Shown here: piece after piece, positions 1 to 64,000 of the stretch
Layout: every line of letters begins with the position of its first letter
Position numbering within the stretch: the first letter of the stretch is position 1
Source: a candidate division WOR-1 bacterium RIFOXYB2_FULL_45_9
GTDB lineage: Bacteria > Margulisbacteria > WOR-1 > O2-12-FULL-45-9 > XYB2-FULL-48-7
DNA: 64,000 nt
Assembly: GCA_001771575.1 (NCBI GenBank)
Contig: MEUD01000001.1
Span: 1,241,277 to 1,305,276 of the forward strand
Direction of reading: 5' to 3'
The notes under the pieces: generated by a model
Seen by the model: the letters and a program-made list of their open reading frames with translations, nothing else
Databases searched by the model: none
Told to the model about the DNA's origin: nothing
Translations under genes and position numbers: made by a program

Positions 1-160
1 GGCCGCAGAGGTCGGCGTCAGAGAAGGCTTTTAGGGCTTCCCACGGAAACTCTCCGGTTTCGTCCCATTCAGCCCTTTTAGGTAGAGCTTTTTCAATTGA
101 AACCTTGCGGGCCAGATCGCGGATCATCTTTTGTTCCTCGGTCAATAAGTAATCCAGCAT
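1..160 (-). CDS. Acyl-CoA dehydrogenase, N-terminal fragment
   Basis: The start and first 53 codons of a gene that runs off the left edge of the window. The N-terminus begins MLDYLLTEEQKMIRDLAR and continues with an ETGEFPWEAL segment. Both are typical of the alpha-helical N-terminal domain of FAD-dependent acyl-CoA dehydrogenases, which oxidise acyl-CoA thioesters to enoyl-CoA. A strong ribosome site (GTAGGAGG) lies 9 bases before the ATG at 160. The gene follows fabH by 13 bases, so it is probably the last known member of the yceD-rpmF-plsX-fabH unit. The catalytic part is outside the window. Confidence 0.8.
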   Translation of the reverse strand, partial: MLDYLLTEEQKMIRDLARKVSIEKALPKRAEWDETGEFPWEALKAFSDADLCG

Positions 161-173
161 TTCTACTTTCCTC

Positions 174-1133
174 CTACCAAATGATAGCGTTAGCCCCGTA
201 AGTCAAACCAGCCCCAAAGCCAGACAAGATGACGAGGTCGCCGCTTTTTATTTTCCCTTCAGCCGCCGCCTCGTCAAGAGCGAGGGGAACAGAAGCCGCT
301 GAGGTATTTCCGTATTTGTGGAGATTAACATAAACTTTTTCTTTTGACAACCCCATTTTCTTGATCACATGGTCAATAATTCTGATATTTGCTTGATGAG
401 GAATTAACAGGGTGATGTCGGAAAGGCCGCGTCCGGCCCCTTTTAGGACCTCATTCACCGAAGATTCAAGGGCACGGACGGCGAATTTAAAAACTTCCCT
501 GCCGTCCATCCGAATAAATCGTCCATGCTTGTTTTCCGGGTCGCGACTGCCGCCGCCAGGCATGACCAGTGATTGCCCCAGCCATCCTTCGGCTTTCCAG
601 AAATTGCTTATGACCCCATGGTCCTGGTCGGCCTTTAGGACGACCGCTCCGGCGGCATCGCCAAAGAGGATGCAGGTCCCCCGGTCGGTCCAATCCAAAT
701 ATTTGGTGAGAGTGTCGGCGCCGACCAGCAGAATGGTTTTATGACGCCCCGCTTCGATCAGACTGCTTGCGACCGCAAGGCCGTAGTTGAAGCCGGCACA
801 AGCGGCAGATAGGTCAAAGGCGGCCGCGTTCACTGCTTTAAGTTTATCCTGCAAGATGCAGGCTACGGAAGGGAAGAGGGTGTCCGGCGAGGTAGTACAA
901 ACAATGATGACCTCTATCTCCTCCGGCGAGACCTTTGCTTTGGCAATAGCCTTTTCCGCGGCGACGATCGCCAGGTCTGAGGTCGCGGTCGCTTCGCTGG
1001 AGACCCGACGTTCAATGATCCCGGTCCGTTCCCTGATCCATTCGTCGGAGGTGTCCACAAGCTTGGCCAGGTCGTGGTTGGTTACTATTTTTTCCGGAAC
1101 ATGGGAGCCGGTCCCGATGATCCTGGCTTTCAT
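174..1133 (-). CDS. fabH: Beta-ketoacyl-ACP synthase III (FabH)
   Basis: This enzyme starts type II fatty-acid synthesis by condensing an acyl-CoA (usually acetyl-CoA) with malonyl-ACP in the cytoplasm. At 319 residues it has the family's usual length. The Cys-His-Asn triad is visible: C112 in DLSAACAGFNYG, H246 in PHQANIR and N276 in KYGNTSAAS. The C-terminal GFGAGLTYGA segment also fits the family. Its ATG overlaps the plsX stop codon (ATGA), showing translational coupling. The order plsX-fabH is common, but here an acyl-CoA dehydrogenase follows instead of fabD. Confidence 0.97.
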   Translation of the reverse strand: MKARIIGTGSHVPEKIVTNHDLAKLVDTSDEWIRERTGIIERRVSSEATATSDLAIVAAEKAIAKAKVSPEEIEVIIVCTTSPDTLFPSVACILQDKLKAVNAAAFDLSAACAGFNYGLAVASSLIEAGRHKTILLVGADTLTKYLDWTDRGTCILFGDAAGAVVLKADQDHGVISNFWKAEGWLGQSLVMPGGGSRDPENKHGRFIRMDGREVFKFAVRALESSVNEVLKGAGRGLSDITLLIPHQANIRIIDHVIKKMGLSKEKVYVNLHKYGNTSAASVPLALDEAAAEGKIKSGDLVILSGFGAGLTYGANAIIW

Positions 1134-2119
1134 TGTTTAGCCTCGATCTTGGAGATCCGTCCGACCAGGTCCTGTTGAACCGCTTCCATGGTCGCGCGGA
1201 TCGCGTTTTTAAACGCCTTGGCCTTCGCCCGGCCGTGCGCCTTAAAAACCACTCCGTTTATTCCGAGCATGGGGGCGCCGCCGTATTCGTCGTAATCGGT
1301 CCGTTTCTTTATGCCGGCGAAAGCGGGGAGGAGAAGAAAGGCCGCAAAATAGGTGATCGGGTTTTTCGTCAATTCCTTTTTAAAAAGATCGAGCAGAAAA
1401 CTGCTGACCGATTCGCCATATTTTAGGATCAGATTGCCGACAAAACCGTCGCAGACCACGACATCAATTTCACCGGCGAACATCTCTTTTGGTTCGACAT
1501 TGCCAAGGAAATTGATGGGAGAGTCCTTGAGAAGCGGCCAGGCTTCGGTCACCAGCTCGTTCCCTTTTTCTTTTTCTTCGCCGATGTTCAGCAGTCCGAC
1601 CCTGGGCGACTTGTAATGCATGACGCATTCGCAATACTGGGCGCCCATCTCGGCAAATTGTTTGAGCTGTTTTGCTTTGCAGTCTGAATTCGCGCCAATG
1701 TCTAAGACCAGCACCGGCCGCTTTTTAGTCGGAAAGAGTCCGGCGATAGCCGGGCGTTCAATGCCAGGGATCCGGCCGAGTCCAAAAAGGGAGGCGGTCA
1801 TCAGGGCCCCGGTATTTCCGGCCGAAACGACTGCCGCGGCCTCTTGTTTTTTGACCAGGGAAACGGCGACGTTGAGCGAGGAGTCTTTTTTTTGCTTGAC
1901 CGCGGAGACCGGGGCTTCGTTGTTGGCGATCACCTCTTCCGCGTTGACGACGGAGAGAGCCCCTCTTTTTTTATACTTGGAGAGTTCTTTGTTGATCTTG
2001 TCCGCTTTGCCGACCAGTATAAGTTCGACCGGAAGTTCAAGGGAGGCCTGAACCGCTCCTTTGACGATTTCGGATGGGGCAAAATCCCCTCCCATGGCGT
2101 CAATCGCGATACGGATCAC
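1130..2119 (-). CDS. plsX: Phosphate acyltransferase PlsX
   Basis: PlsX makes acyl-phosphate from acyl-ACP for the PlsY step of phosphatidic-acid synthesis. The protein has 329 residues, the usual length. The N-terminal IAIDAMGGDFAP motif and the internal VSAGNTGALMTAS and DIGANSDCKAKQL motifs are diagnostic. It starts with GTG at 2119, immediately after the TAA of rpmF, and its TGA overlaps fabH. It lies in the conserved order yceD-rpmF-plsX-fabH. The acyltransferase PlsY is not in this window; a PlsC homologue is found at 17.8-18.5 kb. Confidence 0.97.
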   Translation of the reverse strand: MIRIAIDAMGGDFAPSEIVKGAVQASLELPVELILVGKADKINKELSKYKKRGALSVVNAEEVIANNEAPVSAVKQKKDSSLNVAVSLVKKQEAAAVVSAGNTGALMTASLFGLGRIPGIERPAIAGLFPTKKRPVLVLDIGANSDCKAKQLKQFAEMGAQYCECVMHYKSPRVGLLNIGEEKEKGNELVTEAWPLLKDSPINFLGNVEPKEMFAGEIDVVVCDGFVGNLILKYGESVSSFLLDLFKKELTKNPITYFAAFLLLPAFAGIKKRTDYDEYGGAPMLGINGVVFKAHGRAKAKAFKNAIRATMEAVQQDLVGRISKIEAKQ

Positions 2120-2320
2120 TTATTTCTTCCCTTTCTTTTTCTCCTTAAGCTTTAAGACTTGCTTCCCTTTATAGGTGCCGCAGGTCGGGCAAACCTGATG
2201 AGGGAGGGAAGGGGAACCGCACTGCCGGCACTTGCCGACGTTCGGGGCGGTTAACACGTAATTGGACGCCCGCCTTTTTCCTTGTCTTGAGTTCGAATGA
2301 CGTTTCTTTGGTACTGGCAT
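2120..2320 (-). CDS. rpmF: Ribosomal protein bL32
   Basis: Small basic protein of the large ribosomal subunit, 66 residues. The start MPVPKKRHSNSRQGKRRA is the conserved bL32 N-terminus. A zinc-ribbon follows, with CRQCGSPSLPHQVCPTCG giving two CxxC pairs, so this is the zinc-binding (C+) form. The tail is Lys-rich. Its ribosome site (AAAGGAG) is embedded in the last codons of the upstream yceD gene, so the pair is tightly coupled. Confidence 0.97.
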   Translation of the reverse strand: MPVPKKRHSNSRQGKRRASNYVLTAPNVGKCRQCGSPSLPHQVCPTCGTYKGKQVLKLKEKKKGKK

Positions 2321-2322
2321 AT

Positions 2323-2745
2323 TTACACTCCTTTACAATTATTATCGCATAGCGACTTGATCGGTAGAGCGAGCAAAATGTTCTGACGGATCAATTCGTT
2401 TAGGTCGATCGTGTTATCCTTTTCGACCGGATAAACAAAATCGCTTTCTTTTAATTCGGTTTCTTTCCCCTGGGACGATTCCGGGTCTTGTTTGACATAG
2501 GTTTCGGCGATCTCAATGTTGATCGGTCGCCTAAACGAATCTAAACATCGCGAACACTCCAGCTCCGCTTCGGTTTGGATCGTTCCCTTGACCAGGACGG
2601 AGGTCCCGGTGTTGGTCAGATGAAGCCGGACCTTGACCGGTTTGGTCAGAACAAGCCCATATTCAGGGAACGAGAGTTTTTCGGAATCCTCGACATCCCC
2701 TTCATTCCCAACCTGACGGAGCAGTTCAGCCAGTTCAATCTTCAC
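2323..2745 (-). CDS. yceD: YceD/DUF177 family protein
   Basis: A DUF177 protein of 140 residues, encoded directly before rpmF as in most bacteria. The family is linked to 23S rRNA metabolism and ribosome assembly, but its exact role is not settled. Family features are the CSRCLDSFRRPI motif in the middle and an LCDNNCKG C-terminus, four Cys that could bind metal. It starts with GTG at 2745, 11 bases downstream of a near-perfect -10 box and with no ribosome site, so the message is probably leaderless. The protein ends directly after CKGV, without the longer Cys tail of some homologues. Confidence 0.85.
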   Translation of the reverse strand: MKIELAELLRQVGNEGDVEDSEKLSFPEYGLVLTKPVKVRLHLTNTGTSVLVKGTIQTEAELECSRCLDSFRRPINIEIAETYVKQDPESSQGKETELKESDFVYPVEKDNTIDLNELIRQNILLALPIKSLCDNNCKGV

Positions 2746-2756
2746 AACAAACAGAA

Positions 2757-2786
2757 ATTATACTTAAAAAAGGGGGTAATTGTCAA
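2757..2786 (-). promoter_or_regulatory. Sigma-70 promoter for yceD-rpmF-plsX-fabH
   Basis: On the minus strand a perfect TTGACA (2781-2786) is followed after 18 bases by a perfect TATAAT (2757-2762). The GTG of yceD lies 11 bases beyond, so transcription should begin within a few bases of the start codon. This is the best sigma-70 match seen in the window and fits a ribosomal-protein operon. Confidence 0.8.
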
Positions 2787-2795
2787 ATTAATCTG

Positions 2796-3674
2796 CTAAC
2801 CCGCCCGCGGGTGGGCATGGTCATAGACTTTTTTCAACCGGTCTTTGGTTACATGGGTGTAAACCTGGGTGGTTGAAAGAGAGACATGCCCAAGAAGTTC
2901 CTGAACCATTCGAAGATCGGCTCCCCCATCAAGAAGATGCGTGGCAAAGGAGTGGCGGAGGGTATGGGGGGTGACTTTTTTTGTTATCCCGGATTTTTTC
3001 GCGTAAAATCTGATCAGGCGCTCGATCTGTCTCGCAGTCAGCCTGGTGCCGAGCCGCCCAAGAAAAAGGGCCGGGCTTTTCCGGCCGGCAAGGAGCTGGG
3101 GCCTTGCGCCGCTAATATAATTATTTAGAGCCTTGGCGGCCAATGAGCCGAAAAGCACGATCCTCTCTTTTGCTCCCTTGCCAAAAACCCTGATTTCTCC
3201 TTCAGACAGGTCAAGTTCGTTAATGTTTAAGTCAACCAGCTCGGCGACCCGGATCCCGCTGCCATATAAGAGCTCAATGATCGCGCGGTCCCTTGTTCCC
3301 AGGGGATCAGGGTTTGGCGCTTTTAACAGTTTTGCCATTTCTTCCGGATAAAGAAAATTAGGCAGTTTTTTTTGGATCTTTGGGGTTAATAACAGGTCAA
3401 AAGGGTTGCCTTCGGTCAATTTTTCTCTTAGCAGGTAGCGAAAAAACGACCGAGCGGCGGAAAGCTTGCGGGCGATGGAGCGGCGGGCGAAACTCCTTTT
3501 TTCCAGCTGGACCAAATATTCGCGCGCGGTGAGGCGGTTTATCTCCCGGTCTTTAAGGAAGGCGGTTAAAAAAAACAGGTCTCTCCGGTAGTTGCTGGTC
3601 GTGTGAGGCGAGTAATTGCGTTCGGTCTTTAAGTAATTTAAAAAGCCGTTAATTTGCTGAAGGTCAATGGCCAC
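2796..3674 (-). CDS. xerC: Tyrosine recombinase of the XerC/XerD/XerA type
   Basis: Site-specific recombinase that resolves chromosome dimers at dif sites. It has 292 residues with an N-terminal SAM-like DNA-binding domain (about 1-90) and a C-terminal catalytic domain. All catalytic residues are visible: R142 in GSGIRVAEL, K167 in FGKGAKER, H237 and R240 in HTLRHSFATHL, H263 in LLGHVSLSTTQ and nucleophile Y272. It starts with GTG directly after the stop of the upstream M15-like gene. Only one Xer is in the window, so XerC, XerD or a single-recombinase XerA role cannot be told apart. Confidence 0.93.
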   Translation of the reverse strand: MAIDLQQINGFLNYLKTERNYSPHTTSNYRRDLFFLTAFLKDREINRLTAREYLVQLEKRSFARRSIARKLSAARSFFRYLLREKLTEGNPFDLLLTPKIQKKLPNFLYPEEMAKLLKAPNPDPLGTRDRAIIELLYGSGIRVAELVDLNINELDLSEGEIRVFGKGAKERIVLFGSLAAKALNNYISGARPQLLAGRKSPALFLGRLGTRLTARQIERLIRFYAKKSGITKKVTPHTLRHSFATHLLDGGADLRMVQELLGHVSLSTTQVYTHVTKDRLKKVYDHAHPRAG

Positions 3675-4100
3675 TTATAGTCCGTATTGGTGACGTTTTT
3701 CCTGGTTGAGCGGGAGATATTTTCCTTTTTCTCTGACCCAGATCTCTTTTTTTTCCGGGGGGCGAGTGTCGACGTGAACCATGTTCTCTTCGGGATAATA
3801 ACCAAGGCCGTTTACCCCTTCCAGCGTTTCGGCGAACTTAAACACTTCGGCGGCGGTGACCCCGTCAATGACGATGTTGGCCGCCTTTCCCATGGCGTGG
3901 TAGCTCTTTTTTTCCCTTTTCAGTTTTTCCAGGTAAGCTTCGCAATAAAAGCCGGAAATAATTCTGGGTCTTTTTTTGAAATGGATGGCGATCTCTTCCA
4001 AAATGCCGACCAGCCCAAGGTGGATCCGATATGCGCCCCGGCATTCCGGGCAGCGGCAAATAAAGTCCTTATGATTGAAGTTTTCGCTTAGGTTACCCAT
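3675..4100 (-). CDS. Peptidase M15/YcbK-like protein with altered zinc site
   Basis: A 141-residue protein related to D-Ala-D-Ala carboxypeptidase/YcbK (M15, DUF882) cell-wall peptidases. The family zinc ligands are His, Asp and His. Here the first motif reads SYHAMGKAANIV with H68, but residue 75 is Asn where Asp is expected. The HVD motif (H109, D111) is intact. A Cys cluster (CRCPEC) near the N-terminus resembles phage and YcbK relatives. No signal peptide is seen. It is followed without a gap by xerC. It may be an inactive, substrate-binding or altered-metal enzyme. Confidence 0.75.
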   Translation of the reverse strand: MGNLSENFNHKDFICRCPECRGAYRIHLGLVGILEEIAIHFKKRPRIISGFYCEAYLEKLKREKKSYHAMGKAANIVIDGVTAAEVFKFAETLEGVNGLGYYPEENMVHVDTRPPEKKEIWVREKGKYLPLNQEKRHQYGL

Positions 4101-4109
4101 AGAGACACA

Positions 4110-4118
4110 ATATTAACA
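4110..4118 (-). promoter_or_regulatory. Extended -10 promoter (TGTTAATAT) for the M15-like gene
   Basis: On the minus strand TGT plus TAATAT ends 9 bases before the ATG at 4100. No ribosome site is present between the box and the ATG, so a leaderless message is expected. Confidence 0.5.
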
Positions 4119-4143
4119 TATAATCTGCTGACGGGGAAGAGCG

Positions 4144-6873
4144 CTACTCTTCGATAAAAGCCTGCGCGGAGATGGTTTTGCCGCCGCCGGCGTAGTCTTC
4201 CCAAATAACGATAAAATAATCGTCCAGGCCAACGACTTGCGGGGCGCGGGCGCCGTTATTGGTCTTGATCAAAAGGCTGCTGGCCGGCCAAAGCGGCCTG
4301 CCGTCAAGACCAATTTTTTGCATATAGATCTCGTAGTGTTTGCCGTTACGGTAATCTTCCCAGGTGATGATGGCCGCATTGCCGGAGAGAGAAATGGATC
4401 GCGGCGCGAACTGGGTCAGGGGAGCTTCGATCACGGGAATCCCTTCTTCCCCCCAGAGGAGCTTGCCGGCATCGGACAAGGCGTTGGTGAAGATGTCCCA
4501 GTTGCCAAAACGATAATCTTGCCAGACGACCATTGTCCCCTCGTTTAGCCTGGTTAGCAATGGGTCGTGCTGGGAACGGGCCATCTGACAGACCGGGATG
4601 CCGTCGTTTAACCAGAGAGGATAGCCTAGCTTGTTAAGCCGTTGGGCGTAGATGTCGTAACTCCCTCCCGCTTTGTCCGTCCAGGCGACGATCGCCCCTC
4701 CCTCTCCGTCACCGGACAATTTGGGGGACTGCTGGATGTCGGGAGCTCCACAAACAAGCATGCCATTCTCTTTCCAGAGTCGGACCCCGCTCGCTTTAAG
4801 ACGCTGGGCGTAAATGTCGAGGTTGCGATCTCCCCTGCGGGCATCGGCCCAGGCAATGATCGTGCCGCCATTTTCGTCAACAATAGCGGAGGGGGCAAGC
4901 TGATCCCCGTTTTCGGCGGCAACCAGGGCGGCGTTCTTTCCCCAAAGCAATTCGCCGTCCGCGGCGATCCGTTGAGCGTAAATATCTTTTAAATTTAACG
5001 GGTCTCTTTCGTCTTCCCAGGCCGCGATTGCCCCCCCGTTATTATCGGGGACCAGAACAGGGGCTCTTTGCTCGGAGCCGAGTTTGGTCAAACTTAGGCC
5101 GGATACACCCCATAATAGCCGACCGGAGGTCGAGATCCGTTGAGCGAAAAGGCGAACGTTTTTACCGTCGCGCCTATCTTCCCAAACAATGATCGCCCCC
5201 CCCTGGCCGTCCGCGACGAGTTGTGGAGTGGTTTGCTCGGCGGAGAACCTGGCGACACGCACCCCTTCTTTTCCCCAGGCCAGGTAGCCGGATCTCGTTA
5301 GTTTTTGAGCGTAAATGTTTAAAAATCCGTGACGCCCGTCTTCCCAAACAATGATCAACTCATTGCTGCCATTGTTGATCGCGGCGCCATTTTGATGGAC
5401 TACCGCTCCTGGAGTGTCGCAGACGACCTGCCCATTTCTTCCCAGGGTCAATGCTCCGCCGCCGGATATTTCTTGTCGAGCAACATCAAAGTTTCCGTTG
5501 ACCCGACTTTGAAAAGTAATAAAAATGGTGTTATCTCCCGAGACCGCCAAGTTTAGTTTTCCCTGGTCATCTCCCAATCCGGAGACTAACAACCCCTCGT
5601 CAGCCCATAACTGCCGACCGGCGCTGTTGATCTTCTGCGCGAAAAGGCGGGATTTCCCCTTGCGGTAATCTTCCCAGACCACCACCCAATCAACAGTCGA
5701 TAAATAAGCGATCTTTGGTTTGTCCTGTCGAAAAGGAGCCGGCGCGACCTCGATCCCTCCCTTTTTCCAAAGGAGAGAGCCTTCCCTGTTGATCCTTTGC
5801 GCGAAAATGGTGCTTTGTTCGTGGCGGTTGTCGGCCCAAACAACGACCGCCCCTCCATCGGGAGCGAGCGCCAGGTCGGGAGATTCCTGGGAAAAAGGAT
5901 CGTCGGTGATTTGCAGGTCGGCCTTGTCCCAGAGAGGAGCGCCGGAGAGATTATATTTTTGAACAAAGATATTTTTACTGTTGCCGCGCAAATCGCTCCA
6001 GGCCAAAATAAAAAACTTATTACCGGCGGTAAGGACCGGGTTCTCTTGATTGTCGGGAGCGGAGCACAGCGCCAGACCGTTTTTTCCCCATAGTCCTTCG
6101 CCATCTGAAGAAAGATATTGTCCGTACACGTCACTGCCGTTGTTTTGCGGCCGCCCGTCGGTCCAGACGACAATAAAACCGTTGGCTCCGTCGGACGCGA
6201 CCTGGGGGTACCACTGGGTCCCGCCCTCGTCGCAAAGGACGATCCCGTTGCCAAGCCATTGAGTCCGACCAACCCGGTCCACCTTTTGGGCATAAATATC
6301 TTCGCCGACGCAGCTGCGATAATCATGCCAAACGATTAGGAGCTCTCCCTTTTTGCTTATTGCGACCTCCGGAGCGAACTGGCCGTAAGATGAGACGCAG
6401 ACAGGGAGAGCTTCTTTGCCCCAAAGAGGGAGCCCTCCTGCGGTAATATGTTGGGCGAAGATGTCGGAATTGTTGTTGCGGTAATCTTGCCAGGCGACCA
6501 GCAGGCCTCCTCCTCCGTCGCAAATCACCCGGGCCGAGTTCTGGTTCCCTTCGCCGTCACTGATCTTTACGCCATCTCTTCCCCAGAGCGGCGTTCCCGC
6601 CGGGTCGTATTTTTGGGCGAAAAGCCTGCTGAAGCCGGAGCGTCCGTCTTCCCAAACAAGATAATAACTTCCGTCCCCCCCCAGGCAGGAGACCGGATTT
6701 TGCTGGGTCGTATTTCCCGAAGAATTGTTGACCCGTAGGCCGCCGCCGTCCCATTGCGCTTGAGGCAAGGTGGCAGGCAAGATTGGGGGGAGATCTTTTT
6801 CCTGGGACCTGGAAACGGCGATTGCGCCAAAGAAGATGACCAGGGAAAAAAGTACGAGCGCCGAACGTTTCAT
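4144..6873 (-). CDS. Secreted protein with 16 tandem propeller-like repeats
   Basis: A 909-residue exported protein with no assigned function. A signal peptide (about 1-23: charged start, LVLFSLVIFFGAIAV core) is followed by about 16 repeats of roughly 53 residues. Each repeat has a VWxDxR turn, a (D/N)I(Y/F)AQ(K/R) strand and a GxxLWGxxG motif. Repeat 8 is degenerate (FITFQSRVNG). Short Trp-containing blades of this kind suggest beta-propellers, for example two of eight blades, on the cell surface or in the periplasm. No membrane anchor or sorting signal is seen. Its ATG overlaps the smc stop, so the two are co-translated, an odd pairing. The repeats are divergent enough in DNA to be stable. 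Confidence 0.8.
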   Translation of the reverse strand: MKRSALVLFSLVIFFGAIAVSRSQEKDLPPILPATLPQAQWDGGGLRVNNSSGNTTQQNPVSCLGGDGSYYLVWEDGRSGFSRLFAQKYDPAGTPLWGRDGVKISDGEGNQNSARVICDGGGGLLVAWQDYRNNNSDIFAQHITAGGLPLWGKEALPVCVSSYGQFAPEVAISKKGELLIVWHDYRSCVGEDIYAQKVDRVGRTQWLGNGIVLCDEGGTQWYPQVASDGANGFIVVWTDGRPQNNGSDVYGQYLSSDGEGLWGKNGLALCSAPDNQENPVLTAGNKFFILAWSDLRGNSKNIFVQKYNLSGAPLWDKADLQITDDPFSQESPDLALAPDGGAVVVWADNRHEQSTIFAQRINREGSLLWKKGGIEVAPAPFRQDKPKIAYLSTVDWVVVWEDYRKGKSRLFAQKINSAGRQLWADEGLLVSGLGDDQGKLNLAVSGDNTIFITFQSRVNGNFDVARQEISGGGALTLGRNGQVVCDTPGAVVHQNGAAINNGSNELIIVWEDGRHGFLNIYAQKLTRSGYLAWGKEGVRVARFSAEQTTPQLVADGQGGAIIVWEDRRDGKNVRLFAQRISTSGRLLWGVSGLSLTKLGSEQRAPVLVPDNNGGAIAAWEDERDPLNLKDIYAQRIAADGELLWGKNAALVAAENGDQLAPSAIVDENGGTIIAWADARRGDRNLDIYAQRLKASGVRLWKENGMLVCGAPDIQQSPKLSGDGEGGAIVAWTDKAGGSYDIYAQRLNKLGYPLWLNDGIPVCQMARSQHDPLLTRLNEGTMVVWQDYRFGNWDIFTNALSDAGKLLWGEEGIPVIEAPLTQFAPRSISLSGNAAIITWEDYRNGKHYEIYMQKIGLDGRPLWPASSLLIKTNNGARAPQVVGLDDYFIVIWEDYAGGGKTISAQAFIEE

Positions 6874-9080
6874 GCCGGGACTTGAGCGAGCTTCATTGAG
6901 ATCACTTTTGAGGTGCCGGGGTCCTGCATCGTCACGCCGTAAATATTGTCGGCGATCGCCATGGTCCGTTTGTTGTGGGTAATAACGATCACCTGGGTAT
7001 TGGCGGAAAAGTCCTTTAAAATGTTCGTATATCGACCGATGTTGGCTTCGTCCAGAGCGGCGTCGACCTCGTCAAGAAAACAAAACGGGGAGGGTCGGAT
7101 CTTGAGCAGGGAAAAGAGAATGGCGACGGCGCAGAGAGATCGCTCGCCGCCGGATAATAGCGGGAGCGGCAACCAGCGCCGGCCATTTGGGCGGACCGAG
7201 ATCTCGATCTCCGCTTCCAGGGCCGGCTGGCCGGGGGCCAGAGAGATCCGCGCTTCCCCGCCGTTAAAAAGTTGGCCGAAAACTTCGGAAAAAATGACCG
7301 AAAGTTGGTCCATGGTCTGCAGAAAAGTTGTTTCGGCCTGGGCGTCGAGCTCAACGATCAGGTTGCGCAGGTTCTCCCGTGCGGCGTTAAGATCGGTCAG
7401 TTGAGCTTCAATGAAAGTTAGGCGCTCCTTGCTCCGGTCAAATTCCTCGATCGCTAGGAGATTGACCGGTTCAAGCTGGCGCAACCTGGCTTTTCCCTCT
7501 TCGATCTCGCTTTTGGCCTTGCCAGTATTAGCTACGATGCCGGAGACAGTTTCCAGATCTTGCAGTGAAAGATTGTATTCGGCCAAAAGCTTTTCGCCGA
7601 TCGCCAGCATTTCCCCATCGACTTTGGCCAGAGAGACTTCAAGAGAGGCGATGATGCTTGCCGCCTCCCTTTCCTCCTGTTCTTCCTGACGGCTTTTTTC
7701 TTCAAATTCGGAGATCTGTGTGTTTGTCTTTTCCCGCTCAAGCTTCAATTGAGCGATCGCTTCGGTCAAAGAGGCCTTTCTTTGATCGTCAGGAATGGAA
7801 ACGGCTAAAAGATCCTGGCGATGAGCGCCGATCAAGGCGTTAAGTCTCTCCATCTCAGCCAGGGCCTTGCGGTTTTCTTCGTTTAAAAGTTCCAGTTTAA
7901 GGTTGCGGGTCGCTTCCGCTTCGCTGGCGGCCAGGGAAAGGTTCTCTTCTTTGCCGAAAAACTGCATAATGGAAGAGAGCAATGAGACCAGGCCGCGGGT
8001 TTGATCGACCAGAAGGTGGAGCGACTCGTCAAGATGGACCTGCGAAGGGTCGCTAATTTCCGGAGCCTGCAAAGCCAGGATCTTCGCGGCGAGAGCGTTG
8101 GTTTTTGCCGAGACGGAGAGAAGGAGCTCTTCTTCTCTTTGCAGGTCCTTTTCTATGAAGCGGCGATTGAGTTCGGCGTCGCGCAACCGGTCTTTTTCGC
8201 TGTCGAGTTGAGCGGCCAGATCGTCGATCTGTGATTCGATCTCCCGGAGCCGTTTTTTGAGTTCCGCTGCCGCGCTGAAATCTTTTTCTTCGGCGGCGCT
8301 TTTGGCCTGGGACTGTTGTCTTGCTTGGGCCAGCGCCTCTTCGAGCTTCTGCTTTTTTTCCAGAATGCTTCCTAAAAGTTTTTTGCTCAAGCCGATCTCC
8401 AGTTCCTTGACCTTGTTATGGATTTCCAGGTATTCTTTTGCCCGACGGGCTTGCTCCTCAAGAATGATCAGGTGTTCGCTGACCTCGATCTTAAGGTCGT
8501 TGATCCGGAGAAGGTTTTGTTCGGCGGCGATCAGCTTTTTCTCCGCGGCGACCTTTCTGGTTTTGTATTTGTTGATCCCGGCCGCCTCTTCAAAAACGAT
8601 CCGGCGCTCTTCTCCTTTACTGGAAAGGATGGCGTCGACCTGCCCCTGGGTGATGATCGCGTAAGTCCCTTCGCCGAGGCCGGTATCCAGCAGAAGGTCG
8701 CGGATATCCTTGAGCCGGCATTGGTTTTTGTTGATGTAGAATTCACTTTCCCCCTCGCGGAAGGTCCGGCGTTTGATCGCGACCTCGGTGAAGGGGACCG
8801 GAAGACGTCCCGAAGAATTATCGAAAGTCATGGTCACTTCAGCCAGTGAAAGCGGTTTGCGCTGGGCGGTCCCGGCGAAAATAATGTTGTCCAGGGAACC
8901 GACCCGTAGCATTCTGGGATTATCTTCCCCCAGCACCCAGCGAACCGCGTCCAGCACGTTGCTTTTGCCGCAGCCGTTTGGCCCAACGATCCCGGTGATC
9001 CTGGAATCAGGATCAAACTCGATGTCGGTCTGGTCGGGAAAAGTCTTGAAGCCGCGTAGCGACAAGGTCTTTAAAAACAT
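6870..9080 (-). CDS. smc: Short SMC-family ATPase lacking the hinge domain
   Basis: SMC proteins are ATPases that organise chromosomes. This one has only 736 residues against about 1150-1200 usually. The head halves are clearly SMC: GPNGCGKSN (Walker A, about 34-42), ITQGQVDAIL (Q-loop region) and FEEAAGINKYK at the N-terminus; LLSGGERSL (signature) and CFLDEVDAALDEAN (Walker B, D-loop) at the C-terminus. Between them are two coiled-coil stretches (about 165-325 and 400-600) joined by a non-coil linker (APEISDPS to SIMQFFGKEEN). No hinge motif is found. A TGC-TATAGT box sits 9 bases before the ATG. No ScpA/ScpB is in the window. Confidence 0.92.
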   Translation of the reverse strand: MFLKTLSLRGFKTFPDQTDIEFDPDSRITGIVGPNGCGKSNVLDAVRWVLGEDNPRMLRVGSLDNIIFAGTAQRKPLSLAEVTMTFDNSSGRLPVPFTEVAIKRRTFREGESEFYINKNQCRLKDIRDLLLDTGLGEGTYAIITQGQVDAILSSKGEERRIVFEEAAGINKYKTRKVAAEKKLIAAEQNLLRINDLKIEVSEHLIILEEQARRAKEYLEIHNKVKELEIGLSKKLLGSILEKKQKLEEALAQARQQSQAKSAAEEKDFSAAAELKKRLREIESQIDDLAAQLDSEKDRLRDAELNRRFIEKDLQREEELLLSVSAKTNALAAKILALQAPEISDPSQVHLDESLHLLVDQTRGLVSLLSSIMQFFGKEENLSLAASEAEATRNLKLELLNEENRKALAEMERLNALIGAHRQDLLAVSIPDDQRKASLTEAIAQLKLEREKTNTQISEFEEKSRQEEQEEREAASIIASLEVSLAKVDGEMLAIGEKLLAEYNLSLQDLETVSGIVANTGKAKSEIEEGKARLRQLEPVNLLAIEEFDRSKERLTFIEAQLTDLNAARENLRNLIVELDAQAETTFLQTMDQLSVIFSEVFGQLFNGGEARISLAPGQPALEAEIEISVRPNGRRWLPLPLLSGGERSLCAVAILFSLLKIRPSPFCFLDEVDAALDEANIGRYTNILKDFSANTQVIVITHNKRTMAIADNIYGVTMQDPGTSKVISMKLAQVPA

Positions 9081-9089
9081 GGCGGGCCT

Positions 9090-9098
9090 ACTATAGCA
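9090..9098 (-). promoter_or_regulatory. Extended -10 promoter (TGCTATAGT) for smc
   Basis: Minus-strand TGC-TATAGT ends 9 bases before the smc ATG at 9080. The sequence between has no Shine-Dalgarno match. It is divergent from the promoter of the PorV-like gene. Confidence 0.55.
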
Positions 9099-9110
9099 GA
9101 AATATTTCGC

Positions 9111-9164
9111 TTGAGCAACCAGTGGATGAATGATACAATTTGAGCCGTGGATCTATACTATAAT
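9111..9164 (+). promoter_or_regulatory. Promoter region of the PorV-like/SLH operon
   Basis: Two -10 candidates are seen. TTGAGC (9111-9116) is followed after 17 bases by TACAAT (9134-9139). A perfect TATAAT lies at 9159-9164, 12 bases before the ATG at 9177. The second matches the leaderless spacing seen elsewhere. Either promoter argues against the GTG at 9147 as the start codon. Confidence 0.5.
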
Positions 9165-9176
9165 AGGCAAAACAAG

Positions 9177-10880
9177 ATGATAATTTCGAAGTGCCGCCGC
9201 TTGCTTTCGCTTGTTTTTCTCCTTTCATTATTAGTTTTCCCAGCTCAAGCCAGATTAAACGAATTAGGGATCAATCCGTTCGCCACTGAAGCCGGAGGCC
9301 GTCCCTTGGGGATGGCTGGTGCGGTCGTCGCGCTGACCGATGACCCGAACGGGGCGCTGTATAATCCGGCCGCTCTGGCCTGGGCCAAAGGGATCGCGAT
9401 CACCAATCTGGACATTGACCGGATCACCGTTGCCGGTGCTTATCCGACCGGTCTGGGTTCCTCCTTCGGTCTTGCCGTGGTCAACACCAGCATCGAAAAT
9501 TTGGTTTATCAGGGTTCCCTGCGGACGTCGAAGAGCAGTTTGGTCGTTGTTTCTTACGGGACAAAACTTTTCTTTTTTCCAGCGTATGAAAAGAACCAGG
9601 CACTGCAAAGGATCGGGCTTGGCGTTAGCGTCAAAACGCTCCTTTCGGAAACTTTTAGGGGAACGGGAATTAACGATCGTTCGGCAAACGGCTGGACCGT
9701 TGACCTTGGCGGAATTTATAAAGCGAACGACTGGCTGTCGGTCGGGCTGGCTCTGCAAAACGTCCTTCCGGAAAAAACATTCGGCGGAGGCTCGATCTTG
9801 TGGGACGACAGCCTCGCGGAACCGATCACTGCTTATCACAAGCTTGGTTTTTCCGCGAAGGTCATTGGCCCTCTTGGCTCGCTTAATTATAGCGACACCA
9901 GGCAGTTGGTGCTGGGGGGGGAGCTTGACTTCGCAAGCGCTAATCCGACCCTGTTGCGGATAGGCGGCGAGTACACGGTAAACAAGCACTTTTTTATGCA
10001 AGCCGGCTTAATGGAGCAGTGGCGGCCCGGCGGCCTTTCGTTTACTCCGACCTGGGGATTTGGTTTGCGTTCGGAAGAGTGGGCTTTTACCATTTCCGGG
10101 AACCGCGAACCGATCAAAGATGAGGGGCAGGTCCTTTTGTCCGGCATGTATTTTCCAAAGGAGTGGGTGGTTTTCAAGAAGCTTGATCTGGACCGGCCCT
10201 CGGTCTTTTTAGAAACGGCGATCGAACAGCTTTCGCTTGAAGACAATTTTGTGACTTATGATGAAACGCTTGAGGTGACCGGCAAGGTCAAGCCGGGTGT
10301 AGACGTATATGTCAACAATTACCTGGCAAGCAAAGGGAAGGATAACTCCTTCCGGGTCCTGGTGCCGCTGAACCTTGGAAAGAATCTGGTGATCGTCGAG
10401 GCCCGGAACGAACAGGAAAAAGTTTCCTGGACTTATAAGGTGCTGCGGAAGGCCAGGATATCGGTCGAGGAAGAGACGGAACTTAAGAAAAAACTGGAGA
10501 GAACGATCTCTCTGCAAGAGCAGGAAGCCCTCCGGAAAAAAGAGGCCGAGCTTAAAAAACGGCGGAGCAAAGTGGAAGAGCTGGTTACTATCGGGGTCAT
10601 TAATGTTGATGAAGGCAAGGGGGAGTTTAGGCTCGAAGCGACGATCACCAGAGGAGAGCTGGCTACCTGGCTGGTGAAATCTTCGGACCTGCCGCTTCCG
10701 GAAGTGACCAAAGATGTCTGTGTTGATATCAAGAGGAGCAACCCTCTGGCCGCGTATTATAAGGCGGCGATCGACTGGAACCTGATGCCCCTTTATTCGG
10801 ACGGGACCTTCCGGCCGGACACGCCGGTAACCAAAGAAGAGTCGGAGCGCTTATTTAAGGTCTTGGGTGTGAAGAAATGA
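9177..10880 (+). CDS. Outer-membrane PorV/UPF0164-like barrel with C-terminal SLH region
   Basis: A 567-residue exported protein. A signal peptide ending near FPAQA is followed by an AGGRPLGMAGAVVALTDDPNGALYNPAAL segment, the hallmark of PorV/UPF0164-like outer-membrane barrels. Alternating beta strands continue to about residue 330. Then come an Ig-like domain (FVTYDETLEVTGKVKPG), a charged coiled-coil stretch, and an SLH-type region with TITRGELATWLVK and YSDGTFRPDTPVTKEE. SLH domains bind peptidoglycan-linked polymers, so the protein may tether the outer membrane to the wall. The ATG at 9177 is chosen because it gives a cleaner signal peptide and lies beyond the TATAAT. It overlaps the next gene by 4 bases. 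Confidence 0.82.
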   Translation: MIISKCRRLLSLVFLLSLLVFPAQARLNELGINPFATEAGGRPLGMAGAVVALTDDPNGALYNPAALAWAKGIAITNLDIDRITVAGAYPTGLGSSFGLAVVNTSIENLVYQGSLRTSKSSLVVVSYGTKLFFFPAYEKNQALQRIGLGVSVKTLLSETFRGTGINDRSANGWTVDLGGIYKANDWLSVGLALQNVLPEKTFGGGSILWDDSLAEPITAYHKLGFSAKVIGPLGSLNYSDTRQLVLGGELDFASANPTLLRIGGEYTVNKHFFMQAGLMEQWRPGGLSFTPTWGFGLRSEEWAFTISGNREPIKDEGQVLLSGMYFPKEWVVFKKLDLDRPSVFLETAIEQLSLEDNFVTYDETLEVTGKVKPGVDVYVNNYLASKGKDNSFRVLVPLNLGKNLVIVEARNEQEKVSWTYKVLRKARISVEEETELKKKLERTISLQEQEALRKKEAELKKRRSKVEELVTIGVINVDEGKGEFRLEATITRGELATWLVKSSDLPLPEVTKDVCVDIKRSNPLAAYYKAAIDWNLMPLYSDGTFRPDTPVTKEESERLFKVLGVKK

Positions 10881-11728
10881 AAAAGCAGTTTGTCGCGATC
10901 ATTGCCCTGCTTTTCTTGATCATGCCGGCCGCGGCGGAAGAGCCGGCCATGACCAAAGACGATGCCGTCCTTTTGATCTCCGCCGTCAAAAACCTAAAGA
11001 ACCGATTGAACGACCTGTTCTCCTTCACGACCGGCTACGACCTTTCCAAGGTTAACCAGGTCCGGCTGACCCCGACGATCAACTGGGTCAAGGTCGCGCC
11101 GAAAAAAGCGCCGCCTGACGGACAAACAATTTTAGAGATCGTGGCCGCGGTCGACGATCCCAGGGGAGTGTCGAACATTGCCGGCGTCAGGGCCGACCTG
11201 ACCGGCATTGGCCAGCTCTCTGATGCGCAGCTTTTGGATAACGGCAAGTTCGGAGACGTCGTTTCCGGCGACGGTTTGTTTACTCTTCTGACAACGATCA
11301 TGCCGGGGACCACGCTTGGGCCAAAAGATATTAATATTTCGGCGGTCAACCGGAACGGCTGGATGGCACTGGCCAAAACAACCGTTGACGTTGAGATCAA
11401 GCCGCTGATCCTTGAGGCGAAGGCGGTACCGGAAAAACTATCCACCCAAAGCGGGGCGTTTGTCACTTTGGTCCTGCGGGTCGACAATCCCGGACGGCCG
11501 GTCGACGTGAAAAATATTTCGGCGGATATCAGGCCGCTTGGCTTCCAGGACGCGCTTTCTTTCCGCAATGACGGACAGGATGGCGATATCGCCTCGGGAG
11601 ACGACACCTGGACCCTGCGTTTTATCCTGCCCAAAAATCTCTCTCCGGGGAACTATCTCATCCCGATCGAAGTGGTTAATTTTGCCGGCGGGTCAGCGGC
11701 CGGTAAGATCCCGATCTCAATTTATTAA
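10877..11728 (+). CDS. Exported protein with two Ig-like domains
   Basis: A 283-residue protein of unknown function. A signal peptide (MKKQFVAIIALLFLIMPAAA) is followed by a helical stretch and two beta-sandwich-like domains. Each domain carries a repeat of the type NGKFGDVVSGDGLFT or NDGQDGDIASGDDTWT, an Asp/Gly-rich loop that could bind calcium and is seen in choice-of-anchor type exported domains. It is co-translated with the PorV-like gene upstream (ATGA) and the histidine kinase downstream (TAATG). It may act in the periplasm with either, for example as a partner of the barrel or as an input to the kinase. Confidence 0.7.
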   Translation: MKKQFVAIIALLFLIMPAAAEEPAMTKDDAVLLISAVKNLKNRLNDLFSFTTGYDLSKVNQVRLTPTINWVKVAPKKAPPDGQTILEIVAAVDDPRGVSNIAGVRADLTGIGQLSDAQLLDNGKFGDVVSGDGLFTLLTTIMPGTTLGPKDINISAVNRNGWMALAKTTVDVEIKPLILEAKAVPEKLSTQSGAFVTLVLRVDNPGRPVDVKNISADIRPLGFQDALSFRNDGQDGDIASGDDTWTLRFILPKNLSPGNYLIPIEVVNFAGGSAAGKIPISIY

Positions 11729-13920
11729 TGCTATCAACCTTAACGATAATCAGTATTTTTGCGGAAATATTTACCGCCGGGATCCTTTTTTCCGGAGGGG
11801 CGGCGTTTTTTAAGACCGGGTTGAAGTCCAGAAAGGATTTTGCGTTAAGCCTGGTTTTTTTCTCTCTTTTTGCCTATGTCGGTTCGGTTGTCGCTTCCCA
11901 ATTAATGGTCAACCTGGGAAATAGCTTGACTGATCTGATCCTGGTAGAGAAGATCGTTTCCATCAGCCTGCTGGCGACCGCTTTTTTTGTCTGGCTGTTC
12001 GTGGTCGAGCGGTTCGTGTTGCGCGCGGGACACGTGTTTTCGTTCATATTCTTTTTGGTCATCGGATTTTTTACCTACCAGGTGTTTAGCGCGTCGGCCA
12101 GTTTGGTCTATCGCGAAGGGGTAGTCCAGCCGATTGTTAATTATTCCGTTTGGATCCCCTTGATGCCGGTTGTTTCCTTTTCTTGGCTTTTGCTGGCGCT
12201 TTTTGGTTTGAGGGGGTCTTTTAAGGAGAACGGGAAACTGCCGCTTTATACCGCCTGCGCGGCCGCGTTATTTTTGGGAGCGATCTTTTCATCTTATTCA
12301 TATGTCAGACTGGGAGAGGCGGGCTATCTCCTTGCCTCGTGGGTGATCTTTTTGACCGGCGCCCTCTCCCTGCTTTTAGGCGAGATCATTCCTCCGGAAA
12401 GCCCGGAGGCGGCCTCGCCGATAAAATTCCTGAAAACGAGACTGCTTTTCAAGCTGGTGCTGATCTTTGTTTTGATGGTTGTTTTATTGTTTGAGGCGAC
12501 CGCTCTGGCGACGATCAATATCAGCAAGAACTCTCTGGCCAGATTTGTTCAAACCTATTACTACGAGACCGCTAAAAACTTGGTCGAGCGGATCGTTTCC
12601 GAACCGCAGCCGACCAATAACGAAATAATGCAAAGAGCGGTCGAAATGATGAAGATTGGCTCGCGGGGAGTCGCCTTTGTTGTTGATGACAATGGGGCCC
12701 TGCTGGCCCATCCGGACAAGAGCAGGGCGCTCATGAAGGACGACATGAGACGGAACGGCGCGGTGGCCAGCCTGCTGAAAAAACAGGGGGGACGAGGCGA
12801 GTTTTACAATGAGTTAGGCAGTCCTATGGTAGGGGCGTATTTATTGGTACCGGGAACGAATTACGGCGTGGTGGTTGAAGAGCCAAGAAACTCGGCCTAC
12901 GCGGAATTGCGCCAGCTGGAGGCCAATTCCCTCCTTTTTGTCATTATCGGGATAGTTTTGGCGGCGTTAACCGGAGCGTTCTTTGCCCGGTCGATCGAAA
13001 AACCGATCAAGGAGCTGATCAAGGGGACTGAGGCGGTTGCTCACGGAGAGCTGGGCTATCGCATCCCTATCAACTCAAGCGACGAGATCGGGCGCCTTGC
13101 CGAAGCATTTAATAAAATGACCAAGGATCTGCGCGATAGCCAGGAGCGGCTGATCCTTTCCGAAAAGCTCGCCTCGCTTGGCACGATGGCGGCCGGGATG
13201 GCCCATGAAATAAAAAACCCGCTTGTTTCTCTTAGGACCTTTACCCAATTGCTTCAGCAAAAATGGGACGACAAAGAATTCCGGGATAAATTCAGCCAAA
13301 TTATTCCTCATGAGATCGAGCGGATCAATAAGATCGCGGAGAGCTTGTTAAAGTTCGGCCGCCCGGCCAAGCCGGAGCTGACCAAGGTTGAAGTGAACTC
13401 CCTGCTTGACGAAGTTTTAATGCTCTTTGAGAGCGAAGCCAAAAAAAACAATGTTAGGGTGACCAAGAAATTTGCCCAGCTGCCGCCGATCGCGGGAGAC
13501 GCCGGACAGCTGCAGCAGGTCTTTGTTAATATCGTGAAGAATGCCATTGAAGCGATGCACGAAAAGGGGGGGGAGCTGGCGGTAAAGACCGACGTTGGCG
13601 AAGTGATCAAGCTGGGAAAGATCCACGGTCGTCAGGGGGTCCGGCAGGGCGAGGAGATCGTCTGGGGAGAAGAAGAACAGATGGCAAAACCGCTTCCAGT
13701 CATCTTTGTCGAGGTTACCGACACCGGGGAGGGGATATCGGAAGAGAACATTAAAAGTCTTTTTGATCCGTTCTTTACGACCAAAATAACCGGGACCGGC
13801 ATGGGACTGCCGATCACTCTAAGAATAATTGAAGAACACAAAGGGTCAATTAAGGTGCGCAGTCGCTCCGGCAAAGGAACGACCTTTATTATTACTCTGC
13901 CTCAACAGTTTAGTTCTTGA
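11728..13920 (+). CDS. Multi-TM sensor histidine kinase
   Basis: A 730-residue membrane kinase. The first about 215 residues hold seven hydrophobic helices (7TM-type). An eighth helix leads to an extracytoplasmic Cache-like sensor domain (about 255-385, with GVAFVVDDNGALLAHPDK). Then come another helix, a HAMP domain (ARSIEKPIKELIKGTE), a dimerisation helix with the H box MAHEIKNPLVSL, and an HATPase with N box NIVKNAIEAM and G boxes DTGEGIS and GTGMGLP. It would autophosphorylate on the H-box His. No response regulator is adjacent. Co-translation with two envelope proteins suggests it senses the cell envelope. Confidence 0.92.
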   Translation: MLSTLTIISIFAEIFTAGILFSGGAAFFKTGLKSRKDFALSLVFFSLFAYVGSVVASQLMVNLGNSLTDLILVEKIVSISLLATAFFVWLFVVERFVLRAGHVFSFIFFLVIGFFTYQVFSASASLVYREGVVQPIVNYSVWIPLMPVVSFSWLLLALFGLRGSFKENGKLPLYTACAAALFLGAIFSSYSYVRLGEAGYLLASWVIFLTGALSLLLGEIIPPESPEAASPIKFLKTRLLFKLVLIFVLMVVLLFEATALATINISKNSLARFVQTYYYETAKNLVERIVSEPQPTNNEIMQRAVEMMKIGSRGVAFVVDDNGALLAHPDKSRALMKDDMRRNGAVASLLKKQGGRGEFYNELGSPMVGAYLLVPGTNYGVVVEEPRNSAYAELRQLEANSLLFVIIGIVLAALTGAFFARSIEKPIKELIKGTEAVAHGELGYRIPINSSDEIGRLAEAFNKMTKDLRDSQERLILSEKLASLGTMAAGMAHEIKNPLVSLRTFTQLLQQKWDDKEFRDKFSQIIPHEIERINKIAESLLKFGRPAKPELTKVEVNSLLDEVLMLFESEAKKNNVRVTKKFAQLPPIAGDAGQLQQVFVNIVKNAIEAMHEKGGELAVKTDVGEVIKLGKIHGRQGVRQGEEIVWGEEEQMAKPLPVIFVEVTDTGEGISEENIKSLFDPFFTTKITGTGMGLPITLRIIEEHKGSIKVRSRSGKGTTFIITLPQQFSS

Positions 13921-14110
13921 CCTTATTGAGCAGCATCTGCATCCCGTTCTCCAGAATGCCCCGCTGAATGGCTTTGTCCAGCCGGTCAAGTGTTTTGCTT
14001 TCAGCCAGAAAAAACTCGGACGCTTCCCCAAAAATTATGTTGCCTGATGTTTTGTAAGTGGTTTCTCCGAGGGTCAGCACGCAGCGGCCTTTCTCTGTGG
14101 AATTGCTCAA
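13910..14110 (-). CDS. Hypothetical small protein
   Basis: A 66-residue protein of unknown function, transcribed divergently from clpC. The start is taken as TTG at 14110 because GGAGGG lies 6 bases before it; an ATG at 14125 would place that ribosome site inside the gene. The sequence has a beta-rich start (RCVLTLGETTYKTSGNIIFGE) and a helical tail (KTLDRLDKAIQRGILENGM). It overlaps the kinase gene by 11 bases tail to tail. No family is recognised. Confidence 0.6.
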   Translation of the reverse strand: MSNSTEKGRCVLTLGETTYKTSGNIIFGEASEFFLAESKTLDRLDKAIQRGILENGMQMLLNKVKN

Positions 14111-14177
14111 TTTGTTTCCCTCCATATACTATCTATCGAAGCGAAATTTAATTAACTTGCGCCGGAGAGCTGATCGT

Positions 14178-14186
14178 TGATATAAT
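14178..14186 (+). promoter_or_regulatory. Extended -10 promoter (TGATATAAT) for clpC
   Basis: A perfect TATAAT with an upstream TG lies 10 bases before the clpC ATG at 14197. No ribosome site is present in the 10 bases between, so clpC is probably translated from a leaderless message. No CtsR-type or CIRCE inverted repeat is seen nearby. Confidence 0.7.
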
Positions 14187-14196
14187 CTAACGCAAG

Positions 14197-16512
14197 ATGT
14201 TTGAGAGATTTACCGAACGGGCGATACGAGTGATCATGGCGGCGCAAGAGGAAGCCAAGCGTCTCCGTTCAAATTATGTCGGCGCCGAACACCTTTGCCT
14301 GGGAATGCTCAGGGAAAACGACCAATCGGTGATAAAGACCCTGGAGCATTTTCGGGCCGACCCCATGCAAATAAAGGACCGGATAGAAGAATCGCTGTTG
14401 ATCAAAGAGGGGCCAGCCAGCGATTCTCCGGAGCTGCCATTCAATCCCCAGATCAAGAAGATCATTGCCCTGGCCTGGGATGAGGCTAGAGGGCTGGGGC
14501 ATAGCTATGTTGGCGTAGAACACCTATTCTTAGGAATGCTGCGGGAGGGGAGCGGTGTTACCGGCAAGATCTTTGCCGATTACGTGATCTCGCCAGCGGC
14601 GGCCAAGGACAGGATCATTTCTCTGCTTGGCGAAGTTAATCCCCTGCAAAAGAAGGTCTCCCGGGCAAGCAAAACCCCTCTGCTCGATTCTTTTGGCCGG
14701 GATCTGACGATCATGGCCGGAAGCAACAAGCTCGATCCGGTCGTTGGGCGGGCCAAGGAAGTTGAGCGGGTCATTCAGATACTTTCTCGCCGCCGGAAGA
14801 ACAATCCGGTTTTGATCGGAGAAGCGGGGGTTGGCAAGACCGCGATCGTTGAGGGGCTGGCCCAAAAAATCATCCAGGGGAACATTCCCGCGACTTTGGC
14901 CAACAAGCGGCTGGTCGCGCTCGATATGGGGCTGTTGATCGCCGGGACAAGATACCGCGGAGAATTTGAAGAGAGGCTGAAAAAGGTCCTTGATGAAGTG
15001 ATCAAAAGCGAGAGTGTGATCCTCTTCATTGATGAGTTGCACACCTTGATCGGGGCCGGGGCGGCCGAAGGGGCGATGGACGCGGCCAATATATTGAAGC
15101 CCGCCTTGGCTCGCGGCGAGATCCAATGCATTGGCGCGACCACGATCGATGAGTTTCGAAAAAGGATCGAATCCGATCCGGCGCTGGAGCGGCGATTCCA
15201 ATCGGTCATGGTGGATGAGCCGTCCGTGGAAGAGACGATTGAGATCCTAAAGGGTTTGCGGAGCCGGTATGAAGAGTTTCACCGCGTCCAGATCACTGAT
15301 GACGCTTTGGTCGCGGCCGCCAGGCTTTCGGCCCGCTACATTTCCGATCGGTTTTTGCCTGACAAGGCGATCGATCTGGTGGATGAGGCGGCGTCACGGA
15401 CCATGTTGCAAAACGAGGCCCTCTCAAAGGAGCAACCCGCTTCGGAAAAAATCCCCAAGGTTAACGCGGAAGTGATCGCCCAGATCGTTGCCAGCTGGAC
15501 CGGTGTTCCGGTGACCCAGCTTACCCAGGAAGAGACGGAGCGACTGTTTAAGCTGGAAGAGACCCTGCGGCAAAGAGTGGTTGGGCAGGAAGAAGCGATC
15601 ACCGTTATCGCTAAATCGATCAGGCGGGCCAGAGCGGGACTTAAAGATCCCAAGCGCCCGGTCGGCTCGTTCATTTTTCTCGGTCCTTCGGGAGTTGGCA
15701 AAACGGAACTGGCAAAAAGACTGGCCGAATTTCTTTTTGGCGATACCGAAGCGCTGATCCGGATCGACATGTCGGAATACCTGGAATCGCACACCACCTC
15801 GCGGCTGGTTGGTTCCCCTCCCGGTTATGTTGGCTTTGGCGAAGGGGGACAGTTGACCGAGCCGGTCCGCCGCCGTCCCCATTCGGTTGTTTTGTTCGAT
15901 GAAATAGAAAAAGCTCATCCCGACGTGATGAACCTGCTTTTGCAGGTTTTAGACGAAGGACATGTAACCGACGCGCAGGGGCACCAGATCGATTTCAAGA
16001 ACACGGTAATTATTATGACCAGCAACGTCGGGGCGGAGCTGATCCAAAAAGAGAGTTCAATCGGTTTTGTTACCAGGGCCGATGCCGGCGCCAGCTATGG
16101 CAAAATGAAAGAGATTGTCCTTGAGGAGCTGAAAAAGAGATTTAAGCCGGAATTCCTTAACCGGGTAGACGAAAAGATCGTTTTTCATCCGCTTTCAAAA
16201 GAGGACCTGCTGTTGATTATTGATATCATGATCAACGATATTAACGATCGCCTGACCGAAAAAGGGCTTTCAATCAACCTGACCAAGAAAGCGAAAACTT
16301 TTTTGGTCGATCAGGGATATGATCCTAAGCTGGGAGCCAGGCCGCTGCGCCGCTCGATTGAAGAACACATTGAAGACAAGCTCTCCGAAGAAGTGTTAAA
16401 GGGTAAATTTCCTTATGGCACAAGCATCAAGGCCGATCTAAAGGACAAAGCTCTCTTTTTTGTTGGAAAGTCGTCCCTCAAAAGCCGTAAACTCGAGAGC
16501 GCCTCGGCGTAG
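14197..16512 (+). CDS. clpC: ClpC-type AAA+ unfoldase without the M domain
   Basis: A 771-residue Hsp100 unfoldase that feeds proteins to ClpP. It starts with the ClpC-like [17 protein letters not shown] and has two Clp N repeats (about 1-140). AAA-1 carries [13 protein letters not shown] and AAA-2 carries [13 protein letters not shown]. An SSIGF motif fits the ClpP-binding loop. Between DEAASR and SWTGVPV only about 28 residues remain, so the coiled-coil M/UVR domain, which binds adaptors in Firmicutes and cyanobacterial ClpC, is missing, as in ClpA. radA follows one base after its stop. ClpP is not in the window. Confidence 0.95.
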
Positions 16513-16513
16513 T

Positions 16514-17857
16514 ATGCCGAAGGGAGAGGTCCTCTATGTCTGCGGCTCCTGCGGTCAGGGTTTTCCCCGCTGGCAAGGACAATGCCCGAGTTGCGGCGAA
16601 TGGAACAGCTTATGCGAAGAGCTCCCCACGGTCCAATCTCCCAATAAGCCGGCTCCACTTAAAGCTGCGGAAGCGATCTCGATCACCGATGTCGGCTATC
16701 AGGCCGAAGACCGGGTCTCGACCGGGCTAAAAGAGTTGGACCGGGTTCTTGGGGGAGGGATCGTTCCAGGTTCGGCAACCCTAATATCCGGAGAACCGGG
16801 GATTGGCAAATCAACTTTAATGCTTCAAGTCGCGGAGTCGCTAAGCCGAAGCGCGACTGTCCTATATATCAGCGGCGAGGAATCCCCCAGGCAGATCAGG
16901 ATGCGGGCGGAGCGTTTGGGAGCGACCACCAAAAATCTTCTTCTTTTACCGGAAACCGGCCTGGCCAACATTGAAAAGAGGATCGAGCAAATAAAGCCGG
17001 GATACGTGATCATCGATTCGATCCAGACCCTCTACCGCGCGGAAGTTCAGGCCGCCCCGGGCTCTGTCGCGCAAGTTCGAGAATGTGCCGCTTACCTGGT
17101 TGGGATAGCCAAGGCGACCGGGATCCCGATCGTTATTGTCGGACACGTGACCAAGGAGGGGACGATTGCCGGCCCCCGGGTTTTAGAGCATGTGGTTGAC
17201 ACCGTGCTTTATTTTGAAGGGGAAAAACACAAACAGTACCGCCTGCTCCGCGCGATCAAGAACCGGTTCGGCTCAACTAACGAGATCGGGATCTTTGAAA
17301 TGAAGGAATCGGGGTTGATCGAGGTCTCTAACCCCTCCGAGGTGTTTTTATCTGAAAGGCCCAAAGGGGCCCCCGGCTCGGTTGTGACCGCGGCGATCGA
17401 AGGGAGCCGGCCGCTGCTGGTAGAAATACAAGCTTTGGTAGCCCCGACTAAAATGGCCTATCCGATCAGGAGGGTGACCGGGGTCGACCAAAATCGGGTC
17501 GCGATAATTCTCGCGGTACTGGAGAGACAAATTGGGCTGAAGCTATCATCTTCGGATGTTTACGTGAACGCGGCCGGCGGCGTTAGGGTGTATGAACCGG
17601 CCATCGATTTGCCGATCGCTCTGGCGATTGCTTCCTGCTATCGGTCTAAGCCGATCGACTCCGCCACCATGGCGGTTGGCGAGATCGGGTTGGCCGGAGA
17701 GATCCGCTCAATTAGCGGAATTGAGAAGAGATTGAAGGAAGCGGAAAAACTTGGCTTTAAAACAGCGATAACTCCCAGGGGGAGCAAGGTCGCGACCAAG
17801 CTTAAACTTGAAGAAGCGGCAACCGTCAAAGAGGCTTTGTCAGCATTTCTGCAATAG
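16514..17857 (+). CDS. radA: DNA repair ATPase RadA/Sms
   Basis: RadA promotes branch migration in recombination and repair. The protein has 447 residues. A zinc finger at the start (C10, C13, C24, C27 in YVCGSCG and CPSCGEW) is followed by a RecA-like core with GEPGIGKST (93-101), the RadA-specific KNRFGSTNE motif and a Lon-like C-terminal domain (YVNAAGGVRVYEPAIDLP). The ATG at 16514 lies one base after the clpC stop. The clpC-radA order is conserved in Firmicutes. The 3' end overlaps plsC on the other strand by 32 bases. Confidence 0.97.
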   Translation: MPKGEVLYVCGSCGQGFPRWQGQCPSCGEWNSLCEELPTVQSPNKPAPLKAAEAISITDVGYQAEDRVSTGLKELDRVLGGGIVPGSATLISGEPGIGKSTLMLQVAESLSRSATVLYISGEESPRQIRMRAERLGATTKNLLLLPETGLANIEKRIEQIKPGYVIIDSIQTLYRAEVQAAPGSVAQVRECAAYLVGIAKATGIPIVIVGHVTKEGTIAGPRVLEHVVDTVLYFEGEKHKQYRLLRAIKNRFGSTNEIGIFEMKESGLIEVSNPSEVFLSERPKGAPGSVVTAAIEGSRPLLVEIQALVAPTKMAYPIRRVTGVDQNRVAIILAVLERQIGLKLSSSDVYVNAAGGVRVYEPAIDLPIALAIASCYRSKPIDSATMAVGEIGLAGEIRSISGIEKRLKEAEKLGFKTAITPRGSKVATKLKLEEAATVKEALSAFLQ

Positions 17858-18542
17858 ACTGACGAACTTCCGCCACTTTTGCCTCATATTCAAGATCATT
17901 GGTAAAATAGATTGGTTTACCGATTGAAAGCCGGACCTGGGATGGGGAAAAAAACTTTGCCCCTTTTGGTAGGATGTCGTAACTGCCGGAAATGGCGACC
18001 GGCAAAACTGGGACACCGGACTTTAACGCCGCCAGCAGGCTCCCTCGTTTGAAGTTCCCTAACGAACCGTCGCGGCTCCTAGTCCCTTCCGGAAAGATCA
18101 ATATTCGATCCCCGTTTTTTAACAACGTGACCATTTTATCGACCAGCTTGTAAGCATTTAAGACCATTTCCCGGTCGACCGGGAAGTAGCCGGCCTTTTT
18201 AAGGTACCAACCAAAGATTGGTACTTTAAACAATTCTTTTTTGATGGCGAACAGAAAAGTGATCGGCAATCCGCCAAGGAGGATGGGAATGTCTGCCGCC
18301 CCCTGATGGTTGGCGGCGATCATAATTGCCCCCTTGGGGATATTCTCCAGGCCGGTAATTTTAAGACGTGAGCCGGATAACAAGATTATCATTTTTGACC
18401 AGTATCGGGCGGCGATCTGAAAAGGATACCGTTTGTCCCGGTAAAAAGGAGTGAAACAGAAGGTTATCAAGGAGGCTACAAAAAAAGCTATAAAGATCGC
18501 GAGAAAAAGTGCAAGATTGTGAAGCGCCTTGAGAATAATCAT
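17826..18542 (-). CDS. plsC: 1-acyl-glycerol-3-phosphate acyltransferase (PlsC)
   Basis: Membrane-associated enzyme that acylates lysophosphatidic acid to phosphatidic acid. The protein has 238 residues, with one or two N-terminal hydrophobic helices (about 5-30). The acyltransferase motifs are NHQGAADIPI (the H-x4-D charge relay), FPEGTRSRDG (substrate binding) and VPVLPVAISG. It completes the phospholipid path begun by PlsX. A TGCTATACT box sits 6 bases before its ATG. The 3' end overlaps radA tail to tail. Confidence 0.93.
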   Translation of the reverse strand: MIILKALHNLALFLAIFIAFFVASLITFCFTPFYRDKRYPFQIAARYWSKMIILLSGSRLKITGLENIPKGAIMIAANHQGAADIPILLGGLPITFLFAIKKELFKVPIFGWYLKKAGYFPVDREMVLNAYKLVDKMVTLLKNGDRILIFPEGTRSRDGSLGNFKRGSLLAALKSGVPVLPVAISGSYDILPKGAKFFSPSQVRLSIGKPIYFTNDLEYEAKVAEVRQSIAEMLTKPL

Positions 18543-18548
18543 GCTGCA

Positions 18549-18557
18549 AGTATAGCA
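18549..18557 (-). promoter_or_regulatory. Extended -10 promoter (TGCTATACT) for plsC
   Basis: Minus-strand TGC-TATACT lies 6 bases before the plsC ATG at 18542, with no ribosome site. The short gap places the expected transcription start at or next to the start codon. Confidence 0.55.
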
Positions 18558-18560
18558 AAT

Positions 18561-19574
18561 CTAGGTCGTTTCAGGAACGGCGCTTTCCCCCAGGACCCGG
18601 TCAATTTCATTTTGGTCGGTCAATCCGGCCAGGATTTTTTCGCGAGCGTCCTCGGTTAGCGGCTTAAAGTTTGGAGTCGTGGTTGACCCGATCAAAACCT
18701 CAAAAAGTCCGATCCGGCCCTGATAGCCGCCGGCAATTTGTTTCCGGGCGAGGCGTTGGGCGACGACTCCGGCAACGGTTGCCTTGACCAAATATGGCTC
18801 GATCCCCATTTCCACCAATCTTTCGACCGCCGCAGGCGCACTATTAGTATGCAGTGTCGAAAATACTTGATGGCCGGTCAAGGCAGCCTGGATTGCTATT
18901 CTGGCGGTCTCCAGATCGCGGATTTCTCCGATCATGACGATGTCGGGGTCTTGACGGAGGATGCTTCTTAAGCCGCGCGCGAAAGTTAGCCCCGCCTTAT
19001 TGTTTACCTGAACTTGATTGATCCCGGGGAGCTGGTATTCAACCGGGTCTTCAATGGTCATGATGTTTGTTTCCTTATTGTTAAGAAAAGAAAGGGCGGC
19101 ATAGAGGGTGGTGGTTTTTCCGGAGCCGGTCGGGCCGGTTATTAAAACCAATCCCTGGCGTCGTTCGATGATCGATTGGAAAGAGGTAAATGATCCCTCC
19201 CCCATCCCCAGGTCGCTAAGTTTTATTTGAGCCTGACGCCTGGGGAGGAGCCGGACGACCGCTTTTTCTCCGTGAATGGTCGGCAAGATCGAGGTTCGCA
19301 GGTCGATGAGCTGTTTGGTCAGCCGGAGTTCGCTTCGACCATCCTGCGGCAGGCGGGTTTCGCCGATATCTAGGCCACAGAGGAGCTTAAGCCTTGATAG
19401 GAGGGCTGCCTGTTTCGTTTTATTGATCGGAGAACCGTCAACCAGCAGGCCGTCGATCCGATAACGGACCCTAAGATAATCGTCGCGCGGCTCAAGATGG
19501 ACGTCTGACGCGGACAATGATGCCGCTTTTTGAAGGATTTCGTCAAGGAGTTCCGGGGTCTTTAATTGTTCCAT
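18561..19574 (-). CDS. Minimal GspE/PilB-type secretion ATPase
   Basis: ATPase of the type II secretion / type IV pilus assembly family, 337 residues against about 500-570 usual. It begins directly at the SASDVHLEP segment, so the N1 membrane-complex-binding domain is absent. Walker A (GPTGSGKTTTLYAAL), the Asp box (TIEDPVEY), Walker B (DPDIVMIGEIRD) and the His box (FSTLHTNSAPAAVERL) are intact. The usual four-Cys zinc loop is deleted: RLARKQIAGGYQGRIGLFE joins directly. The SASDVHLEP and EDPVEY motifs favour GspE/PilB over PilT. A secretin lies at 37 kb. It may be a specialised pilus ATPase or one working with a separate N1 protein. Confidence 0.88.
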   Translation of the reverse strand: MEQLKTPELLDEILQKAASLSASDVHLEPRDDYLRVRYRIDGLLVDGSPINKTKQAALLSRLKLLCGLDIGETRLPQDGRSELRLTKQLIDLRTSILPTIHGEKAVVRLLPRRQAQIKLSDLGMGEGSFTSFQSIIERRQGLVLITGPTGSGKTTTLYAALSFLNNKETNIMTIEDPVEYQLPGINQVQVNNKAGLTFARGLRSILRQDPDIVMIGEIRDLETARIAIQAALTGHQVFSTLHTNSAPAAVERLVEMGIEPYLVKATVAGVVAQRLARKQIAGGYQGRIGLFEVLIGSTTTPNFKPLTEDAREKILAGLTDQNEIDRVLGESAVPETT

Positions 19575-19663
19575 AACAGGAAGTGGAGCAACTTTATTGC
19601 CAAAGCAAATGAGGTGAAATTAACTTGAACGGATGGCGAAAAATAACTGAAAGCTGGTGAGCG

Positions 19664-19903
19664 ATGCAAACCTATAAGATCGAGAACACGCAAGAGATCG
19701 AAATATATCGATTCAAAAAAACAAAAAAATGCTTGTTTTACGATGGCGAAGTCTGTTCCGCCCCCCAAATCAAGTTTAAGGCTTGTCTTAATTGTTCGAA
19801 GGTAGACGCCAGATTGGTGGTTGTTGCCGTTTTTAACAAGATCAAGGAAATGGCGGAGAAGTTTTTTAGTTTTTCAGGCCGTTCCGTGCCGCCTGCCACA
19901 TAA
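19664..19903 (+). CDS. Small Cys-containing hypothetical protein
   Basis: A 79-residue protein of unknown function. Four Cys in the middle (CLFYDGEVC and CLNC) could form a zinc or iron-sulfur site. The C-terminus is a short helical, basic stretch. It is plausible as a gene because it fills the gap between the divergent secretion ATPase and aroE and its 3' end overlaps aroE by 38 bases, as other convergent pairs here do. Only a weak ribosome site (CTGGTGAG) is seen before the ATG. Confidence 0.5.
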   Translation: MQTYKIENTQEIEIYRFKKTKKCLFYDGEVCSAPQIKFKACLNCSKVDARLVVVAVFNKIKEMAEKFFSFSGRSVPPAT

Positions 19904-20714
19904 CATCAAGCGGTGGTTCTTCGCCGGTAAAAATAGAAAAAGCGAGCCCCCCCTGTCTGACCAGCATTCCCAGCCCGGAGCAGGTTTTGCACCCGCGTTT
20001 TTTTGCCTGTTTAATGAGCGCGGTTTCGGCCGGATTGTAGACCAGATCATAAACCAATGTTTTCGCGTTAAGCAGTGCGTCAGCGGGGAGAGGGGAAAAA
20101 CTGATTTTTGGAGCCATGCCGACCGGCGTGGTGTTGACCAATAGATCGGCAGAAGCGATCGCCCGGTTTAGCTCGACGCTGTCTATTCTGGCGTGACGGC
20201 AAGGGACTTTGGAAAATGAGCCGGCTTGCGCGGCCAACTCTCTCGCCTTGTCTTCGTCCAGGTCGGCAATGACCAGCGACTTAACCTTGGTTTCCGTCAA
20301 CATAATGGAGACCGCCCGGCTCGCCCCCCCGGCCCCCAGCACGACAACCTCTTTGCCTAACGGATCGAATTCAGCGTCTTCCCTAAGTGACTCAAGAAAG
20401 CCGGGCCCATCGGTGTTGTATCCGATCAGGGTCCCTTCCTGGTTCTGGACTGTATTGACTGCGCCGATCACCTGGGCCAGCTTGGTCACGTCGTCAAGCA
20501 AAGGGACGATCGCTTCCTTGTGGGGGACGGTTACGTTAAAACCGGCAATATGCAGGGCGCGCATGCCGACCACCGATTGGGATAGATCATACTGGTCGAC
20601 CTCAAAAGGGACATATTCATAATCAATATTTAATGCCTTAAACGCGGCGTTATGCATTGCTGGAGAGACGCTATGCCCTAATGGATACCCAATTAGCCCG
20701 ATCAGTTTTTTCAT
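19866..20714 (-). CDS. aroE: Shikimate dehydrogenase
   Basis: NADP-dependent reduction of 3-dehydroshikimate in the aromatic amino-acid pathway. The protein has 282 residues from MKKLIGLIGYPLGHSVSPAMHN, the typical start with substrate Ser residues. NVTVPHKEAI holds the catalytic Lys and NTDGPGF the catalytic Asp. VLGAGGASRAV is the nucleotide-binding turn, and GLGMLVRQG is near the end. The ATG at 20714 is chosen over a longer frame starting at 20792 because the homologous N-terminus and a TGATATACT box (10 bases upstream) agree. tyrA of the same pathway is in the neighbouring operon. Confidence 0.95.
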   Translation of the reverse strand: MKKLIGLIGYPLGHSVSPAMHNAAFKALNIDYEYVPFEVDQYDLSQSVVGMRALHIAGFNVTVPHKEAIVPLLDDVTKLAQVIGAVNTVQNQEGTLIGYNTDGPGFLESLREDAEFDPLGKEVVVLGAGGASRAVSIMLTETKVKSLVIADLDEDKARELAAQAGSFSKVPCRHARIDSVELNRAIASADLLVNTTPVGMAPKISFSPLPADALLNAKTLVYDLVYNPAETALIKQAKKRGCKTCSGLGMLVRQGGLAFSIFTGEEPPLDVMWQAARNGLKN

Positions 20715-20724
20715 GGTTGAAAAT

Positions 20725-20733
20725 AGTATATCA
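20725..20733 (-). promoter_or_regulatory. Extended -10 promoter (TGATATACT) for aroE
   Basis: Minus-strand TGA-TATACT lies 10 bases before the aroE ATG at 20714, without a ribosome site. It supports the shorter aroE start and a leaderless message. Confidence 0.55.
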
Positions 20734-20759
20734 CGCCGCGCTTGCCTTGACGAGAAACC

Positions 20760-20788
20760 TTGTGTAAGCGAAACAGTTAAGCTATAAT
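20760..20788 (+). promoter_or_regulatory. Sigma-70 promoter of the 20.8-25.2 kb operon
   Basis: TTGTGT (20760-20765), a 17-base spacer and TATAAT (20783-20788). Transcription should start near 20795. Unlike most leading genes here, a ribosome site (AAGGAGGG) precedes the ATG at 20808, so the leader is short but carries a Shine-Dalgarno sequence. Confidence 0.75.
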
Positions 20789-20807
20789 TCATTAAGGAGG
20801 GTAAAAT

Positions 20808-22043
20808 ATGCCGAAAGTATATATATTAGACGTAACTAACCGCGACGGGGTGCAAACCGCCCGGATTGGGATGGCCAAGCTGGAGAAGACGATCATTAAT
20901 ATGCTCTTGAATGAAATGGGGGTCTTTCAGTCGGAATTTGGCTTTCCCTTTACCAAGCATGAAACAAATTACCTGAACGCCAACCTGGAATTAGCGGAAA
21001 TGGGAGCTTTGGCTCCCATCAGGCTTGAGGGATGGGCAAGGGCGATCCGGAAGGATGTCGATCTTTCCTTTAAATTGGTACCCAAGTTAAAACATATCAA
21101 CTTGTCGATGTCGACCTCGGCGATCATGCTGACCGGAAAGTTCATGGGGAAAATGGACGAAAAATCGATCATTGCCAGCATGGGAGAAGCGGTTGAGGCG
21201 GCATACGGCTACGGAGCGGAAACGGTGGGGGTTAATGCCGAAGACGCCTCCAGGACCGACCTGGAATTCCTGATTAAATTCGGCAAAGCGGCCAAGGAAA
21301 AAGGGGCCAAGCGATTGCGCTATTGCGACACCCTTGGGGCCGATGACCCGCAGACCATATACGAGAGAATTAAAACTCTGGCCCAGGAGATCAAGATCCC
21401 GATCGAGCTTCATTGTCACAATGACATTGGGATGGCGGTCGCTTGTTCGGTTATGGGAGCGAAAGGGGCGGTTGACGGAGGGCAGGATGCCTTTATTAAT
21501 ACTACCGTTAATGGTGTTGGGGAAAGAGCCGGTAATGCCGACATGCTTTCGGTCCTGCTCGCCCTTAAATACGGGAGCGGCCTAAAGGACAAAAACCTTT
21601 TTCCTGAAGGGGTCAATTTAAATAAAGCCTGGCATATCGCGAAGTACGCTTCGTACGCTTTTAATATTCCCATCCCTGTCAACCAGGTTGGAGTGGGGGC
21701 TAACGCCTTTGCTCACGAGTCGGGGATCCACGCCGATGGCGCGCTCAAGGACCGCCGGAACTACGAGCTTTACGATTACGAGGAGCTGGGCCGCGGCGAG
21801 GCGGAGCTGGTTGAGACCGGACGCCAGATAACGGTAGGGGAATACAGCGGGATCAAAGGCTTCTATAATGTTTTCGGCAAATTGGAGATCGAATTTAAAG
21901 ACGAGAAAGAAGCGGAGCGGGTTTTGGAGCTGGCGCGCTACGCCAATGTCCACACCCAGAAACCGCTGACCAAGGACGAATTGCTTTTTGTGGCCAAATA
22001 CCCCGATCAGGCGCGCAAGATCATGACGGTGACGCCGGCTTAA
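20808..22043 (+). CDS. Isopropylmalate/homocitrate synthase family enzyme, possibly Re-citrate synthase
   Basis: A 411-residue acetyl-CoA-dependent aldol condensing enzyme of the DRE-TIM barrel family. LDVTNRDGVQTARI holds the metal-binding Asp and catalytic Arg, LHCHNDIGMA the metal His pair, and NTTVNGVGERAGNAD the family signature. The late HESGIHADG motif is also present. The DVTNRDGVQT and FQSEFGFPFTKHE segments recall the clostridial/Dehalococcoides Re-citrate synthase branch more than LeuA, and the protein lacks LeuA's full C-terminal regulatory domain. Candidate products are therefore citrate, homocitrate or isopropylmalate. leuCD-type genes lie 10 kb away. A perfect ribosome site precedes the ATG. 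Confidence 0.85.
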   Translation: MPKVYILDVTNRDGVQTARIGMAKLEKTIINMLLNEMGVFQSEFGFPFTKHETNYLNANLELAEMGALAPIRLEGWARAIRKDVDLSFKLVPKLKHINLSMSTSAIMLTGKFMGKMDEKSIIASMGEAVEAAYGYGAETVGVNAEDASRTDLEFLIKFGKAAKEKGAKRLRYCDTLGADDPQTIYERIKTLAQEIKIPIELHCHNDIGMAVACSVMGAKGAVDGGQDAFINTTVNGVGERAGNADMLSVLLALKYGSGLKDKNLFPEGVNLNKAWHIAKYASYAFNIPIPVNQVGVGANAFAHESGIHADGALKDRRNYELYDYEELGRGEAELVETGRQITVGEYSGIKGFYNVFGKLEIEFKDEKEAERVLELARYANVHTQKPLTKDELLFVAKYPDQARKIMTVTPA

Positions 22044-22057
22044 CTTAGGAGGGAATA

Positions 22058-22507
22058 ATGCCAAAAGTTGGGATCATTCTCGGAAGTAAATCTGACCTGC
22101 CGATCATTGAGAAAACGGAAAAACAGCTTGATGTTTTTGGCATTGAATACGAAGTGACCGTCGCTTCCGCTCACCGCGAGCCGAGTAAGGTTGAGGAATA
22201 CGCCGCCGCGGCGGAAGAAAAATATGATTTGATCATTGCCGCCGCCGGAATGGCCGCGGCTCTTCCCGGCGTTGTCGCGTCACGCACTATTTTGCCGGTG
22301 ATTGGCTTGCCGCTGCATTCCCCGACCCTATCCGGACACGACGCCTTGTTCGCTATCGTGCAGATGCCGGCCGGGGTTCCGGTCGCGACGGTAGCGATCG
22401 ATGGGGCCAAGAACGCGGCGATTTTAGCGGCGCAGATCCTGGCCTTGAAATATCCGGAATTGAAACAAAAGTTAAGGGACTTAAAAGCGGAACTGGCAAA
22501 GGGGTAG
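22058..22507 (+). CDS. purE: N5-carboxyaminoimidazole ribonucleotide mutase-like PurE
   Basis: PurE rearranges N5-CAIR to CAIR in purine synthesis. The protein has 149 residues with GSKSDLPIIEKT, VASAHREP (catalytic His) and IVQMPAGVPVATVAID motifs. The stretch read as GGAAHLPG in E. coli is GMAAALPG here, so the second conserved His is Ala. A good TTAGGAGG site precedes the ATG. The gene lies between the citrate/isopropylmalate-synthase-like gene and cvpA. purK and other purine genes are not in the window, so an altered role is possible but not shown. Confidence 0.88.
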   Translation: MPKVGIILGSKSDLPIIEKTEKQLDVFGIEYEVTVASAHREPSKVEEYAAAAEEKYDLIIAAAGMAAALPGVVASRTILPVIGLPLHSPTLSGHDALFAIVQMPAGVPVATVAIDGAKNAAILAAQILALKYPELKQKLRDLKAELAKG

Positions 22508-22508
22508 T

Positions 22509-23201
22509 ATGGCTGACCTGATGATCGGACTGCTTGTCGTCGTCTTTGTTCTGCTGGGGATCCGCGATGGATTCGCCCGGTCTTTTGGCGGAGTAGTCGG
22601 TTTTTTCATCGCTCTTTTTGCCGCCGCCGGAATAATCGAGTTTTTCGCCAATTATTCGGCCATTTATAAAGATTATTTAAACATTGCCACGATCCTGACC
22701 TTTATTTTTATCTGGCTGATCGTCTTGATCGTTCTCGAACTGCTACTTGGGCTGGCGCTAAAAACGATCATTACCATAACGGTCCTTGGCCCGGTCGATC
22801 GGGCGCTTGGCGCGGCGGTTGGAGGAGCAAAAGGATTGCTGGTAGTAGGCCTTATTCTGCAGTTAATGCTCTCCCTCCCTTTGCCAGCCGGAGCGAAACA
22901 GGGGATGAGCGAGGCCTTTATGACCAAATTGTCGGTCTCGGCATACCAATGGGCTTTTCCGATCGCCAAAAAAATGATGCCGCAGATCAATAAAACAATG
23001 AAAGAGAACATCATCAATAAGATCCACCTTGAGATCGGGAGCGAAGACGATCAGGAAGTATTAAAAAATAAATTAGCTGAAATTGAAAAAGCAAAGTCAC
23101 AGCTGGAAGCCCAGCTTTTAAAATTTACCCAAACAACGAGCGCGGCGGCGACCGGCAAAGGAGAAAGCAAGCTTAATGAAATACTTCGTAGTAATCGGTG
23201 A
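22509..23201 (+). CDS. cvpA: CvpA family membrane protein
   Basis: A 230-residue inner-membrane protein. Four hydrophobic helices (about 4-25, 28-48, 60-85, 100-122) precede a cytoplasmic, Lys/Glu-rich helical tail. The GIRDGFARSFGGVVGF and GAAVGGAKGLLVVGL segments match the CvpA/colicin V production family, whose role in envelope homeostasis is poorly defined. cvpA next to a purine gene (purF) is common, and here it follows purE. It overlaps apgM by 26 bases. Confidence 0.85.
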   Translation: MADLMIGLLVVVFVLLGIRDGFARSFGGVVGFFIALFAAAGIIEFFANYSAIYKDYLNIATILTFIFIWLIVLIVLELLLGLALKTIITITVLGPVDRALGAAVGGAKGLLVVGLILQLMLSLPLPAGAKQGMSEAFMTKLSVSAYQWAFPIAKKMMPQINKTMKENIINKIHLEIGSEDDQEVLKNKLAEIEKAKSQLEAQLLKFTQTTSAAATGKGESKLNEILRSNR

Positions 23202-24357
23202 CGGAATGTCCGATCTGCCGCTTAAAGAACTTGGCGGCAAAACTCCGCTGGAGGCGGCCAGCACTCCGAACATGGACTATATCGCGAAGTATGGCGTTTG
23301 CGGCTGGACAAAAAATGTTCCGTCCGGTATGACGCCGGGCTCCGACGTCGCGGCGATGAGCATCTTTGGTTATGACCCGAAAAAAGGCTATACAGGCCGG
23401 GGACCGCTGGAAGCGGCCAGCTTGGGAGTGAGATTGGGAGAAAAAGACATCGCCTTCCGTTGTAACCTGGTGACCATTGGCGATGGGAAGATGAAGGATT
23501 TTACCGCTGGACATATCTCGACCGATGAAGCAAGGCGGGCGTTCAAGGAGCTTAATAAAAAGATCGGCTCGAAAAAGATCGAGTTCATCCCCGGGCTTAG
23601 CTATCGGAACCTGCTGGTTTTTCGCGATCTAGGCGGCGGGGAGATCCAGAGGCTGGTTGGGACCAAAACCACTCCGCCTCACGATATTTCAGGGAAAAGG
23701 ATTGCTTCATATTTGCCCAAGGGAAGAGGGGAAGAGCTTCTTTTATCGCTGATCAACGAGAGCGAACTTATCTTGCGCCAGATCAAATCCAAGGCGACGA
23801 TCATTTGGCCCTGGGGGCAAGGCGGGCGGCCGCGGATCGAATCGTTTTCGAGCAAAAATAAAAAGAGCGCCGCAGTGATCACCGCGGTCCATCTCTTAAA
23901 AGGCCTTGGCTTGAGCACCGGGATGGAAGTAATAAACGTTCCAGGGGCGACCGGCTATTTGGACACCAATTATTCCGGGAAGGTCAAAGCCGCGATAAAC
24001 GCGATCAAACGACGGGAAGTTGTTTTTGTCCACGTTGAAGCTCCGGACGAAGCCGGGCACGAAGGGGACATCAAGCACAAGCTGAAGGCGATCGAGGACT
24101 TTGACCGGTTAGTTGTCGGTCCGATCCTGGAAAAGATCCGCTTAAAAAAGATCAATGCCAAGATCCTGGTCCTCCCCGATCATCCAACCCCGATCAAGTA
24201 CAAGACCCATACCGCGGACCCGGTCCCTTTCGCGATATTTTCGTCGTATAACAAGCTTTGTTCGCTAAAAATCAAAGGCTACAGCGAGCGTCAGATCAGA
24301 AAGTCTAAGTTTAAGATCAAACATGGCCATGAACTGCTGGCCTATCTGTTTAAATAG
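23176..24357 (+). CDS. apgM: Cofactor-independent phosphoglycerate mutase, archaeal type (ApgM)
   Basis: Interconverts 3- and 2-phosphoglycerate in glycolysis and gluconeogenesis. The protein has 393 residues. MKYFVVIGDGMSDLP holds a metal Asp. TPGSDVAAMSIFGYDP contains the phosphorylated Ser. HVEAPDEAGHEGD and VLPDHPTPIKYKTHTADPVPF supply the remaining metal ligands. The length and the GRGPLEAA segment fit the archaeal/ApgM branch of the alkaline-phosphatase superfamily. The start lies inside cvpA (26-base overlap). Confidence 0.95.
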   Translation: MKYFVVIGDGMSDLPLKELGGKTPLEAASTPNMDYIAKYGVCGWTKNVPSGMTPGSDVAAMSIFGYDPKKGYTGRGPLEAASLGVRLGEKDIAFRCNLVTIGDGKMKDFTAGHISTDEARRAFKELNKKIGSKKIEFIPGLSYRNLLVFRDLGGGEIQRLVGTKTTPPHDISGKRIASYLPKGRGEELLLSLINESELILRQIKSKATIIWPWGQGGRPRIESFSSKNKKSAAVITAVHLLKGLGLSTGMEVINVPGATGYLDTNYSGKVKAAINAIKRREVVFVHVEAPDEAGHEGDIKHKLKAIEDFDRLVVGPILEKIRLKKINAKILVLPDHPTPIKYKTHTADPVPFAIFSSYNKLCSLKIKGYSERQIRKSKFKIKHGHELLAYLFK

Positions 24358-24366
24358 AGGAGAACC

Positions 24367-25212
24367 ATGAAAATAGCAATTATCGGGCTCGGGTTGATTG
24401 GTGGTTCGCTTGGTCTGGCTTTGAAGAAAAACGGAGCGCATTCGCTTATCGGCATTCCCCGTGACGAAAAAACGCTCCAAAAAGCGCTGGCACTTGGGGT
24501 GGTTGATGAGGGAACAACAGACCATCTGCGGGGGGTTAAGGAGGCCGACTTGGTCTTTGTCTGTGTCCCGATCAACTTGATCGTTCCGGTAGTTGGGGAG
24601 ATCGCTCCCCACTTAAAAAAAGGAGCTATCGTGACCGATGTCGCCAGCACAAAATATGAGGTCGTTACCCGGCTGGAAAAGGCGATGCCCAAAGGGACCT
24701 ATTTTATCGGCGGGCATCCTTTGGCCGGCAAAGAACAGTTCAAAATTGACGCGGCGGAAGCCGGATTGTTCAATGACCGGACCTGGGTCTTGACCCGGAC
24801 CTCCCGGACCAGCCAGCGAGCTATGGAAAAAGTGACAGAGATTGTCCGGTTGATCGGCGCCAAGCCGATTGAGCTGGAGCCAAAGACGCACGACCTGGTC
24901 GTCGCGGCGATAAGCCACGTTCCTTTAGCGGTCGCGGTGGCCCTGGTCAACGCGGTCTCTGGTGAAGCGGAGAAAGTGATCATGGCCCAATGCGCCGCTT
25001 CCGGTTTTCGCGACTCAACCCGTGTCGCCTCGGGCGACCCGATCCTGGGGGTCGATATCTTCACGACCAATAAAAAAGCGGTCCTGAAGATGATTGGCTC
25101 GTTCAAGCGTTCCCTATCATCTCTTGAAGGGTTGATCAAAGAGGGGAATGGGGAGAAGATCAGAGAAGAACTGGCAAGGGCCAAGCAATTCCGGGATTCG
25201 ATCTACGGCTAA
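24367..25212 (+). CDS. tyrA: Prephenate dehydrogenase (TyrA)
   Basis: NAD(P)-dependent oxidative decarboxylation of prephenate to 4-hydroxyphenylpyruvate for tyrosine. The protein has 281 residues. The Rossmann turn is GLGLIGGSLGLAL. Family motifs VTDVASTK, GGHPLAGKE (active-site His) and AAISHVPLAVA are present. There is no ACT domain or fused chorismate mutase. A ribosome site (GAGGAG) precedes the ATG. It is the last gene of the plus-strand operon and shares a CTAA with the convergent RSH gene. Confidence 0.95.
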   Translation: MKIAIIGLGLIGGSLGLALKKNGAHSLIGIPRDEKTLQKALALGVVDEGTTDHLRGVKEADLVFVCVPINLIVPVVGEIAPHLKKGAIVTDVASTKYEVVTRLEKAMPKGTYFIGGHPLAGKEQFKIDAAEAGLFNDRTWVLTRTSRTSQRAMEKVTEIVRLIGAKPIELEPKTHDLVVAAISHVPLAVAVALVNAVSGEAEKVIMAQCAASGFRDSTRVASGDPILGVDIFTTNKKAVLKMIGSFKRSLSSLEGLIKEGNGEKIREELARAKQFRDSIYG

Positions 25213-27221
25213 AACGGCAGATCGTTATAACCAGAATAAAAAGCCCCCATTGCTTGGTGGAGCGGAATAGCGCCGCTCGCGATTTGACGGTAAAAATCAT
25301 CGGCTGAAGACCAACTGGCATTATGGATGTCCTCGAGAATTATCACCCCTTTTTGAAACCAGCTGGAGCGATCGAAATCGTCTAACAATTCCCCGTGTAA
25401 ATCAGAATAGCTAAAGATCTTTATCCCATTTCTCTGCGCCTCGAGGGTCGCCTGAACGATCATTTTTTTTCCCAGGCTGGCCTGTCGTTGGGAAGGAAGG
25501 AGGGAAATATAGGTTTTAACCTGGCTCAATAAATTTGGCTCACGGATCAAAGAAAAAAGATCGTGGCCCACACCGCTGGTCGCCAAGGTCAGGGAAACAT
25601 TTTGTCCGGTGAACCATTGAAAAACCTCGCCAAGCACCCCCCCGCCAAAAACGCGTCCTTCCCATTCCCCGCTAACCAGTCTTAACGGATATCCAGGGTC
25701 ACAGGCGGCCGCCAGATCAAACCAAGTACTGCGCTGATCGATCAGAGCAAGGTGCGATCTGTTTTGCCGGAGAGGACCTCCGACGGATTTTACCCTGACC
25801 TCGACTTCTCTCATGTGGGGAAGCCTTTGCAGAAGATGCCGCCGCCCTTCACGGTCGGCCCTTTGGGCGAGTTCCAGGCTTGACTCTGACAGCAACGGTG
25901 ACGACAGAGAGGCCAGGCCGGAAGCAGACAGGCTGATGGCAGCCAGCCCAAGACGGTTTGTCAGGTCCATTGCCCGCGAAAAGATCCGGAGACGGATCTC
26001 AATTTCGCCTTTATATTCATCGTGCAGGGCGCGATAGCCATTCGACTTTTGATTAACGATAAAGTCGCGTCTTCTTTCCGGGAGGATCGAGATGCCGGTC
26101 TCACCGTCTTTGGCCAGAAGGGCCCGGACTTGATAGCAGGCGGTCTCGTCTTCGGTCATCACATCGAGGAAGAATAGGTTGCGTCCGGAAAAACAATATC
26201 TAAATGGCCCGGCAATGGGAGGCATTTCGTAGTGTTCCAGGCGTTTTTCAAGGACCGAAAAATTCCATTTCGCTTCAGCAGCTTCCGCGCGGTATTTGAC
26301 ATACATTTCATAAGGGGTCCGGATGGCAACCCAGGCCTCGACCTTTACCCCTTTGGCCAAAAGCTGGTCGACGATCGAGAGGCGATATTTTTGAAGGATA
26401 GGACCGGGGATCGTTGTTTCCAGTATATTATGTAAGTCAGAAAAATCGGTCGGATGGGCGGTTTTCAGGGCTTTGTTGGCCACGTTCAGGGCCATTGCCC
26501 TGGCCCCGACTACCGCGACCGCCAGCGGAAAGATCACTTCATCGACGAACCGAAAATGGTAGAACTTGCTTTCCGGGCTCAATTTTTCACAGGTGTTGAA
26601 GTAGTCGTCAAGATCGGCCATCTTAATATATATGGATTCCATGAACCGCATTGCCGCCCGGATGAATAGCGGTTCATACCGCTCGGCCTGCTGAAGCTTG
26701 GTTTCCTGTTTTCCGGTCTTTAAATTCGAAAGGGCCTGGACAATCCCTTTGGCCCGCTCGCCGAAAACCATTCCGATCTCCTCTGCCCTCAAAGTGGTGT
26801 CTTCCAGGGTGTCGTGCAGCCAAACGGCGACATAAGCGTCTCCTCCAAGATAAGGGGCGTCTGTTTCCGTTAATCGTTCGATTATCCTTAGCATGTGGTA
26901 AACGTAAAGTTCACCGGTTTTCCTAAGGATCGGGCCCCCGGCCTGGTTAACGTGAGCTTTAACGGCCAGGGTTGCCGCGGCATAAAACTTACCGAGGCTA
27001 AAACTGCTTCGTTGACCGGCCTGATGCGCTTTATCCTGGAGGAGTTGAGCGGCTTGCCAAACACGGGCAAAGAAACCCATATTTTGAGAGTATAATTGAT
27101 GTCCCCAGGTTGATCTGGCCGCGGCGGTCAGGTGGTTCGGGTTGCCGTATTTAATGATGCGCCGACCGTTGAAAGGTGGAAAGGCAACTGGGGTCGGACG
27201 ATCGAAATTTGTTTTTTTCAT
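25209..27221 (-). CDS. Divergent RelA/SpoT homologue (RSH protein 1)
   Basis: A 670-residue protein built like a RelA/SpoT homologue but strongly diverged. The HD hydrolase domain keeps H109 and H136-D137 (WLHDTLEDT) and a KMADLDD motif, so (p)ppGpp hydrolysis is possible. The synthetase region shows RTPYEMYVKYR and KSNGYRALH followed by EIEIRLRIF, which keeps the catalytic-type Glu, but the usual YDL Asp appears to be Asn (SGRNLFFLD). A TGS-like segment (STWFDLAAACDPGYPLRLVSG) precedes a C-terminal region of about 150 residues that matches nothing recognised. It may be a stress regulator with hydrolase activity only. Confidence 0.72.
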   Translation of the reverse strand: MKKTNFDRPTPVAFPPFNGRRIIKYGNPNHLTAAARSTWGHQLYSQNMGFFARVWQAAQLLQDKAHQAGQRSSFSLGKFYAAATLAVKAHVNQAGGPILRKTGELYVYHMLRIIERLTETDAPYLGGDAYVAVWLHDTLEDTTLRAEEIGMVFGERAKGIVQALSNLKTGKQETKLQQAERYEPLFIRAAMRFMESIYIKMADLDDYFNTCEKLSPESKFYHFRFVDEVIFPLAVAVVGARAMALNVANKALKTAHPTDFSDLHNILETTIPGPILQKYRLSIVDQLLAKGVKVEAWVAIRTPYEMYVKYRAEAAEAKWNFSVLEKRLEHYEMPPIAGPFRYCFSGRNLFFLDVMTEDETACYQVRALLAKDGETGISILPERRRDFIVNQKSNGYRALHDEYKGEIEIRLRIFSRAMDLTNRLGLAAISLSASGLASLSSPLLSESSLELAQRADREGRRHLLQRLPHMREVEVRVKSVGGPLRQNRSHLALIDQRSTWFDLAAACDPGYPLRLVSGEWEGRVFGGGVLGEVFQWFTGQNVSLTLATSGVGHDLFSLIREPNLLSQVKTYISLLPSQRQASLGKKMIVQATLEAQRNGIKIFSYSDLHGELLDDFDRSSWFQKGVIILEDIHNASWSSADDFYRQIASGAIPLHQAMGAFYSGYNDLPF

Positions 27222-27231
27222 GCACTTATAT

Positions 27232-27241
27232 GTCGGCCGAC
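27232..27241. repeat. 10-bp perfect palindrome between divergent genes
   Basis: GTCGGCCGAC, immediately upstream of the RSH protein 1 start. Its position in the divergent intergenic region with a second inverted repeat at 27251 makes a protein-binding site possible. No function is assigned. Confidence 0.35.
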
Positions 27242-27250
27242 GGCGGGCCG

Positions 27251-27271
27251 AATTTCAATGACGTTGAAATT
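27251..27271. repeat. Inverted repeat, possible operator
   Basis: AATTTCAA-TGACG-TTGAAATT, a perfect 8-bp inverted repeat with a 5-base centre, lies in the intergenic space between RSH protein 1 and the methyltransferase gene. It sits 34 bp before the TATAAT of the methyltransferase and 30 bp upstream of the RSH start. It looks like a dimeric-regulator operator more than a terminator, as no T-run follows. Confidence 0.4.
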
Positions 27272-27304
27272 TAAGCCGAATAAAGCGGAAAGATAATAGT
27301 AAGG

Positions 27305-27310
27305 TATAAT
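27305..27310 (+). promoter_or_regulatory. -10 box (TATAAT) for the RNA methyltransferase gene
   Basis: TATAAT overlaps the first possible ATG (27309) and lies 7 bases before the second ATG (27318). This favours 27318 as the true, leaderless start. Confidence 0.55.
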
Positions 27311-27317
27311 GGACAAC

Positions 27318-28541
27318 ATGGAAGAAAAATTAAAAGATATTAAGGAACGGATCAAGCCTCGTTGCCCATATTTTGGGCCGTGCGGCGGTTGTCAGTTGCA
27401 GGATATTCCGTACCCGATTCAGCTCATGCTAAAAAGAGAAGAGGTTGTGGACCGTTTAGCGGAGCAGGGGATAAACAGCGTTAAGGTAGAGCCTGTGATC
27501 GGTATGGACGATCCCTGGTTTTACCGGAACAAGATCCAGTTCCCGATCCGTTCGCAGAATGGGCGCCTGCAGATGGGCTACTATAAGCGGCGTACCCATG
27601 AAGTGGTGAATATTAAAGAGTGCTATATCCAGGACCCCTTCTTGACCGAGATCGCCCAGATCGCCCATAAGATCTTTGAGGAGCGCGGTCTTTCCGCTTA
27701 TGACGAAAAGAGCGGCCAGGGGGTGCTCCGGCATTTTATCGGCAGAAGCGCTTTCGCGACCAATGAGATCTTGCTCGGGATAGTGGTCAACGGCCGGGGC
27801 CTTCCCGCCGGTTTTACCGTTGCGAGCGATATAAAAAAACAGGAGAGGCTAATGCACCGTCTGGTCGCCCGGCACCAGGATTATCCAAACTACGAAGAAA
27901 AGCGGCGGATCATCGGCATCGTCCAGAACATTAACAATTTTAAGAGTAACGTCATTTTGGGGGACAAATACAACTCTCTTTTTGGCGGGACCTTTATTAA
28001 AGACAAGCTTGGCAAATATATATTCAAGGTCCAACTGCCGTCGTTTTATCAGATCAATCCTGTTCAGGCGGTCAAGCTCTATGACGCGGTGAGGGATCTT
28101 GCCGCGCTGACCGGACGGGAGCTGGTGGTCGACGCTTACGCCGGAATTGGGCCGGTCGCTTTTTGGCTTTCGACCAAAGCCAGAGAAGTGATCGGGATCG
28201 AAGAGTGCGCTCCGGCGGTCAAAGACGCGCTGGAAAATATTAAATTCAACAATTTTGTGAAGGTGGAAATGAAATTGGGGAAGGTCGAGCAATTGATGCC
28301 GAAGAAAGCTGACGTCATTGTTCTGGACCCGCCGCGAGGCGGTTGTTCGGAAAAGGTCCTGGGGAGCGTCGTGAAATCGGGCGCAAAGAGGGTCATCTAT
28401 GTTTCCTGCGCCCCGGAAAGTCTGGCCCGCGACTTAAAGATATTAGAACGGCATGGCTATAAAACCGAGGTCATTCAGCCGGTTGACATGTTCCCGCACA
28501 CCATCCACGTCGAATCGATCGCGGTCGTGGTTAAATCCTAG
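27318..28541 (+). CDS. RNA (uracil-5-)-methyltransferase, TrmA/RlmD family
   Basis: SAM-dependent m5U methyltransferase acting on rRNA or tRNA; the substrate cannot be told from sequence. About 407 residues. An iron-sulfur motif (CPYFGPCGGCQLQ, with a late CAPES Cys) is near the N-terminus. No N-terminal TRAM domain is present. The SAM site is VVDAYAGIGPVAFWL. DPPRGGCS and the nucleophile Cys in VIYVSCAPESLARDL are typical. The start at 27318 is chosen because the upstream ATG sits inside the -10 box. Confidence 0.93.
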   Translation: MEEKLKDIKERIKPRCPYFGPCGGCQLQDIPYPIQLMLKREEVVDRLAEQGINSVKVEPVIGMDDPWFYRNKIQFPIRSQNGRLQMGYYKRRTHEVVNIKECYIQDPFLTEIAQIAHKIFEERGLSAYDEKSGQGVLRHFIGRSAFATNEILLGIVVNGRGLPAGFTVASDIKKQERLMHRLVARHQDYPNYEEKRRIIGIVQNINNFKSNVILGDKYNSLFGGTFIKDKLGKYIFKVQLPSFYQINPVQAVKLYDAVRDLAALTGRELVVDAYAGIGPVAFWLSTKAREVIGIEECAPAVKDALENIKFNNFVKVEMKLGKVEQLMPKKADVIVLDPPRGGCSEKVLGSVVKSGAKRVIYVSCAPESLARDLKILERHGYKTEVIQPVDMFPHTIHVESIAVVVKS

Positions 28542-28632
28542 AGGGGCGTTTTTTTAATAAGCCTTTTTTTCTTTTCGCTTCTTTGGCTCTTTTGCGGCGC
28601 CGTTTGATTTCTTGTTCTCTTTGTCTTGGCAT
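28531..28632 (-). CDS. Possible 33-residue basic protein
   Basis: A short frame on the minus strand, rich in Arg and Lys: MPRQREQEIKRRRKRAKEAK, then RKKGLLKKRPSRI. Composition resembles small ribosome-associated proteins, but no family is recognised. AGGAG lies one base before the ATG, too close to be a normal ribosome site. It overlaps the methyltransferase gene by 11 bases tail to tail, as other convergent genes here do. It could be a chance frame. Confidence 0.35.
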   Translation of the reverse strand: MPRQREQEIKRRRKRAKEAKRKKGLLKKRPSRI

Positions 28633-28680
28633 GCTCCTATTATCTCTTATTTTCTTATGGTCGTCAACACACCCTCACCC

Positions 28681-28731
28681 ACCATCCGCCAACGCGGATG
28701 GTCCCCCCTCTCCCGCCGAGGCGGGAGAGGG
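28681..28731. repeat. Two tandem perfect hairpins, REP-like
   Basis: ACCATCCGC-CAAC-GCGGATGGT (28681-28702) is followed by CCCTCTCCCGC-CGAG-GCGGGAGAGGG (28706-28731). These are 9- and 11-bp perfect stems with 4-base loops. They fill most of the 130-bp gap before the acylphosphatase gene. No T-run follows, so this looks like a repetitive extragenic palindrome and not an intrinsic terminator. Confidence 0.65.
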
Positions 28732-28749
28732 CCAGAGAATGAAATAGTT

Positions 28750-28758
28750 TGTTATAAT
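28750..28758 (+). promoter_or_regulatory. Extended -10 promoter (TGTTATAAT) for acylphosphatase
   Basis: TGT-TATAAT lies 7 bases before the ATG at 28766, with no ribosome site. A leaderless message is expected. Confidence 0.65.
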
Positions 28759-28765
28759 TCAGATT

Positions 28766-29038
28766 ATGAAGAAACGGGCGCATATCATTTATTCCGGGCG
28801 AGTGCAGGGAGTGGGGTTTCGTTACACGGCGGTCGACCAGGCGGGAAGGTATCCAGTTACCGGCTGGGTCAAGAATTTGCCGGGTGAAAAAGTGGAGCTG
28901 GTCGTTGAAGGAGAAGAAGAGGCGATAGATCAATATACTTCCGCGCTTAGCCGGATATTTAAGCAAAGGATCCAAAAAGAGGATTTTTTCTGGGAACCGG
29001 CAACCGGTGAGTTTACCGGTTTTCAGATAAACTATTAG
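28766..29038 (+). CDS. acyP: Acylphosphatase
   Basis: Small enzyme that hydrolyses acyl phosphates such as carbamoyl- or 1,3-bisphosphoglycerate. It has 90 residues, the family length. GRVQGVGFRYTAV carries the catalytic Arg and phosphate loop, and GWVKNLPGEKVELVVEG carries the catalytic Asn. The 3' end overlaps miaA on the other strand by 26 bases. It stands alone behind its own promoter. Confidence 0.94.
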   Translation: MKKRAHIIYSGRVQGVGFRYTAVDQAGRYPVTGWVKNLPGEKVELVVEGEEEAIDQYTSALSRIFKQRIQKEDFFWEPATGEFTGFQINY

Positions 29039-29924
29039 AGATTGCCTTGAGAGCGGCGGTTTTATCCTGGACGTCCAGCCAGATTGCTCCCTTGAACCTC
29101 CGGAACCAGGTGAGTTGACGGCGGGAAAAATTGCGGGTCCGCTTCTTTAGCTCGGCGACCATCGTTTCTTTATTCCAGCGGCCCTCAAGATATTCGACAA
29201 CTTCTTTGTAGCCGAGCGCCTGCAATGAAGTTAGGGTTGGCGAATACCTGGCCAATAGCCCTCTAACTTCTTTAACGAGCCCTTGCGCCAGCATCGCGTC
29301 GACCCGCTCCTCGATCCGTTTATACAGCAGGTCGCGGGGGAGAGTGAGGCAAAAGAGGCTGTATTTGGAGCCTGCGACTGAACGTCGCGGTTCATCAATA
29401 CGTAATTTCTGTAGTTCCGAGATTGGTTTGCCGGTCAGCTCAAAGACTTCGAGCGCCCGCATAAGCCTCTTTTTGTCGTTCGGGTGGATCTTTGCGGAGG
29501 CAACTGGATCGATAGTTGAAAGTTGAGAATAGAGTGTGGCGGTGGGGATTGTTTCCAGCCGGGCTCGCAGTTCTTTGTCAGCCGAGGTGATCGGGAAAGA
29601 GAAGCCCTCAACAAGCGACCAGAGATAGAGGCCGGTCCCTCCGACAATGATCGGGATTTTCCCTTTGCTCTTTACCTTGGCCGATATCCTGGAGCACTCG
29701 CTGACGAAGTCGGAGACGGTCCACTCATCGCTGGGGTCTCGGACGTCGATGAGATGATGCGGTATCCCTTGCCGTTCTTCGGCGGTCGGTTTGGCGGTCC
29801 CGATATCCATTCCTCTGTAAACCTGCATCGAATCGGCGGAGATTATTTCGCCGTTAATTTGTTTGGCGAGTTCGATCGATAAGCTGGTTTTGCCGACTGC
29901 GGTGGGGCCGAACAAATAGAGCAC
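29013..29924 (-). CDS. miaA: tRNA dimethylallyltransferase MiaA
   Basis: Transfers a dimethylallyl group to A37 of tRNAs reading UNN codons. The protein has 303 residues. The P-loop is FGPTAVGKTSLS. DSMQVYRGMDIGTAKP and HHLIDVRDP are family motifs, and RNFSRRQLTWFRR lies near the end. The GTG at 29924 overlaps the stop of the zinc-peptidase gene by one base, so the two are coupled. The partner enzyme MiaB is not in the window; the related RimO is at 46-47 kb. Confidence 0.96.
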   Translation of the reverse strand: MLYLFGPTAVGKTSLSIELAKQINGEIISADSMQVYRGMDIGTAKPTAEERQGIPHHLIDVRDPSDEWTVSDFVSECSRISAKVKSKGKIPIIVGGTGLYLWSLVEGFSFPITSADKELRARLETIPTATLYSQLSTIDPVASAKIHPNDKKRLMRALEVFELTGKPISELQKLRIDEPRRSVAGSKYSLFCLTLPRDLLYKRIEERVDAMLAQGLVKEVRGLLARYSPTLTSLQALGYKEVVEYLEGRWNKETMVAELKKRTRNFSRRQLTWFRRFKGAIWLDVQDKTAALKAISNSLSENR

Positions 29925-30604
29925 TAATCCCGTTGACTGCGCAGGGCCACAAGTCTGATCAGGTTAAGTATCGCCATGGCGGCGGCGGCGATATAAGTGA
30001 GGGCGGCGGCATTGAGGACGGCACGGGCCATGGGGACCTCTTCTTCGGTTAAAAAACCGCCTTCAGCCAGGACCCTTATGGCCCGCTTGCTGGCGTCAAA
30101 TTCGACCGGCAGGGTGACCACCGAGAAGAAAACCGCCAGAGAAAAGAAGACGATCCCAATATCCATCAGCGGTCTATAACTAAAGATCATCCCAAGGAAA
30201 AAAAGAGGGAAGGCCAGGCTCGTGCCCAGGTTTGAGACCGGGACCATACCGTTGCGCAGTTTGAGAGGTGCGTACGCCTTGCCGTCCTGGACGGCGTGGC
30301 CTGCTTCATGGGCGGCAACCCCCAGCGCGGCAACTGAAGTGCTGTTGTAAACATCTCGTGACAAATGAAGTGTTTTGTCTCTGGGGTCGTAGTGGTCGCT
30401 TAATTCGCCGGGAGTTTCTTTGACAGCCACATCAGTCAGGCCGGCCGAGTTGAGGATGCTTTGGGCGGCTGACGCTCCCGTTATCCCTTTCCGGGAAGAA
30501 AGGCTAGAGTATTTGGCAAAGGTCGACTTTACCTTGAACTGCGCGTAAAAAGCGAGGAGCATCGCGGGGAGAAGAAGGATAAAGGTCCAATCGTAATAGT
30601 ACAT
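29924..30604 (-). CDS. Membrane zinc metallopeptidase, YugP family
   Basis: A 226-residue neutral zinc metallopeptidase-like protein. One N-terminal helix (about 5-22) precedes a soluble part with the zinc motif AAHEAGHAVQD (HExxH). Two or three C-terminal hydrophobic helices follow. The DHYDPRDKTLHLS segment is typical of the YugP/Zn_peptidase_2 family, whose targets are unknown. It starts 6 bases downstream of a TGTTATAAT box and is coupled to miaA. Confidence 0.88.
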   Translation of the reverse strand: MYYYDWTFILLLPAMLLAFYAQFKVKSTFAKYSSLSSRKGITGASAAQSILNSAGLTDVAVKETPGELSDHYDPRDKTLHLSRDVYNSTSVAALGVAAHEAGHAVQDGKAYAPLKLRNGMVPVSNLGTSLAFPLFFLGMIFSYRPLMDIGIVFFSLAVFFSVVTLPVEFDASKRAIRVLAEGGFLTEEEVPMARAVLNAAALTYIAAAAMAILNLIRLVALRSQRD

Positions 30605-30610
30605 GGGTAA

Positions 30611-30619
30611 ATTATAACA
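30611..30619 (-). promoter_or_regulatory. Extended -10 promoter (TGTTATAAT) for the YugP-like gene
   Basis: Minus-strand TGT-TATAAT lies 6 bases before the ATG at 30604, in the 45-bp gap after mgtC. It indicates a separate leaderless transcript for the peptidase-miaA pair. Confidence 0.6.
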
Positions 30620-30649
30620 AATCGGGCTAAAGCGGGCAATTGACGAAGA

Positions 30650-31075
30650 TTATTCCTTGGTTTTGATGACCCGCTTTTCCACCTGACGAAGCAATTCCAA
30701 GGCGATGATCGTCAGGGCGATGACCGTTATCGCCTCAACGTAGAAACTCGCCCCAACCGCGACTCCGATCGCCGCGGTGATCCAGATCGAAGCGGCGGTG
30801 GTGACCCCTTTGACCCCGTTTCCCGATTGAATGATACAGCCGGCGCCAAGAAAGCCGATGCCGGTGACGACCCCGGCCGCGATGCGGGAAGGGTCGCCGT
30901 AACTGCCAATGATCATCATTTTGTAAGAAACGATCATAAAAAGCGCGGAGCCGACGCAGACCAGGATATGGGTCCGCATTCCGGCGGTCTTTCCTTCCAG
31001 TTCGCGGAACCAACCGACAATCCCCCCCAGGAAAAACGCGAGAGTTAAATTAACGATCACGGTCAGGTCGGACAT
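30650..31075 (-). CDS. mgtC: MgtC/SapB family membrane protein
   Basis: A 141-residue inner-membrane protein with four hydrophobic helices. GGIVGWFRELEGKTAGMRTHILVC, seen here in shorter pieces (GWFRELEGK, AGMRTHIL), and GIGFLGAGCIIQ are the MgtC signatures. It is the short form lacking the C-terminal ACT-like domain of Salmonella MgtC. MgtC proteins modulate ATP synthase and magnesium homeostasis in some bacteria; the role here is unknown. A strong AAGGAGG site precedes the ATG, and it follows leuD by 11 bases. Confidence 0.92.
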   Translation of the reverse strand: MSDLTVIVNLTLAFFLGGIVGWFRELEGKTAGMRTHILVCVGSALFMIVSYKMMIIGSYGDPSRIAAGVVTGIGFLGAGCIIQSGNGVKGVTTAASIWITAAIGVAVGASFYVEAITVIALTIIALELLRQVEKRVIKTKE

Positions 31076-31086
31076 TGCTGGCCTCC

Positions 31087-31596
31087 TTAAATCTTAAATC
31101 CGCCGTGTTTCTTGAAGTGTTCAACCAAACCGCCGTCGGCGAGCAGGGTTTGCATGGTTGGCGGAAGAGGGGCGATCTTGATCTCTTTGTTTTGGGTTTC
31201 ATTTATGATTTTTCCGCCGTTAAGGTCGATCTCGAGCTCGTCCCCTTCTTTTATCCCGTCGGTGTCGGCTTCGATCGCCAGGATGCCGAGGTTGAAGCAG
31301 TTGCGGTAAAAGATCCGGGCAAAGGATTTGGCGATCACCGCCGAGATATTGGCGTATTTGATCGCCATCGGGGCTTGTTCGCGGGAAGAGCCGCAACCAA
31401 AGTTGGTGCCGGCCACAAGGAAATCGCCTTTTTCAAGGCGGGAGTAAAATTCGGGATCGAGATCCTCCATAACGTGCTTGGCCAGCTCAACCGGGTCTTG
31501 GATCTTGAACTTGTAGCGTCCCGAAATAACGTAATCGGTGTTGATGTCGTTGACGATCTTCTTGGTCGGTAATTTCGCTTTGCCGGTTAGGTTCAT
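31087..31596 (-). CDS. leuD: 3-isopropylmalate dehydratase small subunit family (LeuD-like)
   Basis: Small (swivel) subunit of a two-subunit hydro-lyase of the aconitase family, 169 residues, the archaeal/HacB-like length. DINTDYVISGRYK and GTNFGCGSSREQAPMA are the family motifs, the latter binding substrate. IYRNCFNLGILAIE is also conserved. It overlaps leuC by 4 bases. Members of this branch act on isopropylmalate, homocitrate or citrate, so the substrate depends on the partner synthase. Confidence 0.9.
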   Translation of the reverse strand: MNLTGKAKLPTKKIVNDINTDYVISGRYKFKIQDPVELAKHVMEDLDPEFYSRLEKGDFLVAGTNFGCGSSREQAPMAIKYANISAVIAKSFARIFYRNCFNLGILAIEADTDGIKEGDELEIDLNGGKIINETQNKEIKIAPLPPTMQTLLADGGLVEHFKKHGGFKI

Positions 31597-32846
31597 AGGT
31601 ATTTCCTCGGGTCAGTTATTTGTCCTTCGATCATTGACGCGGCGACGGTCGCTGGTGAACCAAGATAAATGAAAGCGTTCCGGTTCCCCATCCGCCCCAG
31701 AAAGTTCCGGTTGGCGGTCGAGATGACGTTCTCTCCGTCGGAAGGGACCCCGTTGTGGGTCCCGACGCAGGGGCCGCAGCCCGGGGTGACAGCCAGGGCT
31801 CCGCTCTCGAGCAAGGACTGATATGTCCCGTCTTTGATCATCGCCATCAGGATATCTTTGGAAGCGGGGGCGATGATCAGCCGGCAGCTGTCTTTGACCT
31901 TTTTCCCTCTAAGGATCTTGGCGGCGACCTGGAAATCTTCCAGGCGGCCGTTGGTGCAGGTGCCGATGAAGCCTTGTTGGACTGGGGTTCCGGCGACTTC
32001 GGTCACGCCGCAAACGTTGTCGACCGTATGTGGTTTGGCAATTTGCGGCTCGAGCTTGGTGACGTCGATCTCGACGACCTGTTTGTAGGCGGCGTCTTTA
32101 TCGGCGACTTGCGGGTTCGGTTTCTTTTTAGAGTGGGTTATTACCCATTCCATGACTTTGTTGTCGGCTTCCATCAGCCCAGCTTTGGCCCCGCATTCGA
32201 TCGCCATATTGGAAATGGTGAAACGAGCGTCGACCGACATTTCATTGATCGCCTGGCCGCCGATCTCCAGCGCCAGGTAGGTGGCCCCGTCGGCGCCGAT
32301 CTGGCCGATAAAGGCCAAGACCAGGTCCTTGGAGTAGACCCCATTTGGAAGCTGGCCGTTGAAGTTAACTTTCATCGTTTCCGGGACCTTGAACCAGAGT
32401 TTTCCCGAGATCATCCCGGCGGCGAGGTCGGTCGAGCCGATCCCGGTCGAGAAGACATTGATCGCTCCATAGGTGCAGGTGTGGGAGTCGGCCCCAATTA
32501 CCAGGTTACCCGGAACGACCAGCCCTTGTTCCGGCGTGATCTGGTGGCAGACGCCGCAGCCGACGTCATAAAGCTTGACCCCTTGTTCGAGGCAGAATTC
32601 ACGGATCTTTTTGTGGATGGCGGAAACCCCTTCGTTTGGGGAAGGGGAGCTGTGGTCGATGATAATGGCGATCTTGCTCGGGTCGGCGACCTTCTTGGCC
32701 TCCATTTTGCGGAAGGAGTCGATGGCAACCCCTGAGGTCCCGTCCTGGCCGATCATGAAATCGAGGTCGGCAATGACGATATCCCCGGCTTTGGTGTCCC
32801 GGCCGGAGTGGTTGGAAAGTATTTTCTCGGCGATGGTTTTTCCCAT
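31593..32846 (-). CDS. leuC: 3-isopropylmalate dehydratase large subunit family (LeuC-like)
   Basis: Large catalytic subunit with a 4Fe-4S cluster, 417 residues (short HacA/archaeal type). Cluster Cys are seen in GFIGTCTNGRLEDF and VTPGCGPCVGTHNG. GADSHTCTYGAINVF and STANRNFLGRMGNR are active-site motifs. It forms an enzyme with the LeuD-like protein. It could serve leucine synthesis or act as (homo)aconitase with the condensing enzyme at 20.8 kb. A TGTTAAAAT box lies 9 bases before the ATG. Confidence 0.92.
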   Translation of the reverse strand: MGKTIAEKILSNHSGRDTKAGDIVIADLDFMIGQDGTSGVAIDSFRKMEAKKVADPSKIAIIIDHSSPSPNEGVSAIHKKIREFCLEQGVKLYDVGCGVCHQITPEQGLVVPGNLVIGADSHTCTYGAINVFSTGIGSTDLAAGMISGKLWFKVPETMKVNFNGQLPNGVYSKDLVLAFIGQIGADGATYLALEIGGQAINEMSVDARFTISNMAIECGAKAGLMEADNKVMEWVITHSKKKPNPQVADKDAAYKQVVEIDVTKLEPQIAKPHTVDNVCGVTEVAGTPVQQGFIGTCTNGRLEDFQVAAKILRGKKVKDSCRLIIAPASKDILMAMIKDGTYQSLLESGALAVTPGCGPCVGTHNGVPSDGENVISTANRNFLGRMGNRNAFIYLGSPATVAASMIEGQITDPRKYL

Positions 32847-32855
32847 GACAAAACT

Positions 32856-32864
32856 ATTTTAACA
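32856..32864 (-). promoter_or_regulatory. Extended -10 promoter (TGTTAAAAT) for leuC-leuD-mgtC
   Basis: Minus-strand TGT-TAAAAT lies 9 bases before the leuC ATG at 32846, with no ribosome site. Confidence 0.5.
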
Positions 32865-32890
32865 TAAAGCGGAAAAAATGACGAATTGAA

Positions 32891-33799
32891 CTACTTTTTT
32901 TTCCGATCCCCCAACGCTTTCTCCACTAAACTCGCTTTTTCAATGAGGTAGGGGTCGAGCCCTTCCATCTCGTGGACCTCTTTCAAGAGCTTAGAGGCCT
33001 TGGGGTGCGAAACGATATCGGCCAGGTTGAGCTTGGCTCGGGCGACGAGGTCCTGATATTCAAACTCGATCTTGACGACTTCCGTCAGCAGTTTTTCCGC
33101 CCGTTGCAGGTCGCCTGACTTTGCGCGCTTCATAAGGATTTCCGCTTTGACGATCTTTCCTTTGCCGACAAAGTAGTCGTCCGGCCGGGAAGTAAGTTCT
33201 TTGAGCGACAGGTCGACCAGCTTTAGGGCCGGGGAGAAATCATTCGGGTCGCGGTAAAGGATGATCTCCGCTTTTGACAGGAGGGCGCGGCCGCGGAAGT
33301 ACCAGTGGGCGTCTTTTTCCTTGACCACCCGGTTGAGGAGCTCGAGCGCGCTTGCCCAATCTCCCTTTTCCCTACGGGCAAGGCGAAGCTCTGCTTCCAC
33401 CACCAGGGCCTTGGCGGCGAAAAACTCCGAAAGGTTCTTTCCCAGGATCTCGCGCGCTTTTTCGCAGAGGGAGATGGCGTTGCCGAATTCTTCCGGGATA
33501 CCGATCAAAAGCTCCGCTTTGCCGATCAGCGCCCTGGCCTTGAGGTATTCCGGAGGGTTTTTGAGCAGGATCTGGTCATAGGTCTTCATTGCTTCAACAT
33601 GGTCGCCGGGAGCATTGCGGCCGACCAGCAGATCGGCGATGCCGAACATGATCTCGGCGGAATCGGAGCGCTCCGCGTGCTGTTTGAGGATGCTTTTGTA
33701 GCGCTTGAGGACCTTGTTGATCTTTTCTTTTTCGGAAGGGACTGGGAAGCCGACTTCTTTGTCAACGATATAGCTCATGATCGGGGATAAAATAACCAT
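32891..33799 (-). CDS. TPR-like helical-repeat protein
   Basis: A soluble protein of up to 302 residues with no signal peptide. It consists of about six helix-turn-helix repeats of roughly 45-48 residues, each with a pattern such as ARALIGKAELLIG or GRALLSKAEIIL and a following A-x-x-L-x-x-A helix. This is tetratricopeptide-like, so it probably binds other proteins. The function is unknown. The first ATG (33799) has GGAG 11 bases upstream. A second ATG at 33778 gives the more natural start MSYIVDKEV and is equally possible. Confidence 0.7.
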   Translation of the reverse strand: MVILSPIMSYIVDKEVGFPVPSEKEKINKVLKRYKSILKQHAERSDSAEIMFGIADLLVGRNAPGDHVEAMKTYDQILLKNPPEYLKARALIGKAELLIGIPEEFGNAISLCEKAREILGKNLSEFFAAKALVVEAELRLARREKGDWASALELLNRVVKEKDAHWYFRGRALLSKAEIILYRDPNDFSPALKLVDLSLKELTSRPDDYFVGKGKIVKAEILMKRAKSGDLQRAEKLLTEVVKIEFEYQDLVARAKLNLADIVSHPKASKLLKEVHEMEGLDPYLIEKASLVEKALGDRKKK

Positions 33800-33863
33800 A
33801 ATTTTCCCATCTCCTTCGGTGTTTTTGTCGTTTGCAATCGCATTCTATATGATGTAAAATAGT

Positions 33864-34643
33864 ATGTCAATGGAACCCTTATCGCCGGTACGCTTAACAG
33901 AGCTCCAAGATCTAGAAAAACGCGTCAGCGTCCCCTTTATCAATCAAAACCTTCTAAACCAGGCAATGACCCACAGTTCGTACGCCCACGAAAAAAACCT
34001 CAAGGACAATGAGCGTCTGGAATTTCTTGGGGATGCGGTCTTAAAACTGGTCGTGACCGAATACATCTACAATAAATTCCCCACGCATGACGAAGGGGAC
34101 CTGACCAAGATCAGGGCGGCGGTTATTTCCGATGAAACCCTGGCCAAGATCGGCCAGCAACTTGAGCTTGGCGAGGCGCTTCTGCTTAGCCTGAACGAGA
34201 AAAAGGGTGGGGGGAGCAACCGCAAGTCCAACCTGGCCAACGCTTTTGAGGCGCTCATCGGAGCGGTCTACCTTGACGCCGGCCTGGGACGGGCGCGTGA
34301 CCTGATCCTGGAGAATTTGCGGGGAGAGATCGAGATCGTCTCCAAGGTCGGTTATATCCGCGATTATAAATCGACCCTTCAGGAATTTGTCCAAAAGAAC
34401 AAATGGACCCTGCCGCAATACCGGGTGATCAAAGAGAACGGGCCGGAACATCGGCGGATCTTTTTCGTTGAGGTCAAGGTTAACGGCAAATCTCTTGGTA
34501 TCGGCCGCGGCAATAATAAAAAAGAGGCGGAGCAGAGGGCCGCGACCGTCGCCTTAAAAGCCTTAAAAGGGGACGATAAAAAACCGGGGATCCTGTCCAG
34601 AATTAAAAAGAGGTTAAAAATAGATGACAAAGCTGTTGATTAA
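33864..34643 (+). CDS. rnc: Ribonuclease III
   Basis: Double-strand-specific endoribonuclease for rRNA and mRNA processing, 259 residues. The catalytic motif NERLEFLGDAVLKL and the second acidic site (NAFEALIGAVYLD) are intact. A double-stranded-RNA-binding domain (about 165-240, GKSLGIGRGNNKKEAEQRAA) follows. The C-terminal basic tail overlaps pyrC by 20 bases. A TAAAAT box lies 3 bases before the ATG at 33864 and 9 bases before a second ATG at 33870. The latter may be the true start. Confidence 0.96.
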   Translation: MSMEPLSPVRLTELQDLEKRVSVPFINQNLLNQAMTHSSYAHEKNLKDNERLEFLGDAVLKLVVTEYIYNKFPTHDEGDLTKIRAAVISDETLAKIGQQLELGEALLLSLNEKKGGGSNRKSNLANAFEALIGAVYLDAGLGRARDLILENLRGEIEIVSKVGYIRDYKSTLQEFVQKNKWTLPQYRVIKENGPEHRRIFFVEVKVNGKSLGIGRGNNKKEAEQRAATVALKALKGDDKKPGILSRIKKRLKIDDKAVD

Positions 34644-35910
34644 AAACGGGACCGTTATCGATCCGGCCGGCAAGAATGGCGGAGGGCGCGATATCCTGAT
34701 CGAGAATGGAAAAATTTCGAAGATCGGGAGGGTTCAGGCGTCGGGAGCCCGGGTCATTGACGCCAAAGGGTTGCTGGTCATGCCGGGGTTGATCGACATG
34801 CATACCCACCTGCGCGATCCTGGCCAACCGGAAAAAGAGACTATCGCCAGCGGATCGCGCGCAGCCGCGCTTGGGGGCTACACGACGATCTGCTGTATGG
34901 CTAACACTACTCCGCCCCTCGACGACCCGGCCCTTATCGCCTATGTGGTGGGGAAAGCGGAAAAAGAAGCGGTCGTCAACGTCCTGCCGATCGCCGCGGT
35001 GACCAGAGGGCTAAAAGGGGAAGAGATCGCCGAAATGGGGCGCTGTGTTGCCGCCGGGGCGGTCGCGTTTTCCGATGATGGACAGACGATTGGCCGGAGT
35101 GACGTCATGCGCCGGGCGATCGAATACGCCAAGCAGTTCAATAAACCGATCATTGCTCATTGCGAAGATACCAACCTTTCTAAAGGAGGGGCAATGAACG
35201 AGAGCCGGCTTTCCACCGAGATCGGCTTGCCCGGGATCCCTGCCCTGGCCGAAGAATTAATAGTTGCCAGGGACCTGCTTCTGGCGAAAAAATACGGCCG
35301 GGTTCATATCGCGCATGTTTCTTCCGCCGGAGCGGTCAAGCTGGTCCGCCAGGCGAAAAAAGACGGAGCGCCGGTGACCTGCGAGACTGCTCCCCATTAC
35401 TTTTCCCTGACCGAAGAAGCGGTCCGCGAATATGACGCGAACGCCAAGGTCAATCCCCCTCTTAGGACCGAGAAGGACCGCAAGGAGATCATCCGGGGCT
35501 TGAAGGACGGAACGATCGACGCGATCGCGACCGATCACGCTCCACACACGATAGAAGAAAAGAAGGTTGAATTCAGTTTGGCGGCAAACGGCTTGATCGG
35601 GCTGGAAACAGCCCTAGCCCTGGCGCTAACCAAATTATTGCCGGAAGGTTTGACCCTTAAGGAAATAGTTAAATTAATGTCAGCCGCCCCCGCCGATATC
35701 CTTGGTCTGACCGGGAAAGGGCGCCTGGCGATCGGGGCTGATGCCGACTTAATTGTTGTCGATCAGAAAGCGGCCTGGATCGTTGATCCGGATAAATTTG
35801 CCTCCATCAGCCGGAACACTCCTTTTGCCGGCGCGCGGCTTAAAGGAAAAGTTCTGCATACCATCGTTTCCGGCAGGTTAGTCGTTAAAGATGGCAAACT
35901 TGTTAATTAA
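34624..35910 (+). CDS. pyrC: Dihydroorotase (class I)
   Basis: Third step of pyrimidine synthesis, cyclising carbamoyl-aspartate. It has 428 residues, the class I length. Zinc and catalytic motifs are IDMHTHLRDPG, IAHCED, HIAHVSSAGAV and IATDHAPHT. A C-terminal composite domain holds LTGKGRLAIGADADLIVVD. The start overlaps rnc. No other pyrimidine genes are in the window. The end overlaps the lipoprotein gene by 20 bases. Confidence 0.96.
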   Translation: MTKLLIKNGTVIDPAGKNGGGRDILIENGKISKIGRVQASGARVIDAKGLLVMPGLIDMHTHLRDPGQPEKETIASGSRAAALGGYTTICCMANTTPPLDDPALIAYVVGKAEKEAVVNVLPIAAVTRGLKGEEIAEMGRCVAAGAVAFSDDGQTIGRSDVMRRAIEYAKQFNKPIIAHCEDTNLSKGGAMNESRLSTEIGLPGIPALAEELIVARDLLLAKKYGRVHIAHVSSAGAVKLVRQAKKDGAPVTCETAPHYFSLTEEAVREYDANAKVNPPLRTEKDRKEIIRGLKDGTIDAIATDHAPHTIEEKKVEFSLAANGLIGLETALALALTKLLPEGLTLKEIVKLMSAAPADILGLTGKGRLAIGADADLIVVDQKAAWIVDPDKFASISRNTPFAGARLKGKVLHTIVSGRLVVKDGKLVN

Positions 35911-36529
35911 GCGCCTGGTTTTTTTTGTTTGTTGTTGGTTGTTAGTTGTTGGTTTGCCCGGCTGCGGCGATTTGGAAGGGGCGGTCACTTCAATTACGGT
36001 TTCTCCATCCACAATTACGGTTGGCGTTAACCAACCCCAATATTTTTCCGTGATTGCTAAAGACGCCAATGGCCAAATCGTTTCGGTTACTCCGACCTGG
36101 TCGGTGACCGGCGGGATCGGTTCAATCACTTCGGGCGGGATTTTTACCGCGACTTCAACGGCTGCTTCCGGCTACGTGGTGGCGACAGTCAATTCGATCT
36201 CGGGGCGATCGGCGGTGACAATCACTTCTTTGGGTTGGGTTGAAGGGCGGGTTTCTGACAACATAGGAAACAGGGTGAATGGGATCAAGGTTTATTTGAA
36301 GAATACATCCCCTCTTTTGCTCGATTTTGCCGATTCTAACGGTGACTACAGCATCGAGAATGTTCCCGCGGGACATTATGAAGTGTGGACTGACGAAAGC
36401 TCAACGATTTATATCCCCGCTTCAGTTGAAGCGACGGTATCAAGTGGCGAAAAATCGCAATTTCATAATTTTACTTTATATTATTTTACAGATCCCCCAG
36501 ATACAACCCCGCCGGAACTAACCCCTTAG
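35891..36529 (+). CDS. Lipoprotein with Big2 and carboxypeptidase-regulatory-like domains
   Basis: A 212-residue probable lipoprotein: an N-terminal hydrophobic stretch ends in the lipobox VGLPGC. A bacterial Ig-like (Big2) domain with SITVSPSTITVGVNQ follows, then a CarboxypepD_reg-like domain (GWVEGRVSDNIG to FTLYYF). The protein stops after PPDTTPPELTP, a linker type that normally leads into another domain. Reading past the TAG gives LAGNKIAFSQS, reminiscent of a propeller blade, and stays in frame with the next ATG, so this may be a truncated larger gene. The signal-peptide DNA is an imperfect GTTGTTGGTTGTTAG repeat. Confidence 0.68.
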   Translation: MANLLIKRLVFFVCCWLLVVGLPGCGDLEGAVTSITVSPSTITVGVNQPQYFSVIAKDANGQIVSVTPTWSVTGGIGSITSGGIFTATSTAASGYVVATVNSISGRSAVTITSLGWVEGRVSDNIGNRVNGIKVYLKNTSPLLLDFADSNGDYSIENVPAGHYEVWTDESSTIYIPASVEATVSSGEKSQFHNFTLYYFTDPPDTTPPELTP

Positions 36530-36545
36530 CAACGATCATTAGCTG

Positions 36546-36562
36546 GCAATAAAATTGCTTTT
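36546..36562 (+). terminator. Weak hairpin with T-run
   Basis: GCAAT-AAA-ATTGC followed by TTTTT, in the 42-bp gap between the two lipoprotein genes. The stem is only 5 bp. It may simply be remnant coding sequence of the truncated upstream gene. Confidence 0.25.
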
Positions 36563-36571
36563 TCTCAAAGC

Positions 36572-36943
36572 ATGAAGAATTCTATCGTTGTCGTTGTTAT
36601 CTTTGTTGCTCTGCTTCTCTCTTCTTGCGCTCCTAGCGAGCCGCTGGAGCAACCGAGCCTTAAGATCGATACCGTTGCGGAAGATGAGCCGACCAGAGAA
36701 GCGGTCTATGTTTACAATGAAAAAATGGCTGTCATTGACAGCATGGAACTGCGAAGCGAGCCTAAACTCCTTTCGTCGGGTTACGCTCGATTGGTTGGGG
36801 TGGTCAGTGGGGTTCGTCAGGTAGCGTTGATCGAAATCGGAGGGAGAGGGCTCGCCGCGGTCGCGGGAGAGATGGTTGACGGCTATGAGATCGAGAAAAT
36901 TGGCCGTGAGTCGGCCTACTTAAGAAAAGGGTCGATAAAATGA
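36572..36943 (+). CDS. PilP-like small lipoprotein
   Basis: A 123-residue probable lipoprotein with lipobox LLSSC after a hydrophobic start. The C-terminal part (YARLVGVVSGVRQVALIEIGG to VDGYEIEKIG) resembles the beta-domain of PilP/GspC, the periplasmic proteins that contact the secretin of type IV pili or type II secretion. Its ATG lies 42 bases after the previous gene with no clear ribosome site, and it overlaps the secretin gene by 4 bases (ATGA). pilM, pilN and pilO are not present next to it. Confidence 0.6.
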   Translation: MKNSIVVVVIFVALLLSSCAPSEPLEQPSLKIDTVAEDEPTREAVYVYNEKMAVIDSMELRSEPKLLSSGYARLVGVVSGVRQVALIEIGGRGLAAVAGEMVDGYEIEKIGRESAYLRKGSIK

Positions 36944-38091
36944 AAAGATGGCTGATTGGTCTGATGCTGATCTTCCTGCCGTTTGCCGCGACCGCGGAGG
37001 TCATTATTCCCAGGATCGATTTTGAAAACGCATCGATTGTTGATATCGTCGCGGCGCTGGGAAAAAGCAGCGGCTGTAGCTTGATCTTTGCCGGTGATCC
37101 GGCCGCTCTTCAAGGAAAAAGAGCGACCATCCACTTGAAGGATGTTCCGCTGGAAGAAGCGCTTGGCACGATCTTGTCGACGAACGGCCTGTGCTTTGAA
37201 AAACAGGGGGAGGCCTATTTGATCTCTTCTCTTCCCCAGGACATCAATATCAGCGGTTATCCCCAAACAGTTGAAAGGCTGACCCTCAAGTATCTACCTG
37301 CCGTGAGGGTGGTCGAGCTATTAACTAAAATATTTCCTGGAGCGGTATTTCATGAAGGAGAGCGGTCGGCCGCTCTCCTTTTCAGAGGGAAAGGTTCCGA
37401 CTTGAAAGAGGTCAGGGCCTTGCTTGCCAAGATCGACTTGCCGCTGCCGCAGATCTTGATCGAAAGCAAGATCGTTGAATTGTCTCAAAGCGACTCTACC
37501 CGCCTGGGGATCTCATACGGCAACGGGACAGTAAGATTTATGACCACCGCCGATACGAAGAAAACCGGACTAAGCGAGAATATTTCTTCGGCGATCAACG
37601 CTTTGGTCGCGGAAGGGCGGGCAAGCGTACTAGCTGCTCCCCGCATCGCTACCCTCGACAACCGGGAGGCGGTGATCAACATTGGGAGCCGTGTCCCTTA
37701 CGCGGTCCCGGTCGGCGGCGCTTCCGCCGTGTCACAATGGACGGTCCAATATCTTGACGCCGGCATAAAACTTAAGGTCCTTCCCCAGCTGGGAGAAAAA
37801 AAGGGGATCACGACCTGGCTACAGCCGGAAGTTTCTTCGATCGCTGAATGGCGGTCCACGGCGGCCGGCGACTTTCCGGTCATTGCAGCCCGCAACGCGG
37901 CCGCGACCGTCCGGGTCAAAGACGGCGAAACTATCGTGATCGGCGGGTTGACGTCGGAGATCGAACGCGCTAATGTCACCCGCTTGCCGGTCCTGGGCTA
38001 CTTGCCGATCGTTGGGGGACTGTTTCAGAATAAAATAGTGGAGAAAGAAAAGTCGGAGATCGTCTTTATGGTCACGCCGAGGGTGATTTAG
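36940..38091 (+). CDS. Short secretin (PilQ/GspD family)
   Basis: Outer-membrane channel protein, 383 residues, small for the family. A signal peptide (LIGLMLIFLPFAATA) is followed by a secretin/TonB short N-terminal (STN-like) domain (IDFENASIVDIVAAL), one N1-type domain and the secretin core: ILIESKIVELSQSD, SVLAAPRIATLDNREAVINIG, VRVKDGETIVIGGL and the end KSEIVFMVTPRVI. It probably serves a type IV pilus or secretion system with the PilP-like lipoprotein and the ATPase at 18.6 kb. The stop shares TTAG with the convergent UPF0280 gene. Confidence 0.93.
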   Translation: MKRWLIGLMLIFLPFAATAEVIIPRIDFENASIVDIVAALGKSSGCSLIFAGDPAALQGKRATIHLKDVPLEEALGTILSTNGLCFEKQGEAYLISSLPQDINISGYPQTVERLTLKYLPAVRVVELLTKIFPGAVFHEGERSAALLFRGKGSDLKEVRALLAKIDLPLPQILIESKIVELSQSDSTRLGISYGNGTVRFMTTADTKKTGLSENISSAINALVAEGRASVLAAPRIATLDNREAVINIGSRVPYAVPVGGASAVSQWTVQYLDAGIKLKVLPQLGEKKGITTWLQPEVSSIAEWRSTAAGDFPVIAARNAAATVRVKDGETIVIGGLTSEIERANVTRLPVLGYLPIVGGLFQNKIVEKEKSEIVFMVTPRVI

Positions 38092-38813
38092 GCGGCGATC
38101 AATTTGATTTTACCCAACATTCCCATCTGGTCGTCTTTTATGATCAAGACCCCGTCTAATCCCTTTGTCTTTCTGGCGATTGCCAGGCCGGATTCAATAT
38201 CGGAAGGGTCTTTAATAACGTTGTTGATGGCGGTCGAGGCGGCATCGGCCAATGGCGCGTCCCTTGAAATTGCCAGGACCAGGTCCCCCTTGCCGAAGCC
38301 GACCGAACGGCCGGAGTGGCCGGAGGTCATAGAGATGGCAAAAGGCTCTTTCTGGGGATCGAGCTCGACCAGAATCTTTTCCGAAAAGGGGGAGCTCCCG
38401 GCGTGGACCGTTAACTTGCGCGGCTTGACCAGGCGGAGGAAAATATCCCCGCCGTTTTCAATGATCAATTCATTGGTGAAAGGCAAAAGGTCCCGCCCGA
38501 CCTGTTCGGCGATGGTTCCAGCGACCGCCGCCATCGGCCCGACCTTCATTTTTTTTGCGGCCGCGGCCATCAATCTAATGATTTGAGGGGAGCCAAAAGA
38601 GACCCAAACCGGAGAGAGAGAGCGGAGGAATTTGGGATTAGTTTCAATATATTGCTCCAGGGCGCCGCGGTGCTTAATGACGCTTCCCATTGCTTTGTCG
38701 TAGAGGTTAACGTTGGCCTGGATGAGGAGGTCGGTCTCTTTCTCTACCAGCTCGAAGCGGACCAGGTCTTCGGCCTTAATGTAGTTGCGATAAGCTCTTT
38801 CCTGGTAAACCAT
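38088..38813 (-). CDS. UPF0280 family protein
   Basis: A 241-residue protein of the UPF0280 family, which is distantly related to ApbE flavin transferases. Family segments are YQERAYRNYIKAEDL, ETDLLIQANVN, VGPMAAVAGTIAEQ and ENGGDIFLRL. The SGHSGRSVGFGKGDL stretch is Gly/Ser-rich and may form a binding loop. The role is unknown; homologues are frequent in methanogens and anaerobes. It starts 7 bases after a TGCTATAAT box. Confidence 0.85.
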   Translation of the reverse strand: MVYQERAYRNYIKAEDLVRFELVEKETDLLIQANVNLYDKAMGSVIKHRGALEQYIETNPKFLRSLSPVWVSFGSPQIIRLMAAAAKKMKVGPMAAVAGTIAEQVGRDLLPFTNELIIENGGDIFLRLVKPRKLTVHAGSSPFSEKILVELDPQKEPFAISMTSGHSGRSVGFGKGDLVLAISRDAPLADAASTAINNVIKDPSDIESGLAIARKTKGLDGVLIIKDDQMGMLGKIKLIAA

Positions 38814-38820
38814 CAGCTGA

Positions 38821-38829
38821 ATTATAGCA
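38821..38829 (-). promoter_or_regulatory. Extended -10 promoter (TGCTATAAT) for the UPF0280 gene
   Basis: Minus-strand TGC-TATAAT lies 7 bases before the ATG at 38813, in the 27-bp gap after hisB. No ribosome site is present. Confidence 0.65.
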
Positions 38830-38840
38830 GATGTTAAGGG

Positions 38841-39461
38841 TTAAAGAACCCCTTTAGTCGACGGAACCCCACTTTTCCGGGGATTGATGGCGCAGGCCCG
38901 CTGGAGGGCGACCCCGAAAGCTTTAAAGATCGCTTCCACCTTGTGGTGGGTGTTTTTCCCCCGGACCAGGTCGATATGCAGGGAGACCCCCGCTTTATAA
39001 ACAAACGCTTCAAAAAATTCACGCAGCATTTCTGCGTCCAATGAGAGCTTGACCCGCTCGTTACCAATTTCCGCGTAGATCAGTTCTTTGGGAAACTTGG
39101 CTTTGAAGGTAAAGTGAGGGCGGCCGGAGATGTCGATCGCCGCTTTGACATCAGCCAGCGATTCGTCCATCGGGAGGATGGCGTGGCCGTAGCGCTCAAT
39201 TTTAAGCTTCTTTCCCAGCGCCTTGGCAAAGGCTTCCCCTAAAGCCAGGCCGGTATCTTCAACCAAATGATGGAGATCAATCTCCAGGTCCCCTTTGGCG
39301 GTGATTTTCAGGTCAAAGAGCCCGTGTTTGGCGAACAGTGTAAACATGTGGGCGAGAAAGGGGATTGGGTAGCTGATCTCGCTCTTCCCTTTCCCTCCAA
39401 TGGTCAAGTCGATCTTGATGTCGGTCTCTTTTGTTTTGCGGTGCAGTTTTGCTCTTCTCAT
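38841..39461 (-). CDS. hisB: Imidazoleglycerol-phosphate dehydratase
   Basis: Sixth step of histidine synthesis. At 206 residues it is the monofunctional form without the histidinol-phosphatase domain. Manganese-binding repeats are seen: DLHHLVEDTGLALGEA and the later KNTHHKVEAIFKAFG. An AAGGAGG site precedes the ATG, and it follows ruvB closely. It is the only histidine gene in the window, an unusual placement away from the his operon. Confidence 0.95.
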   Translation of the reverse strand: MRRAKLHRKTKETDIKIDLTIGGKGKSEISYPIPFLAHMFTLFAKHGLFDLKITAKGDLEIDLHHLVEDTGLALGEAFAKALGKKLKIERYGHAILPMDESLADVKAAIDISGRPHFTFKAKFPKELIYAEIGNERVKLSLDAEMLREFFEAFVYKAGVSLHIDLVRGKNTHHKVEAIFKAFGVALQRACAINPRKSGVPSTKGVL

Positions 39462-40493
39462 TTAACCCTCCTTGAATAATCCGTCCTGGTCGGTAGGTTG
39501 TTTTTTGATCGCGATGCCGAGATGCTTATAAGCATTTGGGGTGGCGGCCCGGCCACGCTGGGTACGTTCGATAAAACCGAGCTGTAACAGATATGGTTCG
39601 TAAACATCTTCAATTGTTTCTACCGCTTCGGAGATCCCGGCGGCGATCGTTTCGACGCCGACCGGTCCCCCCCGGAACTTCTCGATTATGGTAGACAAAT
39701 ATTTCCGGTCGATCTTGTCCAATCCGTGTTCGTCAACGCCCATCGAAACCAGGCACTCCCTGGCGAGTGGGCCGGTCAGGCTGGTGGTTCCTTTGACTTG
39801 GGCGAAGTCGCGGACCCGGCGGAGAAAGCGGATGGCAATCCGGGGGGTTCCCCGGGAGCGTTTGGCGATTTCAGCCGCGCCGTCGTCTTCGATCGAAATG
39901 TCTATCTTTTGCGCGGCCCGGTCGATGATCTCTTTTAATTCGTTGTGAGTGTAATACTCCAGCCGGTTAATAATACCGAAGCGGTCGCGCAGGGGGGACG
40001 AAAGGAGCCCGATCCTGGTAGTCGCCCCGACCAGTGTGAATTTCGGCAGGTCAAGGCGAATGGAGCGGGCGCTCGGCCCTTTGCCGATGATGATATCGAG
40101 GGCAAAATCTTCCATCGCCGGGTAGAGGACCTCTTCGACGGTTTTGTTGAGGCGGTGGATCTCGTCGATAAAAAGGATATCGTGCTCTTTAAGATTGGTC
40201 AGGATCGCCGCCAGGTCCCCAGGCCGCTCGATCGCCGGGCCGGAGGTGATCTTGATGCTGGCGCCGATCTCATTGGCGATAATATTGGCAAGAGTGGTTT
40301 TGCCAAGTCCGGGCGGACCGTAAAAGAGGAGGTGTTCGAGCGCTTCACCGCGCGAGCGGACCGCGTCGATGTGGATCCGCAGGTTTTTCTTGATCTGTTC
40401 CTGGCCGACGAAGTTCGCAAAGCGCCGCGGACGTAACCCCTCAACCGCCTGGTCGTCTTCCTGCTTTTCCGGCCTAACTTCCATTTCCGCCAT
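39462..40493 (-). CDS. ruvB: Holliday junction helicase RuvB
   Basis: AAA+ motor of the RuvABC branch-migration complex, about 343 residues. [18 protein letters not shown] is the typical start. Walker A is [11 protein letters not shown], Walker B is LFIDEIHRL, sensor 1 is [20 protein letters not shown], and a winged-helix C-terminus ends with [17 protein letters not shown]. The ATG at 40493 is preferred over longer frames; it lies inside the end of slt. ruvA and ruvC are not in the window. Confidence 0.96.
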
Positions 40494-42645
40494 AAAGCCT
40501 CTTGTATTCAAAATAGCTGTTCATTACTTTTTGCACGTAGAGCCTGGTTTCCAGGATCGGGATGCTTTCGACAAACTCGTCGATGTCGATCGCGCCGATG
40601 TTTCCCCCGTACCAATTTTTGACGTAACGCCAAACCCTGTTCGGCCCACCGTTGTAGCCGGCAAGCGATAAATACCAATTATTATTGAAGCTTTTAATTA
40701 AGCCGGACAAGTAGTAGGTTCCCATTTTAATATTGGTGTCGGCATGGTTGAGTTTCGAGGTCCGGTAGCTGGAAAGATTTAATTGTTTGGCTATCCCCCG
40801 GCCGGTCCCCGGCATGATTTGCATTAGTCCCCTGGCGGAGGCGTGGGAGCGCGCATTGTTTAAAAAACGGCTCTCTTCCCTGATGACCGCCAGGACAAGA
40901 TAAGGATCGACCCCGTAATTGCCGGCTTCCTCGCAAACTCTTTTCCAGTAACCGCGGGGATAAGCGAGCTGCCAGACCTTTTCCGGAACAGCATCAAGTT
41001 TGTTGGTGTATAGGGCGGAGTCGATCTTTTGCTGGGCGAAGCGGATGGCGGAGATGTAGCGGCCGGCCCTGACCAGTACCTCTCCGAGCTTGAGCTGGGC
41101 AGATTCCTTTTCGGAGTCGGAGGAACCGCTTACCAGATACTTCGCTTCTTCGGCGGCAAATGCGGTCAGCCCCAGGTCCATTAGCTCCTGGTATTTGCTT
41201 AAATGCAGAGAGAGGTCCGATCGATCAAGAGAGGTCTCTTCCGATTTGCTCTGGAGCCAGATGTCCATAAGAGTGGCGAGTTCCTCCTCGTCGTCTTCGT
41301 TGATCGTTTTGAGTACCTCGCCGATGTTGTCGCACTTCAGGGTGATTTGGTCGCCGATGGCACTGCCGGTCAGGCGGAGCCTTTCCTGGGCCCGGTATGC
41401 GTAATAGGTGTGATCAAAACGCTTGGCCAGTTTTTTGTAAACTTCCTGGGCGGCCCCGGCCTTCCCCTGTCTCTCCAGGGCTTTGGCCTCAAAAAAATAA
41501 CAGCGGGGAGTTTCGCTCCCCATCGGATAGAGCTGGGCGAGGTGGAGGTAGTTTACGGCGTTTTGCCAATCACTGGCCCAATAATAGATCTTTCCCATCC
41601 GCCAGATGGCCGAAGAAGCGGTTTTACCGGTTGGATAGTTTTTGATTATTGAATAATAATTTTCCAGCGCGCCGTTGGTGTTCCCCAGCAATTCCCGAAA
41701 ATAAGCGCGCCAGTAAAGAGCTTCCGGGGCCAGGTCGGACGATGGGGGGACTTTTCCCAGAGCGGCGACCGCCCAGTCGTATTTGCCGCGCCGGCCGTAA
41801 GCCCGGCCCAGGTAGTAATTGGCTTTGCCGGCAAGGTTGGGGGCGCCGCGCGCCGCTTTTTCCAGATTGGCAATCCCCCGGTTGTAATCGTTCCCCAGGG
41901 TTTCCGCCCGACCAAGCATGATCCAGGCCTCATTAATGTAACTGCTTTTCGGGTATGTTCGGGCCAGGCGATTAAAGATGTTGGAGGCCATGGTGTAATC
42001 CGCCTGGTTAAAATAGGCCATCCCCTGGTTGTAGAGCGCTTTGTCCGAAGGCTTGTATTGGGGAAGTTTCTTTTTGTGGGACTTTTTTAATTTGGCGATC
42101 GTCGCCCGGGCTTTATGCCCAAATGAGCTTAGCGGGTGGTACAGATCGGTCTCTTCATAAGCGAAATAAGCGTTTTTCCAGTCACCGCTTTTTTCATGGC
42201 TAAAAGCGATGAGGTAGCGGGCCTCGTCCGCTTCTTCATGGTCGGGGTATTTTTCCAGCAGAAGGTTGAAAGTTTTCACAGCGGCTTGATAATTTTTGTC
42301 GTTGAAATAGCTTTTCCCCAGCCGCAAACGCGCCTTGGGAATAAGCAGGCTTTTTGGGTATTCGGTAGTCAGTCGCTGGTATTGCTCAATAGCTTCGGGG
42401 AAATTCCGGTCGTTGAAATAAAGGCTGGCCGCCGCGAAACGAGCGTAATCGCCAAGGGAAAAGTCCCGGTCGTCGGCCGCTCGCAAATAGTTGTTGATCG
42501 CGGACGCTATGTTGTTTCCCTTTTCCGCCTGGAGTCCGGCTCGAAAACTTTCGGCCGCCATGCTGGTTTGCCCCCCCTCGTTGGTTTGAGCCTGAAGGGG
42601 AAGAAAAAGTGACAACAAGAGCGTTAGTACGATGAAAATACGCAT
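40474..42645 (-). CDS. slt: Soluble lytic murein transglycosylase with TPR repeats
   Basis: Periplasmic enzyme that cleaves peptidoglycan glycan strands to anhydro-muropeptides. About 723 residues: a signal peptide ([17 protein letters not shown]), then a long alpha-helical solenoid of TPR-like repeats (about 30-540), then a C-terminal goose-lysozyme-like SLT domain with the catalytic Glu in IREESRF, followed by [12 protein letters not shown] and [15 protein letters not shown] at 42654 is a possible earlier start. The gene is divergent from galT, with back-to-back -10 boxes. Confidence 0.93.
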
Positions 42646-42660
42646 ATTCGACAAGGATTA

Positions 42661-42669
42661 ATTGTAACA
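42661..42669 (-). promoter_or_regulatory. Extended -10 promoter (TGTTACAAT) for slt
   Basis: Minus-strand TGT-TACAAT lies 15 bases before the ATG at 42645 and 6 bases before a TTG at 42654. It is arranged back to back with the galT -10 box. Confidence 0.45.
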
Positions 42670-42676
42670 CCGCGTG

Positions 42677-42685
42677 TGTTATAAT
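42677..42685 (+). promoter_or_regulatory. Extended -10 promoter (TGTTATAAT) for galT
   Basis: TGT-TATAAT lies 9 bases before the ATG at 42695, with no ribosome site. A leaderless message is expected. Confidence 0.65.
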
Positions 42686-42694
42686 ACAACCGCC

Positions 42695-43711
42695 ATGCCA
42701 GAACTGCGGCAAAATCCCGCGACCAAAGAATGGGTGATCATCGCTTCTGAGAGGGCCCGGCGGCCGGAAGACCTGGGCTCCGGCGCCCGCCAGGCGACGG
42801 AGGCGCAAAAACAAGCCTGTCCTTTTTGTCCTGGAAAAGAGAGTTTGACCCCCGGCGAGATCCTGGCTTATCGGGAGTTTGGGACTAATCCTGATTCTCC
42901 GGGCTGGTGGATCAGGATAATTCATAATAAATATGCCGCCCTAGCCCCTGACGGACAAAAGAGAGAGCGGACCAGACTATTTGATTTTTTTACCATGATG
43001 AACGGGCTGGGAGAGCATGAGGTGATCATTGAATCCCCCCACCATGATTTGACGATCGCGACCATGGAAGAAAAACAGGTCGAAGAGCTTTTTCTCGCTT
43101 ACCGTGAGCGCTATATTACTTTATCAAAAAATCCGCAGTTTGAAATGGTCATTATTTTTAAGAACCACGGGATCGGCGCGGGAACCTCTTTGCATCACCC
43201 TCATTCCCAGCTGATCGCCACACCGATCACCCCCGTCCATATCCGCCACCGTCTGGAAGAGTCGATGCGTTATTTTGACGACAACGGCCGCTGTGTCTAT
43301 TGCGAGATGATCGAAAAAGAAAAAGCGGCCAATGAGCGGGTGATCATGGAGACCGATAATTTTATCGCTATTTCCCCTTTTGCTTCCCGGTCGCCTTTTG
43401 AGACCAAGGTCCTGCCGAAAAAGCACGCGTCATCGTTTGACGGCGTTTCCCCCGCCGACGCCAAAGAGCTGGCTTTTGTTATGAGGGTGATCTTGAAAAA
43501 GCTATACATTTCCTTGAACAATCCGGACTATAATTTTGTGATCAATTCTTCTCCCTGCCACGAGAAAGAGACCGAATATTTCCACTGGCACATCCAGATC
43601 CTTCCCCGGGTCAGCGCCGTGGCCGGTTTTGAGCTTGGTTCCGGCATCTACATTAATACCGTTGTTCCGGAAGAAGCGGCCAAATACCTGCGCAGCGTTA
43701 AAGCTGAATGA
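42695..43711 (+). CDS. galT: Galactose-1-phosphate uridylyltransferase family (GalT)
   Basis: Nucleotidyl transferase of the HIT superfamily, 338 residues. CPFC (C42, C45) is a zinc site. H168-P169-H170 in [13 protein letters not shown] is the catalytic HPH motif. [20 protein letters not shown] is the C-terminal zinc/His region, given here from its DNA. Relatives also include ADP-glucose phosphorylases, so the hexose-phosphate substrate is not certain. The start at 42695 is set by the TATAAT. It is coupled to the tlyA-like gene by ATGA. Confidence 0.92.
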
Positions 43712-44310
43712 GACCGAAAAAAAAAGACCACCCTTACGTCGGCCGCGGCGGCCTGAAGCTGGCGGCCGCCCTTGACCAATTCGCGGTTTCGGCGGAAGGC
43801 CGGACGGCTCTCGACATTGGCGCTTCGACCGGCGGGTTTACCGATTGTCTTCTTCAGCGCGGAGCGGCCAGGGTCTTTGCTATTGATGTCGCCTATGGAC
43901 AATTCGCCTGGAAGCTTCGCCAGGATCCCCGGGTCGTGGTGGTCGAGAGGACGAATGTCCGCTATTTAACCCGGGAGGAGCTGTACCAGCCTTCCCGAGG
44001 CGGATTGGATCCGGCTACCATTGCCGTTATCGACGTTTCTTTTATCTCCCTAGGCAAAGTCCTGCCGGCGGTTTATAATTTGCTCGCGGAGCGGGCCGAA
44101 GTTATTGCCCTGATCAAGCCGCAGTTCGAGGCGCGTAGGGAGCAGGTGGGAAGAGGAGGGATTGTCAGGGATGAGGCGGTACGTCGGGAAGTAGTCGACA
44201 AAGTTAAGGCCGAGGCGGAGAGATTGGGCTTTAAAGTCAACGGGGTGATCCAGTCGCCGATCGAAGGAGCGGAAGGGAATGTTGAATTTCTCATCTACCT
44301 CGCCAAATGA
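43708..44310 (+). CDS. TlyA/FtsJ-like RNA methyltransferase lacking the S4 domain
   Basis: SAM-dependent rRNA 2'-O-methyltransferase of the TlyA (hemolysin A) family. It has 200 residues against about 240-275 usual. It begins at the linker ([16 protein letters not shown]) that follows the N-terminal S4 RNA-binding domain in homologues, so the S4 domain is missing. The catalytic part is intact: [18 protein letters not shown] (SAM loop), [28 protein letters not shown] and LIKPQFEA. It overlaps the following membrane gene by 32 bases. A tlyA-nadK neighbourhood is common. Confidence 0.9.
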
Positions 44311-44716
44311 AGAACAGGACTATCTAATCAAGTCGGGCTTCAAGGTCCTGGCCAGAAAGCCGAAAGCGATGGTTATTTCCAGGGTCGACGGTAAAGATCA
44401 CCTGGGAAAGCTGGAGGCCGATTACCTGGTCAGCCGCGACAATCACCAATTTATTGTAGTCGTTCAGCAGGGGGAAGGGGCGCTTGACCCAAGCGACCCG
44501 ATCGTCCGCCGCCGCCTGGTTGAATTTGACCGAGCCTTCAATTGCCACGGACTGGTATTTTTTAATCCGCACGAAAGCCAGCTCCAGGTCGTTAGTTTTC
44601 GTTTTGTCCGCGAGAAGGGGTGGCTTGATCTCTTCTTTCAATTCCTGATGTTTGGTCTGGCCATTGCGGTTGTCGCGGGGATAATCTGGCTGATGATCCA
44701 CATAAAAATGTTTTAA
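44279..44716 (+). CDS. Membrane protein with degenerate nuclease-like domain
   Basis: A 145-residue protein of unknown function. The N-terminal 110 residues are alpha/beta; [23 protein letters not shown] has the pattern of a PD-(D/E)xK nuclease core (acid, beta turn, strand) but ends in VVVQ where E-x-K is expected. One transmembrane helix (about 118-140) closes the protein. It lies between the tlyA-like gene and nadK, overlapping the former by 32 bases. It may be a nucleic-acid-binding membrane protein. The nuclease comparison is tentative. Confidence 0.65.
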
Positions 44717-44727
44717 AGGAGAATGAC

Positions 44728-45486
44728 ATGAAAACCATCGGGATAATCAGTAAGATCGAAGACCGCCTCATTGCGGCGACCGCGGACAAAGTTGCCAAAG
44801 AGCTTAAAGGCCGGGGCTTTACGGTTAACTTGGCCAAGGCCGATTTTGTGATCACCCTCGGGGGCGACGGGACGATCTTGCGAGCGGCGAGGCTTTTGGC
44901 TGCTAAAGGGACGCCGATTCTGGGTGTTCATCTCGGTGGCGTTGGATTCATGTCGGAAATCGAACTGAAAGACCTGATTGCGGCGGTGGAGAGGATCAAA
45001 CGGGGTGATTACCAGCTTGATGAACGGATCATGATCGAGGCCGAGGTCGGCCGGAAAAAAGTGACCGCTCTTAACGATATTGTGATCGGCAAAAGCGGGA
45101 TCTCACGGGTAATAAAATTTGAGCTGGAAGGGATCTCAAAATATACCGCCGACGGAATGATCTTTGCGACAGCGACCGGTTCAACCGCTTATAATCTGGC
45201 GGCCGGCGGGCCGCTCCTGGAGCCGGAAGCGAAAAGCATAATTATTTCGCCTATTTGCTGTCACAGCCTTAATACCCGTTCGCTGGTCTTGGATAGCCCC
45301 GCTGTTTTTCGGCTGACCCGGGGGGGCGAAGTGATCTTGACCGCCGATGGTCAGCAAATGATACCGGTTAAAGTCGGCGTGCGGGTGATCATCAAACGAG
45401 CGGCGGAAAAGACCCGGTTCATCAGATTGCGGGCGTACGATTTTTTTGGCCGGGTCAGGGAGACCTTTGGTTTAGGGGAAAATTAG
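44728..45486 (+). CDS. nadK: NAD kinase
   Basis: ATP-dependent phosphorylation of NAD to NADP. The protein has 252 residues, slightly short. LGGDGTILRAARLL is the catalytic GGDGT motif, LGGVGFMSEIE and ATGSTAYNLAAGGPLLEP are the family signatures, and LTADGQQ is near the end. An AAAGGAG site precedes the ATG. The stop shares TTAG with the convergent small gene. Confidence 0.95.
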   Translation: MKTIGIISKIEDRLIAATADKVAKELKGRGFTVNLAKADFVITLGGDGTILRAARLLAAKGTPILGVHLGGVGFMSEIELKDLIAAVERIKRGDYQLDERIMIEAEVGRKKVTALNDIVIGKSGISRVIKFELEGISKYTADGMIFATATGSTAYNLAAGGPLLEPEAKSIIISPICCHSLNTRSLVLDSPAVFRLTRGGEVILTADGQQMIPVKVGVRVIIKRAAEKTRFIRLRAYDFFGRVRETFGLGEN

Positions 45487-45692
45487 TTGTTGAACTGGCC
45501 GCTGTTGAGCCCAAGCAATCCGGCGAGGTCTTCAACCAACACGATCTCGCGGGGATCGGACAGGTTGGCCGCCGCGGTGAACGGAAAGATCGAGAAGAGG
45601 GTGATCTTTTTGGTCTTGGCGTGGACGATCTTGTCGTAATAGTTATGAGCGGAGGTCTTTTCCAGGACTTCCATAACTTTTTGATTGTTCAT
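45483..45692 (-). CDS. Hypothetical small protein
   Basis: A 69-residue protein of unknown function. A helical start (NNQKVMEVLEKTSAHNYYDKI) is followed by a beta strand and a hydrophobic end (EDLAGLLGLN). A strong AAGGAGG site lies 6 bases before the ATG, which supports it as real. It follows another small gene on the same strand by 10 bases; both begin MNN and share an NYD/NYYD then Lys-rich pattern, so they may be diverged relatives. Confidence 0.65.
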   Translation of the reverse strand: MNNQKVMEVLEKTSAHNYYDKIVHAKTKKITLFSIFPFTAAANLSDPREIVLVEDLAGLLGLNSGQFNN

Positions 45693-45702
45693 GGCTTCCT
45701 CC

Positions 45703-45894
45703 TTAGAAATAGCACTTGTCGCTGACGGTGACCGTTTTGAGCTTGTTGGCTAAAATATCAAGAAAAGGCGTGGCGGGAAGCTGGCTTTTGCCGATAATGG
45801 TGGCGTCTTGAACATAGCTGGACCGTTTGGCCTTATTTGGCCTGGTGATGAGGACAACATCGTAATTTTCTCTGCGGACATCTTCGTTGTTCAT
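45703..45894 (-). CDS. Hypothetical small protein
   Basis: A 63-residue protein of unknown function, first of a pair of tiny genes. It has an alternating beta/helix pattern (NYDVVLITRPNKAKR, then ATIIGKSQLPATPFLDILANKL). A moderate ribosome site (GAGAGAGG) precedes the ATG. It lies between rimO and nadK. No family is recognised. Confidence 0.6.
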   Translation of the reverse strand: MNNEDVRRENYDVVLITRPNKAKRSSYVQDATIIGKSQLPATPFLDILANKLKTVTVSDKCYF

Positions 45895-45942
45895 GGCTCT
45901 TTACCTCTCTCACATATATATCGGCATGTTTGAGCGGTAATT

Positions 45943-47163
45943 TCAGTTGATTTTGCCAAAGAGGTCGTATGCGGCGGCTTTGGTGACCAGGGCTTTGACC
46001 ATGGTCCCCGGTGGGATATTTTTCTTTGATGACAGGTAAAATACGCCATCTATTTCAGGGGCGTCCCGGTAGGTACGGCCGACGTGGAGCTTTCCTTTTT
46101 TCCCTTCGACCAGGACCTCGATCTTTTGGCCGACCAATGAACGGTTGTGCTCGAGCGAGACCAGGCGCTGGGCTCGCATGGCGGTTTCCCGGCGCTCTTC
46201 TTTGATCCAAGCCGGCACTTGTCCCGGCAGTTTGGCGGCGGGGGTCCCGGCTTCGCGGCAATAACCAAAGACCCCAAGTTTATCGAACCGGGCGGCGCGA
46301 ATAAGGTCAAGGAGTTCGTTGAAATCGGCCTTGGTCTCTCCGGGAAAGCCGACGATCAGCGAAGTGCGCAGGACCAGGCCCGGTATTTTCCGGCGCAGTT
46401 TGGCGACCAGGAATTCAAGGTCGCTCCGGTCGTAGCGACGGTTCATCTTTTTAAGGACAGCGGCGCTGGTGTGCTGGACCGGCATGTCCAGGTATTTTAC
46501 GATCTTCTTCTCGCCAGCGACCACGTCGATCAGTTCATCGGTAATATGGCTTGGGTGAGTGTACATGACGCGGAGCCAGCGGACCCCTTTGATCCGGGCC
46601 GCTTTTTTCAGGATCGACGGGAAAGCCGGGTGGGCGGTCGTGTCCTGGGCGACAAAGATGATTTCTTTGGTCCCCCTTTTGGCCAGAGCGGCGACTTCTT
46701 CCAGGATGTCTTTTTCCGGCCGTACGCGGAGCTTTCCCCGGAGGGTCGGGATCAGGCAATAAGAACAGCGGTTGTCGCACCCCTCGGCGATCTTGACGTA
46801 CGCGTACCACTTGGGGGTCGCTTTGAGCCTGGGAGTAGCACAGCTAAAGAGGCCAATGCTTTCGATCTCGCCGTCGATCGCGGGGAGGATGGCTTTGCCG
46901 ACCTTCCTAAGCCATTGCGGAAGACAGCCGGCGATATAGAGCTTGCGGCAGTCCCCTTTTTTCTTCCAGGCGGCCATTTCCCGCAAGACTTTTTGAGCTT
47001 CTTCGCGGGCCGGTTTTAAAAAGGCGCAGGTGTTGACGACAATGACCTCGGCCTTGGCCGGGTCGGTCGTTATTTCATTGCCGCCGCCGGCGACCGAACC
47101 CATCATCACCTCGGTATCGGCCAGGTTTTTCGGACAGCCTAAGCTGACAAAATGGTATTTCAC
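45943..47163 (-). CDS. rimO: Ribosomal protein uS12 methylthiotransferase RimO
   Basis: Radical-SAM enzyme that adds a methylthio group to Asp of ribosomal protein uS12. The protein has 406 residues. An N-terminal UPF0004 domain with Cys in FVSLGCPKNLADTE, VVNTCAF and IAGCLP binds one iron-sulfur cluster. The radical SAM CxxxCxxC is in GCDNRCSYCLIP. A C-terminal TRAM domain closes the protein. The SLGCPKNLADTE start favours RimO over MiaB. The start codon is GTG, 6 bases after a TGCTATAAT box. Confidence 0.93.
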   Translation of the reverse strand: MKYHFVSLGCPKNLADTEVMMGSVAGGGNEITTDPAKAEVIVVNTCAFLKPAREEAQKVLREMAAWKKKGDCRKLYIAGCLPQWLRKVGKAILPAIDGEIESIGLFSCATPRLKATPKWYAYVKIAEGCDNRCSYCLIPTLRGKLRVRPEKDILEEVAALAKRGTKEIIFVAQDTTAHPAFPSILKKAARIKGVRWLRVMYTHPSHITDELIDVVAGEKKIVKYLDMPVQHTSAAVLKKMNRRYDRSDLEFLVAKLRRKIPGLVLRTSLIVGFPGETKADFNELLDLIRAARFDKLGVFGYCREAGTPAAKLPGQVPAWIKEERRETAMRAQRLVSLEHNRSLVGQKIEVLVEGKKGKLHVGRTYRDAPEIDGVFYLSSKKNIPPGTMVKALVTKAAAYDLFGKIN

Positions 47164-47169
47164 TTCATA

Positions 47170-47178
47170 ATTATAGCA
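47170..47178 (-). promoter_or_regulatory. Extended -10 promoter (TGCTATAAT) for rimO
   Basis: Minus-strand TGC-TATAAT lies 6 bases before the GTG start at 47163. An ATG in between is in another frame. Confidence 0.6.
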
Positions 47179-47187
47179 CTCTCAATG

Positions 47188-47208
47188 CCCCCTCTCTCGG
47201 AGCGGGGG
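47188..47208. repeat. GC-rich hairpin between divergent promoters
   Basis: CCCCC-T-CTC-TCG-GAG-C-GGGGG: an 8-bp stem with one mismatch and a 3-base loop, between the rimO and pseudokinase -10 boxes. Its composition resembles the second hairpin at 28706-28731. It overlaps the -35 region of the pseudokinase promoter. Confidence 0.4.
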
Positions 47209-47213
47209 ATTTA

Positions 47214-47222
47214 TGCTATAAT
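47214..47222 (+). promoter_or_regulatory. Extended -10 promoter (TGCTATAAT) for the pseudokinase gene
   Basis: TGC-TATAAT lies 10 bases before the ATG at 47233, with no ribosome site. It sets the start at 47233 and excludes upstream in-frame codons. Confidence 0.65.
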
Positions 47223-47232
47223 TTCGCTAATT

Positions 47233-48273
47233 ATGGAACAGCTCCTCAAGAGCCGCTATACCATCGGGGAAAAGATCTCCGAAAACCATTTTAGCGTCAC
47301 CTATCGAGGGACATACGTCGGGACCGACAAGCCGCTGATCGTTAAGATATACAAACGCGGCACCCTCAACTCCACCCTGATCAAAGGGATGAAATTCAGC
47401 GTCAAGGATTTTTCCCTCATCTCCCACTCCTCGATCGCGAAAATGATCGATGGGGATTATGGCTGGCAGGGGTTCTATTACATTCGCGAATACGTGAACG
47501 GAAAAAGCCTGCGCCAGCTTTTGGCGGCGGGAAAAATGGAAACGGAGCAAGCCTTGCTGATCGCCCAGCAGGTCCTGGCCGCGCTGGAAGCGGCCGAAGC
47601 AAGCCGGGTTTTGCACGGCGCCCTGACCCCGGAAAATATAATTATCGACGAGAAGGGCGGAGTTAAGATCACCGATTTCGTGATCAAGGGCGAGCTTAAA
47701 GAAGCTCTGCCGCAGAAGATCCAGGAGCTTTTGGTCGGACTGGCTTACGCCTCCCCCGAGAGCCTGGAGGGGGCCCCTTTGACCCCGGCTTCCGATCTGT
47801 ACTCGTTCGGGATGATCCTTTTTGAAATGCTGGCAGGCCGACCGCTTATAAAAAACGGGGGGATAGCCGCCCATTTGCAGAAAATGAAAAGAGCGTCGCT
47901 CGCTCCCAGGCAGGAGCTTTCATTTTTACCCGGATATTTAGCCGACATTTTGTTCAAACTACTCCAGCGCGACCCGATTCTCCGTTTCCAATCGGCCTCC
48001 GCGGTTCGTGAAAGCCTCGCTTCCCAGTCGCTCCCCCTGCCGCCAAAGATCGGGGATGAGTATCTTAAGCTTTTTGAGGGAGTGGTGACCCAATATGGCG
48101 GCGAGGACCTCCCTGCGCCAAAACCGAGCAGTACCGTGGCAGAGAGTGAAGGGGAGAGCCAACAGTCCCTTATGGTTCCGGATAAAAAAGAAAACCGGAG
48201 CTGGCTTTTTGCCGTTTTTGTTTTGATCGGTGTCGCGATCGGCGTGGTTTACGCCTATTATTTGGGGAAATAG
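47233..48273 (+). CDS. Membrane-anchored Ser/Thr pseudokinase (PrkC-like relic)
   Basis: A 346-residue protein kinase fold without a normal catalytic site. The fold is clear: K38 (LIVKIYK), DLYSFGMILFEMLAGRP (subdomain IX) and ASPESL. The glycine loop has lost its glycines (ISENHFSVTY). HRDLKPEN reads HGALTPEN (128-135), so the catalytic Asp is Ala and Lys is Thr. DFG reads DFV. One C-terminal transmembrane helix (about 322-342) anchors it. The following PASTA protein and rpe match the prkC-rsgA-rpe locus of other bacteria, so this is probably a degenerate PrkC/StkP without its own sensor. It may signal by binding instead of phosphorylation. Confidence 0.85.
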   Translation: MEQLLKSRYTIGEKISENHFSVTYRGTYVGTDKPLIVKIYKRGTLNSTLIKGMKFSVKDFSLISHSSIAKMIDGDYGWQGFYYIREYVNGKSLRQLLAAGKMETEQALLIAQQVLAALEAAEASRVLHGALTPENIIIDEKGGVKITDFVIKGELKEALPQKIQELLVGLAYASPESLEGAPLTPASDLYSFGMILFEMLAGRPLIKNGGIAAHLQKMKRASLAPRQELSFLPGYLADILFKLLQRDPILRFQSASAVRESLASQSLPLPPKIGDEYLKLFEGVVTQYGGEDLPAPKPSSTVAESEGESQQSLMVPDKKENRSWLFAVFVLIGVAIGVVYAYYLGK

Positions 48274-48885
48274 ATGATCACCGGATATTTGACCGCTTAC
48301 CTGATCTTTATGCTCGTCGTTAGCGTGGTGATCAGCCTGCTTTTCCTTAGGTTGAAGCTCCCGGCCCCCCGCGTGTTGATCCCGCTGATCATTGTTTTGA
48401 TCTTGTCCCCGGTCATTGCCGGTTATTTGTATTTAACTTACTTTGACGATCTGCCGGAAACGATCGTTCCAGACGTTAAAGGGATGACCAAACAGCAGGC
48501 AACGGCCAGGATCGAAGAGGCCCAGCTCAAGATTGCCATCGCCGGAGAAGTTCGGCAGGCCGATGTGCCGGAAGGATCGGTCGCTTCCCAACGGCCGGAA
48601 GCGGGGCGGCGGGTCAAAGTTGACCGCGTCGTTAGTTTGATGATCAGTTCCGGCAAGCAGAGGATCGCGGCCCCCGACCTGGTCGGGAAAGATGTCAATC
48701 AGGCGATTAAAATGCTGGAGGCGGTCGGGCTTAAGGCCGGCGATTTGAACGGGGAACTAAACTTTGATCTGCCGGAAGGGGTTGTTTTGGCCCAGGAGCC
48801 CCTGCCCGGAGAGATGTCGGCCGTTGGTGACGGGATTGACCTGCTTATTTCCACTCAACAAGCAGTATCGGAGGAAGTAAAATGA
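48274..48885 (+). CDS. PASTA-domain membrane protein
   Basis: A 203-residue protein with two N-terminal transmembrane helices (about 5-27 and 35-55) and two extracytoplasmic PASTA domains: IVPDVKGMTKQQATARIEEA and AAPDLVGKDVNQAIKMLEAVG. PASTA domains bind peptidoglycan fragments or lipid II and are normally the C-terminal sensor of PrkC/StkP kinases. Here they are encoded apart from the kinase-like gene, starting directly after its stop. The two proteins probably form one split receptor. It overlaps rpe by 4 bases. Confidence 0.9.
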   Translation: MITGYLTAYLIFMLVVSVVISLLFLRLKLPAPRVLIPLIIVLILSPVIAGYLYLTYFDDLPETIVPDVKGMTKQQATARIEEAQLKIAIAGEVRQADVPEGSVASQRPEAGRRVKVDRVVSLMISSGKQRIAAPDLVGKDVNQAIKMLEAVGLKAGDLNGELNFDLPEGVVLAQEPLPGEMSAVGDGIDLLISTQQAVSEEVK

Positions 48886-49532
48886 AGACCTTGATCGCTC
48901 CTTCCATTCTCTCGGCCGATTTCCGGACGCTGGAAGCGGAGATAAAAAAGGTTGAAGCGGCCGGCGCCGACCTGATCCACATTGACGTGATGGATGGCCA
49001 CTTTGTTCCTAACATTACCATTGGCGCATTGGTCGTCAAGGCTTGCCGCAAAGCGACCAAACTGCCGCTCGACGTCCACTTGATGATCGAAAACCCGGAC
49101 CGCTTTATTCCCGACTTCGCCAGGGCGGGGGCCGATCTTATCACTATCCATGTTGAATCCTCAAAAAACCTAGATAGCGATATTGAGCTGATCAGGCAAA
49201 ACAATGCCAGGCCAGGGGTGGTAGTCAACCCGGCGACCCCGGTCGAATCAATTTTCCACGTGCTGGAAAAGATCGACATGGTCCTGTTAATGTCGGTTAA
49301 CCCTGGCTTTGAAGGCCAAAAATTCATGCCCGAAGTCTTGCCTAAGATCAAAGCTCTTAAGTCGTTAGTTGTTAGTCGTAAGTTGTCAGTTGATATAGAA
49401 GTCGACGGCGGCATTAATCTTGAAACAGCTAAAGAAGTTGTTAAGGCCGGGGCCAATGTCCTGGTTGCCGGGTCGGCGATCTTCTACGCGGCCGATCCTC
49501 CCGCCGTTATCAGACAGCTGAAAGCCTCATAA
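48882..49532 (+). CDS. rpe: Ribulose-phosphate 3-epimerase
   Basis: Interconverts ribulose-5-phosphate and xylulose-5-phosphate. It is a TIM barrel of 216 residues. APSILSADF, IHIDVMDGHFVPN (metal His/Asp), VHLMIENPDRF, VNPGFEGQKF and EVDGGIN are all present. The segment before EVDGGIN (SLVVSRKLSVD) is encoded by an imperfect GTTAGTTGTTAGTCG repeat but does not change the length. Its position after the kinase/PASTA genes fits the conserved prkC-rpe neighbourhood. Confidence 0.97.
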   Translation: MKTLIAPSILSADFRTLEAEIKKVEAAGADLIHIDVMDGHFVPNITIGALVVKACRKATKLPLDVHLMIENPDRFIPDFARAGADLITIHVESSKNLDSDIELIRQNNARPGVVVNPATPVESIFHVLEKIDMVLLMSVNPGFEGQKFMPEVLPKIKALKSLVVSRKLSVDIEVDGGINLETAKEVVKAGANVLVAGSAIFYAADPPAVIRQLKAS

Positions 49533-49555
49533 CTAAAGGTATTCCTCGTTATCAG

Positions 49556-52108
49556 GTGAAATTGTTGCCGCTACCTGACGAAAAAATAACTGATATGGTT
49601 ATTTTAGGTGTCAGGGGAACTGTCATTAGAAAAAACGGACAAACGTACTGTGTTCCCGCTGAACGTTCGTTTTACCACCAGCTGGTGATCCGCTCCTCCT
49701 TTTGTGGTCGTATAGAAACCCTGGCTAAGCAAGCGAAAGCCCTTAACGCTGGTTTTGACCAAGATTGTTTTTTTGAAGCGGCCGGGGTCTGTCTTTTTGC
49801 CCACCAGGGACAGAAAAGAAAAGTCAGCGGCGAGCCATACGCTGAGCACCCCATTCAACTTGTCGAACGGGCGGTCGTTCAATTTAAGATTGGAATCGCT
49901 GACGAATTAGTCGCCGCTTTGCTTCATGACACGGTTGAGGATACGATGATCAGCCTCGATTTTATCAGGGAGCGATTTGGTCCAGTGGCGGCAGGCATAG
50001 TGGACGGCTTAACAAAAATAGAACAACTTGAAAAAGATCGGTTAATCGATGGGAAGAACATTGACAAATTTGTCTCCGCTTTAACAACCGATATTAGGGT
50101 CCTGCGGCTAAAGATCATTGACCGGCTCATCAATTTGGAGGATGCCGAGTGGTTAAGTCAAGAGAGCCGTGGACGCAATTGCCGAGAAGCGCTCGAGTTT
50201 TATGTTCCGTTGGCTCGATTGTGCGGCATGATGAGCCTCTCCCGGCCGCTGGCTGATCTTGCTTTTCGGAAGCTAGAGCCCGAGCGATATCAACAGATCG
50301 GCGGGATTATCGATGGATTGCTTCAAGAAAACAAAGAGACGCTTGATGGGATGGCCGCGGCGATCAAAGCCGAATATTTGGTTTTGTGGCGCCGGACATT
50401 GGGAGAAAAACTAGTCGTGACCCCGGAAGGGAGAGAGCTATTAGACGCTAAAATGGCCGGGTTGAGCGTTAAACAACGGCCGAAAACTCCTTACGAAGCC
50501 GACCAATCGGCGATCGTTCGAGGGACCGACCCCAGCCGGATTTCTGATATATTGATGATACGAGTCGTGGTTGGGTCGATTGATGACTGTTTTGCCCTTC
50601 TTGATATTATTCATCAGCTCGGGATCCCGCTGGATAGCTTTTTTCGCGATCACGTGAACGATCCCAAGCTTAACGGATATCGGTCTCTCCATACCGCTGT
50701 TTTAATCGACGGTAAACTGACGGTCAGATTCCAGATTAGGACTGGTGAGATGCAAAAAGCGGCTGATGAAGGAGTCTTGTCCGCTCCCTTGGCCCAAGGC
50801 GGACAGTTCAGGCAGCCAGATATCCCCTGGTTAAAGACCGATTGGCTTAGGGTCATTTTCAGGACGCAAGACAAAAGAATGAAGATCGCCTTGGTCAAAA
50901 TGCTCGCTAGGGCCAAGCCAACCTCATTGCTAATTAAAAAGAAGCATGATTCAATGCATGTCGAAACCTTTTTACCTCCGGACGTTTCTCCATTGGAGGC
51001 GGCGATAATAGCCGATCCGGAGATCGGATTAAGATTGAGATCCGCTGTTTTTCGGGACGCCGAGGCCGAGATCGATCGTCCATTGGCAGGAAACATCGGA
51101 ATGATGCGCCTAAACATCGGAGAGGAAGTGCAATATCGGGATTATGGTCGTTTATTAAACAATCCTTTGGCCCGACTCCGATTTGCCGATTGTTTAGCCG
51201 GCAAGGATCAGGAATATCGTTGTCGTTTCGCGGGCGAAATATTAAACGCCGAATTGGCACACTATTTTTTGCGGTTGGCTGAGATTGCCGGCGTCTATCC
51301 GGAACAAGTGAGGGGAATGATAGATCGATTGATCAACGGGGAGGTTTTGGCGACGGACGCGGCCAGAGAACTAAACAGCCTTGTGAGCGGATCTGACGAG
51401 GGCTTATTGCTGGTTACTCGATTGACGCTGGAAACCGGTGCCGCCGATGCCGGCAGTCTCCTGACTGGGATGAGGAAAACCTTTCCCTTGGAAAGCGGCG
51501 GGTTTTTAAACGGCCAGGTCAAGGCTTCGATCCCTTTTAAAAGCCGCCTGCAACTAGGCCAGATGGAAAGATTTGTGGCGGAGCTGGAGAACAATCGTGA
51601 CGCCAGCGTTGCCGAATATGATGTTGTCCGCCCGCCGATAATTCATGATTGGACAGTTTTTAACCCGACTTCTTTCAACTACTCTAGGGATCTCGCCCTG
51701 TTGGCTTCGCGGGCTTTGCGCCGTCAAGGGGGAGCCGTCGTCGATATGTTCTTGAACCCGCTGGCGATGCCGATGATTCCTAATAATTTTAGGCAACAGG
51801 TCGGAGCGGTTCTTGCAGAACACATCGCGATGGCCAGTCTTCTTCTGATCGGTGGACGGAAAGAAGAGGTTGACGCTTTTTACTCGGCGATCGTTGAATA
51901 CTTGTCGATCAAATCCGCTCCGGAACCGTTAGTTGTCCTTTATGAGCGGGACCAGATGTTTCAGCCGGAAGGAATTATCCAGCCATTGACCCAAATCGAA
52001 GAGCCGTATTTTGGCTATATGCTCACGGAGCTTGGACACGCCGACGAATTTATTTTTGAGCATTTACTCCGCCGTTTTAATCGCGAGACCCGCGGTCGAA
52101 GTTTTTAA
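49556..52108 (+). CDS. Divergent RelA/SpoT homologue (RSH protein 2)
   Basis: An 850-residue RSH-type protein. The HD hydrolase domain is well kept: H98, H124-D125 in ALLHDTVEDT and KIIDRLINLED. The synthetase keeps RPKTPYE, D331 in ISDILMIRVVV and LNGYRSLHT, but the catalytic Glu of the (I/V)ExQIRT motif is R391 (LTVRFQIRT), so ppGpp synthesis is doubtful. A TGS-like domain (VSPLEAAIIADPEIGLRL) follows. The last about 300 residues, with an unrecognised globular domain (FNYSRDLALLASRALRR to the end), replace the usual ACT region. The start is GTG with no clear ribosome site. By eye this gene is AT-richer than its neighbours (not computed). Confidence 0.75.
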   Translation: MKLLPLPDEKITDMVILGVRGTVIRKNGQTYCVPAERSFYHQLVIRSSFCGRIETLAKQAKALNAGFDQDCFFEAAGVCLFAHQGQKRKVSGEPYAEHPIQLVERAVVQFKIGIADELVAALLHDTVEDTMISLDFIRERFGPVAAGIVDGLTKIEQLEKDRLIDGKNIDKFVSALTTDIRVLRLKIIDRLINLEDAEWLSQESRGRNCREALEFYVPLARLCGMMSLSRPLADLAFRKLEPERYQQIGGIIDGLLQENKETLDGMAAAIKAEYLVLWRRTLGEKLVVTPEGRELLDAKMAGLSVKQRPKTPYEADQSAIVRGTDPSRISDILMIRVVVGSIDDCFALLDIIHQLGIPLDSFFRDHVNDPKLNGYRSLHTAVLIDGKLTVRFQIRTGEMQKAADEGVLSAPLAQGGQFRQPDIPWLKTDWLRVIFRTQDKRMKIALVKMLARAKPTSLLIKKKHDSMHVETFLPPDVSPLEAAIIADPEIGLRLRSAVFRDAEAEIDRPLAGNIGMMRLNIGEEVQYRDYGRLLNNPLARLRFADCLAGKDQEYRCRFAGEILNAELAHYFLRLAEIAGVYPEQVRGMIDRLINGEVLATDAARELNSLVSGSDEGLLLVTRLTLETGAADAGSLLTGMRKTFPLESGGFLNGQVKASIPFKSRLQLGQMERFVAELENNRDASVAEYDVVRPPIIHDWTVFNPTSFNYSRDLALLASRALRRQGGAVVDMFLNPLAMPMIPNNFRQQVGAVLAEHIAMASLLLIGGRKEEVDAFYSAIVEYLSIKSAPEPLVVLYERDQMFQPEGIIQPLTQIEEPYFGYMLTELGHADEFIFEHLLRRFNRETRGRSF

Positions 52109-52115
52109 GATTCAA

Positions 52116-52124
52116 TGTTATGAT
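52116..52124 (+). promoter_or_regulatory. Extended -10 promoter (TGTTATGAT) for ribD
   Basis: TGT-TATGAT lies 8 bases before the ATG at 52133, with no ribosome site. Confidence 0.5.
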
Positions 52125-52132
52125 AACCACAT

Positions 52133-53224
52133 ATGTGGACTGAAGACGACGTAAGGTTCATGCGCGAGGCGCTAAGCCTGGCAAAATCGGCCGAAGGGCG
52201 GACGACCCCCGATCCGCTGGTTGGAGCGGTCTTGGTCAAAGAAGGCCGGATCATTTCCATGGGCTATCACGGCGAAGTCGCCACACCTCACGCGGAAGCC
52301 TGGGCGATCGACAAAGCCGGACTTGAGGCCAGAGGGGGGACCCTTTATGTCAACCTCGAGCCTTGCTCCCATTTTGGGAATAATCCCCCCTGCGCCGACC
52401 GGATCATAAATGCCGGGATCAAAAAAGTCTTTGTGGCGATGAAGGACCCCAATCCCCTGGTCAATGGGCGGGGAATAAAAAAAATGATCCGTCATGGGAT
52501 CAAGGTCCAGGTTGGTCTGCTTGAAGACGAAGCAAAAAAATTAAACGAAGTCTTTAATAAATATATTACGACCGGACTCCCTTTTGTCGTCATGAAGACG
52601 GCAATGACCCTTGATGGTAAGATCGCCACCCGGACCGGAGCCAGCCGCTGGGTCGCGGGGACGGCTTCCCTGCGCTACGCCCATCATCTGCGCAACTTAT
52701 ACGACGCGATCCTGGTCGGGGTCGGGACCGTGCTGATCGATAATCCCAAACTTAATGTCCGCCGGGTCCAGAAGGTTAAGGACCCGATCCGGATAGTCCT
52801 TGATACCATGGCGCGGACCCCGCTCAAGGCCGATATTCTCTCCAAAGGCCAGCGGACGATCGTCGCGGTCGGGCCAAAAGCGCCGGCCGCCCGAATCGAG
52901 GCGCTGAAAAAGAAAGGGGCGGAAATTCTCCATTTGCCGGTCAGCGGCGATCGCGTCAGCGTCAAGGCGCTGGTAAAAAAGCTCGGCGAAATGAAGATCA
53001 CCAGTCTGTTGCTTGAAGGGGGAGGCGAAGTTTACGCATCATTCCTCGAAGCCGGGTTGGTCGATAAGGCATTCTTTTTTATCGTCCCCAAGGTCTTTGG
53101 CGGCCGCGATGCTAAAACGTCGGTCGAAGGTGTTGGCGTCTCTCTCCCCGCGCAAGCCAAATGGCTGAAGAATATCCATGTTGAGAGGGTGGAAGAAGAT
53201 ATATTAGTTAGTGGGTATTTTTAA
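52133..53224 (+). CDS. ribD: Bifunctional riboflavin deaminase/reductase RibD
   Basis: Catalyses the deaminase and reductase steps of riboflavin synthesis. It has 363 residues. The deaminase part carries HAEAWAI and NLEPCSHFGNNPPCADRI (zinc His/Cys/Cys and catalytic Glu). The reductase part carries MTLDGKIATRTGASRWV, GVGTVLIDNPKLNVR and LLEGGGEVYASFL. No other rib genes are adjacent and no FMN riboswitch is seen before it. A long inverted repeat follows the stop. Confidence 0.96.
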   Translation: MWTEDDVRFMREALSLAKSAEGRTTPDPLVGAVLVKEGRIISMGYHGEVATPHAEAWAIDKAGLEARGGTLYVNLEPCSHFGNNPPCADRIINAGIKKVFVAMKDPNPLVNGRGIKKMIRHGIKVQVGLLEDEAKKLNEVFNKYITTGLPFVVMKTAMTLDGKIATRTGASRWVAGTASLRYAHHLRNLYDAILVGVGTVLIDNPKLNVRRVQKVKDPIRIVLDTMARTPLKADILSKGQRTIVAVGPKAPAARIEALKKKGAEILHLPVSGDRVSVKALVKKLGEMKITSLLLEGGGEVYASFLEAGLVDKAFFFIVPKVFGGRDAKTSVEGVGVSLPAQAKWLKNIHVERVEEDILVSGYF

Positions 53225-53256
53225 CTTATTTTAAATATACACTGCCTTGATCCTGG

Positions 53257-53370
53257 CCTGTACGTATTAGAAAATATCTCTCTCGCCTATTGGTTGTCCA
53301 TTTTCTTTGTTGCCGGATAAAGAAAATGGACAAGGCGCAAAAGAGAGTAAAAAAGTCAAATACGTACAGG
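53257..53370. repeat. Large nested inverted repeat (114 bp)
   Basis: Lies in the roughly 205-bp gap between ribD and the HypC-HydE gene, the largest gap in the window. The outer arms CCTGTACGTATT / AATACGTACAGG (53257-53268, 53359-53370) and inner arms TTGTCCATTTTCTTT / AAAGAAAATGGACAA (53294-53308, 53319-53333) are perfect. The inner loop is GTTGCCGGAT. Between them CTCTCT and CGCC pair with AGAGAG and GGCG across small bulges. It would fold as one long hairpin. It may be a mobile palindromic element (MITE/REP type), a structured RNA or a regulatory site. Confidence 0.75.
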
Positions 53371-53413
53371 GCGAGAGCCGCGAAGCCGGTTTGAATTGCC
53401 GCGGGTTTTCTGA

Positions 53414-53422
53414 TGCTATAAT
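53414..53422 (+). promoter_or_regulatory. Extended -10 promoter (TGCTATAAT) for the HypC-HydE gene
   Basis: TGC-TATAAT lies 7 bases before the ATG at 53430, with no ribosome site. It confirms that translation begins at MCYAIPG, the HypC-like N-terminus. Confidence 0.65.
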
Positions 53423-53429
53423 AGTCTAA

Positions 53430-54690
53430 ATGTGTTACGCTATCCCCGGCCAGATCACCGAGATAAACGGCAAGACCGTCACCGTTGACTACTTTGGTGA
53501 AAAGAAAACCGCCATTAATGAGCTTTCCAAAATTAGGATCGGCGACTATGTTTTTGCCCAGGGTGGATTTCTCATCTCAACCGTCGAAGAAAAAGAAGCC
53601 AGGGAAACTCTTGCCGCTTGGGAAGAGCTCTTCTTTGCCCTCAAGAAGACCGACATCAGGATATCCCGCCTTGTCCGCGGCGCCGAGGGAATCGATAAGA
53701 AGTTTAGCGCGATCCTCGACAAAGCGGCCGAAGGCCGGCAATTAAAGAGCGATGAGTTGCTCCGACTGCTTAAGGCCGAAGACCACAAGGAACTGGACAT
53801 GCTTTACAAGACCGCCAATTTCCTCCGCCAAAAGCATCTTACCAACGCCTGTTGTGTCCACGGGATAATCGAATTCTCCAACTGCTGTCAAAACGATTGT
53901 GCTTACTGCGGGATCAGGCGGAGCAGTGAGATAAAGCGTTACCGGATGAGTGATGAAGAGATCCTGGCCACCGCCGCCGAGGCGATCGACAAGTATGGTT
54001 TTAAGGCTTTGGTCCTGCAAGCCGGAGAGGATCCGGCTTTTCCCGTTGACCGGATCGCGGCATTGATCAAAGAGATCAAAGCCCGGCACGCGGTCCTGAT
54101 CTTTATCTCTGTTGGCGAGGTTGGCAAAGAGGGATTGGCCAAGTTGTACCAGGCGGGGGCGAGGGGGCTTCTGGCTCGTTTCGAGACGAGCAACCCAGCG
54201 CTTTACGCCAATCTTCATCCGGGAGATAAGCTTCAAGATCGGATCGATGAACTAAAACACGCTTATGAACTTGGCTATCTGATCTTGACCGGCGGTTTGA
54301 TCGGCCTTCCGACCCAGACCGAAGTTGATCTGCTCAATGACATTTTATTGGCCAAAGAACTTCATACCGAGATGTACTCATTTGGCCCTGTTTTACCGGA
54401 TGGCCCGCCAACCAGCCTGGTACTCAAGACCCTGGCGGTCGCCAGAATTGTCGACCCGATGGCCAAGATCCTGGTAACGACCGGTTTTGAGACCCTTGAT
54501 CCGGCGGCCCGGCGGCTTGGTTTGCTGGCCGGGGGGAATTCGGTCATGCTGAACGTCACGCCGCTCAAGTATCGGAAACTCTACGGCATTTATCCGGATC
54601 GGGCGCATGTTGAAGAAGAGATTGGCGATCAGATCAAAGAGACATTGGACCTTTTGCGGTCGCTTGGCCGGGCGCCGACTGACCTGGGGA

Positions 54691-54698
<8 letters not shown>
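53430..54698 (+). CDS. HypC-HydE fusion, hydrogenase maturation radical SAM protein
   Basis: A 422-residue two-domain protein. Residues 1-70 are HypC-like: MCYAIPGQI with the essential Cys2, VDYFGEKKTAI, RIGDYVFAQGGFLI and EEKEARETL. HypC is the chaperone that carries the Fe(CN)2CO unit in [NiFe]-hydrogenase maturation. Residues about 100-422 are a BioB-like radical SAM domain of HydE type: IIEFSNCC followed by C153-x3-C157-x2-C160 (CQNDCAYCGIRR), VLQAGEDP and GGLIGLPTQTE. HydE builds the [FeFe]-hydrogenase H-cluster. The pairing joins two separate maturation systems. No HydF, HydG, Hyp or hydrogenase gene is in the window. It could also serve another metal cofactor. Confidence 0.85.
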
Positions 54699-57189
<2,491 letters not shown>

Positions 57190-57193
<4 letters not shown>

Positions 57194-58701
57194 TTTATTG
57201 TTTTAAGGAAGCTTTGGACCAGTTCTTTTAGGCCCGTTTCGGTTTCCGGCGTGATGTCGCTGGTCGTCCGGATACTTTCCAGGGCCTGCGCTCCACGTGA
57301 CCTGATATAGTCAAAAAAGCGAACCTTAAACTCTTTGACCTTGTCTTTCGGCCAGTTGTTAAAGTAATTATTGGATAGGCCATAAAGGAAAGCGATCTGT
57401 TCTTCGACCGGTAGAGGGTCGTGCTTGTTCTGCTTGAGCGCTTCGACCAGTAGGGCCCCCTTGGCCAGCAGGTCCTGGGTCTCTTTTTCAAGTTCCGACG
57501 AGAACATCTCGAACGACTGCTTTTCCCGGTAGCGGGCGAGCTCCAGCTTGAGAGAGCCGGAAACCTTGCGCATTGCTTTGATCTGCGCCTTGCCGCCGAC
57601 GCGCGAGACGGAGATCCCGACATCGATCGCCGGCCTGATCCCCTGGTTGTAATACTCGTTGGAAAGGAAGATCTGCCCGTCGGTAATAGAGATGACGTTG
57701 GTCGGGATGTAAGCGGAAACGTCGCCGAGCTGGGTCTCGATGATCGGCAGGGCGGTCAGCGAACCTCCACCTTTGGCCTGGCTTAATTTGGCCGAGCGCT
57801 CCAGGAGACGGGAGTGGAGATAGAAAACATCCCCGGGATAGGCTTCTCTCCCCGGCGGGCGGCGTAGCAGAAGAGAGATCATCCGGTAAGAGGTGGCGTG
57901 CTTGGAGAGATCGTCATAGACGATCAGGACGTCTTTTCCCTGGTGCATGAACTCTTCCCCCATGGCGGTCCCGGAAAAGGGGGCGAGGTACTGGAGCGCC
58001 GCCGGATCGGAGGCGGGAGCGTCGACGATAATGGTGTAGTCCATCGCGCCGTGCTTGAGCAAGGTGCCGACGGTTTCGACGACGGTCGAGGTCTTTTGCC
58101 CGATCGCCACGTAAATGCAGATGACGTTCTGTCCCTTTTGGTTAATGATCGTGTCGATGGCGATGGTGCTCTTGCCGGTCGAGCGGTCGCCGATGATCAG
58201 CTCGCGTTGGCCGCGGCCGATCGGGATCAAGGCGTCGACTATCTTGTAGCCGGTCTGGAGGGGTTCTTTGACCGGCTGGCGGTCGACGACCGCTGGCGCG
58301 GGGGCTTCCACCGGCCTGGTCCTCTCGGTCTTGATCGGTCCTTTGCCGTCAAGCGGCTGGCCGAGGCCGTTGACTACCCGGCCGAGTAAGGGGTCGCCGA
58401 CCGGGACTTCCATCAGGCGGTGAAGATTTTTTGCCCAGTCCCCTTCGCGGACGCTGACGTGTCCAGCCAGGATCATGGCGGTAATCTCGTCCCTCTCCAG
58501 GTTGCTGACCAGGCCGTAAATATTATTGGGGAATTCGATCATGCCGCCGACCTGCGCCGAAGAGAGCCCGCGGATCCGGGCGATACCGTCTCCGGATTCC
58601 AGGACGATCCCGACCTCATCGACTTTGGCCTGGGCCTCGAACTCCTCGATCCGTTTCTTGATCGCCTCCGAAATGTTGTGATAGTTTTTCATGTCGGACA
58701 T
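57190..58701 (-). CDS. atpA: ATP synthase alpha subunit
   Basis: Non-catalytic nucleotide-binding subunit of F1, 503 residues. [15 protein letters not shown] is the P-loop, [15 protein letters not shown] Walker B, and [23 protein letters not shown] the family signature. A strong AAGGAG site precedes the ATG in the 15-bp gap after atpH. Length and motifs are canonical. Confidence 0.98.
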
Positions 58702-58716
58702 ATACCGCTCCTTTAT

Positions 58717-59253
58717 CTATACTGGAATATTGGCCAGTGAATATTTCAATTCGGTTAGTGTTTTTTTGAGGCTTAGATCGATCATCATCCCCCCGATGAT
58801 CTTAATGATTATTCCCCCCATGATCGAGGGATTAACATCGTTTTTTAGTTTGATGTTCCGATCAAAGATCCGCCGCAGAGAAGTTTCGGCCCCCTTGATC
58901 GTGTTGTCGTCGAGAGGAACGGCAGAAACGATCTGGCCAAGCGAAACCCCTTCCATCTCCGAATAAAGTTGGGTATAAGCTTCGGAGACCTTCCCCAGCT
59001 GATTGCTGTGCCCGTCGCTGATCAAAAATTCGACCAGTTTAACGAAAAGCCGCGACGAGTTTGGCGGCAGAAGGTCGCGGAAAACCAAAAGCTTCTTCTC
59101 CGGGGTTACCGATGAGCCCTGGAAGAAAAGCCGCAGTTGGTAGTTTGAATAGATCAGCCTGCTGATGAAGTAAAGCTCTTCTTCCAGCTGTTGCTGTAGG
59201 TTCTCTTCTTTCGCCCATTCGTACAGTTTTTTATAGTCAATTTCAAGATCCAG
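58717..59253 (-). CDS. atpH: ATP synthase delta subunit with a probable CTG start
   Basis: Peripheral-stalk connector of F1, 178 residues if started at CTG 59253, the normal delta length. The reading frame has no ATG, GTG or TTG at the right place. AAAAGGAG lies 7 bases before the CTG, inside the end of atpF, giving LDLEIDYKKLYEWAKEE as the N-terminus. A TTG at 59088 would remove the first third of the protein. An ATT at 59241 is another candidate. The C-terminal part (GGIIIKIIGGMMIDLSLKKTL) matches the delta signature. Confidence 0.85.
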   Translation of the reverse strand: MDLEIDYKKLYEWAKEENLQQQLEEELYFISRLIYSNYQLRLFFQGSSVTPEKKLLVFRDLLPPNSSRLFVKLVEFLISDGHSNQLGKVSEAYTQLYSEMEGVSLGQIVSAVPLDDNTIKGAETSLRRIFDRNIKLKNDVNPSIMGGIIIKIIGGMMIDLSLKKTLTELKYSLANIPV

Positions 59254-59743
59254 GGGAAAACTCCTTTTCCAGTTCGCGCAGACTTTCCGCGACCAGTCGA
59301 TGCTGGTCCTCCGCGGTCAAGGCCTTCTTTATGACCTTAGAGGTCGCTTCGGCGATCAACGCGGCCGATTGATCGCGGATCTCTTCGAGCGCTTTTCGCT
59401 GTTCCTTCGCGATCTCTTTCATGGCGCCGTCGCGCAGGGCTTTGGATTCAAGACGGGCTTCGGTGACCAGCTTGTTGCGCAGGATCTGGGCTTCAAGCCG
59501 TGCTTCTTCCTTAAGCTCCGTAACCTCTTTGCTCGCCTCCTTCATTCTTTCCTCGTAAAGGCGAAGCATGACTTCCGTGTCTTTTTTTATTTTTTCCGAG
59601 TCGGCCAGGCGTTTGGCAAAAAACGCTTCCCTCTCCTCCATGAAATTGATCAGGGCCGGCAGGACAAATTGCCGGAGGAGGAGCAAAAGCACCCCAAAGC
59701 TGACCAGCGTCCAGAAAATCAGACCGGTTTCTAGCTCGAACAT
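59243..59743 (-). CDS. atpF: ATP synthase b subunit
   Basis: Peripheral-stalk subunit of Fo, 166 residues. One N-terminal transmembrane helix (about 7-28, LIFWTLVSFGVLLLLL) is followed by a long charged coiled-coil that runs to the C-terminus. Only one b-type gene is present, so the stalk is probably a b2 homodimer. The 3' end overlaps the proposed atpH start and supplies its ribosome site. Confidence 0.95.
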   Translation of the reverse strand: MFELETGLIFWTLVSFGVLLLLLRQFVLPALINFMEEREAFFAKRLADSEKIKKDTEVMLRLYEERMKEASKEVTELKEEARLEAQILRNKLVTEARLESKALRDGAMKEIAKEQRKALEEIRDQSAALIAEATSKVIKKALTAEDQHRLVAESLRELEKEFSPGS

Positions 59744-59744
59744 C

Positions 59745-59972
59745 TTACTTTAATAGGATCAACAGCAGTGAAACGACCAGGGCGTAGAGCGCGATCGCTT
59801 CGATAAAGGCGATAAACAGGATCGCGCTTGTTCTAAGCTGGTCGGCCATTTCCGGCTGGCGGCTCATCGATTCGATCGCCTTTTGTCCGATCATGCTAAC
59901 CCCGACGCTCGCTCCCACACCGACCAGTCCGATCGATAATCCTGCCGCTAAAGTGGTCAGATCAATTCCCAT
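59745..59972 (-). CDS. atpE: ATP synthase c subunit
   Basis: Rotor-ring subunit of Fo, 75 residues, two transmembrane helices joined by the polar loop SRQPEM. The ion-binding Glu is in FIAFIEAIALYAL. The residues after it (A-I-A) and those at the matching position of helix 1 lack the Gln and Ser/Thr ligands of sodium-type rings, so proton coupling is more likely. It lies between atpB and atpF in the usual order. Confidence 0.96.
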   Translation of the reverse strand: MGIDLTTLAAGLSIGLVGVGASVGVSMIGQKAIESMSRQPEMADQLRTSAILFIAFIEAIALYALVVSLLLILLK

Positions 59973-59998
59973 GTCAATTCCTCCTTCAAAAAATTTAT

Positions 59999-60733
59999 TT
60001 AGTGGCCGGAGCTTGTCGCTTCAGCCACGTAAACAGCCGAGAGAAACATAAAAATAAACGCTTGAATGAAAGCAAAGAGCAGCTCCAGGATCGAGACGAT
60101 AACGTGCCCGGCCACCGGGAGCGGCGCGACATAAACATTCTTAAATATCAGGATCATCGAGATGAAGGCGAGAAGAACGGTGTGCCCGGCGAAGACATTG
60201 GCGAACAAGCGGACCGCCAGGGAAAACGGCCTGGCGAGCTGGTTAATGATCTCGATCGGGATTAAAAGTGGCAAAATAGCCAGCGGAAGGCCGCTGGGGA
60301 CAATGGATTTACAATAACCTAAAAAGCCGTGCTTGGCAATCCCCGCGCCGGTCGCGACCATGATCACCATGAGCGCCAGGGTGGCGGTAAAGTTAATATT
60401 GGAGGAGGCTGAAAACCAGTCCGGAATTAGTCCGGAAAGGTTGCAACCTAAGATAAAAAGAAAAAGGGTCAGCAGGAAGGGAAGCCACTTTTTTGTTTCA
60501 TCACCAAGGATGCCGGCAAGCTGTCCCTGCAGGAGTTCAATGCTTACCTCGGCCACGCTCTGCGCTCGGCCGGGGATCGTGGAGAGCCGACGGGTCGCCA
60601 GCCAAAAGAACGAAAAGACCGCCGCGACAACGACCCACATGCTGACGACCGCCTTAGTAATGGAAAGATCAACGCCAAATAACTGAAGGTGGTAGTAAAC
60701 GGGCGCCTGAAAATGTTCGAGAATATCAACCAT
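59999..60733 (-). CDS. atpB: ATP synthase a subunit
   Basis: Stator channel subunit of Fo, 244 residues with five or six hydrophobic helices. The essential Arg is in FSLAVRLFANVFAGH. The C-terminal ELLFAFIQAFIFMFLSAVY motif is typical. It follows the AtpI/AtpZ-like gene by 11 bases. An ATG at 60733 sits among TAATATATG bases with no strong ribosome site. Confidence 0.96.
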   Translation of the reverse strand: MVDILEHFQAPVYYHLQLFGVDLSITKAVVSMWVVVAAVFSFFWLATRRLSTIPGRAQSVAEVSIELLQGQLAGILGDETKKWLPFLLTLFLFILGCNLSGLIPDWFSASSNINFTATLALMVIMVATGAGIAKHGFLGYCKSIVPSGLPLAILPLLIPIEIINQLARPFSLAVRLFANVFAGHTVLLAFISMILIFKNVYVAPLPVAGHVIVSILELLFAFIQAFIFMFLSAVYVAEATSSGH

Positions 60734-60744
60734 ATATTATTATT

Positions 60745-60954
60745 TTACCGTGGCGGGCGGGCGGCGATTTTATAAGCGTTCCAGAAGCCGGCCAGTGCTC
60801 CAAGGATGATCCCGACGATCATCAGCCAGGGGAGTGTGTGCCATATTTCATCAAGCTTATATCCGATCAAGGCTCCAAGAAAAACCCCAACCGCGAGCTC
60901 AACGCCCACGTTAAGTGCCAAGCCGATGTCTTTGCTAAAAAGCGGACTTTTCAC
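60745..60954 (-). CDS. AtpI/AtpZ-like ATP synthase accessory protein
   Basis: A 69-residue membrane protein with two hydrophobic helices (about 13-31 and 42-60), a GALIGYKLDEIWHTLPW loop and a basic C-terminus. It matches the small AtpI/AtpZ-type protein encoded first in many ATP synthase operons, which helps c-ring assembly or cation supply. The start is GTG, 8 bases after the -10 box. Confidence 0.85.
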   Translation of the reverse strand: MKSPLFSKDIGLALNVGVELAVGVFLGALIGYKLDEIWHTLPWLMIVGIILGALAGFWNAYKIAARPPR

Positions 60955-60962
60955 TTAAAAAT

Positions 60963-60991
60963 ACTATATACCTGTCGGGGCTAAAAGTCAA
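60963..60991 (-). promoter_or_regulatory. Sigma-70 promoter of the ATP synthase operon
   Basis: On the minus strand TTGACT (60986-60991), a 17-base spacer and TATAGT (60963-60968). The GTG of the first gene lies 8 bases further, with no ribosome site, so even this highly expressed operon appears to begin with a leaderless message. Confidence 0.78.
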
Positions 60992-61001
60992 ATACGGCGG
61001 G

Positions 61002-62831
61002 CTATTCAACCGTAACGCTTTTGGCCAGATTGCGCGGTTGGTCGACGTGGCACCCCCGCTTGAGAGCGATATAGTACGCGAAGATCTGGAGCGGCACCGC
61101 CGCCAGGAGCGGCGAGAGGGCCTCGGTGGTGTTGGGAATGTAGAGGACTTCGTCAGCCTGTCTGGCGATCGCGTCGTCCCCTTCGGTGGCGATGGCGATG
61201 ACCTGGCCCCCCCGGGCTTTGACCTCTTCGATATTGCCGAGGACCTTTTCGTAGCGGCGCCCGGCAAAAGCGAGGATGACGACCGGCATGTTCTTGTCGA
61301 TCAGGGCGATCGGCCCGTGCTTCATTTCCGCGGCCGGGTAGCCTTCGGCGTGGATGTAAGAGACCTCTTTTAATTTGAGAGCCCCTTCAAGGGCGATGGG
61401 GAAACCTTTGCCGCGGCCCAGATAAAGGGAATTGGTCGCCTGGTAAAATTTACCTGCGATCTTTGCGATCCCTTCTTCGCCAAGCAGTACCTTTTCCAGT
61501 TTGTCCGGGATCTCGATCAGGTCCTGGATCAGCTTGGTCGCTTCGCTTTCGGAAATAATTTCGCGGACCTTGCCGAAGAGCAAGGCCAGCAGGTAAATAA
61601 CGGTCAGCTGGGTGGTAAAGGCCTTGGTCGAGGCGACCCCGATCTCCGGGCCGGCGTTGGTATAAATGACGCCGTCGGATTCCCGGGCGATCGTCGAGCC
61701 GACGACGTTGCAAATGGCGATCGTTTTGGCTCCCTGGGCACGGGCTTCCCAAACCGCCCCCAGGGTGTCCGCGGTCTCTCCCGATTGGGTAATGGCGATC
61801 ACCAGGGTGTTCTTGTCGATGATCGGGTGGCGGTAGCGGAACTCGGCGGCATATTCAACTTCGGTCGGGAGCCGGGCGAATTGCTCAAAAAGATATTCGC
61901 CGATCAGGCCGGCGTGCCAGCTGGTCCCGCAGGCGGTAAAGACAACTCGGTTGATCGTTCTCATCTCTTCCTTGGTCATTGTCAGCTCGTCAAAATGAAT
62001 CTTGTGGCTGTCCGGCTGGATCCGCCCGGCGATCGTTTTACGGATGGCGTTCGGCTGTTCGTGGATCTCTTTAAGCATGAAATGGGCGTAGCCCCCTTTT
62101 TCCGCCGATTCCGGGTCCCAGGAGATCAGGTCGATCTCTTTAGCGATCTCTTTACCTTTCAGGTCAAAGACCTTGACCCCGCCCGGGGTCATTACGGCCA
62201 ATTCACCGTTCTCCAGATAAATGACCCGGCTGGTATATTTAAGCATGGCCGGGATGTCGGAGGAGAGAAAGAGTTCGTTCTCTCCCAGGCCGATGATGAG
62301 CGGACTGCCGGAGCGGGCGACGACGATCTTTTTTGGGTCGGACTTGGAAATGACCGCCATGGCGTAAGTGCCGCGGACCGTTTCGATCGTTTTGCGGACG
62401 GCGGACAGAAGATCCCCCTGATAATTTTCTTCGATCAGGTGGGCCAGGACCTCGGTGTCGGTTGAGGAGAGGAAGCGATGGCCCCGGCCGCTAAGCTGGA
62501 TTTTTAGCTCCTGGTAATTTTCGATGATCCCGTTATGAACGACCGCCAGCTCTGATTTGCAGTCTTGATGGGGGTGAGAATTCTCGTCGGATGGCTGGCC
62601 GTGGGTCGCCCACCTAGTGTGGCCGATGCCGATCTTTCCGGTCAGCGGCTTTTGGGCCAGCTTGTCTTCAAGAAAAGATATTTTGCCGACGCATTTGCTG
62701 AGCTGGATCTTCCCGCCTTTGATGGTCGCGACGCCGGCGGAATCGTAACCGCGGTATTCAAGCTTTTTCAATCCTTCGATCAGGAAGGGGAGGGCCTCTT
62801 TACGACCGATGTAGCCAAAAATTCCGCACAT
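61002..62831 (-). CDS. glmS: Glutamine-fructose-6-phosphate aminotransferase (isomerizing)
   Basis: Makes glucosamine-6-phosphate for peptidoglycan and lipopolysaccharide. The protein has 609 residues. The N-terminal glutaminase begins MCGIFGYIG with catalytic Cys2 and has HTRWATHGQP. Two SIS sugar-isomerase domains follow (CGTSWHAGLIGEYLF and LYLGRGKGFPIALEGALKLKE). The C-terminus PRNLAKSVTVE is canonical. No glmS ribozyme is possible to judge, because only 26 bases separate it from the upstream transporter gene. The two are probably co-transcribed. Confidence 0.97.
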   Translation of the reverse strand: MCGIFGYIGRKEALPFLIEGLKKLEYRGYDSAGVATIKGGKIQLSKCVGKISFLEDKLAQKPLTGKIGIGHTRWATHGQPSDENSHPHQDCKSELAVVHNGIIENYQELKIQLSGRGHRFLSSTDTEVLAHLIEENYQGDLLSAVRKTIETVRGTYAMAVISKSDPKKIVVARSGSPLIIGLGENELFLSSDIPAMLKYTSRVIYLENGELAVMTPGGVKVFDLKGKEIAKEIDLISWDPESAEKGGYAHFMLKEIHEQPNAIRKTIAGRIQPDSHKIHFDELTMTKEEMRTINRVVFTACGTSWHAGLIGEYLFEQFARLPTEVEYAAEFRYRHPIIDKNTLVIAITQSGETADTLGAVWEARAQGAKTIAICNVVGSTIARESDGVIYTNAGPEIGVASTKAFTTQLTVIYLLALLFGKVREIISESEATKLIQDLIEIPDKLEKVLLGEEGIAKIAGKFYQATNSLYLGRGKGFPIALEGALKLKEVSYIHAEGYPAAEMKHGPIALIDKNMPVVILAFAGRRYEKVLGNIEEVKARGGQVIAIATEGDDAIARQADEVLYIPNTTEALSPLLAAVPLQIFAYYIALKRGCHVDQPRNLAKSVTVE

Positions 62832-62857
62832 AACCCTATACCTTTCCAGCCGATCAG

Positions 62858-64000
62858 CTATTGATGCTGGTTTAAGATCGCTTCAACTTCTTTTTTGGCC
62901 AGTTTTAACTGCTGTTTGATCCTGGCCGGGTCATAGTTATTGTCCGAGGTTGCCTGGTCCCACATTATTCCTAAGCGTCTGGTCAGGATCGGCTCCAGCA
63001 GACCCCAGGCGGGGATCGCCGGGTAGGTTTTGCCGTAGAAGACCGCTTCTTTAAAGACCTTAAGCTTTGGATCATTGGAAAAGAACGGGTCCTTGAAAGC
63101 TTCGACCCTGGCCGGGAGAAAGCCGGTGACCTTGGCGTATTCCACCTGCGGCTTTAGCGAGGTCAGGTATTGGATGACCTTAAGGGCGTCCGCTTTGTTC
63201 TTTCCCTGATTAAAGACCGCCAGAGAAGAGCCGCCGACAAAGGTTATGCGCCCTTTGGGTCCTTTCGGGTAGCCAATGACGGAAAAGTTCTTGGCGGCGG
63301 GCGATCCTTGGGCCCCGCCTTCGGATGCGGGGCGGGTCAAGGTCTTTACCTCGTAGGGACCGTCAAAATACATGGCACAGGCGCCGCTGTTAAAATTGGC
63401 GCTGACCTGCGCGGTGTTGAGCTCAAGGTAAGAGATAGGGACATACCCTTCTTTGACCAGGTTCATGTAGTAGGAGATCCCCTGGGCCGCGGCGTCGGAA
63501 TCAAGGACACAGGTCTTCCGGTCGGCGGAAAGGAAATCGCCGCCGGCCATCCAGATCCAGGGAGCGAGCGAATGAATGACGTTCCAGTCGTTTTTACCAG
63601 AGATCCCCAGCGGGGCCATTGGCTGGTCGTCAAAGACCAGGTCGGCTTCGTAGAGCTTCTTTAAGCCATTTTTAAAGCTGTCCCAAGTTTGAAGATCTCC
63701 CGGTTTGACCCCCGCTTTTTTAAAGGCGTCGGTCCTGACAAACAGGGCTCGGGCGTCGACAAACCAGGGAATAGCGTTGACCTGGCCGGACTTTTCGATC
63801 CCAACAGTTTGCCAAGCGACGGGAACAAAAGCTTTAGATCCCCCAAACGAGGAGATTGCTTCCCTGGAGAATGTTTCCAGCGCCCCCATCTTGGCGATGG
63901 CGGAGGTCCAGGTTGAACCAAGCTGTACCATGTCGGGAACATCCCCGGAGGTCGCGGCGGTGGTGATCTTGCTCCAGGCCGCTCCCCAATCGACCGAAGT
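62858..64000 (-). CDS. ABC transporter substrate-binding protein, family 1 (5' end missing)
   Basis: The C-terminal 380 residues of an extracellular sugar-type solute-binding protein; the start and signal peptide lie beyond the right edge. The visible part opens with WSKITTAATSGDVPDMVQLG, typical of MalE-like proteins. GQVNAIPWFVDARALFVRTDAFKKAG (seen in pieces), ACAMYFDGPYEVKTL and VGGSSLAVFNQGKNKADALK are characteristic of the family. It would deliver an oligosaccharide or similar solute to an ABC permease not in the window. glmS follows by 26 bases, suggesting an amino-sugar link. Confidence 0.88.
   Translation of the reverse strand, partial: TSVDWGAAWSKITTAATSGDVPDMVQLGSTWTSAIAKMGALETFSREAISSFGGSKAFVPVAWQTVGIEKSGQVNAIPWFVDARALFVRTDAFKKAGVKPGDLQTWDSFKNGLKKLYEADLVFDDQPMAPLGISGKNDWNVIHSLAPWIWMAGGDFLSADRKTCVLDSDAAAQGISYYMNLVKEGYVPISYLELNTAQVSANFNSGACAMYFDGPYEVKTLTRPASEGGAQGSPAAKNFSVIGYPKGPKGRITFVGGSSLAVFNQGKNKADALKVIQYLTSLKPQVEYAKVTGFLPARVEAFKDPFFSNDPKLKVFKEAVFYGKTYPAIPAWGLLEPILTRRLGIMWDQATSDNNYDPARIKQQLKLAKKEVEAILNQHQ

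Follow-up and report, generated by a model that had tools for sequence, protein, structure and literature searches.

The hinge, which normally joins the two halves of the ring-forming SMC motor, is regarded as essential to SMC complexes and as one of the features that define them. An Smc protein that has none lets one ask, in a case supplied by nature, whether SMC function requires it. The window analyzed here, 64,000 nucleotides of contig MEUD01000001.1 from the candidate division WOR-1 bacterium RIFOXYB2_FULL_45_9, raises this question with a single gene on its minus strand (6870..9080), in which a sequence-only reading had recognized two bacterial SMC ATPase head halves, short arms and no hinge. 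Is this protein a genuine chromosomal Smc that has lost its hinge, and how could it then work?

The reading frame (6870..9080, minus strand) starts with ATG, contains no internal stop and encodes 736 amino acids, as had been described. The bacterial identity of both head halves is borne out by a Pfam SMC_N match covering residues 2-724 and by a score of 701 bits (cut-off 567) against TIGR02168 (SMC_prok_B), the NCBIfam model for the chromosome segregation protein SMC. The N-terminal half of the head (residues 1-165, 8586..9080, minus strand), supported by the SMC_N match, carries the Walker A motif GPNGCGKS (8961-8984) and the R-loop residue Arg59; K39, R59 and Q145 are invariant among 28 homologues. 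The C-terminal half (6873..7325, minus strand) carries the signature motif LLSGGERSL (7134-7160) and the Walker B motif FLDEVDAALDEAN (7041-7079), both on the minus strand, with S643, G644, G645, D670, E671 and H702 invariant in the same 28 homologues. Among solved structures, a profile search finds bacterial Smc heads and, for the coiled coil and joint, the fragment 5nmo as the closest relatives, and the top Foldseek matches to the model of the protein are Smc heads with arms, the first being Pyrococcus 5xei. RecN, Rad50/SbcC and ASRP/coalescin also combine an SMC-like ATPase with a coiled coil and have no Smc hinge, but they are distinct head families: the window Smc scores 61.8 bits against the RecN model TIGR00634 (cut-off 407.85), 51 bits against the Rad50 model (cut-off 847) and 41 bits against the ASRP model (cut-off 300). 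The MukB/MksB head model (PF04310) matched only 2 of the 28 members, with a best E-value of 0.12.

A Pfam search at E ≤ 10 found no SMC_hinge in the window Smc, and PF06470 has no match anywhere in the genome, a single 1.67-Mb contig of 98% completeness; hence no hinge fragment is encoded elsewhere, which extends to the whole genome the earlier statement that none lies nearby. In full-length homologues the hinge lies at residues 500-679 and spans about 150-180 residues. A custom HMM built from 10 full-length Smc proteins recovers the hinge in all 10 (257-299 bits) and finds nothing significant in the 28 hinge-less Smc proteins, the linker that the sequence-only reading had named as the place where a diverged hinge might hide included. 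Its best match, 4.8 bits in the longest member (L048), falls on the joint/neck and not on the tip, and the model of that protein is a plain hairpin, so we rejected a remnant hinge there. A zinc hook of the Rad50/SbcC type at the arm tip is ruled out, as none of the 28 proteins contains a CxxC motif, and no known dimerisation module was detected in them. The genome encodes no second, full-length Smc; the next SMC_N match (L003) is an SMC-like AAA ATPase.

The short form is fixed across the uncultured class Ca. Saganbacteria, under which NCBI files candidate division WOR-1. Hinge-less Smc is found in 30 of its 31 genomes, the exception being a 69% complete genome, and SMC_hinge is found in none of the 31. 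The roughly 30 carriers span nine families and are independent assemblies, including MEUC01000002.1 (L011, same order), which rules out a lone deletion or an assembly error. Two same-genus Smc copies that share 91% identity give a dN/dS of 0.046 over their whole length and of 0.088 for the tip; judged by these ratios, the hinge-less Smc, tip included, is under purifying selection. With a form that is fixed in the class, conserved and the sole Smc of its genome, the claim that the gene is not simply broken stands.

A sister family in the same phylum (f10) has the hinge in 8 of 8 genomes, with complete Smc proteins of 1190-1193 aa, and the only matches from a contig search were relatives in Saganbacteria/Margulisbacteria and hinged Smc proteins of Clostridia. 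In a head-region tree compared only with the Smc proteins of the sister family and of Clostridia (outgroup), all 28 hinge-less proteins form one clade (support 100/97). The 905-, 844- and 826-aa forms (the last cut by a contig end) branch deepest and the 716-779-aa forms are nested. As the longer-armed members branch deepest, this topology suggests a single loss of the hinge, in the class ancestor, with the arms shortened later. Most members of the phylum outside the class and the sister family are without both hinge and ScpAB: in about 34 genomes hinge and ScpA are both missing, so that the whole Smc-ScpAB system seems to have been lost in them, while RecN is mostly kept. One further genome of the phylum (G053, family f19, 97% complete) encodes ScpA and ScpB, while Smc and hinge were not found in it, its best SMC_N match being RecN.

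An AlphaFold2 monomer model of the window Smc (28-sequence alignment, mean pLDDT 76) orders the protein as head, N-terminal arm helix (170-338), disordered segment (339-351), helix (352-374), disordered segment (375-385), C-terminal arm from residue 386, joint and head. The linker that had been placed at about residues 325-400 thus does replace the hinge, within refined limits. The N-terminal coiled-coil arm (residues 170-338, 8067..8573, minus strand) is about 169 residues long, where that of the sister family has about 335. The C-terminal arm (7326..7922, minus strand) includes a conserved head-proximal joint segment at about residues 486-580, where PDB 5nmo, a fragment of the B. subtilis Smc coiled coil, aligns with profile positions 485-572 and the motif EPVNLLAIEEF is conserved. 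The window Smc therefore has the long antiparallel coiled-coil arms and joint of an Smc (AlphaFold2, 5nmo) at about half the usual length, in agreement with the short arms first noticed: the strands measure about 170-200 residues vs about 335-375 in the sister family, corresponding to an estimated 25 nm vs 50 nm at 0.15 nm per residue. We also considered the quantised arm lengths described for Smc (modes 163/238/341; PMC5344682), but the lengths estimated here (about 175-260 residues) do not fit them cleanly and we make no claim of quantisation.

In place of the hinge the window Smc has a tip region (residues 339-386, 7923..8066, minus strand), negative with both Pfam and the custom HMM, in which low-confidence linkers flank one helix (pLDDT about 40-60 at the tip). 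This conserved amphipathic tip helix (residues 353-376, 7953..8024, minus strand) is a candidate dimerisation element. It has 9 conserved hydrophobic columns in a heptad-like pattern, where any of 161 distal-arm windows of equal length has at most 6; L354, V358, L368 and I371 are conserved hydrophobic positions of the tip; its mean hydrophobicity and hydrophobic moment exceed those of every arm window, and it ends in a Gly(-Lys) motif. Among the 25 shorter members, pairwise identity falls from 0.65-0.71 in heads and neck through 0.28-0.35 in the distal arms to 0.20 in the tip helix. For these shorter forms the helix is the best candidate for a replacement dimeriser. L048 (905 aa), the member that branches deepest, is predicted by AlphaFold2 to be a plain hairpin with a 6-residue turn (426-431) and no tip helix, so dimerisation through a tip helix cannot be universal in the clade.

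The partners of a chromosomal Smc are retained. The window's genome encodes scpA and scpB in the order trpS-scpA-scpB-dprA, and parA-parB after rsmG. It also contains two perfect parS sites (TGTTTCACGTGAAACA), which lie 2.7 kb from each other, so that only the hinge is missing from an otherwise complete Smc-ScpAB/ParABS set. Among the class genomes ScpA is found in 27 of 31 and ScpB in 26 of 31, and each class member listed at 90% completeness or above has both. The sequence-only reading had considered that a normal-length smc with scpAB might exist elsewhere in the genome: both ScpA and ScpB are indeed encoded, yet alongside the hinge-less copy, and no normal-length smc was found.

We consider it probable that the hinge-less protein, the sole Smc of its genome, is the chromosomal Smc and acts with ScpAB in a smaller ring that is closed through the tip; in this reading it is an orthologue of bacterial Smc that lost its hinge once and then about half of its arms. 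The window Smc would be the ATPase of an Smc-ScpAB condensin, loaded by ParB at parS via the retained joint. ScpA would bridge the two heads, ScpB would cap the kleisin, and ATP-driven head engagement would move or entrap DNA. In the shorter forms two protomers would meet at their arm tips via the amphipathic helix 353-376, and the resulting ring would be smaller, its arms measuring about 25 nm rather than about 50 nm. Assembly with ScpAB, loading by ParB, dimerisation at the tips and the entrapment or extrusion of DNA are inferred. Tip dimerisation in the shorter forms is favoured on two grounds: a conserved, hydrophobic helix calls for a partner when the coiled-coil end that bears it is otherwise free, and in B. 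subtilis a dimeriser of foreign origin works, a Rad50 zinc hook being able to substitute for the Smc hinge (PMC5344682). Against it, the identity of the tip helix is only 0.20, and co-occurrence with ScpAB as read from genomes is no proof of binding. The earlier suggestion that such an Smc must trap DNA in some other manner outruns the evidence: heads, joint and ScpAB are kept, and the tip helix may replace the hinge.

Alternatively, the distal ends may not dimerise at all, leaving an open clamp in which the Smc pair is joined only at the heads, by ScpA/ScpB and ATP-dependent engagement, with the arms weakly or not associated and DNA held inside the head-kleisin compartments. The plain hairpin predicted for L048, the failure to detect any known dimerisation module and the fact that the conserved parts are head, joint and kleisin partners all point this way, and the models make such a clamp possible above all for L048. 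The shorter forms, however, retain under selection an amphipathic tip helix that an open end would not need, and as an account of the window protein we find this arrangement rather doubtful. If it were true, a closed SMC-kleisin ring formed via the hinge would not be required for bacterial chromosome organisation. A hinge supplied in trans, or diverged past recognition inside the linker, is very improbable. There is a helical element at the tip and profile methods can miss extreme divergence, but the hinge of the full-length relatives takes up about 150-180 residues, while the tip offers about 48, most of which form one helix, and no hinge match was found in the window's genome or in any of the 31 class genomes.

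A change of function has to be weighed as well, in which the hinge-less Smc took over a repair role like that of RecN, itself SMC-like and without an Smc hinge. RecN is found in none of the 31 class genomes, whereas 41 of the 43 genomes from the rest of the phylum have it; the two in which it was missed are 55% and 71% complete. Loss of the hinge and loss of RecN map to one branch and so amount to a single coincidence, not independent evidence; the absence of RecN is a lead and not evidence of a functional link to the hinge-less Smc. ScpAB, ParB and parS are kept, which argues for a chromosomal role, and the window Smc is far from the RecN model (62 bits vs a cut-off of 408), making the shift unlikely. 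There is next to no chance that the gene is decaying, or that it reflects an in-frame deletion in one strain or an assembly artefact: beyond its unusual length nothing in favor of this was found, and the roughly 30 genomes of nine families, with MEUC01000002.1 among the independent assemblies, the dN/dS of 0.046 and the invariant catalytic residues stand against it. A compact, tip-closed Smc-ScpAB ring remains the reading that we prefer.

Compared with the canonical Smc of the B. subtilis type (TIGR02168), the Saganbacteria form shares the head halves, their motifs, the neck, the joint and the single copy, as well as a genome that encodes ScpA, ScpB, ParB and parS; it differs in having no hinge, arms of about half length and a tip that is a helix or a plain turn. 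In 2025 marine Actinomycetes were reported to have an Smc without a hinge, described as lacking CxxC, as branching near the base of actinobacterial Smc and as having no normal Smc beside it in the screened genomes (PMC12153180). By description the two forms share the Smc head clade, the coiled-coil hairpin and the lack of hinge, CxxC and second Smc; they belong to different phyla, and, in the tree with Clostridia as its only outgroup, the Saganbacteria heads group beside the hinged Smc of their own phylum. The main text of that report contains neither of the terms ScpA and kleisin and does not describe a tip element (PMC12153180). As it gave no partner analysis, the Saganbacteria provide a second, better-documented hinge-less case. 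The open-access literature, with subscription papers and preprints outside the scope of the search, returned no report from Saganbacteria or Margulisbacteria.

Engineered B. subtilis Smc proteins, in which a Rad50 zinc hook takes the place of the hinge or the arms are truncated (Mini-Smc), demonstrate a replaceable hinge fold and workable short arms, although many shortened arms failed and only certain lengths work (PMC5344682); these are artificial and use a zinc hook, of which the Saganbacteria form has none. The hinge has been proposed as a gate for obstacle bypass, and complexes without the gate tend to have longer arms, maybe in compensation (PMC12647877). MukBEF, Wadjet II/III and Acetobacter Smc share the loss of hinge passage with the Saganbacteria form, but they keep a dimerising hinge and tend to longer arms, the opposite of what is seen here (PMC12647877). 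With hinge lost, arms halved and ScpAB kept, as are ParB and parS in the window's genome, the Saganbacteria Smc offers a natural compact condensin for finding out how much of the ring is required to load, to translocate and to bypass obstacles, and being one protein of only 736 aa it should ease structural work.

The gene that follows smc on the minus strand (4144..6873) encodes a secreted repeat protein of 909 aa without a Pfam match, and its start lies inside the smc stop (4-nt overlap). This synteny is conserved: the gene adjoins smc across nearly the entire class, and no copy was seen next to the hinged smc genes of the sister family. The divergent neighbor on the other side (9147-10880, plus strand) has a weak S-layer homology match, and parts of it recur upstream of smc in several relatives. 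The SMC-like protein L003 (G000:C1:746578-749844), about 606 aa long, is an SMC/RecF-like AAA ATPase that carries CPVC in mid-arm; it is encoded beside a helicase-like gene and may belong to a defence system.
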